This document shows positions 1-40,504 of a stretch of 40,504 nt of DNA, in pieces. The DNA lies in NCBI GenBank assembly GCA_017477245.1, contig JAFUWY010000032.1:1-40504 (forward strand), given 5' to 3'. Each line of letters starts with the position of its first letter. Within the stretch, counting starts at the first letter, position 1. Position numbers and translations under genes: made by a program. The notes under the pieces are model-generated. The model was given only the letters and a program-made list of their open reading frames with translations, did not search any database and had not been told where the DNA came from. Source of the stretch: Bacteroidales bacterium. GTDB lineage: Bacteria; Bacteroidota; Bacteroidia; Bacteroidales; UBA932.

Positions 1-60
1 GAAGGGAGGAAGGAAGGCAAGGAAGGGAGAAAGGGAGGAAGGGTAAGGAAGGCAGGATGG
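1..60. repeat. Purine-rich low-complexity tract
   Basis: An almost pure G/A tract made of AGGAAGG-like units runs through the first 60 bases. No reading frame with protein-like composition is visible in it, and bases 61-134 before the first gene show no clear gene either. It could be a polypurine spacer able to adopt unusual DNA structure, or the tail of something cut off by the window edge. Confidence 0.5.
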
Positions 61-121
61 CATAGGGTCGCGAGGGTGGGAAGTGCGCGGGGAGGGCAGC
101 GGTTTTTTCGCGGAAAAACAG

Positions 122-129
122 TAACTTTA
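122..129 (+). promoter_or_regulatory. Probable -7 promoter element (TAACTTTA)
   Basis: TAACTTTA matches the Bacteroidota -7 consensus TAnnTTTG at seven of eight positions and lies only 5 nt before the ATG at 135. No good TTTG -33 element sits 19-21 nt upstream. If used, transcription would begin at or next to the start codon. Confidence 0.35.
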
Positions 130-134
130 CGGAC

Positions 135-947
135 ATGATGAACCGAATCTTACGCTCCCTGCCGCTGCTGCTGGCGGCGGCGCTCCTGCTGACCGCCCGT
201 CCGGCGGTGGCCCAGACCTCCTTCACAGTCAATATCTCCGACGACGGCGGGGCGACCCTGACCGCCTTCCTGCCCGAGCATCCCGACGGCCGGGCCATCC
301 TGGCCTTCCCGGGCGGCGGTTACCGGCAGACCAGCATCGGCAACAACGCCCAGTGGGCCCCGCTCTACAACAGCCTGGGCATCAGCTTCTTCATCCTGAA
401 ATACCGGATGCCGGAAGGCCATCCGGAGCAGACCACGCTCGCCGATGCCGAAGCCGCCATGCGCCTGATCCAGGAAAATGCCGTCCGCTGGCACGTGAAC
501 CCGACGCGCATCGGCGTGATGGGCACCTCGGCCGGCGGCCACCTGGCCACCACGATGGCCACCTCGGCGCCCGAGCCGCTGCGCCCCGCGTTCCAGATCC
601 TCTTCTACCCGGTCATCACCTTCGGCGAAGGGTGCCACAAGGGCTCCCGGGACAATTTCCTGGGGGAGCGGGCCAAGGACCCTGCGCAGATCGAGCGCTA
701 TTCTTCGGAGAAGCAGGTTACGGCCGCCACGCCGCCGGCCATCATCTTCGCCAACAGCGACGACCGCGGTGTCCCGCCCGAGTTCAATGCGGCGGCCTAT
801 TATATCGCCATGACGAAGCTAGGCTGCAGCGCCAGCCTGCACATCTATCCCGAAGGCGGCCACGGCTGGACCTTCGCCTCCGCCTACCGCTACCACGACC
901 AGGCAGTTGAAGAACTGACGGCCTGGCTGGCGGCGCTCCAGCTATAG
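135..947 (+). CDS. Secreted alpha/beta-hydrolase, esterase (BD-FAE / acetyl-esterase-like)
   Basis: This 270-residue protein starts with a clear signal peptide (hydrophobic stretch about residues 8-22, ending PAVAQ), so it should be exported to the periplasm. It has the layout of a small carbohydrate esterase: an oxyanion-hole strand with FPGGGY (about 55-60), the nucleophile elbow GTSAGG (about 129-134), an acid region NSDDRG, and a final GGHGW carrying the catalytic His. Related Bacteroidota enzymes remove acetyl or feruloyl groups from polysaccharides; the exact substrate cannot be read here. Two ATGs are adjacent (135 and 138). It stands alone, with a possible -7 element right before it. 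Confidence 0.85.
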   Translation: MMNRILRSLPLLLAAALLLTARPAVAQTSFTVNISDDGGATLTAFLPEHPDGRAILAFPGGGYRQTSIGNNAQWAPLYNSLGISFFILKYRMPEGHPEQTTLADAEAAMRLIQENAVRWHVNPTRIGVMGTSAGGHLATTMATSAPEPLRPAFQILFYPVITFGEGCHKGSRDNFLGERAKDPAQIERYSSEKQVTAATPPAIIFANSDDRGVPPEFNAAAYYIAMTKLGCSASLHIYPEGGHGWTFASAYRYHDQAVEELTAWLAALQL

Positions 948-1008
948 TTTTTCTCAAAGAGAGCCTCTTTCCCGGCCCTGGTCGCCGGGGCACGTTTTTA
1001 TATCAAAT

Positions 1009-1034
1009 AATGTAATTACATTTTTTGTAATTAC
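1009..1034. promoter_or_regulatory. Twin GTAATTAC palindromes over the promoter of the ATPase gene
   Basis: AATGTAATTACATT (1009-1022) is a perfect palindrome. Its core GTAATTAC recurs at 1027-1034, 15 bp further on, touching the -33 element of the downstream promoter. Two identical palindromic cores at 1.5 helical turns suggest an operator for a dimeric regulator. No regulator gene adjoins, so autoregulation by the ATPase or control by a distant protein are both possible. Confidence 0.4.
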
Positions 1035-1055
1035 CATCTTTGTTTTTTATCTTTG
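1024..1055 (+). promoter_or_regulatory. Bacteroidota-type promoter (TTTG - 20 nt - TATCTTTG)
   Basis: TTTG at 1024-1027 and TATCTTTG at 1048-1055 are 20 nt apart, a full match to the Bacteroidota vegetative promoter. The start codon at 1078 follows the -7 element by 22 nt. Confidence 0.7.
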
Positions 1056-1077
1056 CCGAAGATTAACACACAGCAGC

Positions 1078-2211
1078 ATGGAAGCACCCTTCATATTCGG
1101 TAAGATCGCCACGGACGAAAACTTCACGGACCGGGAACAGGAAACCAAGCATTTGGTCGGGAACTTCAGGTCCCTGATCAATACGATCATCATATCTCCA
1201 AGACGATGGGGGAAGAGTTCACTCGTCCACAGGGCCGCGACGATTGCTCAAAATGAAGACAAATATCTCAGAGTCTGCACGGTGGACCTTTTCAACGTGA
1301 AGACGGAAGAGCAGTTCTATACGGTTTTTGCCCGCAGCATCATTCGTGGAACAGCCTCCAGATGGGATGAAGCCGTGGAAAACGCAAAGATGTTTTTCTC
1401 CCGTCTGATCCCCAGGATATCTATCGGTGCAGATCCGATGAACGAAGTCTCCATTGACTTCGACTGGGAAGAAATGAGAAACAATCCGGACGAAATCCTG
1501 GACCTGCCTGAGCGTATCGCCGAAGCGAAAGGCTTGAAGGTGATGGTGTGCATAGATGAATTCCAGAATATCGCGGAGTTTGACGATCCGCTCTTCTTCC
1601 AGAGAAAGCTCCGGGCTCACTGGCAGATACACCAAAAAGTGAGTTACTGTCTCTACGGCAGCAAGCGGCATATGATGCTTGAGGTATTTACCGATTCGTC
1701 CATGCCTTTCTACAAGTTCGGCGATCTCTTCTTCCTGAACAAGATTGATACGGCCCATTTCGTGCCTTTCATCACGGAACGCTTTTCTTCCACCGGAAAA
1801 ACCATCTCCGAAGGGGCATGCAGGAAGATTGTCGAACTTGCTGACAACCACCCGTACTATGTCCAGCAATTGTCGCAGCTTTCCTGGCTCCGAAGTCCGG
1901 AATCATGCACGGAGGAGATCGTCGTGAAGGCTCACGCTTCTTTGGTGGAGCAGCTTAGCCTGTTGTTCTCGAATCTGGTGGAAACGCTGACGTTCCAACA
2001 GATCTGTTACCTTCATGCCATCATCTCCGGAGAGAAGGCGATCACCAGTGCCGAGACCATGCACAAATACCATATCAGCAGTGCCACTGCGGTATCGAGG
2101 TCACTCAAGGCCCTGACCCAAAAGGACATTCTGGACAGAAGGGCGGGTGTCGTGTCTTTCCAGGACCCTATTTTCGAGTATTGGCTCAGGCATTTTTATT
2201 TTCAAGTTTAA
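1078..2211 (+). CDS. AAA family ATPase (archaeal-type STAND-like ATPase with C-terminal winged helix)
   Basis: This 377-residue ATPase belongs to the ATPase_2/archaeal ATPase group common in Bacteroidota. The Walker A region is SPRRWGKSS (about residues 41-49) and Walker B is CIDEFQNI (about 160-167). The C-terminal third contains a LKALTQKDILDRRAG segment typical of a winged-helix domain. No membrane segment or nuclease domain is seen. The role of the family is not established; members are often isolated and mobile in distribution. Codon use is less GC-rich than in the neighbours, suggesting acquisition. The 3' end overlaps the convergent minus-strand gene by 111 bp. It has its own promoter and possible operator. 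Confidence 0.8.
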   Translation: MEAPFIFGKIATDENFTDREQETKHLVGNFRSLINTIIISPRRWGKSSLVHRAATIAQNEDKYLRVCTVDLFNVKTEEQFYTVFARSIIRGTASRWDEAVENAKMFFSRLIPRISIGADPMNEVSIDFDWEEMRNNPDEILDLPERIAEAKGLKVMVCIDEFQNIAEFDDPLFFQRKLRAHWQIHQKVSYCLYGSKRHMMLEVFTDSSMPFYKFGDLFFLNKIDTAHFVPFITERFSSTGKTISEGACRKIVELADNHPYYVQQLSQLSWLRSPESCTEEIVVKAHASLVEQLSLLFSNLVETLTFQQICYLHAIISGEKAITSAETMHKYHISSATAVSRSLKALTQKDILDRRAGVVSFQDPIFEYWLRHFYFQV

Positions 2212-3237
2212 GGAGTCTATTCGCCAGTACTCTCCATTCTTTCCAACCAGGAAGATTATGTCAGAGTCAGGCATGATGGTTATAGCCCGATAGACGTGCT
2301 TAAGCCGGATGGCTTTGATTGGCTGGCCTTCCCAATCGTAAATGAGGAGTATGTTCCCGCCAAATAAACCCGTGGGAAAATCATTGTATGTCTGACCCCA
2401 ATACAGAGCAACACAATAGTGATAATTTCCTGCTACGTCAATAAAACCATAGATATTGTCCGGCAGGAATTTAACCGTACCGCCCTTTGACTTTTCAAAC
2501 TTTGGCAGGATGTTCCCCTTTCTGCGAATCAACACGGGTTCATCCATGTCTTTCAGGTCGTAGAATGCAATGAATGACCCGCAGGTCGTTGCCGCAGCCA
2601 TTCTTTTCAGGTCGGGATTATAATGGCAGTTCCATTGACAGGCATACGCCTTTTGGCTATCGTTCAAGTTGTCTTCTGGCAATGGGTAGCTGCCAAAGAG
2701 TGTTGTGATGGAATCTGCCGTGTTGTCCAAAATGGCAAACGGGCGTCCTTTGAATGGTCCTGTTCCAAGACTCATATCATCATTGAGGCGATATACCTTG
2801 AATATCTGGTCGTTGGCCTTTGCAAAACTGACGGATTTACTGATAAGCCATGGGGTATCTGCTTTTACCGAGGAGAGCAAATGCTTATTCGGGTCCCAGA
2901 AATGAAAACCGTCGCTTTCCGATTTGAAGGTCGTCATCATGTGGACATCATCTATCCCTCTCCCAGTATTGAGGAATTGCCCCACGAAGGCGTGTTCCCC
3001 GTAATCATAAAGGGAGAGAAAAGAGGGGCTGAAGATATTGGATAAGGCAATTTCTTTATCCGTACAAGCTATCATGATCGGATTCAGAATTTCGTTCTTC
3101 GGGAAGTCAATCCGCTCGGTTTTTCCCCTTTCAAGAATCCTGAATTCCGACAGAATGCTGTCCTGCTGAAGGATCTTTTGGGGAAGAGAAAGGAAAAGAA
3201 GAAACAATGATAGGGTGCGGAAAAAACAGGCCATCAT
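2101..3237 (-). CDS. Exported beta-propeller-like protein (BF3164/TolB-like family, probable)
   Basis: This 378-residue protein begins with a hydrophobic signal-like segment (about residues 6-18), so it is probably exported. Repeating strands with blade-like motifs (FAILDNTADSITTLF, GSFIAFYDLKD, LLIYDWEGQPIKAIRL) resemble the six-bladed propellers of BF3164-type lipoproteins, although no clean lipobox is visible. The start (MM at 3237/3234) lies 4 bp after the TonB-type gene, so it is the last gene of that operon. The final 35 or so residues are read from DNA antisense to the 3' end of the ATPase gene. I infer that the native C-terminus has been lost by a rearrangement there. Function unknown; family assignment moderate. 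Confidence 0.6.
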   Translation of the reverse strand: MMACFFRTLSLFLLFLSLPQKILQQDSILSEFRILERGKTERIDFPKNEILNPIMIACTDKEIALSNIFSPSFLSLYDYGEHAFVGQFLNTGRGIDDVHMMTTFKSESDGFHFWDPNKHLLSSVKADTPWLISKSVSFAKANDQIFKVYRLNDDMSLGTGPFKGRPFAILDNTADSITTLFGSYPLPEDNLNDSQKAYACQWNCHYNPDLKRMAAATTCGSFIAFYDLKDMDEPVLIRRKGNILPKFEKSKGGTVKFLPDNIYGFIDVAGNYHYCVALYWGQTYNDFPTGLFGGNILLIYDWEGQPIKAIRLKHVYRAITIMPDSDIIFLVGKNGEYWRIDSLNLKIKMPEPILENRVLERHDTRPSVQNVLLGQGLE

Positions 3238-3241
3238 AATG

Positions 3242-5824
3242 TCAGAGCGTGTAGGTGAAGGAGAAGAGGAATTCCCGGCCGCGTAGCGCAAAATCATAGG
3301 AGAACGTGTCCAGGCCCGTGAAGAGGGCATAGGCGTAGCTCCGGGTGTCGAACAGGTTGTGGACCTGCAGTCCGGCGCGGACCTTGCCTTTGCTCCATTC
3401 GATGCCGGCCTCGCCGAGCAGCATCTGCTTGTGGCTGTCCGCCGCGATCTGAGTCCGGATGAATTCCGCCTCGGCGTGCAGGCGGAGCCCTGTGACCGGG
3501 AAGAGGGAGAGCGAGCCGGTGTGCGTCTGGGAGACAAAGGACGAACTCCCGCCCAGGTAGGCACTTACGTTGCGGCTCCAGTCTCCCTGGTAGGAGAGGG
3601 AAATCCATCGCCACGGGGCCGTGCTGGCCTCCCAGTTGAGCCGCAGGTTGCGCCCATCGTAGTCGATGGCGCGGCCCTGCTGGGTGATGGCGTTGCGGCT
3701 CCAGCCGCCCCGGGCGCCGACTGACAGCTTGGTGGACGTGCGCTGGAAGCGCTTGGAGAGGGTCCCGGACAGGTTGAGCGCGTCGGAGCGGACCGGCTCC
3801 GGCAGGCTCGTGGTCCAGATGCGCTCTCCCTCCACGGTCTGGGCGCTGCGCAGGTTGCTCGCCGTCCGGGAGGCGGTGGCGTCCGCATGCGCGAACCACA
3901 GTTCGATGGGGCGTTTCCAGTCATAGGTCAGGGAGACAGCGCTGCTGCGGCCGTCGCGCAGGATCCCCGGACGCACCCGGATGCTCCGGTACCCGGACAG
4001 GGTCGGCGTCAGGAGGAAATCCGTGAAGTCGCCGGCGATCCGGTTCGAGCGGACGCTCAGCCGCCATTCGGACCGGGCCGAGGCCTGCCAGTCCAGCGAC
4101 AGCGTGGGGTCGGCGATGCCAAGCAGGCGCCACTGCCGCAGGCAGGTCTTGTTTTCGTGGACGAACAGCCCCCGGGTGCCCAGGTCCAGCGCGGCGTCCA
4201 CCTGGAACCGGCGGGAGCGGGACTGCCAGCGCAGCGAGGGCGAGACCGCCAGATAGCCGGTCCAGGCGCCCAGGCTGCCCTCGGCGGCGAGGTCCGCCGT
4301 CTCTACCGAAGTGTCCAGCCTGTCATAGTCGAGGCTGGCCCGCAGCGGCAGCTCCAGGGTGGTGAAGCGCCAGTCGCGGGAGGTCCGGGCCGTCTGGATG
4401 GTCGAGAGATGGTGGCTGCGGCCGCTCTGCCTTCCCTGGTAGCCGGTGCCGGAGAACGTGTAGGAAGCCGTGGGGACGGCCGTCCAGCCGGTCTCGTTGC
4501 TGAAGGAGATGCGCCGCTGCCCGACCCGCTGCCGCCAGTCGATCCGGTTCTGCAGGCGGATCAGCCGGGCGCCGGACTGCTGGCTGAGCTGCGCGGCATC
4601 GCGCCCGGTATTCAGGGCGTCCGAGACGAAATTGGCCGTGGCCCGGAACGTCTCGTCCACGTAGCGGTCGTCGGCGTTGAGCCGGTATTCCAGGCTCAGG
4701 GTCGGGATGTGCAGGGTACTTGAGGGGGCGAAATGCTCCTGCACCGTGACCCGCTCGTCGCCGGCATAATAATCACTCTGTGTGCCATAGGCGTAGGCGC
4801 TGTGGCTATAGGCATAATGGGCGTTGAACTTGAGCTGGACGTCCTCGCTTTGCTTGCGGGACGCGTCCACGCTGAAATAGCCATCCAGCGGCCGGAGGTA
4901 CCAGCGTTCGCCCACCGGTGGCGTGGAGGCGGTCAGGGACCCGGTCAGTGCCGCGGCATGGCCGGAGATCCGGTCCGAGACGAAGAAGTTGGACGTCTCG
5001 CTCAGGGCGAAGCGGGCGTCGTTGCCCGCCTTGGCGGAGAGGATGGCCTGGTTCTGCCCGCCCAGCGTCATTATCGACCCGCCTAGGCGCCACAGGGCAC
5101 CGTCCGCGCCCCAGCCCGCCCGGGCCTCGCTGCTGCCCACCGGCTTGAGCCGGGCCTCCTTGTTGAGCTTGATGTTGAGGGCCACCTGGTCGGTGCGGCC
5201 GGTCTTGCGCTCCATCTTGATGCTCTGATGGTTGTCCAGGACCTCCACTTCGTCGACGAGTTTCGCCGGGATGCCGCGCGTGGCCAGGGTGTATTTCCCG
5301 CCGAGGATGTCCACCCCGTCGATGTAGAAATGGCTGATGGGGCGCCCCTGGTAGGAGACCTGTCCGCCGGCGGCGACTTCGATGCCTGGGATGCGTTTCA
5401 TGGCATCCTCGAGGGTATAATCCTCCTTCGCCACCAGGCCCGGCAGCCAGAAGGACAGGGTGTCGCCCCGGAGCTTGACCACCGGGGCCGTGACCGTGAC
5501 TTCCTGGAGCGTCTCACTGCGCTCCCGCAGGATCACGTCCAGCCGGCGGCTCTGCAGCGTGACGGGCACTTCCAGTTTCTCGTAGGAGAGGTGGTCGAAG
5601 CTGACGGTTGCCGCTCCGCCGGTACTCCCGGTCTCCAGCCGGTAGCGGCCCTGCCGATCGGTGGTGCCGTAGCGCAGCAGCTTGTCCTGCTGGCGCAGGG
5701 ACACCACGGCGCCGGGTATGGCACCGCCCTCCTCGTCGCGCACGCTGCCTTGGATCACGGTCTGGGCAGGGAGGATGTGTGCGGCGAGCAGGCAGGCTGC
5801 CAGGGCGGAGAGGCACTTGCGCAT
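3242..5824 (-). CDS. TonB-dependent-receptor-like outer membrane beta-barrel protein with N-terminal carboxypeptidase-regulatory domain
   Basis: This 860-residue protein has a signal peptide (about residues 1-20), then a CarboxypepD_reg-like domain (about 24-100; IQGSVRDEEGGAIPGAVV), a plug-like segment (about 105-215, including GRPISHFYIDGVDI) and a long beta-barrel ending FSFTYTL, whose aromatic-rich finish is typical of outer-membrane barrels. It lacks an obvious SusD partner. It follows the GLPGLI gene by 3 bp and is in the BlaI-M56 operon, so its production is probably controlled by that regulatory pair. The substrate is unknown. Bacteroidota proteins of this type next to GLPGLI and M56 genes are often annotated simply as TonB-dependent receptors. 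Confidence 0.85.
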   Translation of the reverse strand: MRKCLSALAACLLAAHILPAQTVIQGSVRDEEGGAIPGAVVSLRQQDKLLRYGTTDRQGRYRLETGSTGGAATVSFDHLSYEKLEVPVTLQSRRLDVILRERSETLQEVTVTAPVVKLRGDTLSFWLPGLVAKEDYTLEDAMKRIPGIEVAAGGQVSYQGRPISHFYIDGVDILGGKYTLATRGIPAKLVDEVEVLDNHQSIKMERKTGRTDQVALNIKLNKEARLKPVGSSEARAGWGADGALWRLGGSIMTLGGQNQAILSAKAGNDARFALSETSNFFVSDRISGHAAALTGSLTASTPPVGERWYLRPLDGYFSVDASRKQSEDVQLKFNAHYAYSHSAYAYGTQSDYYAGDERVTVQEHFAPSSTLHIPTLSLEYRLNADDRYVDETFRATANFVSDALNTGRDAAQLSQQSGARLIRLQNRIDWRQRVGQRRISFSNETGWTAVPTASYTFSGTGYQGRQSGRSHHLSTIQTARTSRDWRFTTLELPLRASLDYDRLDTSVETADLAAEGSLGAWTGYLAVSPSLRWQSRSRRFQVDAALDLGTRGLFVHENKTCLRQWRLLGIADPTLSLDWQASARSEWRLSVRSNRIAGDFTDFLLTPTLSGYRSIRVRPGILRDGRSSAVSLTYDWKRPIELWFAHADATASRTASNLRSAQTVEGERIWTTSLPEPVRSDALNLSGTLSKRFQRTSTKLSVGARGGWSRNAITQQGRAIDYDGRNLRLNWEASTAPWRWISLSYQGDWSRNVSAYLGGSSSFVSQTHTGSLSLFPVTGLRLHAEAEFIRTQIAADSHKQMLLGEAGIEWSKGKVRAGLQVHNLFDTRSYAYALFTGLDTFSYDFALRGREFLFSFTYTL

Positions 5825-5827
5825 CGC

Positions 5828-6826
5828 TTATTCGAGTTCGAGGGGCACGTAAACATGGGAGGACATGCGGATGGGCACGCCGTTGACGCTGATCACACCG
5901 TCTCCGTCGTTCGTCTTGAAGACGGCGATGCTGCGGATGCTCTCCGGGGGGATGTTGCTGAGCGAACTGCCGCCGGAGGCGTTCTTGCGCTGGACGAATC
6001 GGTCGCGCTGCGTCTTGTCGCGGGTGGCGTCCTGCGTGCGGACGATGGGACAGGCGGCCCGGCGCACGGCCGTCGCCGAGAAATGATGCAGCCCTTCGGC
6101 GTCCTCTGCCTCCAGGATGAGGCCGGGCAGGCCGCCGAGCTTCCACGGACCGAAGGTCGCGGGGATGCCGGGGGTGTACCAGACCGTCCAGTCCCGGCCG
6201 CCATAGCGGGTCCGGGCCTCCCGGCAGGGATAGCCGCAGACTTCCTTCTCGCCCTCACCGAAGCTCCATTCCAGCTGCATAGGCTCCGTATAGGTGAAGG
6301 TGCCCGGCGCGAGGACGTCATCCACCGTCAGGCTGCCTTCCGGCCAGTTCTGGAAGACGACCGGCTCGAAGAACCAGACGGTCTTGCGCGTGTTGTCGAC
6401 GGCCTCCGTGATCTGGTCGTCCGGCGCTCCGGCCTGGGCCAGGGAGTCCACCCGGTAGGTGAGGTAGTCCAGGAACCGGGCCTGCCCGGCGCCGAACTGC
6501 AGGATGGTGGTATAGTGGTCCGTGACGCTTTTTGCGGTGTCGGCCGGCGCCTGCCCCGGAGCCGGGGACTGCCGGCGGATGACGATGCTGCGTTCCTGGC
6601 TGTCAGTCTGGACGGGGGCGTCGCTTTGCGGCGCGGTGCGCAGGTCGTAGGCATAGATGACCTCGTAAAGGGCTTCGGCGATGCGGTCGTAGCCCGGGGC
6701 TTCGCTGCTTGCGCGGTCCATGGGGACGCTGCGCACGGAGACGACCTTTGGCTCCTGCGCGGAGGCGCTGAGGCTGAGGATAAGGGGCAGGACGGTGCCT
6801 GCCAGCAGGATGTAGAGTCTATTCAT
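5828..6826 (-). CDS. GLPGLI family periplasmic protein
   Basis: This 332-residue protein carries a signal peptide (about residues 1-23, ending SASAQ) and the eponymous motif KLGGLPGLILEAEDAEG, which defines the GLPGLI (Porph_ging) family. The family is Bacteroidota-specific and of unknown biochemical function. The last 50 or so residues contain NIPPESIRSIAVFK followed by VISVNGVPI, resembling the tail of the neighbouring M56 protein and TonB plug strands. The start overlaps the M56 gene by 8 bp and the end is 3 bp from the receptor gene, indicating translational coupling in one operon. Confidence 0.9.
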   Translation of the reverse strand: MNRLYILLAGTVLPLILSLSASAQEPKVVSVRSVPMDRASSEAPGYDRIAEALYEVIYAYDLRTAPQSDAPVQTDSQERSIVIRRQSPAPGQAPADTAKSVTDHYTTILQFGAGQARFLDYLTYRVDSLAQAGAPDDQITEAVDNTRKTVWFFEPVVFQNWPEGSLTVDDVLAPGTFTYTEPMQLEWSFGEGEKEVCGYPCREARTRYGGRDWTVWYTPGIPATFGPWKLGGLPGLILEAEDAEGLHHFSATAVRRAACPIVRTQDATRDKTQRDRFVQRKNASGGSSLSNIPPESIRSIAVFKTNDGDGVISVNGVPIRMSSHVYVPLELE

Positions 6827-7952
6827 GGTGCGATGCTGTTTGTGTGGTGCGGATCTCGATGATCCCGCCGCCGTCTTCGCTCTTGACGACTTCGATGGAA
6901 TGGATCGTCCTGGGATTGATCTGCCTGAAGGCGACGCTGTCTATTTCGCGTCCGTCCAGCCGGATGGTGACCCCCTTGTCTCTGCCCGCACGGAAGGAGA
7001 TAATCGGAACGCTGTCGCCGATGGGCTCCGCAGTGACACTGACCACCTTGCTGCCGTCCGGCTCGGAAGGAGCCACGTACAGGGTCCGGGCGTTCAGGGC
7101 CAGGCCCGCTCCCAGCAGGGGGAGCAGGACGGCCAGCTTCCAGGCCCGCGCGGAGCGGGAGGGCTGGCGGAGCATCATGTCGATGCGGCCCTTCAGCGTG
7201 CTGTGGTTGAGGTTGTTGGCGATGGAGTAACCGGCGTCGGACATGGCCTTGCGGACGAGCATCAGCTGGTAGTCGCGCGGGCTGAAACCCCGGTCCAGCA
7301 CGGCTTTGTCGGCTTCGTACTCATGCAGGGCCGTCAGTTCGCGGCGCAGCAGCCACACGGCCGGGTTGAACCATTGGAGCAGGGTGCAGAGGTCCAACAG
7401 CAAAAGGTCCCAGGAGTGATGGAGCGAGAGGTGCGCGGCTTCGTGGGTGTAGACCGAGCTGCCGTCGAATCCGGCCGCCTGCGCCGCTTCGAAATCCTTC
7501 CGTCCCAGGAAGATATAGTGCATCCAGCTGGAAGGGGAGGGCTCCTGCGCTCCCTCAGGGGTGTCGCGGACCACGATGATGGTGCCGTCCGGCCGGGCGT
7601 GATGCTCTCCGGTGCGGATGAGCCGCCGGACGCGGCCGAAGGCCAGGGCGAGGCGCACGAGTGCGAACAGCACCCCGAGCAGGTACAGTGCACCGAGCGC
7701 GAGCACCCAACCGTCCGGCCCGGTCGCCCTCGGAACAGACTCGACAGCGGTGACGGGCGCGGCGATCTCCGGCCTCGGGACGCGCACGGTGATGATGCAG
7801 AGCGGCAGCAGCAGGGAGGCCGCGAGCCCGGCGAGCAGCACGAGGCGGTTCAGCCGGTGGAAGGTCTCCCGGCTGAGCAGCAGCCGGAAGAAGAGGTAAA
7901 AGACCGCGAGTGCCACGGCCGCCTTGGCGGTGTAGATCAGGAATGCTTGCAT
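6819..7952 (-). CDS. M56 family membrane metallopeptidase (BlaR1/MecR1-like sensor)
   Basis: This 377-residue protein has the BlaR1-type layout: transmembrane helices at about residues 5-25, 36-56 and 81-105, a cytoplasmic zinc-protease segment with HEAAH (170-174) and the downstream HEYEADKAVL glutamate region (about 210-219), then a further helix (about 267-283). The periplasmic tail carries INPRTIHSIEVVKS and GIIEIRT in place of a penicillin-binding domain. In the established model a signal activates the protease, which inactivates the BlaI-type repressor encoded just upstream (3 bp gap). The tail looks like a TonB plug strand, so the signal may be a periplasmic protein contact rather than a beta-lactam; this is inference. 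Confidence 0.88.
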   Translation of the reverse strand: MQAFLIYTAKAAVALAVFYLFFRLLLSRETFHRLNRLVLLAGLAASLLLPLCIITVRVPRPEIAAPVTAVESVPRATGPDGWVLALGALYLLGVLFALVRLALAFGRVRRLIRTGEHHARPDGTIIVVRDTPEGAQEPSPSSWMHYIFLGRKDFEAAQAAGFDGSSVYTHEAAHLSLHHSWDLLLLDLCTLLQWFNPAVWLLRRELTALHEYEADKAVLDRGFSPRDYQLMLVRKAMSDAGYSIANNLNHSTLKGRIDMMLRQPSRSARAWKLAVLLPLLGAGLALNARTLYVAPSEPDGSKVVSVTAEPIGDSVPIISFRAGRDKGVTIRLDGREIDSVAFRQINPRTIHSIEVVKSEDGGGIIEIRTTQTASHHE

Positions 7953-7955
7953 GGC

Positions 7956-8315
7956 TCAGGCTCCTTGTTCGATGCGGGCGATCAGGCCCTTGAGTTCTTC
8001 GAGGGAGATCTTCTCTTCGCGCACCAGCGAGGACAGGACGTCCAGGTAGGAGTTGCCGAAGAAGTCCTCCACGGTGCCGGAGAGGGTCCGGCGGCCGTAC
8101 TCCTGCTCCGACAGGAGCGGGGCGTACCGGTAGGAATTGCCGAACAGTTCGCGTCGGAGGAATCCGTCCTTCTCCAGGGTCCGTACCTGGGAGGCGAGGG
8201 TGTTGAAGGTGGGGTGCGGCTCGGGATAGAGGTTCAGCAGGTCCCGCACGAACATCGGTCCCTGCTTCCAGAAGTGATCCATGATCACCCGTTCTTTCTT
8301 GGTCAGTCTGCGCAT
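7956..8315 (-). CDS. BlaI/MecI/CopY family transcriptional repressor
   Basis: This 119-residue protein has the BlaI fold: an N-terminal winged helix (LTKKERVIMDHFWKQGP, then TFNTLASQVRTLEKDGFLRR) and a C-terminal dimerisation part (about residues 75-119). I chose the ATG at 8315 (MRRLTKKERV) because it matches the family N-terminus; an in-frame ATG at 8348 would add 11 unlikely residues and lies inside the promoter. It heads the operon with the M56 peptidase, and family knowledge predicts that it represses its own operon until cleaved. The dyad upstream at 8359-8394 is a candidate operator. Confidence 0.88.
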   Translation of the reverse strand: MRRLTKKERVIMDHFWKQGPMFVRDLLNLYPEPHPTFNTLASQVRTLEKDGFLRRELFGNSYRYAPLLSEQEYGRRTLSGTVEDFFGNSYLDVLSSLVREEKISLEELKGLIARIEQGA

Positions 8316-8345
8316 GATTTTCCAGCGTAAAGGATGCTGTCGGGA

Positions 8346-8412
8346 CAAATGTATGAAAAGTAATCCGAAAAGTCTTAAACTTTTTCGGACTACTCATAAG
8401 ATTTTTTCGGAG
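8346..8412 (-). promoter_or_regulatory. Promoter and candidate operator of the BlaI operon
   Basis: On the minus strand TACATTTG (8353-8346) matches the -7 consensus. Just upstream is a long dyad: AGTAATCCGAAAAGT (8359-8373) and its near-perfect inverse (8379-8394) around a 5-nt centre, with a third TTTTTTCGGA half-site at 8403-8412. The dyad covers the expected -33 region, where repressor binding would block transcription. A terminator role for the upstream operon is less likely because no U-run follows. Confidence 0.55.
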
Positions 8413-8448
8413 TTATGGCCTCCTGTGCGCGTAGGGGCTTGTTTTGGC

Positions 8449-10272
8449 TCAGCAGCGGCTGTCCAGGACTTCGGCGATGTCGCGCACCGGCCGGTCGGCC
8501 TGGCGCACGAAGGTCGACAGGCAGAGCGGGCAGCCGGTGACGATCTCCGCGGGGTCCGCGGCCGTAAGGTTGTCGAGGGCGTTCTGGACCATCGGGCGGC
8601 GCTGGTCGAAACTGAGCGTGAGGCTGCCCAGCGACCCGCCGCAGCAGATGCTCTCGGTGTGGTGCTTGGCGGCTTCGACCACTTCGCCTGCGGCGGCGAG
8701 GGCCGCGCGCGGCTCGTCGTAGATGCCGCAGCCGCGTCCCAGCTCGCACGGGTCGTGCCAGACCAGCTTCAGCCCTTCTTCTTTCTGTACCTGCAGCTTC
8801 CCGCTCGCGACCAGCTCCTGGAAGAAGACGCTGTGGTGCACTACGCGGATATCGTCCAGCGGGTATTCTTCCTTGAATACCTTGTAGCAGATCGGGCAGG
8901 AGAGCAGCAGGGTGTCGCAGCCGCTGGCGCGGATGATCTCCAGGTTCTTGGCGATCAGCTCGCGGGCCTGCTCCGTGCGTCCGGCCATCATCAGCGGCCG
9001 GCCGCAGCACAGTCCGCCGTCCGGGTCCATCATCTGCCAGCGCACCCCGGCCTTGTCCAGCAGGGACGTGGTCGCCTTGCGGATGGAGGGCGTGAGCTGG
9101 GTCATGCACCCGGCGAAATACAGCACGCCGCCGGATTCGCCGCCCGCGCCGTGCACGACGGCAGAGGCCATCGGCCGCACGTTGATGTCGGCAAAGGAAG
9201 GGGAGAGGGCGTATTTGCGCCGCTCGCGCTGCGCGATGCGCAGCTCCGGCCCCTGCACGCCCACCTGGCAGACGGCCGTGCACTTGCCGCAGAGCAGGCA
9301 TTTGTCGGAGATCTCCTCGATGCGGCGCTCGTTGCCGCGCCGCAGCTGGCGGTTCAGGTAGACCGTGCAGTCCTTGCAGTTGGCCTTCTGCACGCTCATC
9401 GGGCAGGCGTCGATGCACACGCCGCAGGCCGGGCAGGAATAGACTTCCAGCAGGGCGAAGCCCTTGCGCGAATGGCGGATGCGGATCCCGGCGTTGCGCA
9501 TCGGGATCAGCAGCATCTCCGCGGGGATGTGCATGTAGCGGGTGAACGGCAGCACGCACATGAACACGCCCAGGGCGATCGAATACGCCCACCAGGTCGG
9601 CAGGGCGTTGAGGTCGTTGCCCAGGAACTGCCGGAAGATCCAGTTCGTGGGAATCGTGAGGAAACTGCCGCCGCTGATGTGCGCCGTGAAGCTCTCCGCC
9701 AGCAGGCGCAGCGGGAAGATGGCCCAGAGCGAATACAGGCCCACGCGGTCCAGCAGGCTCAGGCGCGTGGTGCGCCGCATGCCGACGATCCGCGAGGCGA
9801 AACGCTTGATGACCGCGAGCGCGATGCCGCTGAGGATCATCAGCAGGAAGAAGTCCATCAGGAACATCAGCAGCGACCCCTGGATGGTCTGCTCCGTCTC
9901 CGCGACGAAATAGTTGAAGAAGATCGGGTAGTAGAACAGGTGGATGCGCTCCGGCACGAAGAGCATCACCTCCAGGTGTCCCAGGACGATGATCATGAAC
10001 CAGCCGAAAGCGATGCTGGAATGCATGTAGCCCAGTACCCGGTTGCGCTTCCACAACTTGACGTGTATCAGGCAGTTGAGGAAGATGTCCCGGACGTCCA
10101 TCCAGAGATACTTCGGGGTGATCAGCGAGACCAGGAAGCGCTTGCGGTCCTCCTTGGGCAGCTGGGCGATCACGCGGATCATCGCGATGAGGCAGTAGCC
10201 CAGCACGAAGGCCATCCCCACGAGGAAGGGAATCACGAAGGGATCGAAATGACTGGCGATGCGTTCTCTCAT
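8449..10272 (-). CDS. Membrane-anchored heterodisulfide-reductase-like iron-sulfur protein (HdrE/DsrM-HdrD-type fusion)
   Basis: This 607-residue protein joins an N-terminal membrane domain to an HdrD-like domain. Five probable transmembrane helices lie in the first 270 residues, with membrane histidines (YMHSS, LGHLEV, RYMHIP) that could bind b-type heme as in NarI/DsrM proteins. Then follow two 4Fe-4S motifs, CPACGVCIDACP and CLLCGKCTAVC, and two cysteine-rich CCG modules including GLCCGRP and CCGGSLGS. The start at 10272 overlaps the stop of the previous gene as ATGA. The protein probably passes electrons between the soluble Hdr-like subunits and the quinone pool. It is the last gene of the operon. 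Confidence 0.8.
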   Translation of the reverse strand: MRERIASHFDPFVIPFLVGMAFVLGYCLIAMIRVIAQLPKEDRKRFLVSLITPKYLWMDVRDIFLNCLIHVKLWKRNRVLGYMHSSIAFGWFMIIVLGHLEVMLFVPERIHLFYYPIFFNYFVAETEQTIQGSLLMFLMDFFLLMILSGIALAVIKRFASRIVGMRRTTRLSLLDRVGLYSLWAIFPLRLLAESFTAHISGGSFLTIPTNWIFRQFLGNDLNALPTWWAYSIALGVFMCVLPFTRYMHIPAEMLLIPMRNAGIRIRHSRKGFALLEVYSCPACGVCIDACPMSVQKANCKDCTVYLNRQLRRGNERRIEEISDKCLLCGKCTAVCQVGVQGPELRIAQRERRKYALSPSFADINVRPMASAVVHGAGGESGGVLYFAGCMTQLTPSIRKATTSLLDKAGVRWQMMDPDGGLCCGRPLMMAGRTEQARELIAKNLEIIRASGCDTLLLSCPICYKVFKEEYPLDDIRVVHHSVFFQELVASGKLQVQKEEGLKLVWHDPCELGRGCGIYDEPRAALAAAGEVVEAAKHHTESICCGGSLGSLTLSFDQRRPMVQNALDNLTAADPAEIVTGCPLCLSTFVRQADRPVRDIAEVLDSRC

Positions 10273-10607
10273 CGTACGACCTCCCCCTTGCGGTCCAGGC
10301 GGCAGAGCGTCAGGATGAGGTGCCGCGTGTTGATGCCCCGCGGACAGACCATGGTGCACTTGCCGCATAGCATGCAGCGGGACAGCATGGCGTCCACTTC
10401 CTCGTCCCGGCCGCGCTGCAGGCAGAGTATGACTTTGCGTACACTCATCCCGGACCAGGGCGCCGCCGTGCACGTGGCGCTGCAGCTGCCGCAGCCGATG
10501 CACGTCAGGGCATCGGGCGCCAGCTGCACGAGCCGGTCATAGCGGGCGTGGTCCACCGTGTCGAGGTTGACCGCCGAACTGGGGGAGAGCGTGAATCCGA
10601 AATCCAT
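10269..10607 (-). CDS. 4Fe-4S protein, HdrC-like small subunit
   Basis: This 112-residue protein has two cysteine motifs, CIGCGSCSATC and CMLCGKCTMVCPRG, each able to bind a 4Fe-4S cluster. The first motif lacks the usual final CP, having CTAAP. No membrane segment is seen. The start was placed at MDFGFTL because it lies 2 bp after the HdrA-like gene and no other suitable start fits. The stop overlaps the next start as ATGA. It is probably the electron wire between the flavin subunit and the membrane subunit. Confidence 0.8.
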   Translation of the reverse strand: MDFGFTLSPSSAVNLDTVDHARYDRLVQLAPDALTCIGCGSCSATCTAAPWSGMSVRKVILCLQRGRDEEVDAMLSRCMLCGKCTMVCPRGINTRHLILTLCRLDRKGEVVR

Positions 10608-10609
10608 CC

Positions 10610-11632
10610 TTACTTCCGTTTGTTGAAATACTGGTGGATGGTCAGGGCTGCGCTGCGGGCCTCGGCGAGGGTCTCCGGGATGGTCTTGGCGCCCGTGCAG
10701 GCTCCGGCGTAGAAGACGCCGGGCCGCGAGGACTCCACGATGGACGAGACGTTGTCCCGGCTGCGCAGGAAGCCGTCTTCGTCCACGGCGACGCCGATCT
10801 CGCGCGCGTAGTGCTGCGCGTCGGGGTTGCAGACGATGCCGGCCATCAGCACGAGCAGGTCCAGGGTGACCTTGATCGGCTTGCCGTTGAGGGTGTCCTC
10901 CGCCTTGACGACCACGCGGCCGTCGATGGCCTCGCCGACCTCGGACACGCGTCCGCGGATGAAATGGATGCCGTAGTCGCGCTGGGCCTTGATGTAGAAG
11001 TCCTCGTATTTCTTGCCGAACAGGCGCAGGTCCATGTAGAAACAGTAGACCTCCGCCTCGGGGAACTCCTCCTTGATCTCGATGGCCTGCTTGATGGCCG
11101 TGATGCAGCAGACCTTGGAACACTGCGTGTTGCCGGCCTTGACGTCACGCGAGCCCACGCAGTGCACGAAACCAACGGCCTTGGGGTTGGCGACGCGCGG
11201 GTCGTGCCGGTTGTTGAACCACTGCTCGAGGTCGCGGTTGGTGATCACGCGGTCGTAGATGCCGTAGCCGTATTCTTCCTTCTTGGAGGCGTCGAAAAGG
11301 TGGAAGCCCGTGGCGAACAGGACGGCGTCGCAGAGCAGGGTCTCGCCGTTGCCCAGGATCAGGCTGTAGCCATCCTTGAGCCGGCCCATGCTGGCGATCT
11401 CGGTGTCCGTGTAGGTCTTGACGGAGCCGGCACCCTTCGACAGGGACTGAACGAGGTCGGCCGCCGGACTCAGGTCCGGGAACAGACGGTTCCACTCAGC
11501 TACGTGGCCGCCCACGACGGGGGCCTTCTCGATCAGGACGGGCTTGTAGCCCAGGTCCTTGAGCTGCCGGGCGGCTTCCAGGCCGGCGATGCCTGCACCG
11601 ATGACGGCGATGACGGGAGTTCGGTTGACCAT
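10610..11632 (-). CDS. HdrA-like FAD-binding subunit
   Basis: This 340-residue protein has the FAD-binding Rossmann motif GAGIAGLEAARQL (about residues 12-24) and the HdrA signature with clustered cysteines, CVGSRD followed by CSKVCCITAIKQA (about 158-184), which binds an iron-sulfur cluster in HdrA. It is shorter than methanogen HdrA because it lacks the C-terminal ferredoxin domains and resembles the QmoA-type short form. It is probably the flavin centre of the complex. No bifurcation partner (FrhD/MvhD or FloxA-like NADH subunit) is encoded beside it, so the donor is unknown. Confidence 0.85.
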   Translation of the reverse strand: MVNRTPVIAVIGAGIAGLEAARQLKDLGYKPVLIEKAPVVGGHVAEWNRLFPDLSPAADLVQSLSKGAGSVKTYTDTEIASMGRLKDGYSLILGNGETLLCDAVLFATGFHLFDASKKEEYGYGIYDRVITNRDLEQWFNNRHDPRVANPKAVGFVHCVGSRDVKAGNTQCSKVCCITAIKQAIEIKEEFPEAEVYCFYMDLRLFGKKYEDFYIKAQRDYGIHFIRGRVSEVGEAIDGRVVVKAEDTLNGKPIKVTLDLLVLMAGIVCNPDAQHYAREIGVAVDEDGFLRSRDNVSSIVESSRPGVFYAGACTGAKTIPETLAEARSAALTIHQYFNKRK

Positions 11633-11635
11633 AAG

Positions 11636-12706
11636 CTAACAACATTTGAGGGTCGTCGGGAGACCCGGGGTCATGATTTTCTTCTCGTCCATGCCCAGAT
11701 ATTTCCTGGACGGATCATACGGGATGCCGATCTTGTCGAGCAGCGGCTCGACGGCCACCTGGTGCACCTGCAGGCCGAGGTCCCAGGGATCCACGCCGAG
11801 CACGAGCCCGGCCAGTTCCTCGTAGGTGAGGGCGGGGATGCCGTAGCCGTTCTGGCCGTAGGTCTTGCCGTTCATCTCGGAGATGACGTACTGCCAGCGG
11901 TCCAGGAAGTACGGGCAGCCCGGGCAGTTGGTGATGATCATGTCCGGGTGGTAGGGCTCCATGGATTCGAACTTCTTGTGCGTATTGGACAGGGAATAAC
12001 CCCGGTTGGCCTTGACGAAATACTGCCGGAAGCCGAACCCGCAGCAGTGGCGGCGCTCCGGATAGTCGATCACCTGGCCGCCCCAGGCTTCGGCCATGCC
12101 GCTGAGCACGCAGGGGTACTCGGCTCCGCCGACGCCCTTGTGGGGGAACATCTTGGAGTAGTGGCAGCCGATGTGCTCCACGATGCGGAGCGGCTCGCCG
12201 GTGGCGCGGTGCACGAGCTGGAAGCGCGCCCGCTCGGCGATCTCGCCGCGCAGCTTGTACACGAGGTCGCTGGCGTGCGCGACGTACTTGGGCTTGTTGA
12301 ACTCGCGGCGGCAGGCCTTCCAGAGGTGCTCGCGAATCTTCTCCTCGAGTTCGGGGAACTCGCGCCAGGTCTCGAGGATCTCGACGTAGTTGCCGAACGA
12401 GGTGATGCAGGAGGTCACGAGGTTGTCGTAGCCGGCCTCGGTCATCAGGGCGAACTGCCGCGCCACGACGGTCATCGCCGTCTCCTGCGGGATGGTGTCG
12501 CAGTGGTAGGCGATCCCGGCGCAGGTGGTGTGGTGCTCGGATTCGTAGATGTCGCGGCCCAGCATGTCGCGGCAGATCTTGAGGAAATATTTCTCGGAAG
12601 CCGGGAAGAAGTTCTGCCGAATGCAGCTCCGGACGTAGAACCAGTGGTCGTCCGGAATCTCTTTCTGGTAGTCGGCCCAGATCTTCTGTTTGCCTTGGTA
12701 GATCAT
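11636..12706 (-). CDS. HdrB-like subunit (CCG-domain protein)
   Basis: This 356-residue protein contains the cysteine-rich modules of HdrB: SCITSFGN and HIGCHYSKM, followed by CCGFGFRQYF and CPGCPYFLDRW. In HdrB these bind noncubane 4Fe-4S clusters that act on disulfides. The protein ends LKCC. It begins immediately after the HdrC-like gene with no gap and is followed 3 bp later by the HdrA-like gene. The natural substrate in Bacteroidota, which lack coenzyme M and B, is not known; a low-molecular thiol or a protein disulfide is possible. Confidence 0.82.
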   Translation of the reverse strand: MIYQGKQKIWADYQKEIPDDHWFYVRSCIRQNFFPASEKYFLKICRDMLGRDIYESEHHTTCAGIAYHCDTIPQETAMTVVARQFALMTEAGYDNLVTSCITSFGNYVEILETWREFPELEEKIREHLWKACRREFNKPKYVAHASDLVYKLRGEIAERARFQLVHRATGEPLRIVEHIGCHYSKMFPHKGVGGAEYPCVLSGMAEAWGGQVIDYPERRHCCGFGFRQYFVKANRGYSLSNTHKKFESMEPYHPDMIITNCPGCPYFLDRWQYVISEMNGKTYGQNGYGIPALTYEELAGLVLGVDPWDLGLQVHQVAVEPLLDKIGIPYDPSRKYLGMDEKKIMTPGLPTTLKCC

Positions 12707-13405
12707 CTATTCGTTGTTGAAGTGCCCTACGGAGCAGTGTTCGTAGGTGTATTTCGTGTATTCGTCGAAGTCCATGCCCAGCTCCTCGGCCTTTGCGCGC
12801 GAGGCGCGCTCCACGGCCTCTATGCGCTCGGTGCCGCCGGTCTCGTCGAAGATGGCCTGGAGCTCGTCCAGGTCTTCCTGGGGGATGTGGCGCAGCACGC
12901 CCGGGCCCTTGCCTTCGTAATTGGCGCCCAGGCGGCCGTAGACCTCCTCCTTATTGTCCAGGACCCATTTCATGATGGGGCCGGCTTCGGGGTAGTCCGC
13001 GCAGTCGATGGTGCTCGGATGGATGCAGTAGCCGGTGTGCAGGACATTGCCCGTGAGGGTCTTGGTGAGGGGCCAGAGCTGGCGGCCCTTCTCCGAGGCG
13101 GTGAACCAGCCGAGCTTGGCGGAGAGGTTGCGCAGGGCCATGATCACGAGCCCGGCGGCATTGCCGCGCGGGCAGCGGGTCACGCAGGACATGCACTCGC
13201 CGCAGTACCAGATGGTCTCGCTCTTGAGCAGGGCTTCGATCTCGTCTTCGTTCTTGCGCTGGACCGTGTCCACGATCTTGCGCGGGTCATATTTGTAGAA
13301 TTCCGCCGCCGGGCAGATGGCCGTGCAGGTCCCGCAGTTGATGCAGGTCTTGAGGCCCTCGCGGAAGCGGTAGTCCTTGCAGAGTTCGTCGTAGAGTTTG
13401 CCCAT
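12707..13405 (-). CDS. HdrC-like 4Fe-4S subunit
   Basis: This 232-residue protein has two 4Fe-4S motifs near the N-terminus, CINCGTCTAICPA (about residues 21-33) and CGECMSCVTRCPRGN (about 69-83), followed by a mainly helical region without a membrane segment. This matches HdrC. It follows the nitroreductase gene by 5 bp and directly adjoins the HdrB-like gene, so the three-subunit HdrCBA core is encoded in that order. The C-terminal 60 or so residues, rich in acidic residues, are longer than in simple HdrC proteins. Confidence 0.83.
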   Translation of the reverse strand: MGKLYDELCKDYRFREGLKTCINCGTCTAICPAAEFYKYDPRKIVDTVQRKNEDEIEALLKSETIWYCGECMSCVTRCPRGNAAGLVIMALRNLSAKLGWFTASEKGRQLWPLTKTLTGNVLHTGYCIHPSTIDCADYPEAGPIMKWVLDNKEEVYGRLGANYEGKGPGVLRHIPQEDLDELQAIFDETGGTERIEAVERASRAKAEELGMDFDEYTKYTYEHCSVGHFNNE

Positions 13406-13410
13406 GCCGC

Positions 13411-14043
13411 CTAGTAGAATTTGACCACTTCGTCCAGGGCCTTGTGCGCGGGCTGGCGCGGCTCGCCGGCGCGGTAGCCCAGCGCGATGACGGCCATGAC
13501 CTCTTCCGTCTCGGGGATGGCGAAGAGCGTGCGGAGACGGTCGCTCTCGCGGAAGCCCATGATGAGGGTGTCGAAGCCCATCTCGCGGGCCTTGAGGATG
13601 AGGTAGGCGTTGCTCAGGCCGTTGTCATAGGCGCCCCAGCCGTCGCCGATCTCGTTGACGGCGGCGCCGCGGCCGAAGCCGGAGAAGCCCTTGACGTAGG
13701 TGGAGACGATGATCACGGGCGCGCCGGCGGTGTTGCGGGCGTTGCCCTCGCCGATGCACTCCTTGGCGGCAGCCACCTTGTCGGGGCTGATGGCCACGTA
13801 GTAGCGGCTGGTCTGGGTGTTGGCCCAGGACGGGGCCTGCTGCGTGGCGGTGAGCAGCGTGCGGACCTGCTCTTCGGAGATGGTCTTGGAGGCGTCGTAG
13901 CTGCGGATGCTGCGGCGGGAGGCGTATAGCTCGTCGAGCGTCGGGGCCGGTGCGGCGGCGGGGGCCTCCGGGGTGGATGTGCAGGCGAGCGGGAGCAGCA
14001 TTGCCGCTGCGGCAAGTGCTGCCAGGAGGATATTCGTTCTCAT
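13411..14043 (-). CDS. Nitroreductase family protein, probable lipoprotein
   Basis: This 210-residue protein has an N-terminal export signal ending LLPLACTS. The cysteine (about residue 21) is a likely lipidation site, although the -3 residue is Pro rather than Leu. An Ala/Pro linker follows, then a nitroreductase fold: RRSIRSYD (about 43-50), a WANTQ motif, and the C-terminal GYRAGEPRQPAHK. Family members bind FMN and reduce substrates with NAD(P)H or other donors. It is the first gene of the Hdr-like operon (5 bp before the HdrC-like gene), which suggests that it exchanges electrons with that complex across or at the membrane; this is inference. Confidence 0.82.
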   Translation of the reverse strand: MRTNILLAALAAAAMLLPLACTSTPEAPAAAPAPTLDELYASRRSIRSYDASKTISEEQVRTLLTATQQAPSWANTQTSRYYVAISPDKVAAAKECIGEGNARNTAGAPVIIVSTYVKGFSGFGRGAAVNEIGDGWGAYDNGLSNAYLILKAREMGFDTLIMGFRESDRLRTLFAIPETEEVMAVIALGYRAGEPRQPAHKALDEVVKFY

Positions 14044-14051
14044 ATTAAGGA

Positions 14052-14108
14052 CAAATTTAATGAAATTCGTTGAAATACGGCAGAATGTGAAAAGTATTTC
14101 TAACTTTG
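14052..14108. promoter_or_regulatory. Divergent promoters (TAAATTTG minus, TAACTTTG plus)
   Basis: The 74-bp gap between divergent genes contains TAAATTTG on the minus strand (14059-14052), 8 nt before the ATG of the nitroreductase operon, and TAACTTTG on the plus strand (14101-14108), 9 nt before the ATG of the transporter. Both match the -7 consensus exactly. Neither has a clear TTTG -33 element. The implied transcripts have almost no leader. Confidence 0.5.
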
Positions 14109-14117
14109 GCGTCCGGA

Positions 14118-15008
14118 ATGAACCAGAAGACCCGCACCTTGCTTTTGCTGCACCTCGCCGTGTTCCTGGCGGGGTGGACCGGCATCTTCGGCCGGGTGAT
14201 CAGCCTGGACGGGCTGCCGCTGGTGTGGTACCGCGTCCTGATCGCCCTGCCGTCCCTGCTCGCGGTGCTGGCCCTGACGGGCCGGCTGCACCGCAGCGCG
14301 CGCGGTGCCGTGCTGCGCTGCGGCGCGCTCGGCATCCTGCTGGCGCTGCACTGGGTGGCCTTCTACGAGAGCATCCAGGCTTCGAACGTGTCGGTGGGGG
14401 TGGCCTGCATCGCGACTTCCTGTTTCTTCTCCGCGCTCTTCGAGCCGCTGCTGGCGCGGCGGCGCATCCAGTGGGCGGAGTTGCTGATCAGCTTTATCGC
14501 GATCGCGGGTATCCTGCTGATTTTCAGCCTGGACGTGCGCTACCGGGCCGGCATCCTCTGGGGCCTGGCCTCGGCGGCCGTCTATTCGGTCTTCGCCATC
14601 CTGAACATCCAGGCGGGGGAGCGTACGCGGGAGGACAGCGCCACGATGCTGCTGTGGGAGCTCGCCGGGAGCGTGGTCTTCCTGTCGCTGTGCGTGCCGA
14701 CCTACGCGGCGCTGCGCGGGGAGGCGGTCCCCGTGCCGCACGGGGCAGACCTCTGGGCGCTGCCCGTGCTGGGGTCGGTGCTGACCGTGATCCCGTTCCT
14801 GCTGCAGATCCATGCCCTGCGCCACCTGTCAGCCTTCACCGTCAACGTGGCCTACAACCTGGAGCCGGTCTACAGCATCTTCTTCGCCGCGCTGCTCTTC
14901 GGGGAGACGCGCGAAGTAGGCCCGTCCTTCTGGGCGGGCCTGGCACTGATCGTATTGTCGGTGTGGCTGCAGACGCGGCGCGTCCGCAGACAGTCATTCC
15001 GGGCTTGA
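14118..15008 (+). CDS. DMT/EamA family transporter
   Basis: This 296-residue membrane protein has about ten hydrophobic helices in two EamA-like halves, as expected for a drug/metabolite exporter of the EamA family; the second half begins around GILWGLASAAVYSVFAILNI. Helix ends carry conserved features such as NVAYNLEPVYSIFFAALLFGE near the C-terminus. The start at 14118 (MNQKTRT) is preferred over an upstream TTG. The substrate cannot be inferred. It is convergent with the glycosidase gene, overlapping by 15 bp, and the shared 3' DNA is a hairpin repeat. Confidence 0.85.
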   Translation: MNQKTRTLLLLHLAVFLAGWTGIFGRVISLDGLPLVWYRVLIALPSLLAVLALTGRLHRSARGAVLRCGALGILLALHWVAFYESIQASNVSVGVACIATSCFFSALFEPLLARRRIQWAELLISFIAIAGILLIFSLDVRYRAGILWGLASAAVYSVFAILNIQAGERTREDSATMLLWELAGSVVFLSLCVPTYAALRGEAVPVPHGADLWALPVLGSVLTVIPFLLQIHALRHLSAFTVNVAYNLEPVYSIFFAALLFGETREVGPSFWAGLALIVLSVWLQTRRVRRQSFRA

Positions 15009-15017
15009 GCCGGAATC
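14993..15017. repeat. GTCATTC-hairpin repeat, copy A
   Basis: A 25-bp element, GTCATTC to GAATC, with a 7-bp perfect stem (ATTCCGG/CCGGAAT) around a loop containing CTTGA. It matches copies at 27825 and 40115. Here it holds the stop codons and last codons of both convergent genes, so it may also act as a two-way transcription end. Confidence 0.65.
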
Positions 15018-16058
15018 CCTCAACTTCCGGATCCTCCCGAGGCTTTCCTCCAGGCGCCCTTCGCTGAGGCGCCCCGTCCCGACGGCCTCCACCACGGCGT
15101 CGAAGGCGGCGCAGTAGTCCAGCGGGCAGAGCAGCCAGTCGGCTCCGGCTTCAAGGGCACGGACCGCCGCCTCGCCGCTGCCGTAGCGGGCGGTGATGGC
15201 GCCCATCTCCAGGGCATCCGTGATGATGATGCCGTCGAAACCCAGCTCGCCGCGCAGTTTGTCCGTGAGGATCCCGGGGGCGAGGGTGGAGGGGATGTCG
15301 GAGCCCGTCACGGCCGGAGCCGCGATGTGCGCCGCCATCACCATGGGCGCGCCCGCGGCGATGCCGGCGCGGAACGTCACCATCTCGCAGGCGTCGATCT
15401 CCTCCCAGCTCTTGCGGGTGAAGGCGTAGCCGAGGTGCGTGTCCGCGAGGGTGTCCCCGTGGCCGGGGAAATGCTTGAGGCAGGATGCGATCCCGGCGTC
15501 CCGCATGCCGCGCACATAGGCGGCGACCATCGGGGCCGCCACGGCCGGGTCGTCGCTGAAGGCGCGGTCGCCGATGATGATGTTGCGGGGATTGGTGTTG
15601 ACGTCCGCCACGGGGGCGAAATCGATGTCCAGACCGTACCGCTTCAGGTACGAGCCGATCGCGAAGGCGGCGGCGTAGGCATCCTGCGGGGCGCCTCCGG
15701 CCGCCAGGGCCGCGGCGCTGTCATAGCGCGGCACGTCGAAGGCCGGATTGCGGGCGATGCGGCTCACGCGCCCGCCCTCTTCGTCGATGCAGAGCAGGGG
15801 AGCGCCGGGCAGCGCCCGCAGCTCCGTCCCGAAGCGCAGGAGCTGCTCCGGATCCGCGATGTTGTGGCCGTAGAGCAGCACGCCGCCGACCGGGTAGCGC
15901 TCCGCGCGCTCCCGCATGCCGCCGCTGACCGCCTGCAGGCGGTACGGCGGCAGCTCCGCGTCGCTGTCATAGCGGATCGCCGGCTCCAGCGACTCCGGCC
16001 GCACGATAAACAGTTGTCCGACCTGCTGTCGGAGGGAAAGGGACCGATCTTCCATCAT
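14994..16058 (-). CDS. nagZ: Glycoside hydrolase family 3 beta-N-acetylhexosaminidase (NagZ-like)
   Basis: This 354-residue GH3 enzyme has the family signatures IDEEGGRVSR, the substrate-binding KHFPGHGDT (the catalytic His of NagZ-type enzymes lies here) and IITDALEMGAI, whose Asp is the expected nucleophile. The length suits a single-domain NagZ, which removes N-acetylglucosamine from muropeptides during cell-wall recycling. No signal peptide is apparent, agreeing with a cytoplasmic role. I chose MMEDRS at 16058; a start at 16073 would add only five residues. TATATTTA lies 4 nt upstream of this start as a possible -7 element. The last residues are encoded by the hairpin repeat. Confidence 0.82.
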   Translation of the reverse strand: MMEDRSLSLRQQVGQLFIVRPESLEPAIRYDSDAELPPYRLQAVSGGMRERAERYPVGGVLLYGHNIADPEQLLRFGTELRALPGAPLLCIDEEGGRVSRIARNPAFDVPRYDSAAALAAGGAPQDAYAAAFAIGSYLKRYGLDIDFAPVADVNTNPRNIIIGDRAFSDDPAVAAPMVAAYVRGMRDAGIASCLKHFPGHGDTLADTHLGYAFTRKSWEEIDACEMVTFRAGIAAGAPMVMAAHIAAPAVTGSDIPSTLAPGILTDKLRGELGFDGIIITDALEMGAITARYGSGEAAVRALEAGADWLLCPLDYCAAFDAVVEAVGTGRLSEGRLEESLGRIRKLRDSGSSPE

Positions 16059-16084
16059 TCTGTAAATATACACAAATTACCGTG

Positions 16085-16164
16085 CATATGGGTCCAAGGA
16101 ATGGGACGATATGAGCAAAAATGGCCAAAAATGCGCATATGGGTCCAGCGGATGGGACGATATG
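16085..16164 (+). repeat. Double-palindrome interspersed element, copy A
   Basis: Two 29-bp units (16085-16113 and 16136-16164) follow the pattern CATATGGGTCCA, five variable bases, TGGGACGATATG. Each is an imperfect palindrome. The 22-bp linker (AGCAAAAATGGC...) is also conserved. The same element occurs in inverse orientation at 28036-28115. It occupies the gap between pnuT and the glycosidase gene. Because the linker is conserved this is not a CRISPR array. Confidence 0.85.
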
Positions 16165-16201
16165 TACGCTGGCGTGGGCACCCTGACCTGACTGACCGGT
16201 C

Positions 16202-16789
16202 TTAGGACTTGTCGACCATCCCCAGCCATTTGCGGTAGCCGAAGATGGCGACGACGGTGTAGATCCCGTAGATGGCGGCCTTGAAGGGGATGCCCTTGCG
16301 CACGTAGAGGATGCAGCAGACCACGTCTACCACCAGCCACAGCAGCCACTGCTCGGCGTACTTCTGCGCCAGGGCCCACAGGGCCACGATGCTCAGGGCG
16401 GTGGTGAAGGCGTCGGCTACCGGCACGGTGGAATTGGTCCAGTGCGTGAGCATCCACCAGATGCCGAACCAGAGCAGGAGCAGCGCAGCCAGCGACGGCA
16501 GGATGTGCTCGCGCTTGTAGCGCGTCACGGGCCGTTCGGTGCGCTGCTCCTCCTGCTGGCCGGAACGCTTGAACCATTTCCAGGACAGGTAGCCATAGAC
16601 GCCTGCGAGGCAGTAGTAGATGGCCATGCCGAAATCGGCGTACAGGCCGGCCTTGAAATACAACACCATGTCGATGGCCGGCATGACGATGCTCGCCAGC
16701 CAGAGCCAGATGCTCGCCTTGTATTCGAGCACCAGATAGACCAGTCCGACGACGAACCCGAGGATGTCCAGGAAACGGAGCGTATCCAT
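16202..16789 (-). CDS. pnuT: PnuC-family transporter, probably thiamine-specific (PnuT)
   Basis: This 195-residue protein has seven or so hydrophobic helices and the PnuC-family pattern, with WLWLASIVMPAIDMVLYFKAGLYADFG-type helices (quoted in part: YADFGMAIYY) and the final YGIYTVVAIFGYRKW. PnuC proteins move vitamins by facilitated diffusion, trapped by phosphorylation. It sits 3 bp after an outer-membrane receptor gene that is under a TPP riboswitch, so thiamine is the likely substrate, as in the known Bacteroides PnuT system. A thiamine pyrophosphokinase gene, often third in that operon, is absent; a repeat element follows instead. Confidence 0.85.
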   Translation of the reverse strand: MDTLRFLDILGFVVGLVYLVLEYKASIWLWLASIVMPAIDMVLYFKAGLYADFGMAIYYCLAGVYGYLSWKWFKRSGQQEEQRTERPVTRYKREHILPSLAALLLLWFGIWWMLTHWTNSTVPVADAFTTALSIVALWALAQKYAEQWLLWLVVDVVCCILYVRKGIPFKAAIYGIYTVVAIFGYRKWLGMVDKS

Positions 16790-16792
16790 GTT

Positions 16793-19162
16793 TTAGAAGC
16801 GTAAAGTGATATGTCCGAGTACGGTGAGCGGCGCCACGGGGATGAAGCCGATCTGGTAGTAGCGGTTGCCCTCCGGGTGTCCGTAGCTGTCACAGATGGC
16901 GCTATAGACCCAGCCGCTCTGCGCCACGCGGGCGGAGAAGACGTTGTTGAAGTCCACGCCCAGGTCGACCTCCTTCACGGCCCTGCCCGGCTTGAACGTA
17001 TAGCCGAGACTGAAGTCGGAGAGGCTGTAGGCGGGCAGCGAACGGTCCATGTTCTCGCTGTTGTCCAGGTACATGCGGCTGACGTAGCCGGTGTGCCACA
17101 CGGCGCGGAAGCCGCCGAAGTGCAGGTTCACGAAACCGTTCAGGATCGCGGAAGGCGAGAAGGCCAGGGCCTTGTCGTCGTAGTGAAGCACGCGCTCGCC
17201 GTTGTCCCAATCCTCGACGTGCTCGTCGAAGTCCAGCAGGCGGTTGCGGCTCAGGGCGGCATTGCCCTCGATGGTCAGCCAGCGGGTGATGTCCCAGCCG
17301 GCGGTGAGCTCGGCGCCCATGCGGTAGGAGTCGGGGATGTTGGTCGTCAGCGCCTCGCCGATGTCGCTTAGCTCGCCGGTCTGGACCAGCTGGTCCCGGT
17401 AGCGCATGTAGTAGAGGTTCACGCCGGCGTGCAGGCGGTGGCCCTCAAACTGGTAGCCCGCCTCCCAGTCCAGCAGGCGCTCGGCGCGCGGGGCGGGGTA
17501 CCTGCCGTTGTCGGTGAAGTTGTTGCGCTCCGGCTCGCGGTGGCTCATGGCGAAGGACGCGTAGGCGCGGTGGCCGCCGCGGCTGAAGTTGATACCCGCC
17601 TTGGGGTTGAAGAAATGATACCGGACGTCGACGTCCAGCATGTGCTTGCTGGCGGTGCCGTCGCCGTTGTCGATATATTTGTCGTTGTAGCCGTCGGTCT
17701 GGTAGTGGACGTGGCGGTACTGCAGGTCGCCGAAGACGCTCCAGGCGTCGGACAGGGCGTAGGAGGCGCGGGCGAAGGCGCTGGCATCCAGCTTGGCGGC
17801 GTCGGAGTCATAGTATTTGTAATCCCCGGCGGCGCGCAGGCGGGCGTCCAGCTCGTCGTTGCCGATGTAGGTCAGGTAGCCGAAATGGTTGCCCTGGAAC
17901 TGCTGGACGGACAGGCCGCCGACGGCGTCCCAGTTGCCGTGCCGGTAGGTCAGGTTGGCCACGGCGCCGTAGGTGTCCTGGTCGAGTCCTTTCTGGCGGA
18001 CGAAGTCGCTGCGCTTCACGGTGCCTCCGGAGGCGTCCGTGAAGTTGGAGATGCCGTATTTGACCAGCTTGTTCTGATAGCGGAACTCGTCATAGTAGCC
18101 GTAGCCGGCCGTGTAGTGGGCGGAGACGGAGAGCTTCCAGAAGTAGCCCAGGTCGGCGGCGAGGTTGAGGATGTGGTGGGCCTGGCGGAAGTTGTCCGTG
18201 GTGCGGGGCCAGTAGGAGCCGTCCTTCATCCGGTAGCGCTCCAGGGTGTACTTGCTGCCGTCGATGAGCAGCTGCTCGTACAGGGAGTTATAGAGGCCGA
18301 GTCCGGCGTCGTACAGGTCGGCATAGGTGTGGATGCCGGTATGCTCGCCGTAGGTGCCGTCCATCAGGGAGAGGTCGTCGTTGCCGGCCGTGACGCCGTT
18401 CCAGGCCTGTCCCGTTTTCTCGAAGTTGCCGATGAGCTTGTAGGAGAGCTTCCAGCTGCGGCCCAGCCAGGTCAGTCCGCCGTAGTAGCTGCCCGAGCGG
18501 CCGTCGGTGCCGGGGAGGTAGCCTTCGGTCGTGGTCTGGCGCAGGGCACCCTCGATGATCAGGTGGTTCCACAGCAGGCCCGAGGAGACGCTTCCGCCCC
18601 AGTTGACGGTGTTGTAGGAGCCGTAGGAGAGGGAGTACTCTGCCGAAGGGGTGAGCGAGGGGGCCTTGGTGCCGAGGGCGATGGTGCCGCCGAAGGCGCC
18701 GTCACCGTTGGTCGAGGCGCCCACGCCGCGCTGGATCTGCACGCTGCCCATCAGGGCGCCGTAGGAGTTCATGTTGGCCCAGAAGACCGTCTGGTCTTCC
18801 GGCGAATTGAGGGGCACGCCGTCGAGCGTGACATTGATGCGGGAGCCGCCGGCGCCGCGGATGCGCATGTAGGAGGTGCCGGTGCCCACGCCGTTCTCGC
18901 TCCAGGAGATGATGCCCGGCGTGCGGGCGAAGAGCCTCGGCAGTTCGATGCCGGTGGTTGAGAAGTCCTGCAGTTCGCGGCGGCCTATGTTGGCCACGGC
19001 GAAGGGGGCGTTCTTGGTGGCGCGCACGGCGCCGATGACGACCTCCTGCAGCTGTTCGACCGAGAGGGAATCTTCCTGCGGGACCTGGGCCGCCGCAGGC
19101 GCGATGGCGCCGCCGGCAAGCAGACAGGCCAGCAGGGCGGCGTTCAACAGATGTTTGGACAT
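16793..19162 (-). CDS. TonB-dependent outer membrane receptor for thiamine (riboswitch-controlled)
   Basis: This 789-residue protein has a signal peptide (about residues 1-26), a TonB-box-like strand LQEVVIGAV (about 39-47), a plug domain (about 50-170; TPGIISWSENGVGTGTSY, LDGVPLNSPEDQ) and a beta-barrel ending TVLGHITLRF. It is the first gene after a TPP riboswitch and is followed by pnuT, so it probably imports thiamine or thiamine phosphates across the outer membrane. A SusD partner and an N-terminal carboxypeptidase-like domain are absent, as expected for vitamin receptors. Confidence 0.88.
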   Translation of the reverse strand: MSKHLLNAALLACLLAGGAIAPAAAQVPQEDSLSVEQLQEVVIGAVRATKNAPFAVANIGRRELQDFSTTGIELPRLFARTPGIISWSENGVGTGTSYMRIRGAGGSRINVTLDGVPLNSPEDQTVFWANMNSYGALMGSVQIQRGVGASTNGDGAFGGTIALGTKAPSLTPSAEYSLSYGSYNTVNWGGSVSSGLLWNHLIIEGALRQTTTEGYLPGTDGRSGSYYGGLTWLGRSWKLSYKLIGNFEKTGQAWNGVTAGNDDLSLMDGTYGEHTGIHTYADLYDAGLGLYNSLYEQLLIDGSKYTLERYRMKDGSYWPRTTDNFRQAHHILNLAADLGYFWKLSVSAHYTAGYGYYDEFRYQNKLVKYGISNFTDASGGTVKRSDFVRQKGLDQDTYGAVANLTYRHGNWDAVGGLSVQQFQGNHFGYLTYIGNDELDARLRAAGDYKYYDSDAAKLDASAFARASYALSDAWSVFGDLQYRHVHYQTDGYNDKYIDNGDGTASKHMLDVDVRYHFFNPKAGINFSRGGHRAYASFAMSHREPERNNFTDNGRYPAPRAERLLDWEAGYQFEGHRLHAGVNLYYMRYRDQLVQTGELSDIGEALTTNIPDSYRMGAELTAGWDITRWLTIEGNAALSRNRLLDFDEHVEDWDNGERVLHYDDKALAFSPSAILNGFVNLHFGGFRAVWHTGYVSRMYLDNSENMDRSLPAYSLSDFSLGYTFKPGRAVKEVDLGVDFNNVFSARVAQSGWVYSAICDSYGHPEGNRYYQIGFIPVAPLTVLGHITLRF

Positions 19163-19216
19163 AAAGAAACCTTAATTGTAAATAATTATACAATAAGGGG
19201 AAGTGGGAAGATAACG

Positions 19217-19294
19217 TTTCCTACGCGGGCATTACCCCGATCAGGTATGAGGGTATCATCTCAGCCTCGGCCGCACCGGCCTCAGCACCCCTTA
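19217..19294 (-). ncRNA. TPP (THI-element) riboswitch
   Basis: On the minus strand the sequence reads AGGGGTGCTGAGGCCGGTGC, then GGCTGAGATGATACCC, then ACCTGATCGGGGTAATGCC and GCGTAGGAA. These are the conserved blocks of the thiamine pyrophosphate aptamer: the CUGAGA pyrimidine-sensor element, the ACCUGAU segment and the 3' closing GCGUAGGAA. It lies about 55 nt upstream of the receptor gene. The gap contains a weak stem (CTTATTGTA...TACAATTAAG) near the start codon but no U-tailed terminator, so control is probably at translation initiation. Confidence 0.95.
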
Positions 19295-19315
19295 GCCCGC
19301 ATTTTGCGAGCCGCC

Positions 19316-19348
19316 GCAAAGTTAGCACATTCGTGCTAACTTTGCAAA
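19316..19348 (-). promoter_or_regulatory. Palindromic promoter of the thiamine operon
   Basis: A perfect 13-bp inverted repeat, GCAAAGTTAGCAC / GTGCTAACTTTGC with a 4-nt centre, occupies 19316-19345. On the minus strand it supplies TAACTTTG (19324-19317) as -7 element, and TTTG (19348-19345) lies 20 nt upstream, a full promoter match leading into the riboswitch. Because of the symmetry the plus strand also carries TAACTTTG. Confidence 0.65.
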
Positions 19349-19359
19349 TGCTTTTATCA

Positions 19360-19379
19360 CCGGGGGGCGTTCCCCCCGG
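19360..19379. repeat. GC-rich hairpin
   Basis: CCGGGGGG and CCCCCCGG form a perfect 8-bp stem around CGTT. It lies between the 3' end of the TerB-DnaJ gene and the thiamine promoter. No U-run follows on either strand, so it would be only a weak terminator, possibly factor-dependent. Confidence 0.45.
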
Positions 19380-19441
19380 ACCCCCTGCGTCGCTGCGCTC
19401 CTGCCGTGCTGTTTTTTCAAATGCTCCTATGCCGCACGAAT

Positions 19442-20308
19442 CTAGTTCAGGCCGCGCTGCTTCTTGATGGTCTCGTAGGCCTCCTGGATCTTGCGGAACT
19501 TCTCCTCGGCGGCTTTCTGCACGTCAGGGCCGAGGGAGGCGACCTTGTCGGGGTGGTTCTTCATCGCCATGCGGCGGTAGGCGGCCTTGACTTCGTCGTC
19601 CGTGGCGGAAGGGGAGATCTCCAGCACGGCGTAGGCGGAGTCGGTGTCCTTGTAGAACATGGCGATCACGGAGGTGATGTCGGAAGCGTTGAGGCGGATG
19701 GCGGCGCCGGCCGCCTCCAGCACGGATTTCTCCTGCTTGCTGAAGTTGCCGTCCGCATTGGCGATGCCGGCGAGATAGTGGAAGAGCTGAAGGCGCTGGG
19801 AGTAGTTCATGTAGGTGGCGATCTGGCCGCCGACCTCGTAGAGGTTGACCTCCTTGCGGTTCAGCTCGTCCAGGATGCGCATGGCGTCGGACACGGCGGC
19901 GTCGCCGAAATTGTTGCGGATGAACTGACGGACGTACTCCAGTTCGGAGTCATGGACGCGGCCGTCCGCCTTGATGACGGCGGAGGAGAGAACGAGCAGG
20001 CTGATCATGAAGCTGTTGCGCTGCTCCGTGGCGGTGTAGCCGCGGCTGCCCGTCGTCTGGCGCCGGTAGGTCGTCCCGCCACCCGGGTATCCGCCGGCAT
20101 ACCCGCCGCGGCCGTACCCGCCGGACGAACTGCCCCCGCCCGGAAAACCGGAGGGGCCGTCCTGGTTGGTGAATGTGCCGCCTCCGATCTGCCTGAGGGT
20201 GTCCAGGCTGCTCTCGATGGCCGATCCCAGCAGGAATCCGAGCAGCGCCCCGATCGGGCCGCCGGATACCCAGCCAAAGAATCCCGTGATCCATTTCAAT
20301 GCTCCCAT
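19442..20308 (-). CDS. TerB domain and C-terminal J-domain protein (DjlA-like co-chaperone)
   Basis: This 288-residue protein has an N-terminal glycine-rich hydrophobic segment (about residues 8-30), a long Gly/Ser/Tyr linker, a TerB/DjlA-like helical domain (about 98-205, with VIKADGRVHDSELEYV and NADGNFSKQEKSVL acidic EF-like repeats) and a C-terminal J domain with the essential HPD motif (MKNHPDKV). DjlA-like proteins recruit DnaK to membranes. It has the same domain order as DjlA but the N-terminus resembles a short membrane anchor or glycine-zipper. It is monocistronic as far as can be seen. Confidence 0.85.
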   Translation of the reverse strand: MGALKWITGFFGWVSGGPIGALLGFLLGSAIESSLDTLRQIGGGTFTNQDGPSGFPGGGSSSGGYGRGGYAGGYPGGGTTYRRQTTGSRGYTATEQRNSFMISLLVLSSAVIKADGRVHDSELEYVRQFIRNNFGDAAVSDAMRILDELNRKEVNLYEVGGQIATYMNYSQRLQLFHYLAGIANADGNFSKQEKSVLEAAGAAIRLNASDITSVIAMFYKDTDSAYAVLEISPSATDDEVKAAYRRMAMKNHPDKVASLGPDVQKAAEEKFRKIQEAYETIKKQRGLN

Positions 20309-20399
20309 ATCTTATATGATTGTTCCGGCCATCCCTTCACAAATACCAGTCCACATGCCGGCGGGCTGACAAAATGTCGGAAAAGTCTCGCAAAAAGAT

Positions 20400-20407
20400 T
20401 ACATTTG
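20400..20407 (+). promoter_or_regulatory. -7 promoter element (TACATTTG)
   Basis: TACATTTG matches the Bacteroidota -7 element exactly and lies 8 nt before the ATG at 20416. This supports 20416 rather than the in-frame ATG at 20374 as the start. No clear TTTG is seen at the -33 position. Confidence 0.4.
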
Positions 20408-20415
20408 CGGATAGA

Positions 20416-20841
20416 ATGAGACGGTTTCTGTACACCCTGCTCCAATGCACCTGGGGCTTCCCGCAGACCCTGGCCGGGGCCGTGCTCTGGCTGGTGTTCG
20501 CCGGGAGCCGGCATTTCCGCTACCGCGAGGCCGTGGCCACGCAGTGGCCCCTGCGCGGCGGGATCTCCCTCGGCTTGTTCATCTTCGTCTCGGACACCAC
20601 GTTGTGTTACCACGAATACGGCCATACCCTCCAGTCGCTGATCCTCGGGCCGCTCTACCTGCCCTTCGTCGGCCTGCCGTCCCTGCTCTGGGCCGGATGC
20701 TACAGGCTCTTCCGCATCCGCCGTGCCTACGTCTCCGTCTACCCGGAGAACTGGGCCGAGCACCTGGGCCGCCCCTCCCTGCGCCTCGACCGGGTCAGCG
20801 GTGGCGCAGGGCGAGTTCGTGCTCCAGGTCGGCGAGGGTGA
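20416..20841 (+). CDS. Small membrane protein with HExxH motif (uncharacterised, Bacteroidota)
   Basis: This 141-residue protein begins MRRFLYTLLQCTWGFPQTL, and family members I recall from Bacteroidota start in the same place. It has a hydrophobic segment (about residues 10-28), a second around GISLGLFIFV, then CYHEYGHTLQSLILGPLYLP with the zinc-protease-like HEYGH. It could be a small membrane metalloprotease, but no third zinc ligand is evident and no function is established. The start at 20416 is favoured by the promoter element. The last 47 bp overlap the end of the convergent hisIE gene, where the Arg/Gly-rich tail may not be native. Confidence 0.65.
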   Translation: MRRFLYTLLQCTWGFPQTLAGAVLWLVFAGSRHFRYREAVATQWPLRGGISLGLFIFVSDTTLCYHEYGHTLQSLILGPLYLPFVGLPSLLWAGCYRLFRIRRAYVSVYPENWAEHLGRPSLRLDRVSGGAGRVRAPGRRG

Positions 20842-21394
20842 CGCCTTGCTGCTCCAGCAGGACGAGCAGGTGGTAGACCAGGTCGGAGGCTTCGTAGACG
20901 AAGCGGTCGCGGTTGCCGTCCACGGCTTCGATCACGGTTTCTCCTGCTTCTTCGACCACCTTCTTGCCGATGACTTTCGGCCCCTTGATGAACAGTTTGG
21001 TCGTGTAGGATCCTTCCGGCATCTGCTCGTGGCGGTCCCGGACGACGGCCTGCAGGGCGCGGACGAAGCCTTCGTCCTCCGGCGTGTCGAAGCAGGCGGT
21101 CGTGCCGCGGTGGCAGGTGGGGCCGTCGGGTAGGGCCTGGATGAGCAGCGTGTCGGCGTCGCAATCGGCGTACATGTTCACGACGTGCAGGTAGTTGCCG
21201 CTGGTCTCTCCCTTGGTCCAGAGCGCCTGGCGGCTGCGTGACCAGAAGGTCACGCGCCCCTCGGCGACGGTCTTGTCGAAGGCCTCCCCGTTCATGTAGC
21301 CCAGCATCAGGACCTTCAGGGTCCGTGCGTCCTGGATGATCACCGGCAGCAGTCCGTCGCCGGTCTTGTCCAACTTGAAATCACTGAATTGCAT
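20795..21394 (-). CDS. hisIE: Phosphoribosyl-AMP cyclohydrolase / phosphoribosyl-ATP pyrophosphatase
   Basis: This 199-residue bifunctional enzyme carries out steps 2 and 3 of histidine synthesis. The HisI half (about residues 1-105) has LMLGYMNGEAF, FWSRSRQALWTKGETSGN and the zinc/metal ligands in DCDADTLL and CHRGTTACF. The HisE half (about 110-199) has SYTTKLFIKGPK and EEAGETVIEA. The start is at 21394 (MQFSDFKLD), which matches the family N-terminus; the open frame upstream runs into a fold-back repeat. It is the last gene of the his operon, separated from hisF by 144 bp. Confidence 0.93.
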   Translation of the reverse strand: MQFSDFKLDKTGDGLLPVIIQDARTLKVLMLGYMNGEAFDKTVAEGRVTFWSRSRQALWTKGETSGNYLHVVNMYADCDADTLLIQALPDGPTCHRGTTACFDTPEDEGFVRALQAVVRDRHEQMPEGSYTTKLFIKGPKVIGKKVVEEAGETVIEAVDGNRDRFVYEASDLVYHLLVLLEQQGVTLADLEHELALRHR

Positions 21395-21406
21395 ATCTGT
21401 CTTTTT

Positions 21407-21527
21407 GCGGAATGCCCCCCTGCCTCCGGATGCCGTCCTGCTGCGCAGGACCCCTCCCACTTCGTGGGCCCCTCCCTCTTACGATGCCGAGGGTGGCACG
21501 GGCACCGGAGGCAGGGGGGCATTCCGC
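21407..21527. repeat. Fold-back element within the his operon
   Basis: Arms of 23 bp (21407-21429 and 21505-21527) are perfect inverse complements, starting GCGGAATGCCCCCC. Between them are two internal hairpins, GTCCTG/CAGGAC (21435-21451) and CCCAC/GTGGG (21456-21468), and a third CCCTC/GAGGG pair. The whole would fold as a multi-branched structure. It fills most of the gap between hisF and hisIE, an unusual site inside an otherwise overlapping operon. Confidence 0.8.
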
Positions 21528-21538
21528 TATGATTGTGT

Positions 21539-22294
21539 TTAAACTCTGACATTGATTCCAGCATCCTTCAGAGCCCGTTTCAGCTCCGGGATGGGAATCT
21601 GCCCGTAGTGGAAGATGCTGGCGGCGAGGGCGGCGTCGGCGCGGCCTTCGGTCAGCACCCGCCGGATGTCCTCGATCGAGCCCGCGCCGCCCGAGGCGAT
21701 GACCGGGATGGTCAGCTCCTCGGAAAGGCGCGCGTAGACCGCATCGGCGTAGCCGGCGCGCGTGCCGTCGTGGTCCATCGAGGTGAAGAGGATCTCGCCG
21801 GCGCCGCGCTCCTGCGTCTGCCGGGCCCAGGCGAACAGCTCGAGGTCCGTGAGGCGGGACCCGCCATGGGTCGTGCACGTCCAGCGCCCGTCGATGCACT
21901 TGGCGTCGATCGCCACCACGACGAACTGGCTGCCGTACTTGTCCGCGATCCGGCTGATCAGCGTCGGGTCGGCGATGGCCGCGCTGTTGACGGAGATCTT
22001 GTCCGCGCCGGCGTCGAGCAGCCGCGCGGCATCCTCCGGCGTGCCGATGCCGCCGCCGACCGTGAAGGGGATGTCGATCCCGCGGGCGATCCGCCGGACC
22101 AGGTCCACGAACGTGCGGCGCTCCTCGCGCGAAGCGCTGATGTCGAGGTAGACCAGCTCGTCGGCGCCGTCGCGGGCGTACTGCACGCCCATCCCGACGG
22201 CGTCCCCGACCTCGCGGAGCCCCTCGAAATTGATGCCCTTGACGACCTGCCCGTCCTTTACATCGAGGCAGGGGATGATGCGTTTTGCGACCAT
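21539..22294 (-). CDS. hisF: Imidazole glycerol phosphate synthase, cyclase subunit
   Basis: This 251-residue TIM barrel starts MVAKRIIPCLDVKDGQVVKG, with the catalytic Asp (about residue 11) and lysines of HisF. The second catalytic Asp region and the phosphate-binding loops TVGGGI and IASGGAGS are present. With HisH it converts PRFAR to imidazole glycerol phosphate and AICAR. The start overlaps the end of hisA by 37 bp, suggesting translational coupling. Confidence 0.95.
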   Translation of the reverse strand: MVAKRIIPCLDVKDGQVVKGINFEGLREVGDAVGMGVQYARDGADELVYLDISASREERRTFVDLVRRIARGIDIPFTVGGGIGTPEDAARLLDAGADKISVNSAAIADPTLISRIADKYGSQFVVVAIDAKCIDGRWTCTTHGGSRLTDLELFAWARQTQERGAGEILFTSMDHDGTRAGYADAVYARLSEELTIPVIASGGAGSIEDIRRVLTEGRADAALAASIFHYGQIPIPELKRALKDAGINVRV

Positions 22295-23001
22295 GAAGCG
22301 ATGTCTTGCAGGGTGATACGATGCTCATAAATGGCCTTGCCCACGATGACCTTGCGGAGTTTCAGGGCATCGAGCGTGCGGATGTCGGCCATGCCGCTGA
22401 TGCCGCCGCTGACCGTGAAGCTGACAGCCGGGAAAGCCCTTTGCAGGCGGACATACAGGTCCGAGGCCGGCCCCTGGAGCATCCCGTCCCGGGAGATCTC
22501 CGTGACGATGCACTCCTGCAGCCCGTGGGGCAGGAAGCGGCCCACCAGGTCTTCGATCCCCAGCGGCGAGGAATCCTGCCAGCCGCTTACGGCGATGCGC
22601 CCGTCCCGCACGTCCGCGCCGAGGATCATCCGCGCCCCGTACCGGGTCAGCCATTCTTCGAAATGGGTAGGCTGCAGGGCCGCGACGCTGCCCACGATGG
22701 CGTGCGTCGCGCCGGCGTCGAAGACGCCCTGCAGCGCGTCTTTGCTGCCGATCCCGCCGCCCCATTCCAGTTCGCACGACACGGCGGAGGCGATGGACTC
22801 CAGTGTGCGCAGGTTGCAGGGCCGGCCGGCCTTGGCGCCGTCCAGGTCCACGAGGTGGATGCGCTCCACGCCGCAGTCGGCATAGCTGCGCGCCACGTCG
22901 GCGGGGCTGCCGTCATAGACTTTCTTCTGCAGGTAGTCGCCCTGGGTCAGGCGCACACAGCGCCCGTCGATCAGGTCGATGGCAGGGATGATGCGGATCA
23001 T
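22258..23001 (-). CDS. hisA: ProFAR isomerase
   Basis: This 247-residue TIM barrel begins [20 protein letters not shown], with the catalytic Asp (about residue 8), and later has the second active-site region ISRDGML and phosphate-binding VSGGISGM. It isomerises ProFAR to PRFAR. The start overlaps the hisH stop as ATGA. The last ten or so residues (SQNASSPASM) are read from DNA overlapping hisF, slightly beyond the usual family end. Confidence 0.94.
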   Translation of the reverse strand: MIRIIPAIDLIDGRCVRLTQGDYLQKKVYDGSPADVARSYADCGVERIHLVDLDGAKAGRPCNLRTLESIASAVSCELEWGGGIGSKDALQGVFDAGATHAIVGSVAALQPTHFEEWLTRYGARMILGADVRDGRIAVSGWQDSSPLGIEDLVGRFLPHGLQECIVTEISRDGMLQGPASDLYVRLQRAFPAVSFTVSGGISGMADIRTLDALKLRKVIVGKAIYEHRITLQDIASWSQNASSPASM

Positions 23002-23585
23002 AATGCGAGGAAGTTTTGGAGAATGGCCGCTCCCACGGAGCCGCTCTTCTCGGGGTGGAACTGGGTGCCGTAGAAATTCTCATACTTGAGGGCCGCGCTG
23101 AACAGCTGGTCCCCGTGGCGGCAGGTCGCGATGGTGTCGGGACCCGTCCCGGCGTAGTAGGAGTGCACGAAATAAACGAAACTCCCGCCCGGCAGGCCCT
23201 TGAAGAGCTTGCTGTCAAGGTTGCCGATGGCATTCCACCCCATGTGGGGGACCTTGGCGTCGGGGGTTTCGGAGAAGCGGCGCACATGGGCGTCGAACAG
23301 GCCCAGGCCCTGCACGGGGCCCTCCTCGGAGTCGCGGCACATCAGCTGCATACCCACGCAGATGCCCAGCACGGGGCGGCGCAGGCTCTTCACGAGCTCG
23401 CAGAGGCCGCGCCCGCGCAGGTTCTCCATGGCCCGGGCGGCGTTGCCCACGCCGGGCAGGATGACCTTGTCGGCCGCGAGGATCCGCGCCGGGTCTGCGG
23501 TGAGTTCATATTCGGCGCCGAGGCGCTCCAGGGCGTTGCCGACCGAACGGATGTTGCCGGCGTCGTAGTCGATGATGGCGATCAT
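22998..23585 (-). CDS. hisH: Imidazole glycerol phosphate synthase, glutamine amidotransferase subunit
   Basis: This 195-residue class I amidotransferase begins [15 protein letters not shown] and has the nucleophile motif GICVGMQLM (Cys about residue 76) and FHPEKSG with the catalytic His and Glu (about 177-179). It delivers ammonia from glutamine to HisF. The start is at 23585, where ATGA overlaps the hisB stop; longer frames upstream are not HisH-like. Confidence 0.95.
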
Positions 23586-24640
23586 AGCAGTCCTTTGCTG
23601 GAAGGGAGGTCGTAGCTGAACACGTCGCGCCGCACCGCCTGCTTCAGGCAGCGGGCGAACGCCTTGAAGATGCCCTCGGCGAGGTGGTGGTTGTTCTCGC
23701 CGCGGGCCTGGATGTAAAGGTTGGCGCGCATGGCGTCGGACAGGGACTTGAAGAAATGCCGGAACATCTCCGTCGGCGTGTCGCCCACGTACTCGCGGGT
23801 GAACTGCGCGTCCCAGACGAGCTCGCTCCGGCCGCCGAAGTCCAGCAGGACGATCGCGCGGCTCTCGTCCATCGGCAGGGCGAAGCCGTAGCGGTCGATG
23901 CCGCGCTTGTCGCCCAGGGCCTCGCGCAGGGCTTCGCCCAGGGCGATGCCCACGTCTTCCATGGTGTGGTGCTCGTCCACCTCCAGGTCTCCTTTGCACT
24001 TGATTTCCAGGGCGATGCCGCCGTGGTGGATGAGCTGCGTGAGCATGTGGTCGAAGAACTTCAGGCCGGTGTCCACGCCCGACGGGCCCCGGCCGTCCAG
24101 GTCCACGCGGACGTAGATGTCGGTCTCGGCGGTCTTGCGCGCGACCACGGCGCTGCGCTCGGTGCTGCGGATGGTCTCGGCGATCTGCGCCCAGTCCAGT
24201 TCGCCCACGAGCAGTGCCTTCGCGCCGAGGTTCTCGGCCAGCCGGCGGTCGGTCTCGCGGTCCCCGATCACCCAGCACGCGGCCAGGTCGTAGGAGCCGT
24301 CGAGGTACTTGCCGAACATGCCCGTGCCGGGCTTGCGGTTGGGAGAATGCTCCTCCGGCATCGAAGGGTCGATGAGGATGTCGTCGAAGCGGATGCCCTC
24401 GCCCTCGAGGGTCTTCAGCAGCAGGTTCTGGGCGGGCCAGAAGGTCGCTTCGGGGAAGGAAGGGGTGCCGAGCCCGTCCTGGTTGGAGGCCATCACGAGC
24501 TCGTAGCCCAGGCCCGTGAGGGCCCGCAGGCCCGAGATCGCCCCGGGCACGAATTCGACCTTGTCGAGCGCGTCGATCTGCTCGTCGGCGGGCTCGCGCA
24601 GCAGGGTGCCGTCCCTATCGATGAATATCGCCTTTTTCAT
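23582..24640 (-). CDS. hisB: Bifunctional histidinol-phosphatase / imidazoleglycerol-phosphate dehydratase
   Basis: This 352-residue protein begins [14 protein letters not shown], the HAD-phosphatase motif, and has the HAD zinc/metal loop region near [12 protein letters not shown] (about residue 100). From about residue 165 the dehydratase follows, with [15 protein letters not shown] and [11 protein letters not shown] providing the paired metal-binding histidines. The start at 24640 was chosen because it gives the family N-terminus; it overlaps hisC by 26 bp. Confidence 0.94.
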
Positions 24641-25667
24641 ATCGGTCCAATGATGCGAGTAGTTTGTCGTTCTCGGACGGGAGTCCGATGGTGATGCGCA
24701 GGCATCCCGCGCAGCCCCGCACGCGGGTGCGGTTGCGCACGATGATGCCGTCGGCGAGCAGGTGCGCGTAGAGCGCGTCGGCGTCGTCCACCTGCACGAG
24801 CAGGAAATTGGCGTCGCTCGGCCAGACGCGGCGCACGAAGCCATAGGCGGGCAGCGCCGCGGCCACGCGCCCGCGCTGCGCCACGGTTTCGGCGACCTTC
24901 GCCTCGACCGGCTGCTTCAGCGCCTGGGACACCAGGTCCAGGGCTGCCTGGTTGATGTTGTAGGGATACTTGACCATCGACATCAGCCGGATGACGTAAG
25001 CGTCGGCGAAGGCCATGCCGAGCCGCAGGCCCGCCAGGCCGTAAGCCTTGGACAGGGTCTGCAGGACGATCAGGTTGGGGTACTCCAGCACCTTGGCGCG
25101 CAGGCTGCCTTTCGCGCTGAAATCGGCGTAAGCCTCGTCCAGTACCACGATGCCGGGGAAGCGGCGGATGATCTCCTCCAGCTCCGCAGGGTCGAAGGCG
25201 TTGCCGGACGGGTTGTTGGGGCTGCACAGGAACAGCAGCCGGGTGTGCGCGTCGCAGGCCGCGAGCAGCGCTTCGGCCGGCAGGCCGAAGTCCGCGCCGA
25301 GCGGCACGCTGCGCATCTGCACGTCGTTGATGTCGGCGGCCACGGCGTACATCCCGTAGCTCGGGGCGATGGCCACGGCGTTGTCGCGCCCCGGCGTGCA
25401 GAACACGCGGAAGCACAGGTCGATGGCCTCGTCGCTGCCGTTGCCGAGGAAGATGTTCTCCGCCGGCAGCCCCTTGATGGAGGAAAGCTGCGCCTTGAGG
25501 GTCTTCTGGTGCGGGTCGGGATAGCGGTTGTAGCCGGTGGGGTAGGGACTCTCGTTGGCATCGAGGAAGATGCCCAGCGGGCCCTGGTATTCGTCGCGCG
25601 CAGTGCTGTAGGGGCACAGGGCGCGGATGTTGGGGCGCACGAGCGCTTCGATGTCCTGCCTATTCAT
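24615..25667 (-). CDS. hisC: Histidinol-phosphate aminotransferase
   Basis: This 350-residue PLP enzyme of fold type I has the NPSGN motif ([11 protein letters not shown]), the DEAYADFS loop and the PLP lysine in [13 protein letters not shown], as expected for HisC. It converts imidazole acetol phosphate to histidinol phosphate. The start overlaps the end of hisD by 8 bp. Confidence 0.94.
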
Positions 25668-26943
25668 CTTGCAAGCGGATTTTGACGGCGTTGTCGTGGG
25701 CCTGCAGGCCCTCGGCTTCGGCCATGGTGACGATGGTGCCCGCGAGGCCTTGCAGCCCCTTGCGGGAGATCTCCTGCAGGGTCATCTTGCGGTAGAAACT
25801 GTCGAGGTTGACCCCGCTGAAGGAGCGGGCCCAGCCGCTGGTAGGCAGGGTATGGTTGGTCCCGGAGGCGTAGTCGCCTGCGCTCTCGGGCGTCCAGGGG
25901 CCTACGAACACACTGCCCGCCGCCGTGATGCGGTCGGCGATGCGCCAGGGCTCGCGGGTGGAGAGGATCAGGTGCTCCGGGGCATAGGTGTCGGCAAAGG
26001 CGATGACGTCCTCCTCGTCCTGCAGGACGACGCAGCGGCTCTTGTCCAGCGCCTGCTGCGCGAAGGCGGCGCGGGGCAGGGCGGCGGCCTGCCGCACGAC
26101 CTCGGCCTGCACGGCCGCCGCCGTGGCCGCGTCGGAGCAGACCAGCATCACCTGGCTGTCCGGGCCGTGCTCGGCCTGCGAGAGCAGGTCGGCCGCGACG
26201 AAGGCCGGATCGCTGCCGCTGTCGGCGATGACCATCACCTCGGACGGCCCGGCCGGCATGTCGATGGCCACCGTTCCGGCGCTGAGCAGCTGCTTGGCCG
26301 TGGTGACGTATTGGTTGCCGGGGCCGAAGATCTTGTCGACCTTGGGGATGCTTTGCGTACCGTATGCCATCGCGGCGACGGCCTGGGCGCCGCCCACTTT
26401 GAAGATGCGCTTCACCCCGCAGCAGGTGGCGGCATAGAGCACTTCGGGGTTGACCTTGCCGTCGGGGCCGGCGGGGGTGCAGAGCACCACCTCGGGACAA
26501 CCGGCGATAGCGGCCGGCACAGCCAGCATCAGCACGGTGGAGAAGAGGGGAGCGGTGCCGCCTGGGATGTACAGGCCCACCTTGCCGATGGGGACGGGCC
26601 GCTGGATACAGACGACGCCGGGGGCGGTCTCTACGCGGATCTCGCGGGGACGCTGGGCTTCGTGGAAGGCGCGGATGTTGTCCTGGGCCGCGGCGAGGGC
26701 GCGGCGCAGCGCGTCGCTGACGCGCGCAGCCGCCTCTGCCTTCTCGGCGGCCGCGACTTCCAGCGCCTCCAGCGGGCGGCCTTCGATCTCCAGGGCGAGG
26801 GACCGCAGGGCGTCGTCCCCCTGCTCGCGCACGCGCTGCAGGATGGCCTCCACGCGGGCGCGGACCACCGGGTTCTCGTCGGAAGGCCGGCGGGAGAGCG
26901 CTCCCCACTGTTCGCGGGGCGGGTTGAGGAATGTTTCCAGCAT
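25660..26943 (-). CDS. hisD: Histidinol dehydrogenase
   Basis: This 427-residue protein has HisD landmarks: VGLYIPGGTAPLFSTVLM, GPGNQYVTTAKQLL, the zinc-ligand region LSQAEHGPDSQVML and TNHTLPTSGWARSFSGV with a further zinc ligand His. It oxidises histidinol to histidine in two NAD-dependent steps. It begins 3 bp after hisG. Confidence 0.95.
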   Translation of the reverse strand: MLETFLNPPREQWGALSRRPSDENPVVRARVEAILQRVREQGDDALRSLALEIEGRPLEALEVAAAEKAEAAARVSDALRRALAAAQDNIRAFHEAQRPREIRVETAPGVVCIQRPVPIGKVGLYIPGGTAPLFSTVLMLAVPAAIAGCPEVVLCTPAGPDGKVNPEVLYAATCCGVKRIFKVGGAQAVAAMAYGTQSIPKVDKIFGPGNQYVTTAKQLLSAGTVAIDMPAGPSEVMVIADSGSDPAFVAADLLSQAEHGPDSQVMLVCSDAATAAAVQAEVVRQAAALPRAAFAQQALDKSRCVVLQDEEDVIAFADTYAPEHLILSTREPWRIADRITAAGSVFVGPWTPESAGDYASGTNHTLPTSGWARSFSGVNLDSFYRKMTLQEISRKGLQGLAGTIVTMAEAEGLQAHDNAVKIRLQDE

Positions 26944-26946
26944 GGC

Positions 26947-27798
26947 TTACGGGATGATTTTGTCGATGTTCAGGACCAGGATGCCCTCGGCGCCGATGGC
27001 CTTGAGCTGGCGGATCTTGTCCCAGAGGTCCGCCTCCTCCACGACGGAGTGCATGGAGCACCAGCCTTCGGCGGCCAGCGGCATGATGGTCGGGCTGCGC
27101 ATGGCGGGCAGGATGCGCGTCGCCTCTTCGACAGCGGCCTGCGGGAGGTTCATCAGAATGTATTTCTTGTGGCGGCTGACCTGGGCGGAGCCGATGCGGA
27201 AGAGCATCTCGTCCAGGACCTGCTGCTGGTCGGGCGTGAGTTGGCCGTTGGAGATGAGCACGGCCTCGGAGAAGAAGACCTTCTCCACCTCGCGCAGGCC
27301 GTTGGAGACCAGCGTGCCTCCCGAGGAGACGATATCGAAGATGGCGTCGGCGATGTCGGCCGCCGGGGCGATCTCCACGGAGCCGGTGATCACCTCGATG
27401 CGAGCCTCGATGCCTTGCTCCTGCAGCCATCGCTTGAGGATGCGCGGGTAGGAGGTGGCGATGCGCTTGCCGGCGAACCACTGCGGGCCGCCGTAATCGG
27501 CACCCTTGGGTACGGCCAGCGAAATCCGGCAGCCGCCGAAGCCGAGCTTGGCGACCACCTGCACGTCGAAGCCGCGCTCCTCGACCTCGTTGAGGCCGAC
27601 GATGCCCAGGGCCGCGGTACCGCTCGCGACGACCTGCGGGATGTCGTCGTCGCGCATATAGAGGAGTTCGAGCGGGAAGTTCGGCGCCTGGGAGAGGAAC
27701 TTCCGGCGCGAGTCGTCGATGTCGATCCCGATCTCGCGCAGCAGGGCGGTGCTCTCTTCGTTGAGGCGGCCCTTGGATTGGATGGCTAATCTTAACAT
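26947..27798 (-). CDS. hisG: ATP phosphoribosyltransferase (long form)
   Basis: This 283-residue enzyme starts MLRLAIQSKGRLNEES and contains the PRPP/ATP-binding region ADAIFDIVSSGGTLVSNGLR. The C-terminal extension of about 80 residues marks the long HisG form, which carries an ACT-like regulatory domain for histidine feedback and needs no HisZ; none is seen here. It is the first enzyme of the pathway and the first structural gene after the attenuator. Confidence 0.95.
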   Translation of the reverse strand: MLRLAIQSKGRLNEESTALLREIGIDIDDSRRKFLSQAPNFPLELLYMRDDDIPQVVASGTAALGIVGLNEVEERGFDVQVVAKLGFGGCRISLAVPKGADYGGPQWFAGKRIATSYPRILKRWLQEQGIEARIEVITGSVEIAPAADIADAIFDIVSSGGTLVSNGLREVEKVFFSEAVLISNGQLTPDQQQVLDEMLFRIGSAQVSRHKKYILMNLPQAAVEEATRILPAMRSPTIMPLAAEGWCSMHSVVEEADLWDKIRQLKAIGAEGILVLNIDKIIP

Positions 27799-27824
27799 AT
27801 ATCCTTTACTACTAACTGTCTTTC

Positions 27825-27849
27825 GTCATTCCGGGCTTGACCCGGAATC
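27825..27849. repeat. GTCATTC-hairpin repeat, copy B, in the his leader
   Basis: The 25-bp element GTCATTC to GAATC has a perfect 8-bp stem (ATTCCGGG/CCCGGAAT, 27828-27848) with loop CTTGA. It lies between the attenuator terminator and the hisG start, so it would form a second hairpin in the mRNA leader close to the ribosome entry region. Confidence 0.7.
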
Positions 27850-27851
27850 TG

Positions 27852-27881
27852 AAAAAGGCTTGCCGGACCCTCCGGCAAGCC
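27852..27881 (-). terminator. his attenuator terminator hairpin
   Basis: On the minus strand GGCTTGCCGGA (27881-27871), a 3-nt loop and TCCGGCAAGCC (27867-27857) form a perfect 11-bp stem followed directly by a run of five U. It lies about 40 nt after the stop of the His-rich leader peptide and upstream of hisG, as expected for an attenuator. Confidence 0.9.
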
Positions 27882-27921
27882 TCTCTATCGCGTCACGCAC
27901 GTACGCACCGACCTACCGGAT

Positions 27922-27966
27922 CTACAGGACTCGGTGGTGATGGTGGTATGCGGTGTTCATCTTCAT
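27922..27966 (-). CDS. hisL: his operon leader peptide
   Basis: A 14-codon frame reads MKMNTAYHHHHRVL, with four consecutive histidine codons, then TAG. It sits 6 nt after the -7 promoter element and upstream of a strong terminator. A stem CACCGA/TCGGTG (minus strand, 27936-27931 with 27911-27906) starts in the last His codon, fitting a pause hairpin. By the established attenuation model, lack of charged His-tRNA would stall a ribosome here and prevent the terminator from forming. A second in-frame ATG at 27960 is an alternative start if the transcript begins close to 27966. Confidence 0.92.
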   Translation of the reverse strand: MKMNTAYHHHHRVL

Positions 27967-27972
27967 GCTCCG

Positions 27973-28003
27973 CAAAGGTATCAATTAATTTCTTAAATGC
28001 AAA
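27973..28003 (-). promoter_or_regulatory. his operon promoter (TTTG - 19 nt - TACCTTTG)
   Basis: On the minus strand TTTG (28003-28000) and TACCTTTG (27980-27973) are 19 nt apart, a full Bacteroidota promoter match. It drives the leader peptide and the his operon. Confidence 0.8.
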
Positions 28004-28035
28004 CTATTTTGCAGGAGAGACCCCCTGCCAGCGTG

Positions 28036-28115
28036 CATATCGTCCCAAACGCTGGACCCATATGCGCGTTTTAAGCCATTTTTGCTCATATCGTCCCAAA
28101 GTTTGGACCCTTATG
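28036..28115 (-). repeat. Double-palindrome interspersed element, copy B
   Basis: Read on the minus strand, two 29-bp units (28115-28087 and 28064-28036) follow CATAWGGGTCCA, five variable bases, TGGGACGATATG. They are separated by the same 22-bp linker type as in copy A at 16085-16164. The outer flanks GCGTGCATA and TATGCACGC are also inverse complements. It lies between the his promoter and the end of the neighbouring accessory gene, whose stop codon is inside its outer arm. Confidence 0.85.
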
Positions 28116-28455
28116 CACGCTCCGTATTCACCTGGGAAAGCTCGGACTGCCCCGGAATCCGCTCAATCTCGCAGAGTCCGTCCTTGTTGCCGACGACGAA
28201 GGATACGGGCGGCTTACTGCCCTGGACGAGCCGGCTCAGGTAGAGCGGCTCGTTCAGGATGAAGAGGCTGGCGCTGAAGGTGTCGCCCGCCTTGAGCTTG
28301 GAATTCTCCGCCCGCTCGACGATGAACCCGCCGTCTCCCAGATAACGGAAGCTGAAATGGGTCTTGATGCCGTTGATATTCCTGACGATAGCAACAGGAG
28401 TCCTCTTTACTATTTCCCTGGGCTGGAATGAAACCCTGGTGCCAATCGTCTGCAC
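28111..28455 (-). CDS. Hypothetical protein or 3' gene remnant
   Basis: The frame from about 28395 down to 28111 has strong C/G wobble bias typical of real genes here and reads as a small soluble beta-rich protein (GDGGFIVERAENSKLKAGDT, LSRLVQGSKPPVSFVV). Upstream of that point, up to the only available start (GTG at 28455), the codon use is unlike a gene. I think this is the 3' part of a longer gene whose 5' end was lost at the island boundary, although a short intact gene cannot be excluded. No family recognised. Confidence 0.4.
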   Translation of the reverse strand: MQTIGTRVSFQPREIVKRTPVAIVRNINGIKTHFSFRYLGDGGFIVERAENSKLKAGDTFSASLFILNEPLYLSRLVQGSKPPVSFVVGNKDGLCEIERIPGQSELSQVNTERA

Positions 28456-28507
28456 TGTCGTCGTGATCCTGCTGGTCCTGGCCTTTATATTTCTGAGACG
28501 ACACTGA
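28367..28507 (+). CDS. Possible small membrane protein (46 residues)
   Basis: A plus-strand frame from ATG 28367 encodes two hydrophobic stretches (PLIFLTIATGVLFTISL and VPIVCTVVVILLVLAFIF) joined by a short polar turn, ending LRRH. Just before the ATG the frame reads RKLKWVL, a positive-inside pattern, preceded by a stop. It conflicts with the antisense minus-strand frame and overlaps the nuclease gene end by 23 bp. It may be a genuine small membrane protein, a remnant, or chance. Confidence 0.25.
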   Translation: MPLIFLTIATGVLFTISLGWNETLVPIVCTVVVILLVLAFIFLRRH

Positions 28508-30194
28508 GTTTGCCCTGAAAGATGGGCATAGCCTCAGCTTTCTCAATGAATTGCTCGAGGGCATCCTTGCGCCACATTTTCAAGAAAACGACCGGCCCAT
28601 CATCGGTCTGGATATCGTATTTTCCATTAAAATCGATGTCCCAATGGCTTGTAGGAACACTCCCGTCACCCTTCTCTCCGTCATAAATGCAAGAATCCTT
28701 GGGGTAGAACAGATGTTTATACCATTTCCCCTGTTCATAGTAAGGGTTACAAGTCCTGGGGAATGTTTTTCGGAGACTCTCCAAGTCAAGTTTCTTCCCG
28801 GCCGCCTTATACAATTGAGCCCATTTGCTGACGATCGTCCAGGCTGCAACGCCCTTGGGTGATGCCTTCGAAAGTACTATCCCATCATAAAATACGGTAT
28901 ATTTGGTCGTGTCGCGTTTTGCGACTTCCTGTGCCAAGGCTAAGACGTTTTCCTTTTCTTCAATGCCGCTGAGAAGGGCAGTTAAAAAGCGTTTGTTCCT
29001 GTCCCAGAAGTCAGCCAGCAAATCCTGAGCGTTTCCAAAATCTTTTTCGGCGGTTTCTGTTTCTATCCCGTTCTTCCCGGCGGCTTTGACAATTTCTTTG
29101 TAATGAAGTCCTTTCCTCGTAATAATTATCCCCTGTGTGTCCCTCGTGAGGAAACTATTGGCTTCCGGAGCACCTAACTCCTTCAACATAAGCGCCAACT
29201 CAACGCGCGGCTGATGGTCGTACCACACATCGCCGATTCTCCAGAAAGTTCCTTCAGAAGCTGCCAGAGCGGCATCTGTAATCAACGCTTCATAATCTTT
29301 CCAGATGGATGTCAATTCTTTGGATTGATCACTGCCGACAGCAATGCTGGGTTGGACGGATGCGCCGTTAAGGCTAGGGAAAGTAAGCTGGTCCCTGAAT
29401 TCCTCCAGGAAGAAACGGGCACGAGAGGAAATAGATGACGATGCCAACAGAGGGGTGATGATCCCGTCAAGGACATCCTGATATGTTATATGGATGAAAT
29501 GGGGATCCGTCGGACCTTTTTCATTGGAATAATGCTTTTCCGGGATTGACGGTTCCGGCGTCAGATAGACATACCATTGATAGACGTCATCCCGCTGAGA
29601 GGCCATATAATACCGTTCAGTCTGGGATGCTGCATCATACATGGCAATACCGATCTTGCCATTGCTTTTCTTCCGTCCTTCTTTGGCGTCTATTTTGTTC
29701 TCGATGATGACTTGCATCGGTCGGCTCTTCATTCCTTCCGCAGAAACGTCGCATTGCAGGATAATGTCGATCCTATCGACACTCTTTGCCGCTATTCCAC
29801 GTAACTGGTCAGAAGTGCAAACTGCATTGCCATCAACAATCTCATTTGCCAGGCTGCCGACAGATTTCTCCACAGTCGCAGTAATATTGTTCAGTGCTAA
29901 AGACCTGGTTAATATCTTGTTCTTCAATTCAGGCGAAACGCTTGTCTCGGGGCAGGGATAATCTTCTATCCGCTTGACAAGGATATCCAACAACATCATC
30001 AGCGGAGACAATTCTTCCGAGCCTACCGCTTTCCCTTCCAGGAGCCATTTAAGGAAAGCGCTGTAAGTGGTTTCACTTCTTTCTTTTGCGATAATCTCAA
30101 AAAATGAAGCTTCGTTGTACTTTTCCTTCAGTCTGATGACGTTTTTATCGGCATTGAACCTGATAATCTGTTTGATGTAATCAGTTTTATTCAT
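28485..30194 (-). CDS. PD-(D/E)XK_4-like nuclease family protein
   Basis: This 569-residue protein has the PDDEXK_4 core: ERSETTYSAFLKWLL near the N-terminus, RIDIILQ with the first Asp (D143), then VIIENKIDAKEG with Glu165 and Lys167, and SQTERYYMAS. These residues match the catalytic triad of restriction-like nucleases. The C-terminal 350 residues have no recognised domain. The family is common in Bacteroidota as uncharacterised proteins. A second, divergent member is encoded at 35526-36983. It has its own possible promoter and is read in the same direction as the ClpP operon. Confidence 0.75.
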   Translation of the reverse strand: MNKTDYIKQIIRFNADKNVIRLKEKYNEASFFEIIAKERSETTYSAFLKWLLEGKAVGSEELSPLMMLLDILVKRIEDYPCPETSVSPELKNKILTRSLALNNITATVEKSVGSLANEIVDGNAVCTSDQLRGIAAKSVDRIDIILQCDVSAEGMKSRPMQVIIENKIDAKEGRKKSNGKIGIAMYDAASQTERYYMASQRDDVYQWYVYLTPEPSIPEKHYSNEKGPTDPHFIHITYQDVLDGIITPLLASSSISSRARFFLEEFRDQLTFPSLNGASVQPSIAVGSDQSKELTSIWKDYEALITDAALAASEGTFWRIGDVWYDHQPRVELALMLKELGAPEANSFLTRDTQGIIITRKGLHYKEIVKAAGKNGIETETAEKDFGNAQDLLADFWDRNKRFLTALLSGIEEKENVLALAQEVAKRDTTKYTVFYDGIVLSKASPKGVAAWTIVSKWAQLYKAAGKKLDLESLRKTFPRTCNPYYEQGKWYKHLFYPKDSCIYDGEKGDGSVPTSHWDIDFNGKYDIQTDDGPVVFLKMWRKDALEQFIEKAEAMPIFQGKLSVVSEI

Positions 30195-30223
30195 GGTATT
30201 CGTCTTTCTTGACAGATTTCATG

Positions 30224-30243
30224 TTGCTAATGTAGCAAAAATA
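30224..30243 (-). promoter_or_regulatory. -7 element with adjoining small dyad
   Basis: TATTTTTG (30243-30236, minus) fits TAnnTTTG. Overlapping it on the downstream side is the perfect inverted repeat TTGCTA-ATG-TAGCAA (30224-30238), which would fall at the transcript start. It may be an operator for the nuclease-like gene, whose ATG is at 30194. Confidence 0.4.
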
Positions 30244-30296
30244 AGAGTATCTTCTACTTTCGTGCGAATAATATGATATGTGTCTTGTTTCAGGAA

Positions 30297-30578
30297 TCAT
30301 GGGTGTGGCGAGTTATGGGAATAGATTCCCCCCAGTGATTCATAATTACAAAGCCGAGTGTAGGAATGGAAATAATCGCTAGTGTTTCCCTCCGACATTC
30401 TGCGAACGCCGATAGATCGGGCAATGACATTCAGAATGGTAGATTTCCCTGAACCGTTGCCGCCGTAGAAAATAGTGACTGGCGCAAATTCAACCTTCCC
30501 TAAATCCTTTTGGGCCATAACTGTATGCGGATAGACATCCCTGTCAGTTTCCGCAAAAACGAATGATTTGAGATACAT
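30297..30578 (-). pseudogene. Truncated AAA_21/SMC-like ATPase
   Basis: This 93-residue frame begins MYLKSFVF and contains an intact Walker A, FYGGNGSGKSTILNVIA (about residues 38-54), like the N-terminus of the roughly 250-residue stand-alone AAA_21 ATPases of gut Bacteroidota and Firmicutes. It stops soon after, with no signature motif or Walker B, and only about 100 bp separate it from the next gene, so the rest is deleted. It lies 5 bp after clpP in the same direction. A functional short ATP-binding peptide is unlikely. Confidence 0.65.
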
Positions 30579-30583
30579 GGCGT

Positions 30584-31243
30584 CTACTTGCTTAGGATCC
30601 TGTCGATCATACCATACTCCTTGGCTTCAACGGTATTCATCCAATAATTACGGTCGGCATCAGCGAAGACTTTTTCATAGGATTGCCCACAATGATGCGA
30701 GATGATATTACAGAGTTCCTGGCGGCATTTCTCGATTTGCCGTGCTTCTATCAATATATCCTCCGCCTGTCCCTGGACGCCTCCTAGTGGCTGGTGGATC
30801 ATGACACGGGAGTGGGGGAGCGCGCTGCGTTTCCCCTTTGTCCCGGCGCAGAGGAGGACGCTGCCCATCGACGCGGCCATGCCCGTGCAGATGGTGGCGA
30901 CATCGGGCGTCACGAACTGTATGGTGTCATAGATTCCAAGGCCCGCACTGACGCTTCCGCCGGGCGAGTTGATGTAGAGAGAGATGTCTGCCTTCGGGTC
31001 GTTGGAGGAGAGGAACAGCAGCTGGGCCTGGATGATGTTGGCCACGTCGTCGTCGATGGGACATCCGAGCCAGATGACCCGGTCCATCAAGAGGCGGGAG
31101 AAGACATCGATCGAAGTTGCATTGAGCTTTCGCTCTTCGATGACGGCGGGATTGATGTGGTTGCTCACGACAGCGCCATAGCGGCTGAGGGTAGCTGTAC
31201 CGATGTTCCTGTCATAGCAGGCGTATCTTTCAAATTCAGTCAT
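30584..31243 (-). CDS. ClpP-like protease subunit with Asp-to-Asn change in the catalytic triad
   Basis: This 219-residue protein is a full-length ClpP: INSPGGSVSAG, the nucleophile GMAASMGS (Ser125), and HSRVMIHQPLGG (His150). The spacing 125-150 equals Ser97-His122 of E. coli ClpP. The third triad position, 49 residues on, is Asn199 (codon AAT, 30647-30649) in ADRNYWMNTVEA, where ClpP normally has Asp. A similar natural Asn occurs in Listeria monocytogenes ClpP1, which needs a ClpP2 partner. The gene lies 13 bp after a AAA+ ATPase gene with a C-terminal IGF, not a ClpX. I infer a specialised, perhaps hetero-oligomeric, protease chamber. Confidence 0.88.
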   Translation of the reverse strand: MTEFERYACYDRNIGTATLSRYGAVVSNHINPAVIEERKLNATSIDVFSRLLMDRVIWLGCPIDDDVANIIQAQLLFLSSNDPKADISLYINSPGGSVSAGLGIYDTIQFVTPDVATICTGMAASMGSVLLCAGTKGKRSALPHSRVMIHQPLGGVQGQAEDILIEARQIEKCRQELCNIISHHCGQSYEKVFADADRNYWMNTVEAKEYGMIDRILSK

Positions 31244-31256
31244 GATTTAAATGCTA

Positions 31257-32888
31257 TTAAAAACCTATTTTCTTGCTTTGTGTCTTGTTTTCCAGTTTCT
31301 CGGCTCCGCAGTAGGAGCGTAGAACTTCCATGCGGTCAGTCTCGTCGCCATGCAGGATGGCGTTGATCGTGAACTTCCGGGAGACATTCTCCATCTGGCC
31401 TCCGCTGAGCTCATAGGAGACGGCCAGGTCATGGCATTCCTGGGAGGATAGGGAGGGAATCATCGTGTGCCAGATCTTTTCCCGGACGGTGACATCCGGA
31501 CGGTCGAACTGGATCTTGTATAGGAAACGGCGCTCGAAGGCGGGGTCCAGATTCTGTGTGAGGTTGGTCGTGGCGATGAGAATGCCATCCAACGATTCCA
31601 TTTCCTGCAGGATGATGTTCTGGATGCTGTTCTCCATCTTGTCCACAGCGTTTTGGGCACCTTCCATTCGTTGGCCGAAAATGGCGTCGGCTTCATTGAA
31701 GAGAAGGATGGGGGCCGTCTCCGAACGCTGCACCAGCATACGATACCGGTCGAACACGGCCTTGATATTCTTTTCAGAGTCACCTACCCACTTGCTCTTG
31801 ATCTCGGGGACGTTGACGGCCATAATGCTGCGGCCGGTTTTTCGCGCAAGTTGATAAACGGTTTCCGTCTTTCCCGTGCCCGGAGATCCGTAGAACAGGC
31901 AGGCGAATCCGCTGCGGTATCCATGGGCCTTCATCCTCTCCCGAATCTCCTTGTAGCGTTCCGGCATCAGGAAAGATTCGAGTTCATCTACCTGTTCTTC
32001 ATTGCCGTCGGTGTAGAAGAGTGTCTTTTCAATCAGCGATTCCGGTTTTGTCAATCCTGCAACGGCAGTTTCCGAGGAATGCAATTTGAACTCAGATAGC
32101 AGGATCTGGCGGGCTTTCGTAGTCAGGTGAATCTGCGAGGTATTGGCGATACCATCTTCGCAGACATGCTCGATGAGCCCTTCCTGCATCAGGTAATGGT
32201 TTCCTTCTTTCAAAGCGTTTTTCGTTTCACTGAAACTGCTCTTGCAGCGGAAAACATCTTCAATCTGTCTGAAGTTGATCCTGTCGTCATCCTTGTTGAT
32301 CAAATAGTGGCAGACGATGACAAGGACCATCCAGTCGTCGTAGCGGTCGAGTTTAAGTCCGTTGAGCTCACGAATGAACGATAGATGTCCGTTTGCTTCA
32401 AAGAGGTCCTTCAACTCATGATATAACTCTCCCGGAGCAATGGCATTGTCATCCAGATCCTCGAAATAGTCGTTCAACCGGTCAAATAGGTCGTGGATGC
32501 TGAGACCGTTTTTTTTCGGTGGCTCAGGGATGTCATTGTTCTTGAAGGCCCGGATGACGGTCCTAGGGACATCGAAAGAGTCCTCATCCTTGGCGTCGTG
32601 GAATTTCAGATACCGTGCCCGGATGAGAGCATTCAACTCATCGCTATAATCCAACGCCAGGATATTGCTGATATCCAGATGCCGGGAAATATCGTTGTAA
32701 TCCACGTTCCGGGGACCGTGGCGCAGACAGATGGACAGCAATACCGCTTGCTGCTGGGTAATGTTCAGTTTGGAGGCAAGGGCTGCGGCTGCATCTTGAT
32801 TGTCTGCCCAGAACTCTTCTCCCAGTTTCGAATCATTGGACTTTTCTGACAGAAGATCCATCAGTTGAAGAATGCTCTTCGTTGTCAT
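31257..32888 (-). CDS. AAA+ ATPase with C-terminal IGF tripeptide, candidate ClpP-docking unfoldase
   Basis: With the start at 32888 (MTTKSILQLM) it has 543 residues; an ATG at 32912 would overlap the previous gene. The first 300 or so residues are helical with segments resembling winged helices (TTKARQILL). The AAA module has Walker A GSPGTGKTE (334-342), an aromatic pore-loop KWVGDSEKN (W367), Walker B LLFNEADAI (Asn398-Glu399, with Asn in place of the usual Asp), sensor-1 ATTN and paired arginines FERRF (453-454). The very last residues are SKKIGF. IGF is the ClpX loop tripeptide that binds ClpP; here it is at the C-terminus, in the manner of proteasome activators. clpP follows 13 bp later. 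Confidence 0.85.
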   Translation of the reverse strand: MTTKSILQLMDLLSEKSNDSKLGEEFWADNQDAAAALASKLNITQQQAVLLSICLRHGPRNVDYNDISRHLDISNILALDYSDELNALIRARYLKFHDAKDEDSFDVPRTVIRAFKNNDIPEPPKKNGLSIHDLFDRLNDYFEDLDDNAIAPGELYHELKDLFEANGHLSFIRELNGLKLDRYDDWMVLVIVCHYLINKDDDRINFRQIEDVFRCKSSFSETKNALKEGNHYLMQEGLIEHVCEDGIANTSQIHLTTKARQILLSEFKLHSSETAVAGLTKPESLIEKTLFYTDGNEEQVDELESFLMPERYKEIRERMKAHGYRSGFACLFYGSPGTGKTETVYQLARKTGRSIMAVNVPEIKSKWVGDSEKNIKAVFDRYRMLVQRSETAPILLFNEADAIFGQRMEGAQNAVDKMENSIQNIILQEMESLDGILIATTNLTQNLDPAFERRFLYKIQFDRPDVTVREKIWHTMIPSLSSQECHDLAVSYELSGGQMENVSRKFTINAILHGDETDRMEVLRSYCGAEKLENKTQSKKIGF

Positions 32889-32895
32889 TTGTGTG

Positions 32896-33297
32896 TTATT
32901 CTTTTTTCCCATATTTCTCGTATACTTTAAGAACGCGTTCTGCGCGTGCGAGTCGTTCCTTCGCATTTAGGAGCGAATGCTTCTCTCGATTTATTTCTTT
33001 GTGGAGGCAAGCAATGATAAATTGTACAGCTTCATTTTTTGTCAGAAAAACCTGCTTGGGGCTCATTTCGCCGTGTTCGTTAAAGAAGAAGTCCCGGCTG
33101 ATGAGCCTGCCGTCTTCCGTTTCATAGACGGTGTACTCGATTTTCAGATCGTGGAAAAGACGTCCGCGCGTCTTGGTCTTCACGCCGATGATCCTGGTTT
33201 TCTTGATGGAGTAAGCCGCATCGCTCCCTATGACATAATAGACAATGTCACCAATGGACAGATCAAGCTTTTTAAGGTAGAAGTCTCTGCTGTTCAT
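32896..33297 (-). CDS. Unknown small protein of the AAA+/ClpP operon (133 residues)
   Basis: This 133-residue protein is not recognised. The N-terminal half is strand-rich (IGDIVYYVIGSDAAYSIKK, YTVYETEDGRLISRDFFF), resembling a small beta-barrel fold. The C-terminal third is a long basic and charged helix (HKEINREKHSLLNAKERLAR, then AERVLKVYEKYG). It ends 7 bp before the AAA+ start, and it begins 4 bp after a 60-residue gene, so it is part of the operon. It could be an adaptor or substrate, but nothing in the sequence proves this. Confidence 0.65.
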   Translation of the reverse strand: MNSRDFYLKKLDLSIGDIVYYVIGSDAAYSIKKTRIIGVKTKTRGRLFHDLKIEYTVYETEDGRLISRDFFFNEHGEMSPKQVFLTKNEAVQFIIACLHKEINREKHSLLNAKERLARAERVLKVYEKYGKKE

Positions 33298-33301
33298 GCG
33301 T

Positions 33302-33484
33302 TTAATCCCACTCTTCTTTTAATATTTTACGTATGGCCGTCAGGGCCGTCTTCTGGTCGGATTGCCCGGGATACTCCTGGTTCATCGTGTAGTAAATGGA
33401 GCGCAGGTCCTTATATCCTTCAACGTGGATGTAGCAGGCTGCCAGGTTTTCGATTTCTGATTCTGTCATCATTGTGCTCATCAT
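33302..33484 (-). CDS. Unknown small helical protein (60 residues)
   Basis: This 60-residue acidic protein appears all-helical (ESEIENLAACYIHVEGYKDL, then TALTAIRKILKEEW). Starts at 33484, 33481 or 33469/33466 are possible. It lies 1 bp after the 104-residue gene and 4 bp before the 133-residue gene. No family recognised. Confidence 0.55.
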   Translation of the reverse strand: MMSTMMTESEIENLAACYIHVEGYKDLRSIYYTMNQEYPGQSDQKTALTAIRKILKEEWD

Positions 33485-33485
33485 T

Positions 33486-33800
33486 TCAGGCTGCGAGGGT
33501 TTCCATGAGTTGGGTAATTTCCTCCAAGGTCGGGGCTGATCTCATCCGGTCCTTCCTGGGCACCGGGCGACAGGCGTCGGCCCGGAGCCGGGCCCCGTCG
33601 GAGAAGAGGACTTCTTCAAAGGCCCCGTTTTCATCGGCCTTATAGGCGGATGTGGCCCGCATTTTCCAGGAATCCCGGGTTTTGGGATTCCGGACTTTGA
33701 ATGTCAGGGCATGGCCATCCCGATTGATGAGCTCATAGGTTTTGGCTGATTTAGGGGCGGCATAAAGGCGGCCGAGCTGGAATTTCTGAATCTTTTGCAT
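33486..33800 (-). CDS. Unknown small protein, first gene of the AAA+/ClpP operon (104 residues)
   Basis: This 104-residue basic protein starts MQKIQKFQLGRLYAAPKSAK and contains strand-like segments (TYELINRDGHALTFKVRN, SDGARLRADACRP). The C-terminus (TLEEITQLMETLAA) is a likely amphipathic helix. No family recognised. It appears to head the operon because an intrinsic terminator for the upstream gene lies about 100 bp before it. No convincing TAnnTTTG promoter is seen in that gap; TTTG occurs within a small dyad CTTCAAA/TTTGAAG at 33863-33880. Confidence 0.6.
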   Translation of the reverse strand: MQKIQKFQLGRLYAAPKSAKTYELINRDGHALTFKVRNPKTRDSWKMRATSAYKADENGAFEEVLFSDGARLRADACRPVPRKDRMRSAPTLEEITQLMETLAA

Positions 33801-33897
33801 ATCGAACTGAATTTTGATTACGTGAAGAATATAGAATCAAGTGCCCCGAAATTCAATTCAAACTTCAAAATTCTTTGAAGCAAACCCGCAAAAGTGC

Positions 33898-33933
33898 GAA
33901 AAAATCTCCGCAGAATTGATAAATCCTGCGGAG
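33898..33933 (-). terminator. Intrinsic terminator after the DUF2779 gene
   Basis: On the minus strand CTCCGCAG (33933-33926) and CTGCGGAG (33913-33906) form a perfect 8-bp stem, extended internally by A-T pairs, followed by ATTTTTT. This is a good Rho-independent terminator for the operon ending at 34000 and isolates it from the AAA+/ClpP operon. Confidence 0.85.
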
Positions 33934-33999
33934 GTCAACTAGAGAATCTATTCGTTTTTTACCAAGGGTCAGCAGTAATGTTCCCAAGGATAATGATGA

Positions 34000-35529
34000 T
34001 TAAGTTTTTTCTTTAAATTTTTCCCATACCTTCACCATCGCCAGCGTATCCAGTTCGCAGTAGCGGAGCAGGGCTTCGCGGGCGGCGGCGGCTTCGGCCG
34101 GAGCCATCTTGGCGATGGAAGGAAAGAGGTTCATGGCATCGCCGCCATTCTGGCAGAGGTCGCTGAGGGAGTGGTAGTCCAGCGACGGGTCGTTAGGGAA
34201 CAGGGCCGGGAGGACGCTCTTGATGCTGAAGGAGCCGCCCATGGCCGGAACATAGTAGTCGCCGGCCCGGAACGGGTCGATGAGGTCCTGGATATTATCC
34301 GCGATATTGCGAAGATGGTCCGCCAGATCCGGGAAAGTGTTGGCCAGTTCCCGCAGGCGGCCGCACTCGAAAGCTTTATTATAGGCCAGGGTGCAAACAT
34401 CTTTGGGAATATCCCTGCAGAGGGCCTCGGCAATGTCCCGACGGGGATCCTGGCCGCTGATGCCTAGGAACTCCTTGTGGAGCAGGGGAGCACCTTCGTG
34501 TTCGATGATATGCAGCGAATACTGGAAAGGAATCTGCTGGTAGGGTTGTGCCCCCGGGTACTGCGGCACGGCATCCTGCTGCGTCTCGAAATCCAGGAAA
34601 TACAGCGGGTAGGTCAGCTTGTCCAGGAAGGCCTGGATGCCCTCGGAGTTGACGTGGTCCTTGTCCTCCAGCATGCACTCGATCTGCATATTCTGGATGG
34701 GGCCGAGGTTGTCGTTCCTCAGGTCCTCAAAGGTTACCTTTCCGTCGTAGTAGCACTTCAATTTCTTGCTGAAAGTGAATCCTCCGCGACCTTTGCCGCC
34801 ATATACATTGAAAACCGACGGCTTGGGCAGATGCCGGGAACAATACTCCCAGAAGGAACAGTTGTAAGGGTCGTGACATTGCAGGCCGAGGTCGGTGTCC
34901 GGCTCGTCTCCGGCCAGCGTTTTCTTCGCTGCGGCAATCATCTGCGGAACCACCTGATACTCCTGCTGGACCAATTCGCTTAAATCGGCAGCATAGAACA
35001 ATCCCTTGATGTCCAATGAATCCCTGCGCACATATTCCTTGTCGATGCGGATAAGATACGTGCCGGTAACCTTGACGCCGCACTGCTCCAGCACGTACTT
35101 CTGGTAGGCGATGTCGCGTGCGTACTTGATATACTCCGGATCATCTTCGGGCTGGTCAACCGTCCCGGAAGAACTCTTTACTTCGTAGATGGCCCATCCG
35201 CCTGGCGTCTTGTGAAGGATATCCACGGCGCAATAGTTCCCGTCCCAGGAGAAGGATGCCTCGGCGATGTTCTCCACGCCACGCGCCATAGCATCCTTTG
35301 TCTTCCGGCACATTGTCGAAAGGTCCAGTCCGCCCTCGGGCGTATGGGTAGTCACTTCCTCGTAAGGACCGAGATACCCCATGGCCAGGTCTCCGACAAC
35401 ATTCCCGGCTTCAAACCTGGCTTTCAGCGCATCGTCAACCTTGGCCTCTTCGGGCTTGTATATGCTCAGCCACAGCGCCTTTGAGCACTGCCGGAAAAGC
35501 GTGTAGCGGGATTTGGAGAGGTTTTTCAT
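34000..35529 (-). CDS. DUF2779 protein: Cas4-like PD-(D/E)XK nuclease plus exonuclease-like domain
   Basis: This 509-residue protein shows four cysteines arranged as in Cas4/AddB-type iron-sulfur nucleases: Cys15 (FRQCSKALW) and Cys218, Cys224 and Cys230 (QCHDPYNCSFWEYC). Between them are the nuclease residues Asp103 (AVDIL) and Glu116/Lys118 (YEVKSS). The C-terminal half has a DnaQ-like start, YFLDFET (Asp313, Glu315), then LAYNKAFECGRL and a final YCELDTLAMV, matching the DUF2779 domain and a DEDD-like exonuclease. It overlaps the preceding nuclease-like gene as ATGA. A DNA- or RNA-processing or defence role is likely but not proven. Confidence 0.82.
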   Translation of the reverse strand: MKNLSKSRYTLFRQCSKALWLSIYKPEEAKVDDALKARFEAGNVVGDLAMGYLGPYEEVTTHTPEGGLDLSTMCRKTKDAMARGVENIAEASFSWDGNYCAVDILHKTPGGWAIYEVKSSSGTVDQPEDDPEYIKYARDIAYQKYVLEQCGVKVTGTYLIRIDKEYVRRDSLDIKGLFYAADLSELVQQEYQVVPQMIAAAKKTLAGDEPDTDLGLQCHDPYNCSFWEYCSRHLPKPSVFNVYGGKGRGGFTFSKKLKCYYDGKVTFEDLRNDNLGPIQNMQIECMLEDKDHVNSEGIQAFLDKLTYPLYFLDFETQQDAVPQYPGAQPYQQIPFQYSLHIIEHEGAPLLHKEFLGISGQDPRRDIAEALCRDIPKDVCTLAYNKAFECGRLRELANTFPDLADHLRNIADNIQDLIDPFRAGDYYVPAMGGSFSIKSVLPALFPNDPSLDYHSLSDLCQNGGDAMNLFPSIAKMAPAEAAAAREALLRYCELDTLAMVKVWEKFKEKT

Positions 35530-36983
35530 GAATTATACAGTTTGTCGTAAAGATTTTTGTAATCTTCAATTATATATTTAATGACTTCATCGACTGTCAC
35601 TGCTGTGTCTTGATTAGAGGAAATCTTCCGTGTTTGATAGATGTATGTGGAGTTTGCATTTTCATATTTGCCGTAATAATACTTCTCTTTTTTATCTGCT
35701 GATCCTTTAATCTTTCTTTCTCGCGCACAAAGAGGGTAGATGAATTCATCTCGAAACAATTTCGAATTCGAAGTGCTCAAATCCTTGAATTTCTCTTCAT
35801 CCCTGATTTGCTTCCCACAATCATCAAAATCTCGCATCCATCCATTTTTAATAAACCCTAGGTTTTCCCGATCATTCCATAAGTCAATCGCTTTAATATT
35901 CTCTAGCAATTGCACTCCATGTTCATAGGAATCCGCTTGCACTTGTATTGTGTAAACTAGATTCTCATTTTTAGGAGATCTCAGCCAAATGTCTAGAAGT
36001 GGTTCACTGTGGATAAAGTTAAAAGTAACAAGCGCGTTATAACAACATTGATTCTTCTCATCCTTTTTTTTGAACTCATCGAATGATGTTGCGGCACAAA
36101 TGCCGTTTATGTTCTGTAGTTTCTGTTTAATGGTGGCTGCCATCTTGGCATACCGCTGTTTCTGAAATAAATCATGTATACGCAGTTCTTTCAGCCTAGG
36201 ATAGTCAAACTCATATTTACTGCGGGTGTAGCATTTTCTTCCTTTTTTCGGTTTTTCTTGTGTGCAAAAATAAAGAAATGGAGAGTTTTGAAATGTCTCA
36301 TTATCACACCAGTCACCATGCAATGAAACAAGTTCCTTCAGTTGTTCTGTATAATTATTAATTATACCCTTAACAAGGACATCATCGCTGTTTACTACTT
36401 CTGAATCTGAAAGTATATTGACATATTCTTTATAGGTTTTGATCTCCCAATTATTGATATTACCTTGATCTGGAAAACAGTCGGACATAGAAAGAAGAAT
36501 ACAATCAGGAAATACTTGGTTGTTATTCTTACTTTTTGTCTTGTTGATTTTCTTCGCTTCTTGATAATATCGATCCAACTGTTCTCTATAAGGGATACTT
36601 TTTAATTTGTTTTCAAGAATTAAAAGGACTTGAATCGGCTGTTTCTCTTCATTTTCAAAGTTTGTTCCGTCGTCCGGCTTCTTAAACTCTTCTTCATTAT
36701 TGAAGGCATCTGGCATTCGGCTAAGAACACATAAGTCGAAGTTATTGTATTCTCTTGCAACATACCATTCATCAGGCCAACTATCAACCCATTTTGCTCC
36801 TAGCTTTTTAATTAATTGTCGAAAGGGGTGTTCTTTACCCCTTTTGTCTTGAACGCCTTGATCCCATGAACCAATCCACGCAAGGAAATTAGAATGAAAG
36901 AGCTCCTTTGATGCCAAGGATAATTGAAACATTGGAGACCTCTTTAGTATTTCATACGATGCATTCTTTTCTTCGTCAGTCAT
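35526..36983 (-). CDS. PD-(D/E)XK_4-like nuclease family protein, AT-rich
   Basis: This 485-residue protein has the PDDEXK_4 layout: ELFHSNFLAWI, then NFDLCVLSR (Asp83), LLILENKLKS (Glu124, Lys126) and REQLDRYY. The C-terminal half is lysine- and asparagine-rich with no recognised domain. The gene is strikingly AT-rich relative to everything around it, so it was probably acquired separately. It lies 18 bp after the Sel1-like gene and overlaps the DUF2779 gene by 4 bp, so the three form an operon. Confidence 0.75.
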   Translation of the reverse strand: MTDEEKNASYEILKRSPMFQLSLASKELFHSNFLAWIGSWDQGVQDKRGKEHPFRQLIKKLGAKWVDSWPDEWYVAREYNNFDLCVLSRMPDAFNNEEEFKKPDDGTNFENEEKQPIQVLLILENKLKSIPYREQLDRYYQEAKKINKTKSKNNNQVFPDCILLSMSDCFPDQGNINNWEIKTYKEYVNILSDSEVVNSDDVLVKGIINNYTEQLKELVSLHGDWCDNETFQNSPFLYFCTQEKPKKGRKCYTRSKYEFDYPRLKELRIHDLFQKQRYAKMAATIKQKLQNINGICAATSFDEFKKKDEKNQCCYNALVTFNFIHSEPLLDIWLRSPKNENLVYTIQVQADSYEHGVQLLENIKAIDLWNDRENLGFIKNGWMRDFDDCGKQIRDEEKFKDLSTSNSKLFRDEFIYPLCARERKIKGSADKKEKYYYGKYENANSTYIYQTRKISSNQDTAVTVDEVIKYIIEDYKNLYDKLYNS

Positions 36984-37001
36984 AATTCTAAATTCTAACC
37001 A

Positions 37002-37910
37002 TTAAGCGGATTCTACAGTCAGTTTAGGATAAGCCTTCCGGAAGGCCTCCACGAGGGCTTCGTCAACCCGCGGGTTGCACTCAAGTTCGAGGGTAAGGAC
37101 GGATTCGGTCCTACGCCATTTCGCCATGAGATTGCCGGTGTTGTCTACCCAATCAAAGCCCAGGGTCTGGAATACATACTTAAGGGGGATAAACAGTCCG
37201 GCTTCGTTGTCAGGGGCACCATGTGCCTTGGTCAGATCCTCGACCATAAACTCGATCTGGTCCAGATAGAGCGGATGGCCGGAGATGAGAATGGTCGCAC
37301 CGCGCGGGTCGAAGTCATCGGCAAAGTCCTCAGGATGCTCAAGTGGTGAGTAATCCAGCATCTCAATGTTCCAGTCGTATTCCGATTTATCCCAACCAGC
37401 CGCAAGCGCCTTGTTGAAATACTCGCGAGCTTTTTCCTTGTCTTTGCTGTAGCCAGCGCTCTCAAAACCATCGGCATAAAATGCTCCGATGCGAGCCAGA
37501 CCTTCTGCATCTCCTCTCCGGGCCAGTTCCTCATGGATGGCAAGATGCAAGGCATCCCGGTCAAACAAGAGAGCCCAATTCTTTAATGTTTCAGTAGTCT
37601 GCGAGGGAATGAGGGATGCTAATGCTTTGTTCAGCATCTCAACTTCTCCGGGATCCGCTGAAAAGAGAGGTGTGTCCAAGTGCTCCCAACGCTCAATGGA
37701 AGTAATCTCATGCGTATCTTCATCTTCGAAGTCTTCATTCCAAATCTTGCCTATGGCGTTGCAGGATAGGCCAAGGAGCAGTACCAGCATAGCATCAAGA
37801 TCGCCTTGATCGGCAAAGGGCTTGATGTCAGCTTTGTTGAGCCCGCTTTTTTTGAGCGCCAGATTAGGTAAGTCTGCGCTGAGGATTTCTTTGAGGGTTT
37901 CTTTTATCAT
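37002..37910 (-). CDS. Sel1-like repeat protein of unknown function
   Basis: This 302-residue protein is acidic and mostly helical. Residues around 130-180 (GDAEGLARIGAFYADGFESA, then KAREYFNKALAAGW) match a Sel1-like/TPR hairpin, suggesting protein binding. The C-terminal third is strand-containing (ATILISGHPLYLDQIEFMV, then ESVLTLELECN). It is 37 bp after the nucleotidase gene and 18 bp before a nuclease-like gene. No enzymatic motif seen. Confidence 0.6.
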   Translation of the reverse strand: MIKETLKEILSADLPNLALKKSGLNKADIKPFADQGDLDAMLVLLLGLSCNAIGKIWNEDFEDEDTHEITSIERWEHLDTPLFSADPGEVEMLNKALASLIPSQTTETLKNWALLFDRDALHLAIHEELARRGDAEGLARIGAFYADGFESAGYSKDKEKAREYFNKALAAGWDKSEYDWNIEMLDYSPLEHPEDFADDFDPRGATILISGHPLYLDQIEFMVEDLTKAHGAPDNEAGLFIPLKYVFQTLGFDWVDNTGNLMAKWRRTESVLTLELECNPRVDEALVEAFRKAYPKLTVESA

Positions 37911-37947
37911 AAAGAAGTCTGAATTAATCGATGAACTTCGGGAGATC

Positions 37948-38436
37948 CTATTTAGAGGCGCATTGATTCAAATACTCTTCAACAGCATCCCAGTCAGGAA
38001 ATTGCTGACTGCCGAAATGAATCCACTCGCCGGGAAAGTCTTTAGCGCCATTTTGGGAATTGTCATCAACCAGATAATCGCCATTGAGAAGCTCCTTGTG
38101 GTGGCAAAGGATGAGCCGTTTTGAGAAGTAGTCGCTTAAATGTAAATGGACCCAATTCAATTTATCACTCCAGGCGGAAGGATTGTCCCATGGGGCGGTG
38201 GAGAGGATGTAGACATCGAAGTGGTCAGTCAGACGTTCGATCGCGTCGATGGCGCCTGGAACCGGGTCCATGAGCGCAAATATTCCCGGGGCCTTGTCGG
38301 GATGACCTTTGTATAATTCATACATGCGGGTACTCAACCTATTCACTCCGGAGTTAAAATCAACAAGCACCCCATCCATGTCGACGTAAAGTCGTTTTTC
38401 CGGGAGTACTTTGATATTCTTATTGAGGTGCAGCAT
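37948..38436 (-). CDS. 5'(3')-deoxyribonucleotidase-like HAD hydrolase
   Basis: This 162-residue protein has the HAD motif VDMDGVLVDF (catalytic Asp19 and Asp21), motif II-like ILSTAPW and a late acidic motif LVDDNSQNGA, as in the NT5C-type deoxyribonucleotidases. These remove phosphate from deoxynucleoside monophosphates. It has a well-matched promoter and probably heads an operon with the Sel1-like, nuclease-like and DUF2779 genes. Confidence 0.8.
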   Translation of the reverse strand: MLHLNKNIKVLPEKRLYVDMDGVLVDFNSGVNRLSTRMYELYKGHPDKAPGIFALMDPVPGAIDAIERLTDHFDVYILSTAPWDNPSAWSDKLNWVHLHLSDYFSKRLILCHHKELLNGDYLVDDNSQNGAKDFPGEWIHFGSQQFPDWDAVEEYLNQCASK

Positions 38437-38462
38437 TGTTAATTCGTGGTATATGTTGAATG

Positions 38463-38494
38463 TAAAGTTAACATTTTAGGATATCAATCGCAAA
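38463..38494 (-). promoter_or_regulatory. Promoter (TTTG - 20 nt - TAACTTTA)
   Basis: On the minus strand TTTG (38494-38491) and TAACTTTA (38470-38463) are 20 nt apart, matching the Bacteroidota promoter except for the last base. It lies 26 nt before the nucleotidase start. Confidence 0.65.
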
Positions 38495-38498
38495 TAAT

Positions 38499-38888
38499 TC
38501 AGTCTTTGTCCGGGTCGTATGGCTCGCCTCTAAGTCCTTGCCTGAAACCACGATGCATCTCACGCCGGCAATGCTCGAGGCCTCGTTTCGCTTGTGCCTT
38601 TAGAGAGTCGCGGGCTACCAATAATTCAGGACAACATTCGATGATATCTTTCCGGTACTCCCGGATTTCGGATTCGATTTCAACCACTATGGTGCTTGCC
38701 AAACGAAGCATTTTCGTGGCTGTCTTCTCCAGACCCTGCTCCAGTTCTTGGATCTCTTTGTATTTATCTGCATCTTTTGTCCTTTTATTTTGCCCCGGAA
38801 GGGGAGAGGGAAGTAGCACGACGGCTAAACATATGCCTGTCAGGCGTAAATAGAACGACTTCCGGCGGGATGTCGAGAGCTCTTTCAT
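38499..38888 (-). CDS. Unknown exported helical protein
   Basis: This 129-residue protein starts MKELSTSRRKSFYLRL, then a hydrophobic signal segment (TGICLAVVLLPSPLPG), so it is probably exported. The mature part is highly charged and helical (ADKYKEIQELEQGLEKTATK) with likely coiled-coil character and an Arg-rich end. The ATG at 38888 was chosen because it gives a normal signal peptide; an upstream ATG at 38945 would bury it. Family unknown. Confidence 0.55.
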   Translation of the reverse strand: MKELSTSRRKSFYLRLTGICLAVVLLPSPLPGQNKRTKDADKYKEIQELEQGLEKTATKMLRLASTIVVEIESEIREYRKDIIECCPELLVARDSLKAQAKRGLEHCRREMHRGFRQGLRGEPYDPDKD

Positions 38889-39002
38889 AATGTCTTTGTC
38901 TTTTGTTTTCGCGAATAATATAGAAACACACGTTAATAAATTCATTCAGAACTTTAATATTATTTGAAGTAGCTGTTGGCGTTTGATGGACCGCAATTTC
39001 AT

Positions 39003-39143
39003 TTACCTGCCAGCATCCATCCAACTGCCGTAAAAGGCCTTTTCCTGATTTTGGGTTAACTCTCCATCGAAGGTTATCCAGCCCCAGTCGTCTCCGATTC
39101 TTGCACGGACATAATCTTCACTTTGGATTAGCAATTCATCAGT
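39003..39143 (-). pseudogene. 3' fragment of a lost gene
   Basis: The minus strand between 39143 and 39003 reads a coherent 46-residue end of a protein (RARIGDDWGWITFDGELTQ, ending GSWMDAGR) without a start codon. Directly upstream is an in-frame stop and a GC-rich repeat (39146). I infer that the rest of the gene was replaced when the repeat arrived. The remainder of the 311-bp gap 38946-39256 shows nothing else convincing. Confidence 0.5.
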
Positions 39144-39145
39144 CT

Positions 39146-39164
39146 AAGGGGCCTTCTGCGTGCC
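39146..39164. repeat. AAGGGGCC-CTGCGTGCC repeat, copy 1
   Basis: AAGGGGCCTTCTGCGTGCC matches 40206-40224 in 18 of 19 positions, and a related inverted form lies at 40149-40174. It directly adjoins a gene fragment. Confidence 0.5.
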
Positions 39165-39256
39165 CGGTATATTTGGGCTTAATGGCTACTCTGATGAGCT
39201 GACCCTAATCAGCGACTCTCCCAGAGCTATCGACAACTCTGCTATGGAACGGAGCG

Positions 39257-39583
39257 TCAGATTCGGGAAGCCGGGAGTCCCGCGGGAGCGGAATACGGGC
39301 TGATCTTCCGTAACCGACGCTGCAACTCGGCATCATTCCTCATGGTCTGCATCGTGTAGTCTGCCTGCAGCCCCATGAGCAGATCCGCGGAAATGCCCAA
39401 TGCCGATTCAACGAACAGGGCGGTGGTTGCGGACAACGGTCTCCGCTCATTCAGGATATCATTGAACATGGTATAAGGCACACCAATCCGCTGGGCGAAT
39501 TCCTTCTGCGATATCCCTCGTGCTATCAGCTCATCCTTGATGACTTCCCCCGGATGCGTGGGGATAAAACTTTTTTGTGTCAT
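39257..39583 (-). CDS. higA: HigA-family antitoxin (XRE helix-turn-helix)
   Basis: This 108-residue protein begins with the HigA pattern FIPTHPGEVIKDELIARGIS and has a helix-turn-helix (QKEFAQRIGVPYTMFNDILN). HigA neutralises the HigB RNase and represses the operon. It follows the toxin gene by 4 bp, in the toxin-first order typical of higBA. The final 25 or so residues are longer than the core domain. Confidence 0.85.
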   Translation of the reverse strand: MTQKSFIPTHPGEVIKDELIARGISQKEFAQRIGVPYTMFNDILNERRPLSATTALFVESALGISADLLMGLQADYTMQTMRNDAELQRRLRKISPYSAPAGLPASRI

Positions 39584-39587
39584 GACC

Positions 39588-39902
39588 TCACTGATAATGG
39601 TTTGATAATTCCAAAATATTGCAGACGGTTACGATGAATTCTTCGCCAGATTGTTCTGTCCGGAACTCCAGTCTGTATTTGTCATTCACACGGACAGACT
39701 CGATGCCGGCCAGGTCTCCGGAAAGCTTCTTGTAGTTCAATGAGTGGAAAGGGTACAAGTCTTCAACGCTCCGTGCGTTCTTCAAAACATTCACGACCTT
39801 CACATACTTTTTGATGACTTCTGGCGGAAACCGGTGTTTCTTGTCGGAAGCCATCCCATGATAAAGGTTGGATAAATAGACTTGTTTGAACACGATCTGC
39901 AT
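39588..39902 (-). CDS. higB: HigB/RelE-family toxin
   Basis: This 104-residue basic protein has the RelE/HigB fold pattern: LKNARSVEDLYPFHSLNYKK, then LAGIESVRVNDKYRLEFR, ending CNILELSNHYQ. Toxins of this family cleave mRNA on the ribosome. It is the first gene of the pair, with TAACTTTG (39926-39919) 16 nt before its start. Confidence 0.85.
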   Translation of the reverse strand: MQIVFKQVYLSNLYHGMASDKKHRFPPEVIKKYVKVVNVLKNARSVEDLYPFHSLNYKKLSGDLAGIESVRVNDKYRLEFRTEQSGEEFIVTVCNILELSNHYQ

Positions 39903-39918
39903 CTTTCTTTTGTATCTG

Positions 39919-39926
39919 CAAAGTTA
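39919..39926 (-). promoter_or_regulatory. -7 promoter element of higBA (TAACTTTG)
   Basis: TAACTTTG on the minus strand matches the -7 consensus. No clear TTTG is seen 19-21 nt upstream. A dyad ATGATAG/CTATCAT (39973-39995 region) lies further upstream and might bind HigA. Confidence 0.45.
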
Positions 39927-40043
39927 ATCATTCTTTTCAGAAATCCACGATTTTAGTGTATTTCTGCGCTATGGATGATAGGTGCCTTTTCTATCATGCG
40001 TGCTTTGGCGTCGAAGATGGTGAAAAGATCGATGCAGGGCTTT

Positions 40044-40090
40044 AAGAATCGTATAATTCTGCGGTGCGAAATCGCAAAAATACGATTCTT
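40044..40090. repeat. 11-bp inverted repeat in intergenic DNA
   Basis: AAGAATCGTAT (40044-40054) and ATACGATTCTT (40080-40090) are perfect inverse complements around 25 nt. On the plus strand a short T-run follows, so it could terminate plus-strand transcripts, but no plus-strand gene precedes it. It is part of the gene-free stretch 39903-40236, which otherwise holds only repeats. Confidence 0.45.
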
Positions 40091-40114
40091 TTTGCTGATT
40101 CCTTTTGCTTGGGA

Positions 40115-40141
40115 GATTCGCCGGTCAAGCCGGCGAATGAC
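40115..40141 (-). repeat. GTCATTC-hairpin repeat, copy C
   Basis: A 27-bp element in inverse orientation has a perfect 9-bp stem ATTCGCCGG/CCGGCGAAT with loop TCAAG. It shares the GTCATTC start and GAATC end with the copies at 14993 and 27825. Confidence 0.65.
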
Positions 40142-40148
40142 GGGGGAC

Positions 40149-40224
40149 GGCACGAAAGGGCCCCTTTCCGTGCCCGGATCCGGTTTTTTCGAGATCGCGG
40201 CAGGGAAGGGGCCCTCTGCGTGCC
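40149..40224. repeat. GGCACG/AAGGGGCC repeat cluster
   Basis: A near-perfect palindrome GGCACGAAAGGG / CCCTTTCCGTGCC (40149-40174) is followed by CCGGATCCGGTTTTTT and then by a second AAGGGGCC-CTGCGTGCC copy (40206-40224) like that at 39146. It lies just after the 3' end of the Rpn-family gene. Confidence 0.5.
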
Positions 40225-40236
40225 AGATAAAATTAC

Positions 40237-40504
40237 CTAAGCTTTATTTTGGAGGTCCCGGACCTGCTCGACGGAAAGCCCGGAGTACTTGGCAATCGTT
40301 TCGATAGGAAGATGATCTTCCAACATCCGTCGGGCACTCTCGATACCGTTCTCCATGCGACCTTCTGCCCTTGCATTCTTCTTCGCAAAGGCGATCTGGT
40401 TGCGTATGTCACGTTCCGTGGTCATCTCGAATTCGTATTTGACTTTGTCTTCCGGTGTAAAGGTAGCAATTTCCGCGGCTTCGAACAAGAGGTCGAAGAT
40501 TTCC
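40237..40504 (-). CDS. Rpn-family recombination-promoting nuclease / PD-(D/E)XK transposase-like, 3' end only
   Basis: The frame is open to the window edge, so the 5' part lies outside. The visible 88 or so residues, including FTPEDKVKYEFEMTTERDIR, AFAKKNARAEGR and IAKYSGLSVEQVRDLQ, match the C-terminal tail of Rpn/PDDEXK_2-type proteins, whose catalytic domain would be upstream. Such genes are abundant and mobile in Bacteroidota. Confidence 0.8.
   Translation of the reverse strand, partial: EIFDLLFEAAEIATFTPEDKVKYEFEMTTERDIRNQIAFAKKNARAEGRMENGIESARRMLEDHLPIETIAKYSGLSVEQVRDLQNKA

Follow-up and report, generated by a model that had tools for sequence, protein, structure and literature searches.

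A classical-AAA ATPase with a C-terminal Ile-Gly-Phe tail beside clpP: a candidate proteasome-style ClpP motor in a Bacteroidales bacterium

The window analysed here comprises positions 1 to 40,504 of contig JAFUWY010000032.1 of a Bacteroidales bacterium (UBA932; assembly GCA_017477245.1), whose genome assembly comprises 2.38 Mb in 48 contigs and is 96% complete. On its reverse strand the gene of a AAA ATPase is followed, after a gap of 13 bp, by clpP. The features of the pair are:

31257..32966, minus strand: AAA ATPase gene, 569 aa from the first ATG, Pfam AAA at 1.2e-25
32097..32879, minus strand: N-terminal region of the ATPase (about residues 30–290), predicted to be tandem winged-helix-like
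31866..31889, minus strand: Walker A, GSPGTGKT, read back from the DNA; K366 in 91/92 aligned family members, with one gap
31782..31793, minus strand: pore loop, KWVG, read back from the DNA; position 393 is W in 89/92 members and Y in 3/92
31692..31709, minus strand: Walker B, ILLFNE, read back from the DNA; N424 and E425 in 92/92 members
31527..31532, minus strand: arginine pair R479-R480, candidate arginine fingers, invariant in 92/92 aligned members
31260..31268, minus strand: C-terminal IGF, residues 567–569, read back from the DNA; proposed ClpP-docking tail
30584..31243, minus strand: clpP, complete, 219 aa, Pfam PF00574 at 255 bits (cut-off 20.2)

The ATPase frame has later ATGs at codon 19 and at codon 27 (position 32888, the start used in a preliminary description of this DNA), either of which may be the true start. 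That description had listed a AAA+ module with Walker A, KWVG, arginines and a final SKKIGF 13 bp from clpP, all of which were read back from the sequence; the Walker B that it also listed is present, but reads N-E instead of D-E, as it does in all 92 aligned members. The terminal IGF is the sole [LIVM]G[FLY] triplet in the protein, and there is no internal IGF loop.

The profile families that match the ATPase best are IetA, CDC48, CdvC and the proteasomal ATPases, while the ClpX profile TIGR00382 gives no match at E 0.01. Scores of 105.6 bits against the IetA profile NF042959 (curated cut-off 510; the PADLOC IetA match is at 1.9e-31) and of 54.7 and 52.4 bits against the PAN/Mpa profiles TIGR03689 and NF003069 (cut-offs 504.75 and 500) rule out membership of IetA or PAN by profile, as the missing TIGR00382 match does for ClpX. 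Structure comparison with an AlphaFold2 monomer model (mean pLDDT 90.6) gives an Rpt/PAN-like fold, in agreement with the best families and with the earlier view that the architecture is not ClpX-like. Several of the Rpt alignments reach residues 567–569, and the tail sits near the Rpt C-termini; the tail block itself has a pLDDT of 53 and is without secondary structure. Fold searches with the N-terminal region returned weak winged-helix matches only.

The window ClpP carries a Ser-His-Asp triad (Ser125, His150 and Asp195, read back from the DNA). Formerly called a paralogue, it is in fact the single ClpP match in its genome, and no ClpX over the curated cut-off was found in that 96%-complete assembly. 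According to the accessible portions of PMC8182300, ClpP clefts are built by two subunits and are bound by a V/I-G-F/L motif on ATPase loops, and in those of PMC11005422 mutation of Y62 or F82' in B. subtilis ClpP is described as impairing the binding of acyldepsipeptides. By alignment, the equivalent residues of the window ClpP are Y and F, in keeping with docking in this pocket. The tyrosine is found in 58/58 ClpP rows compared; the F82 equivalent is Leu in 36/58, which counts against a pocket-docking reading. Several further pocket positions differ from those of E. coli ClpP. Just after clpP, at window positions 30297-30578, lies a 93-aa AAA_23-type ORF that ends early and is perhaps a remnant.

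Relatives of the ATPase were gathered from whole genomes, from a genome collection (the best 80 of 583) and from 38 viral loci, part of which belong to other families. They yielded 125 unique family ORFs; the tail census covered the 119 that are closed and excluded those running off the end of a contig. A C-terminal [IVML]G[FY] followed by 0–10 residues is present in 117 of the 119 closed members (95 IGF, 17 VGF, 2 MGF, 2 IGY and 1 LGF), the two exceptions being an ORF that is broken or truncated and another whose last residues are HIAGFTA. Across a 92-row alignment the Gly is invariant, the Phe is replaced once, by Tyr (91/92), and the first place is I, V, M or L; the three positions carry 3.1, 4.3 and 4.2 bits, compared to at most 1.9 bits for each of the preceding 24 residues. 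E556 is invariant and is separated from the motif by a linker of 7 to 13 residues, and 88/92 members have K or R within the four residues that precede the motif. This combination of variable linker, basic residues and conserved tripeptide is typical of short linear motifs that serve in docking. As 54/92 members also have an internal [LIVM]G[FL] triplet, the triplet is special only at the terminal position.

The tail is not a product of chance. Among other closed predicted genes of at least 100 aa, 8/1419 share such an ending, and since three of these eight are AAA members missed by the motif filter, the chance rate is approximately 0.35%. With a stricter pattern ([ILVM]GF plus 0–6 residues, applied to caller-predicted genes for P-loop proteins of at least 200 aa), the tail is found in 112/118 members of the window family, 19/26 kinase-AAA-like and 11/13 triple-AAA-like proteins, compared to 0/38 ClpX-like proteins and 1/76 other P-loop proteins (a distant relative). 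Similarly, among 34 mid-scoring AAA proteins it is confined to that same relative and three kinase-AAA members. A cultured carrier, Segatella copri DSM 18205, has the gene on a plasmid (LK433_RS14095), where it ends KRKIGF. Five further distant relatives, proteobacterial and borne on plasmids, include one from Azospirillum; tails were read in the other four (GIGFLQ in Rhodoferax, AIGFLH in Pantoea, PIGFV in Methylomonas and KVGFLK in Aliarcobacter). No record in the phage collection covered 80% of the window ATPase query.

A ClpP gene lies within two genes of the ATPase in 7/125 family members, one of these encoding a ClpP-like protein of 28% identity. The six clear cases are the window, genome G231 twice (once convergent, once two genes apart), G062, and loci L112 and L160. 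The preliminary description had expected the tail exactly when clpP is adjacent and had read the adjacency as a dedicated two-gene protease. The first expectation proved wrong and the second found no support: the 117 tailed members mostly have no neighbouring clpP, and the closest relatives are tailed without it, namely L096 (84% identical over 250 residues, on a contig that begins inside the ATPase gene) and G221 (65% identical), both with no clpP in the available DNA. In another 5/125 members the ATPase directly adjoins a short ClpX-like gene. Mapped onto a FastTree tree (119 rows), the six clear clpP neighbours require six changes and the five ClpX-like neighbours a single change, although two of the clpP rows are long branches and so their places in the tree are unsure. 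Neighbours were taken from an ORF caller with codon scoring, and many loci are short-flanked. The five short genes (L068, L208, L213, L238 and L240) encode 358–368 aa and are 50–54% identical to ClpX; each is paired with a tailed ATPase, perhaps as two different motors on one ClpP.

The tail is shared by two further AAA architectures, which were surveyed across 250 genomes of the window's genus. In relatives that have clpP and no ClpX match, the neighbour of clpP is often another tailed AAA protein. One such architecture is a protein-kinase fusion (Pkinase plus AAA in Pfam, one protein scanned), which directly adjoins clpP in G008, G104, G143, G229, G132 and G082 with endings such as KRPKIGFDN, KRPRIGFNN, KRVRIGFDSY or alike. 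An IGF/IGY ending is present in 19/22 kinase-AAA proteins with a kinase part (of 24 matches, those in G136 and G086 were dropped on inspection as they have no kinase part; including them gives 19/24). The three without it are in G021, G199 and G225. The preliminary description had named a clpP-adjacent homologue without the tail as evidence against its proposal, and the G021 protein, which ends VSGL beside a divergent clpP, is a case of this kind. The G199 and G225 proteins belong to one subfamily (67% identity), so that their lack of the tail counts as one event; both genomes are without ClpP and without ClpX match, and the missing tail there speaks for the link with ClpP. The other architecture is a triple-AAA protein of 990 residues, which ends KKGKIGF and adjoins clpP in G177; 12/12 closed rows of this family end in IGF/IGY (14 rows, two open-ended), while a Virgibacillus homologue has no IGF-type tail. 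In the kinase-AAA of G104 (L229:7260-9002) Walker A reads GPPGCGNT, an Asn replacing the Lys; the copy is perhaps inactive, or the sequence in error. After the tailed triple-AAA gene at L288 (G175) there is a clpP-like stretch, 49% identical over 39 residues, perhaps a clpP remnant.

Among the same 250 genomes, 198 have a ClpP match, 184 have ClpX or a ClpX-like protein (E 1e-40 or better, short ClpX-like genes included; 180 are over the cut-off) and 49 have neither, the last including G023 (97% complete) and G019 (91%). There has thus been apparent repeated loss of ClpXP in this genus. In G022, ClpX lies beside trigger factor without a start and with a stop inside the match (L075/L074) and clpP is on another contig; its ClpXP is apparently in decay. 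A ClpP match is missing from 2/71 carriers of any tailed family compared to 50/179 non-carriers (p 1.5e-6, kinship ignored), and for the window family alone from 2/50 carriers compared to 50/200 others (p 4e-4, kinship ignored). In the subset of genomes with completeness of 90% or more and contamination of 5% or less, the figures for the window family are 1/31 carriers and 12/68 others (p 0.058, kinship ignored). Tailed AAA proteins are carried by 10/15 genomes with ClpP and no ClpX, compared to 59/181 with both (p 0.011, kinship ignored); G209 and G242, where the contig ends inside clpP, were left out of the ClpX-less set, and including them gives 10/17. The five ClpX-less genomes with ClpP that carry none of the three tailed families count against the association. 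Elsewhere, ClpP was checked in 50 records (the 11 family members among the 38 viral loci, and 39 chosen from the 80 genome loci). A match was present in 37/39 cellular carrier genomes, with none seen in 2/39, and PF00574 was matched in 3/11 viral contigs, although virus records may be fragments. The 339-kb viral contig IMGVR_UViG_3300028887_000002 (L171) encodes both a tailed ATPase and a full-strength ClpP.

These distributions bear on whether the tail acts on ClpP at all. It is kept in members without an adjacent clpP and in genomes with no ClpP match (G146 and G249, which carry the window family, and the two cellular genomes from elsewhere), although absence from an assembly is no proof of absence. 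The tails of proteasomal ATPases and of HslU act on other peptidases (for HslU, accessible portions of PMC4106860). It might be supposed, then, that the tail works inside the ATPase ring or on another partner, such as an HslV-like peptidase or a protein encoded nearby, and that its likeness to the ClpX loop is coincidental. We regard this as unlikely, as three AAA architectures share the tripeptide and each is found beside clpP, the tailed families co-occur with ClpP across the 250 genomes, and the tail is of low confidence and without secondary structure in the monomer model. A putative ClpP-docking tail best accounts for the motif, for its terminal position, for its presence on motors of three types and for the association with ClpP.

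A second alternative arises from the gene neighbourhoods. The commonest neighbour cluster contains WYL regulators (35 loci of the 125 members, many short-flanked), followed by RNase_T (14), sigma-70-like proteins (12), PLD (9), MoxR-type AAA (9), RtcB (8) and GmrSD (8), these Pfam names resting on one representative scanned per cluster. The proteobacterial relatives adjoin WYL, DUF2779, PLD or RtcB genes, and near the window ATPase are DUF2779 and two PDDEXK_4-like genes, one of them under the Pfam cut-off. The WYL and nuclease-type neighbours suggest a stress or defence (anti-phage) setting, and IetA of the IetAS system is the named defence profile closest to the AAA part, although the match is far under its cut-off. 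The partner of IetA, IetS, is a subtilisin-type protease; a Pfam scan of ten window proteins found no domain of that type. On these grounds the adjacency to clpP could be fortuitous, in a genus whose ClpXP is being lost, and the ATPase could work without ClpP, for example in IetA-like defence alongside nucleases. The nearest relatives, which have no adjoining clpP in the available DNA, and the 49 genomes missing both ClpP and ClpX matches are in keeping with this. Such an accident would nevertheless leave unexplained the terminal IGF in 117/119 members, the ClpP or short ClpX-like neighbours in 12/125, and the tails of the kinase-AAA and triple-AAA proteins, and we consider it very improbable.

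We propose instead, and hold it to be quite probable from sequence and model, that the window ATPase is a classical-AAA unfoldase (of the Cdc48/PAN/Rpt type) which docks on ClpP by a flexible C-terminal Ile-Gly-Phe tail. The tail would enter the hydrophobic clefts of the ClpP ring, where ClpX and its kin place an internal IGF/LGF loop, in a geometry like that of the proteasomal ATPases, which insert C-terminal HbYX tails into the 20S ring; substrates would then be unfolded by the ATPase and degraded by ClpP. In the window genome, where no ClpX was seen, the pair may be the main ClpP machine, while in most carriers a tailed motor would share the housekeeping ClpP.

The proposed arrangement combines features of known machines. 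In ClpX, ClpA and ClpC the IGF/LGF motif that reaches the ClpP pocket lies in a loop (accessible portions of PMC8182300 and PMC11005422). The window ATPase shares the tripeptide and, as we infer, the partner, but in these proteins the motif is in a flexible loop whereas here it forms the very end of a classical AAA protein. The Clp ATPases form another clade of AAA proteins than the classical one. A C-terminal HbYX tripeptide docks the proteasomal ATPases (accessible portions of PMC11475706). PAN and the Rpt proteins have both the AAA fold and the C-terminal position of the tail in common with the window ATPase, but PAN, Rpt1-6, Mpa/ARC and Cdc48/Cpa pair HbYX with the 20S particle, whereas the window protein, which ends IGF and lacks the HbYX motif, would pair with ClpP. 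The N-termini also differ, as the proteasomal ATPases have a coiled coil and an OB ring where the window ATPase has a tandem winged-helix-like region. HslU falls in the clade of ClpX, and its partner HslV is a peptidase of the 20S type. The C-terminal tail of HslU acts on the HslV peptidase (accessible portions of PMC4106860), as is proposed here for the window ATPase and ClpP.

Jumbo phages carry ClpP, ClpS, ClpA and ClpX (accessible portions of PMC7824862), and no IGF-tailed AAA protein is named in the accessible portions of that paper or of PMC4012209 and PMC9035409. We found no natural C-terminal IGF on a ClpP ATPase in the openly accessible literature, which is weak evidence of absence. 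AAA-ClpP proteases as such are a known kind; what would be new is how this motor docks and to which class it belongs. More broadly, we lean towards the view that IGF-tailed AAA motors form a general class spanning three or more architectures, a protein-kinase fusion among them. Their C-termini would insert into ClpP as those of proteasomal ATPases do into the 20S proteasome, and the motors would replace lost ClpX in some lineages, share ClpP elsewhere and, where phage-borne, could redirect the ClpP of the host. If this is true, a proteasome-type motor on ClpP joins two machines thought to be differently built, a three-residue tail predicts numerous ClpP partners, as yet unannotated, in gut bacteria, on plasmids of proteobacteria and in phages, and the persistence of ClpP in lineages that have lost ClpX is in part explained.

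The site of the window pair also recurs among relatives. Two window genes, which we take to be hisG and hisD, form a pair that is found again in other genomes (matched by C-termini). The order is kinase-AAA, clpP, hisG, hisD in G104, G082 and G132, and kinase-AAA, hisG, hisD in G201; in the window it is tailed ATPase, clpP, three ORFs (including the 93-aa AAA_23 ORF and a PDDEXK_4 gene), hisG, hisD. Because these gene orders recur across relatives, one class of tailed motor may have been exchanged for another at the hisG site. The window ClpP, however, shares 78–79% identity with its counterparts in G145 and G150 but 68–71% with those in G104, G082 and G132, and the ATPase and clpP may therefore have arrived together. 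Other genes were seen near clpP at L222, L223, L224 and L249, namely a 359-aa MoxR-type AAA protein (L222) and a protein of at most 393 aa whose C-terminus is like HxWMExSGRVC.
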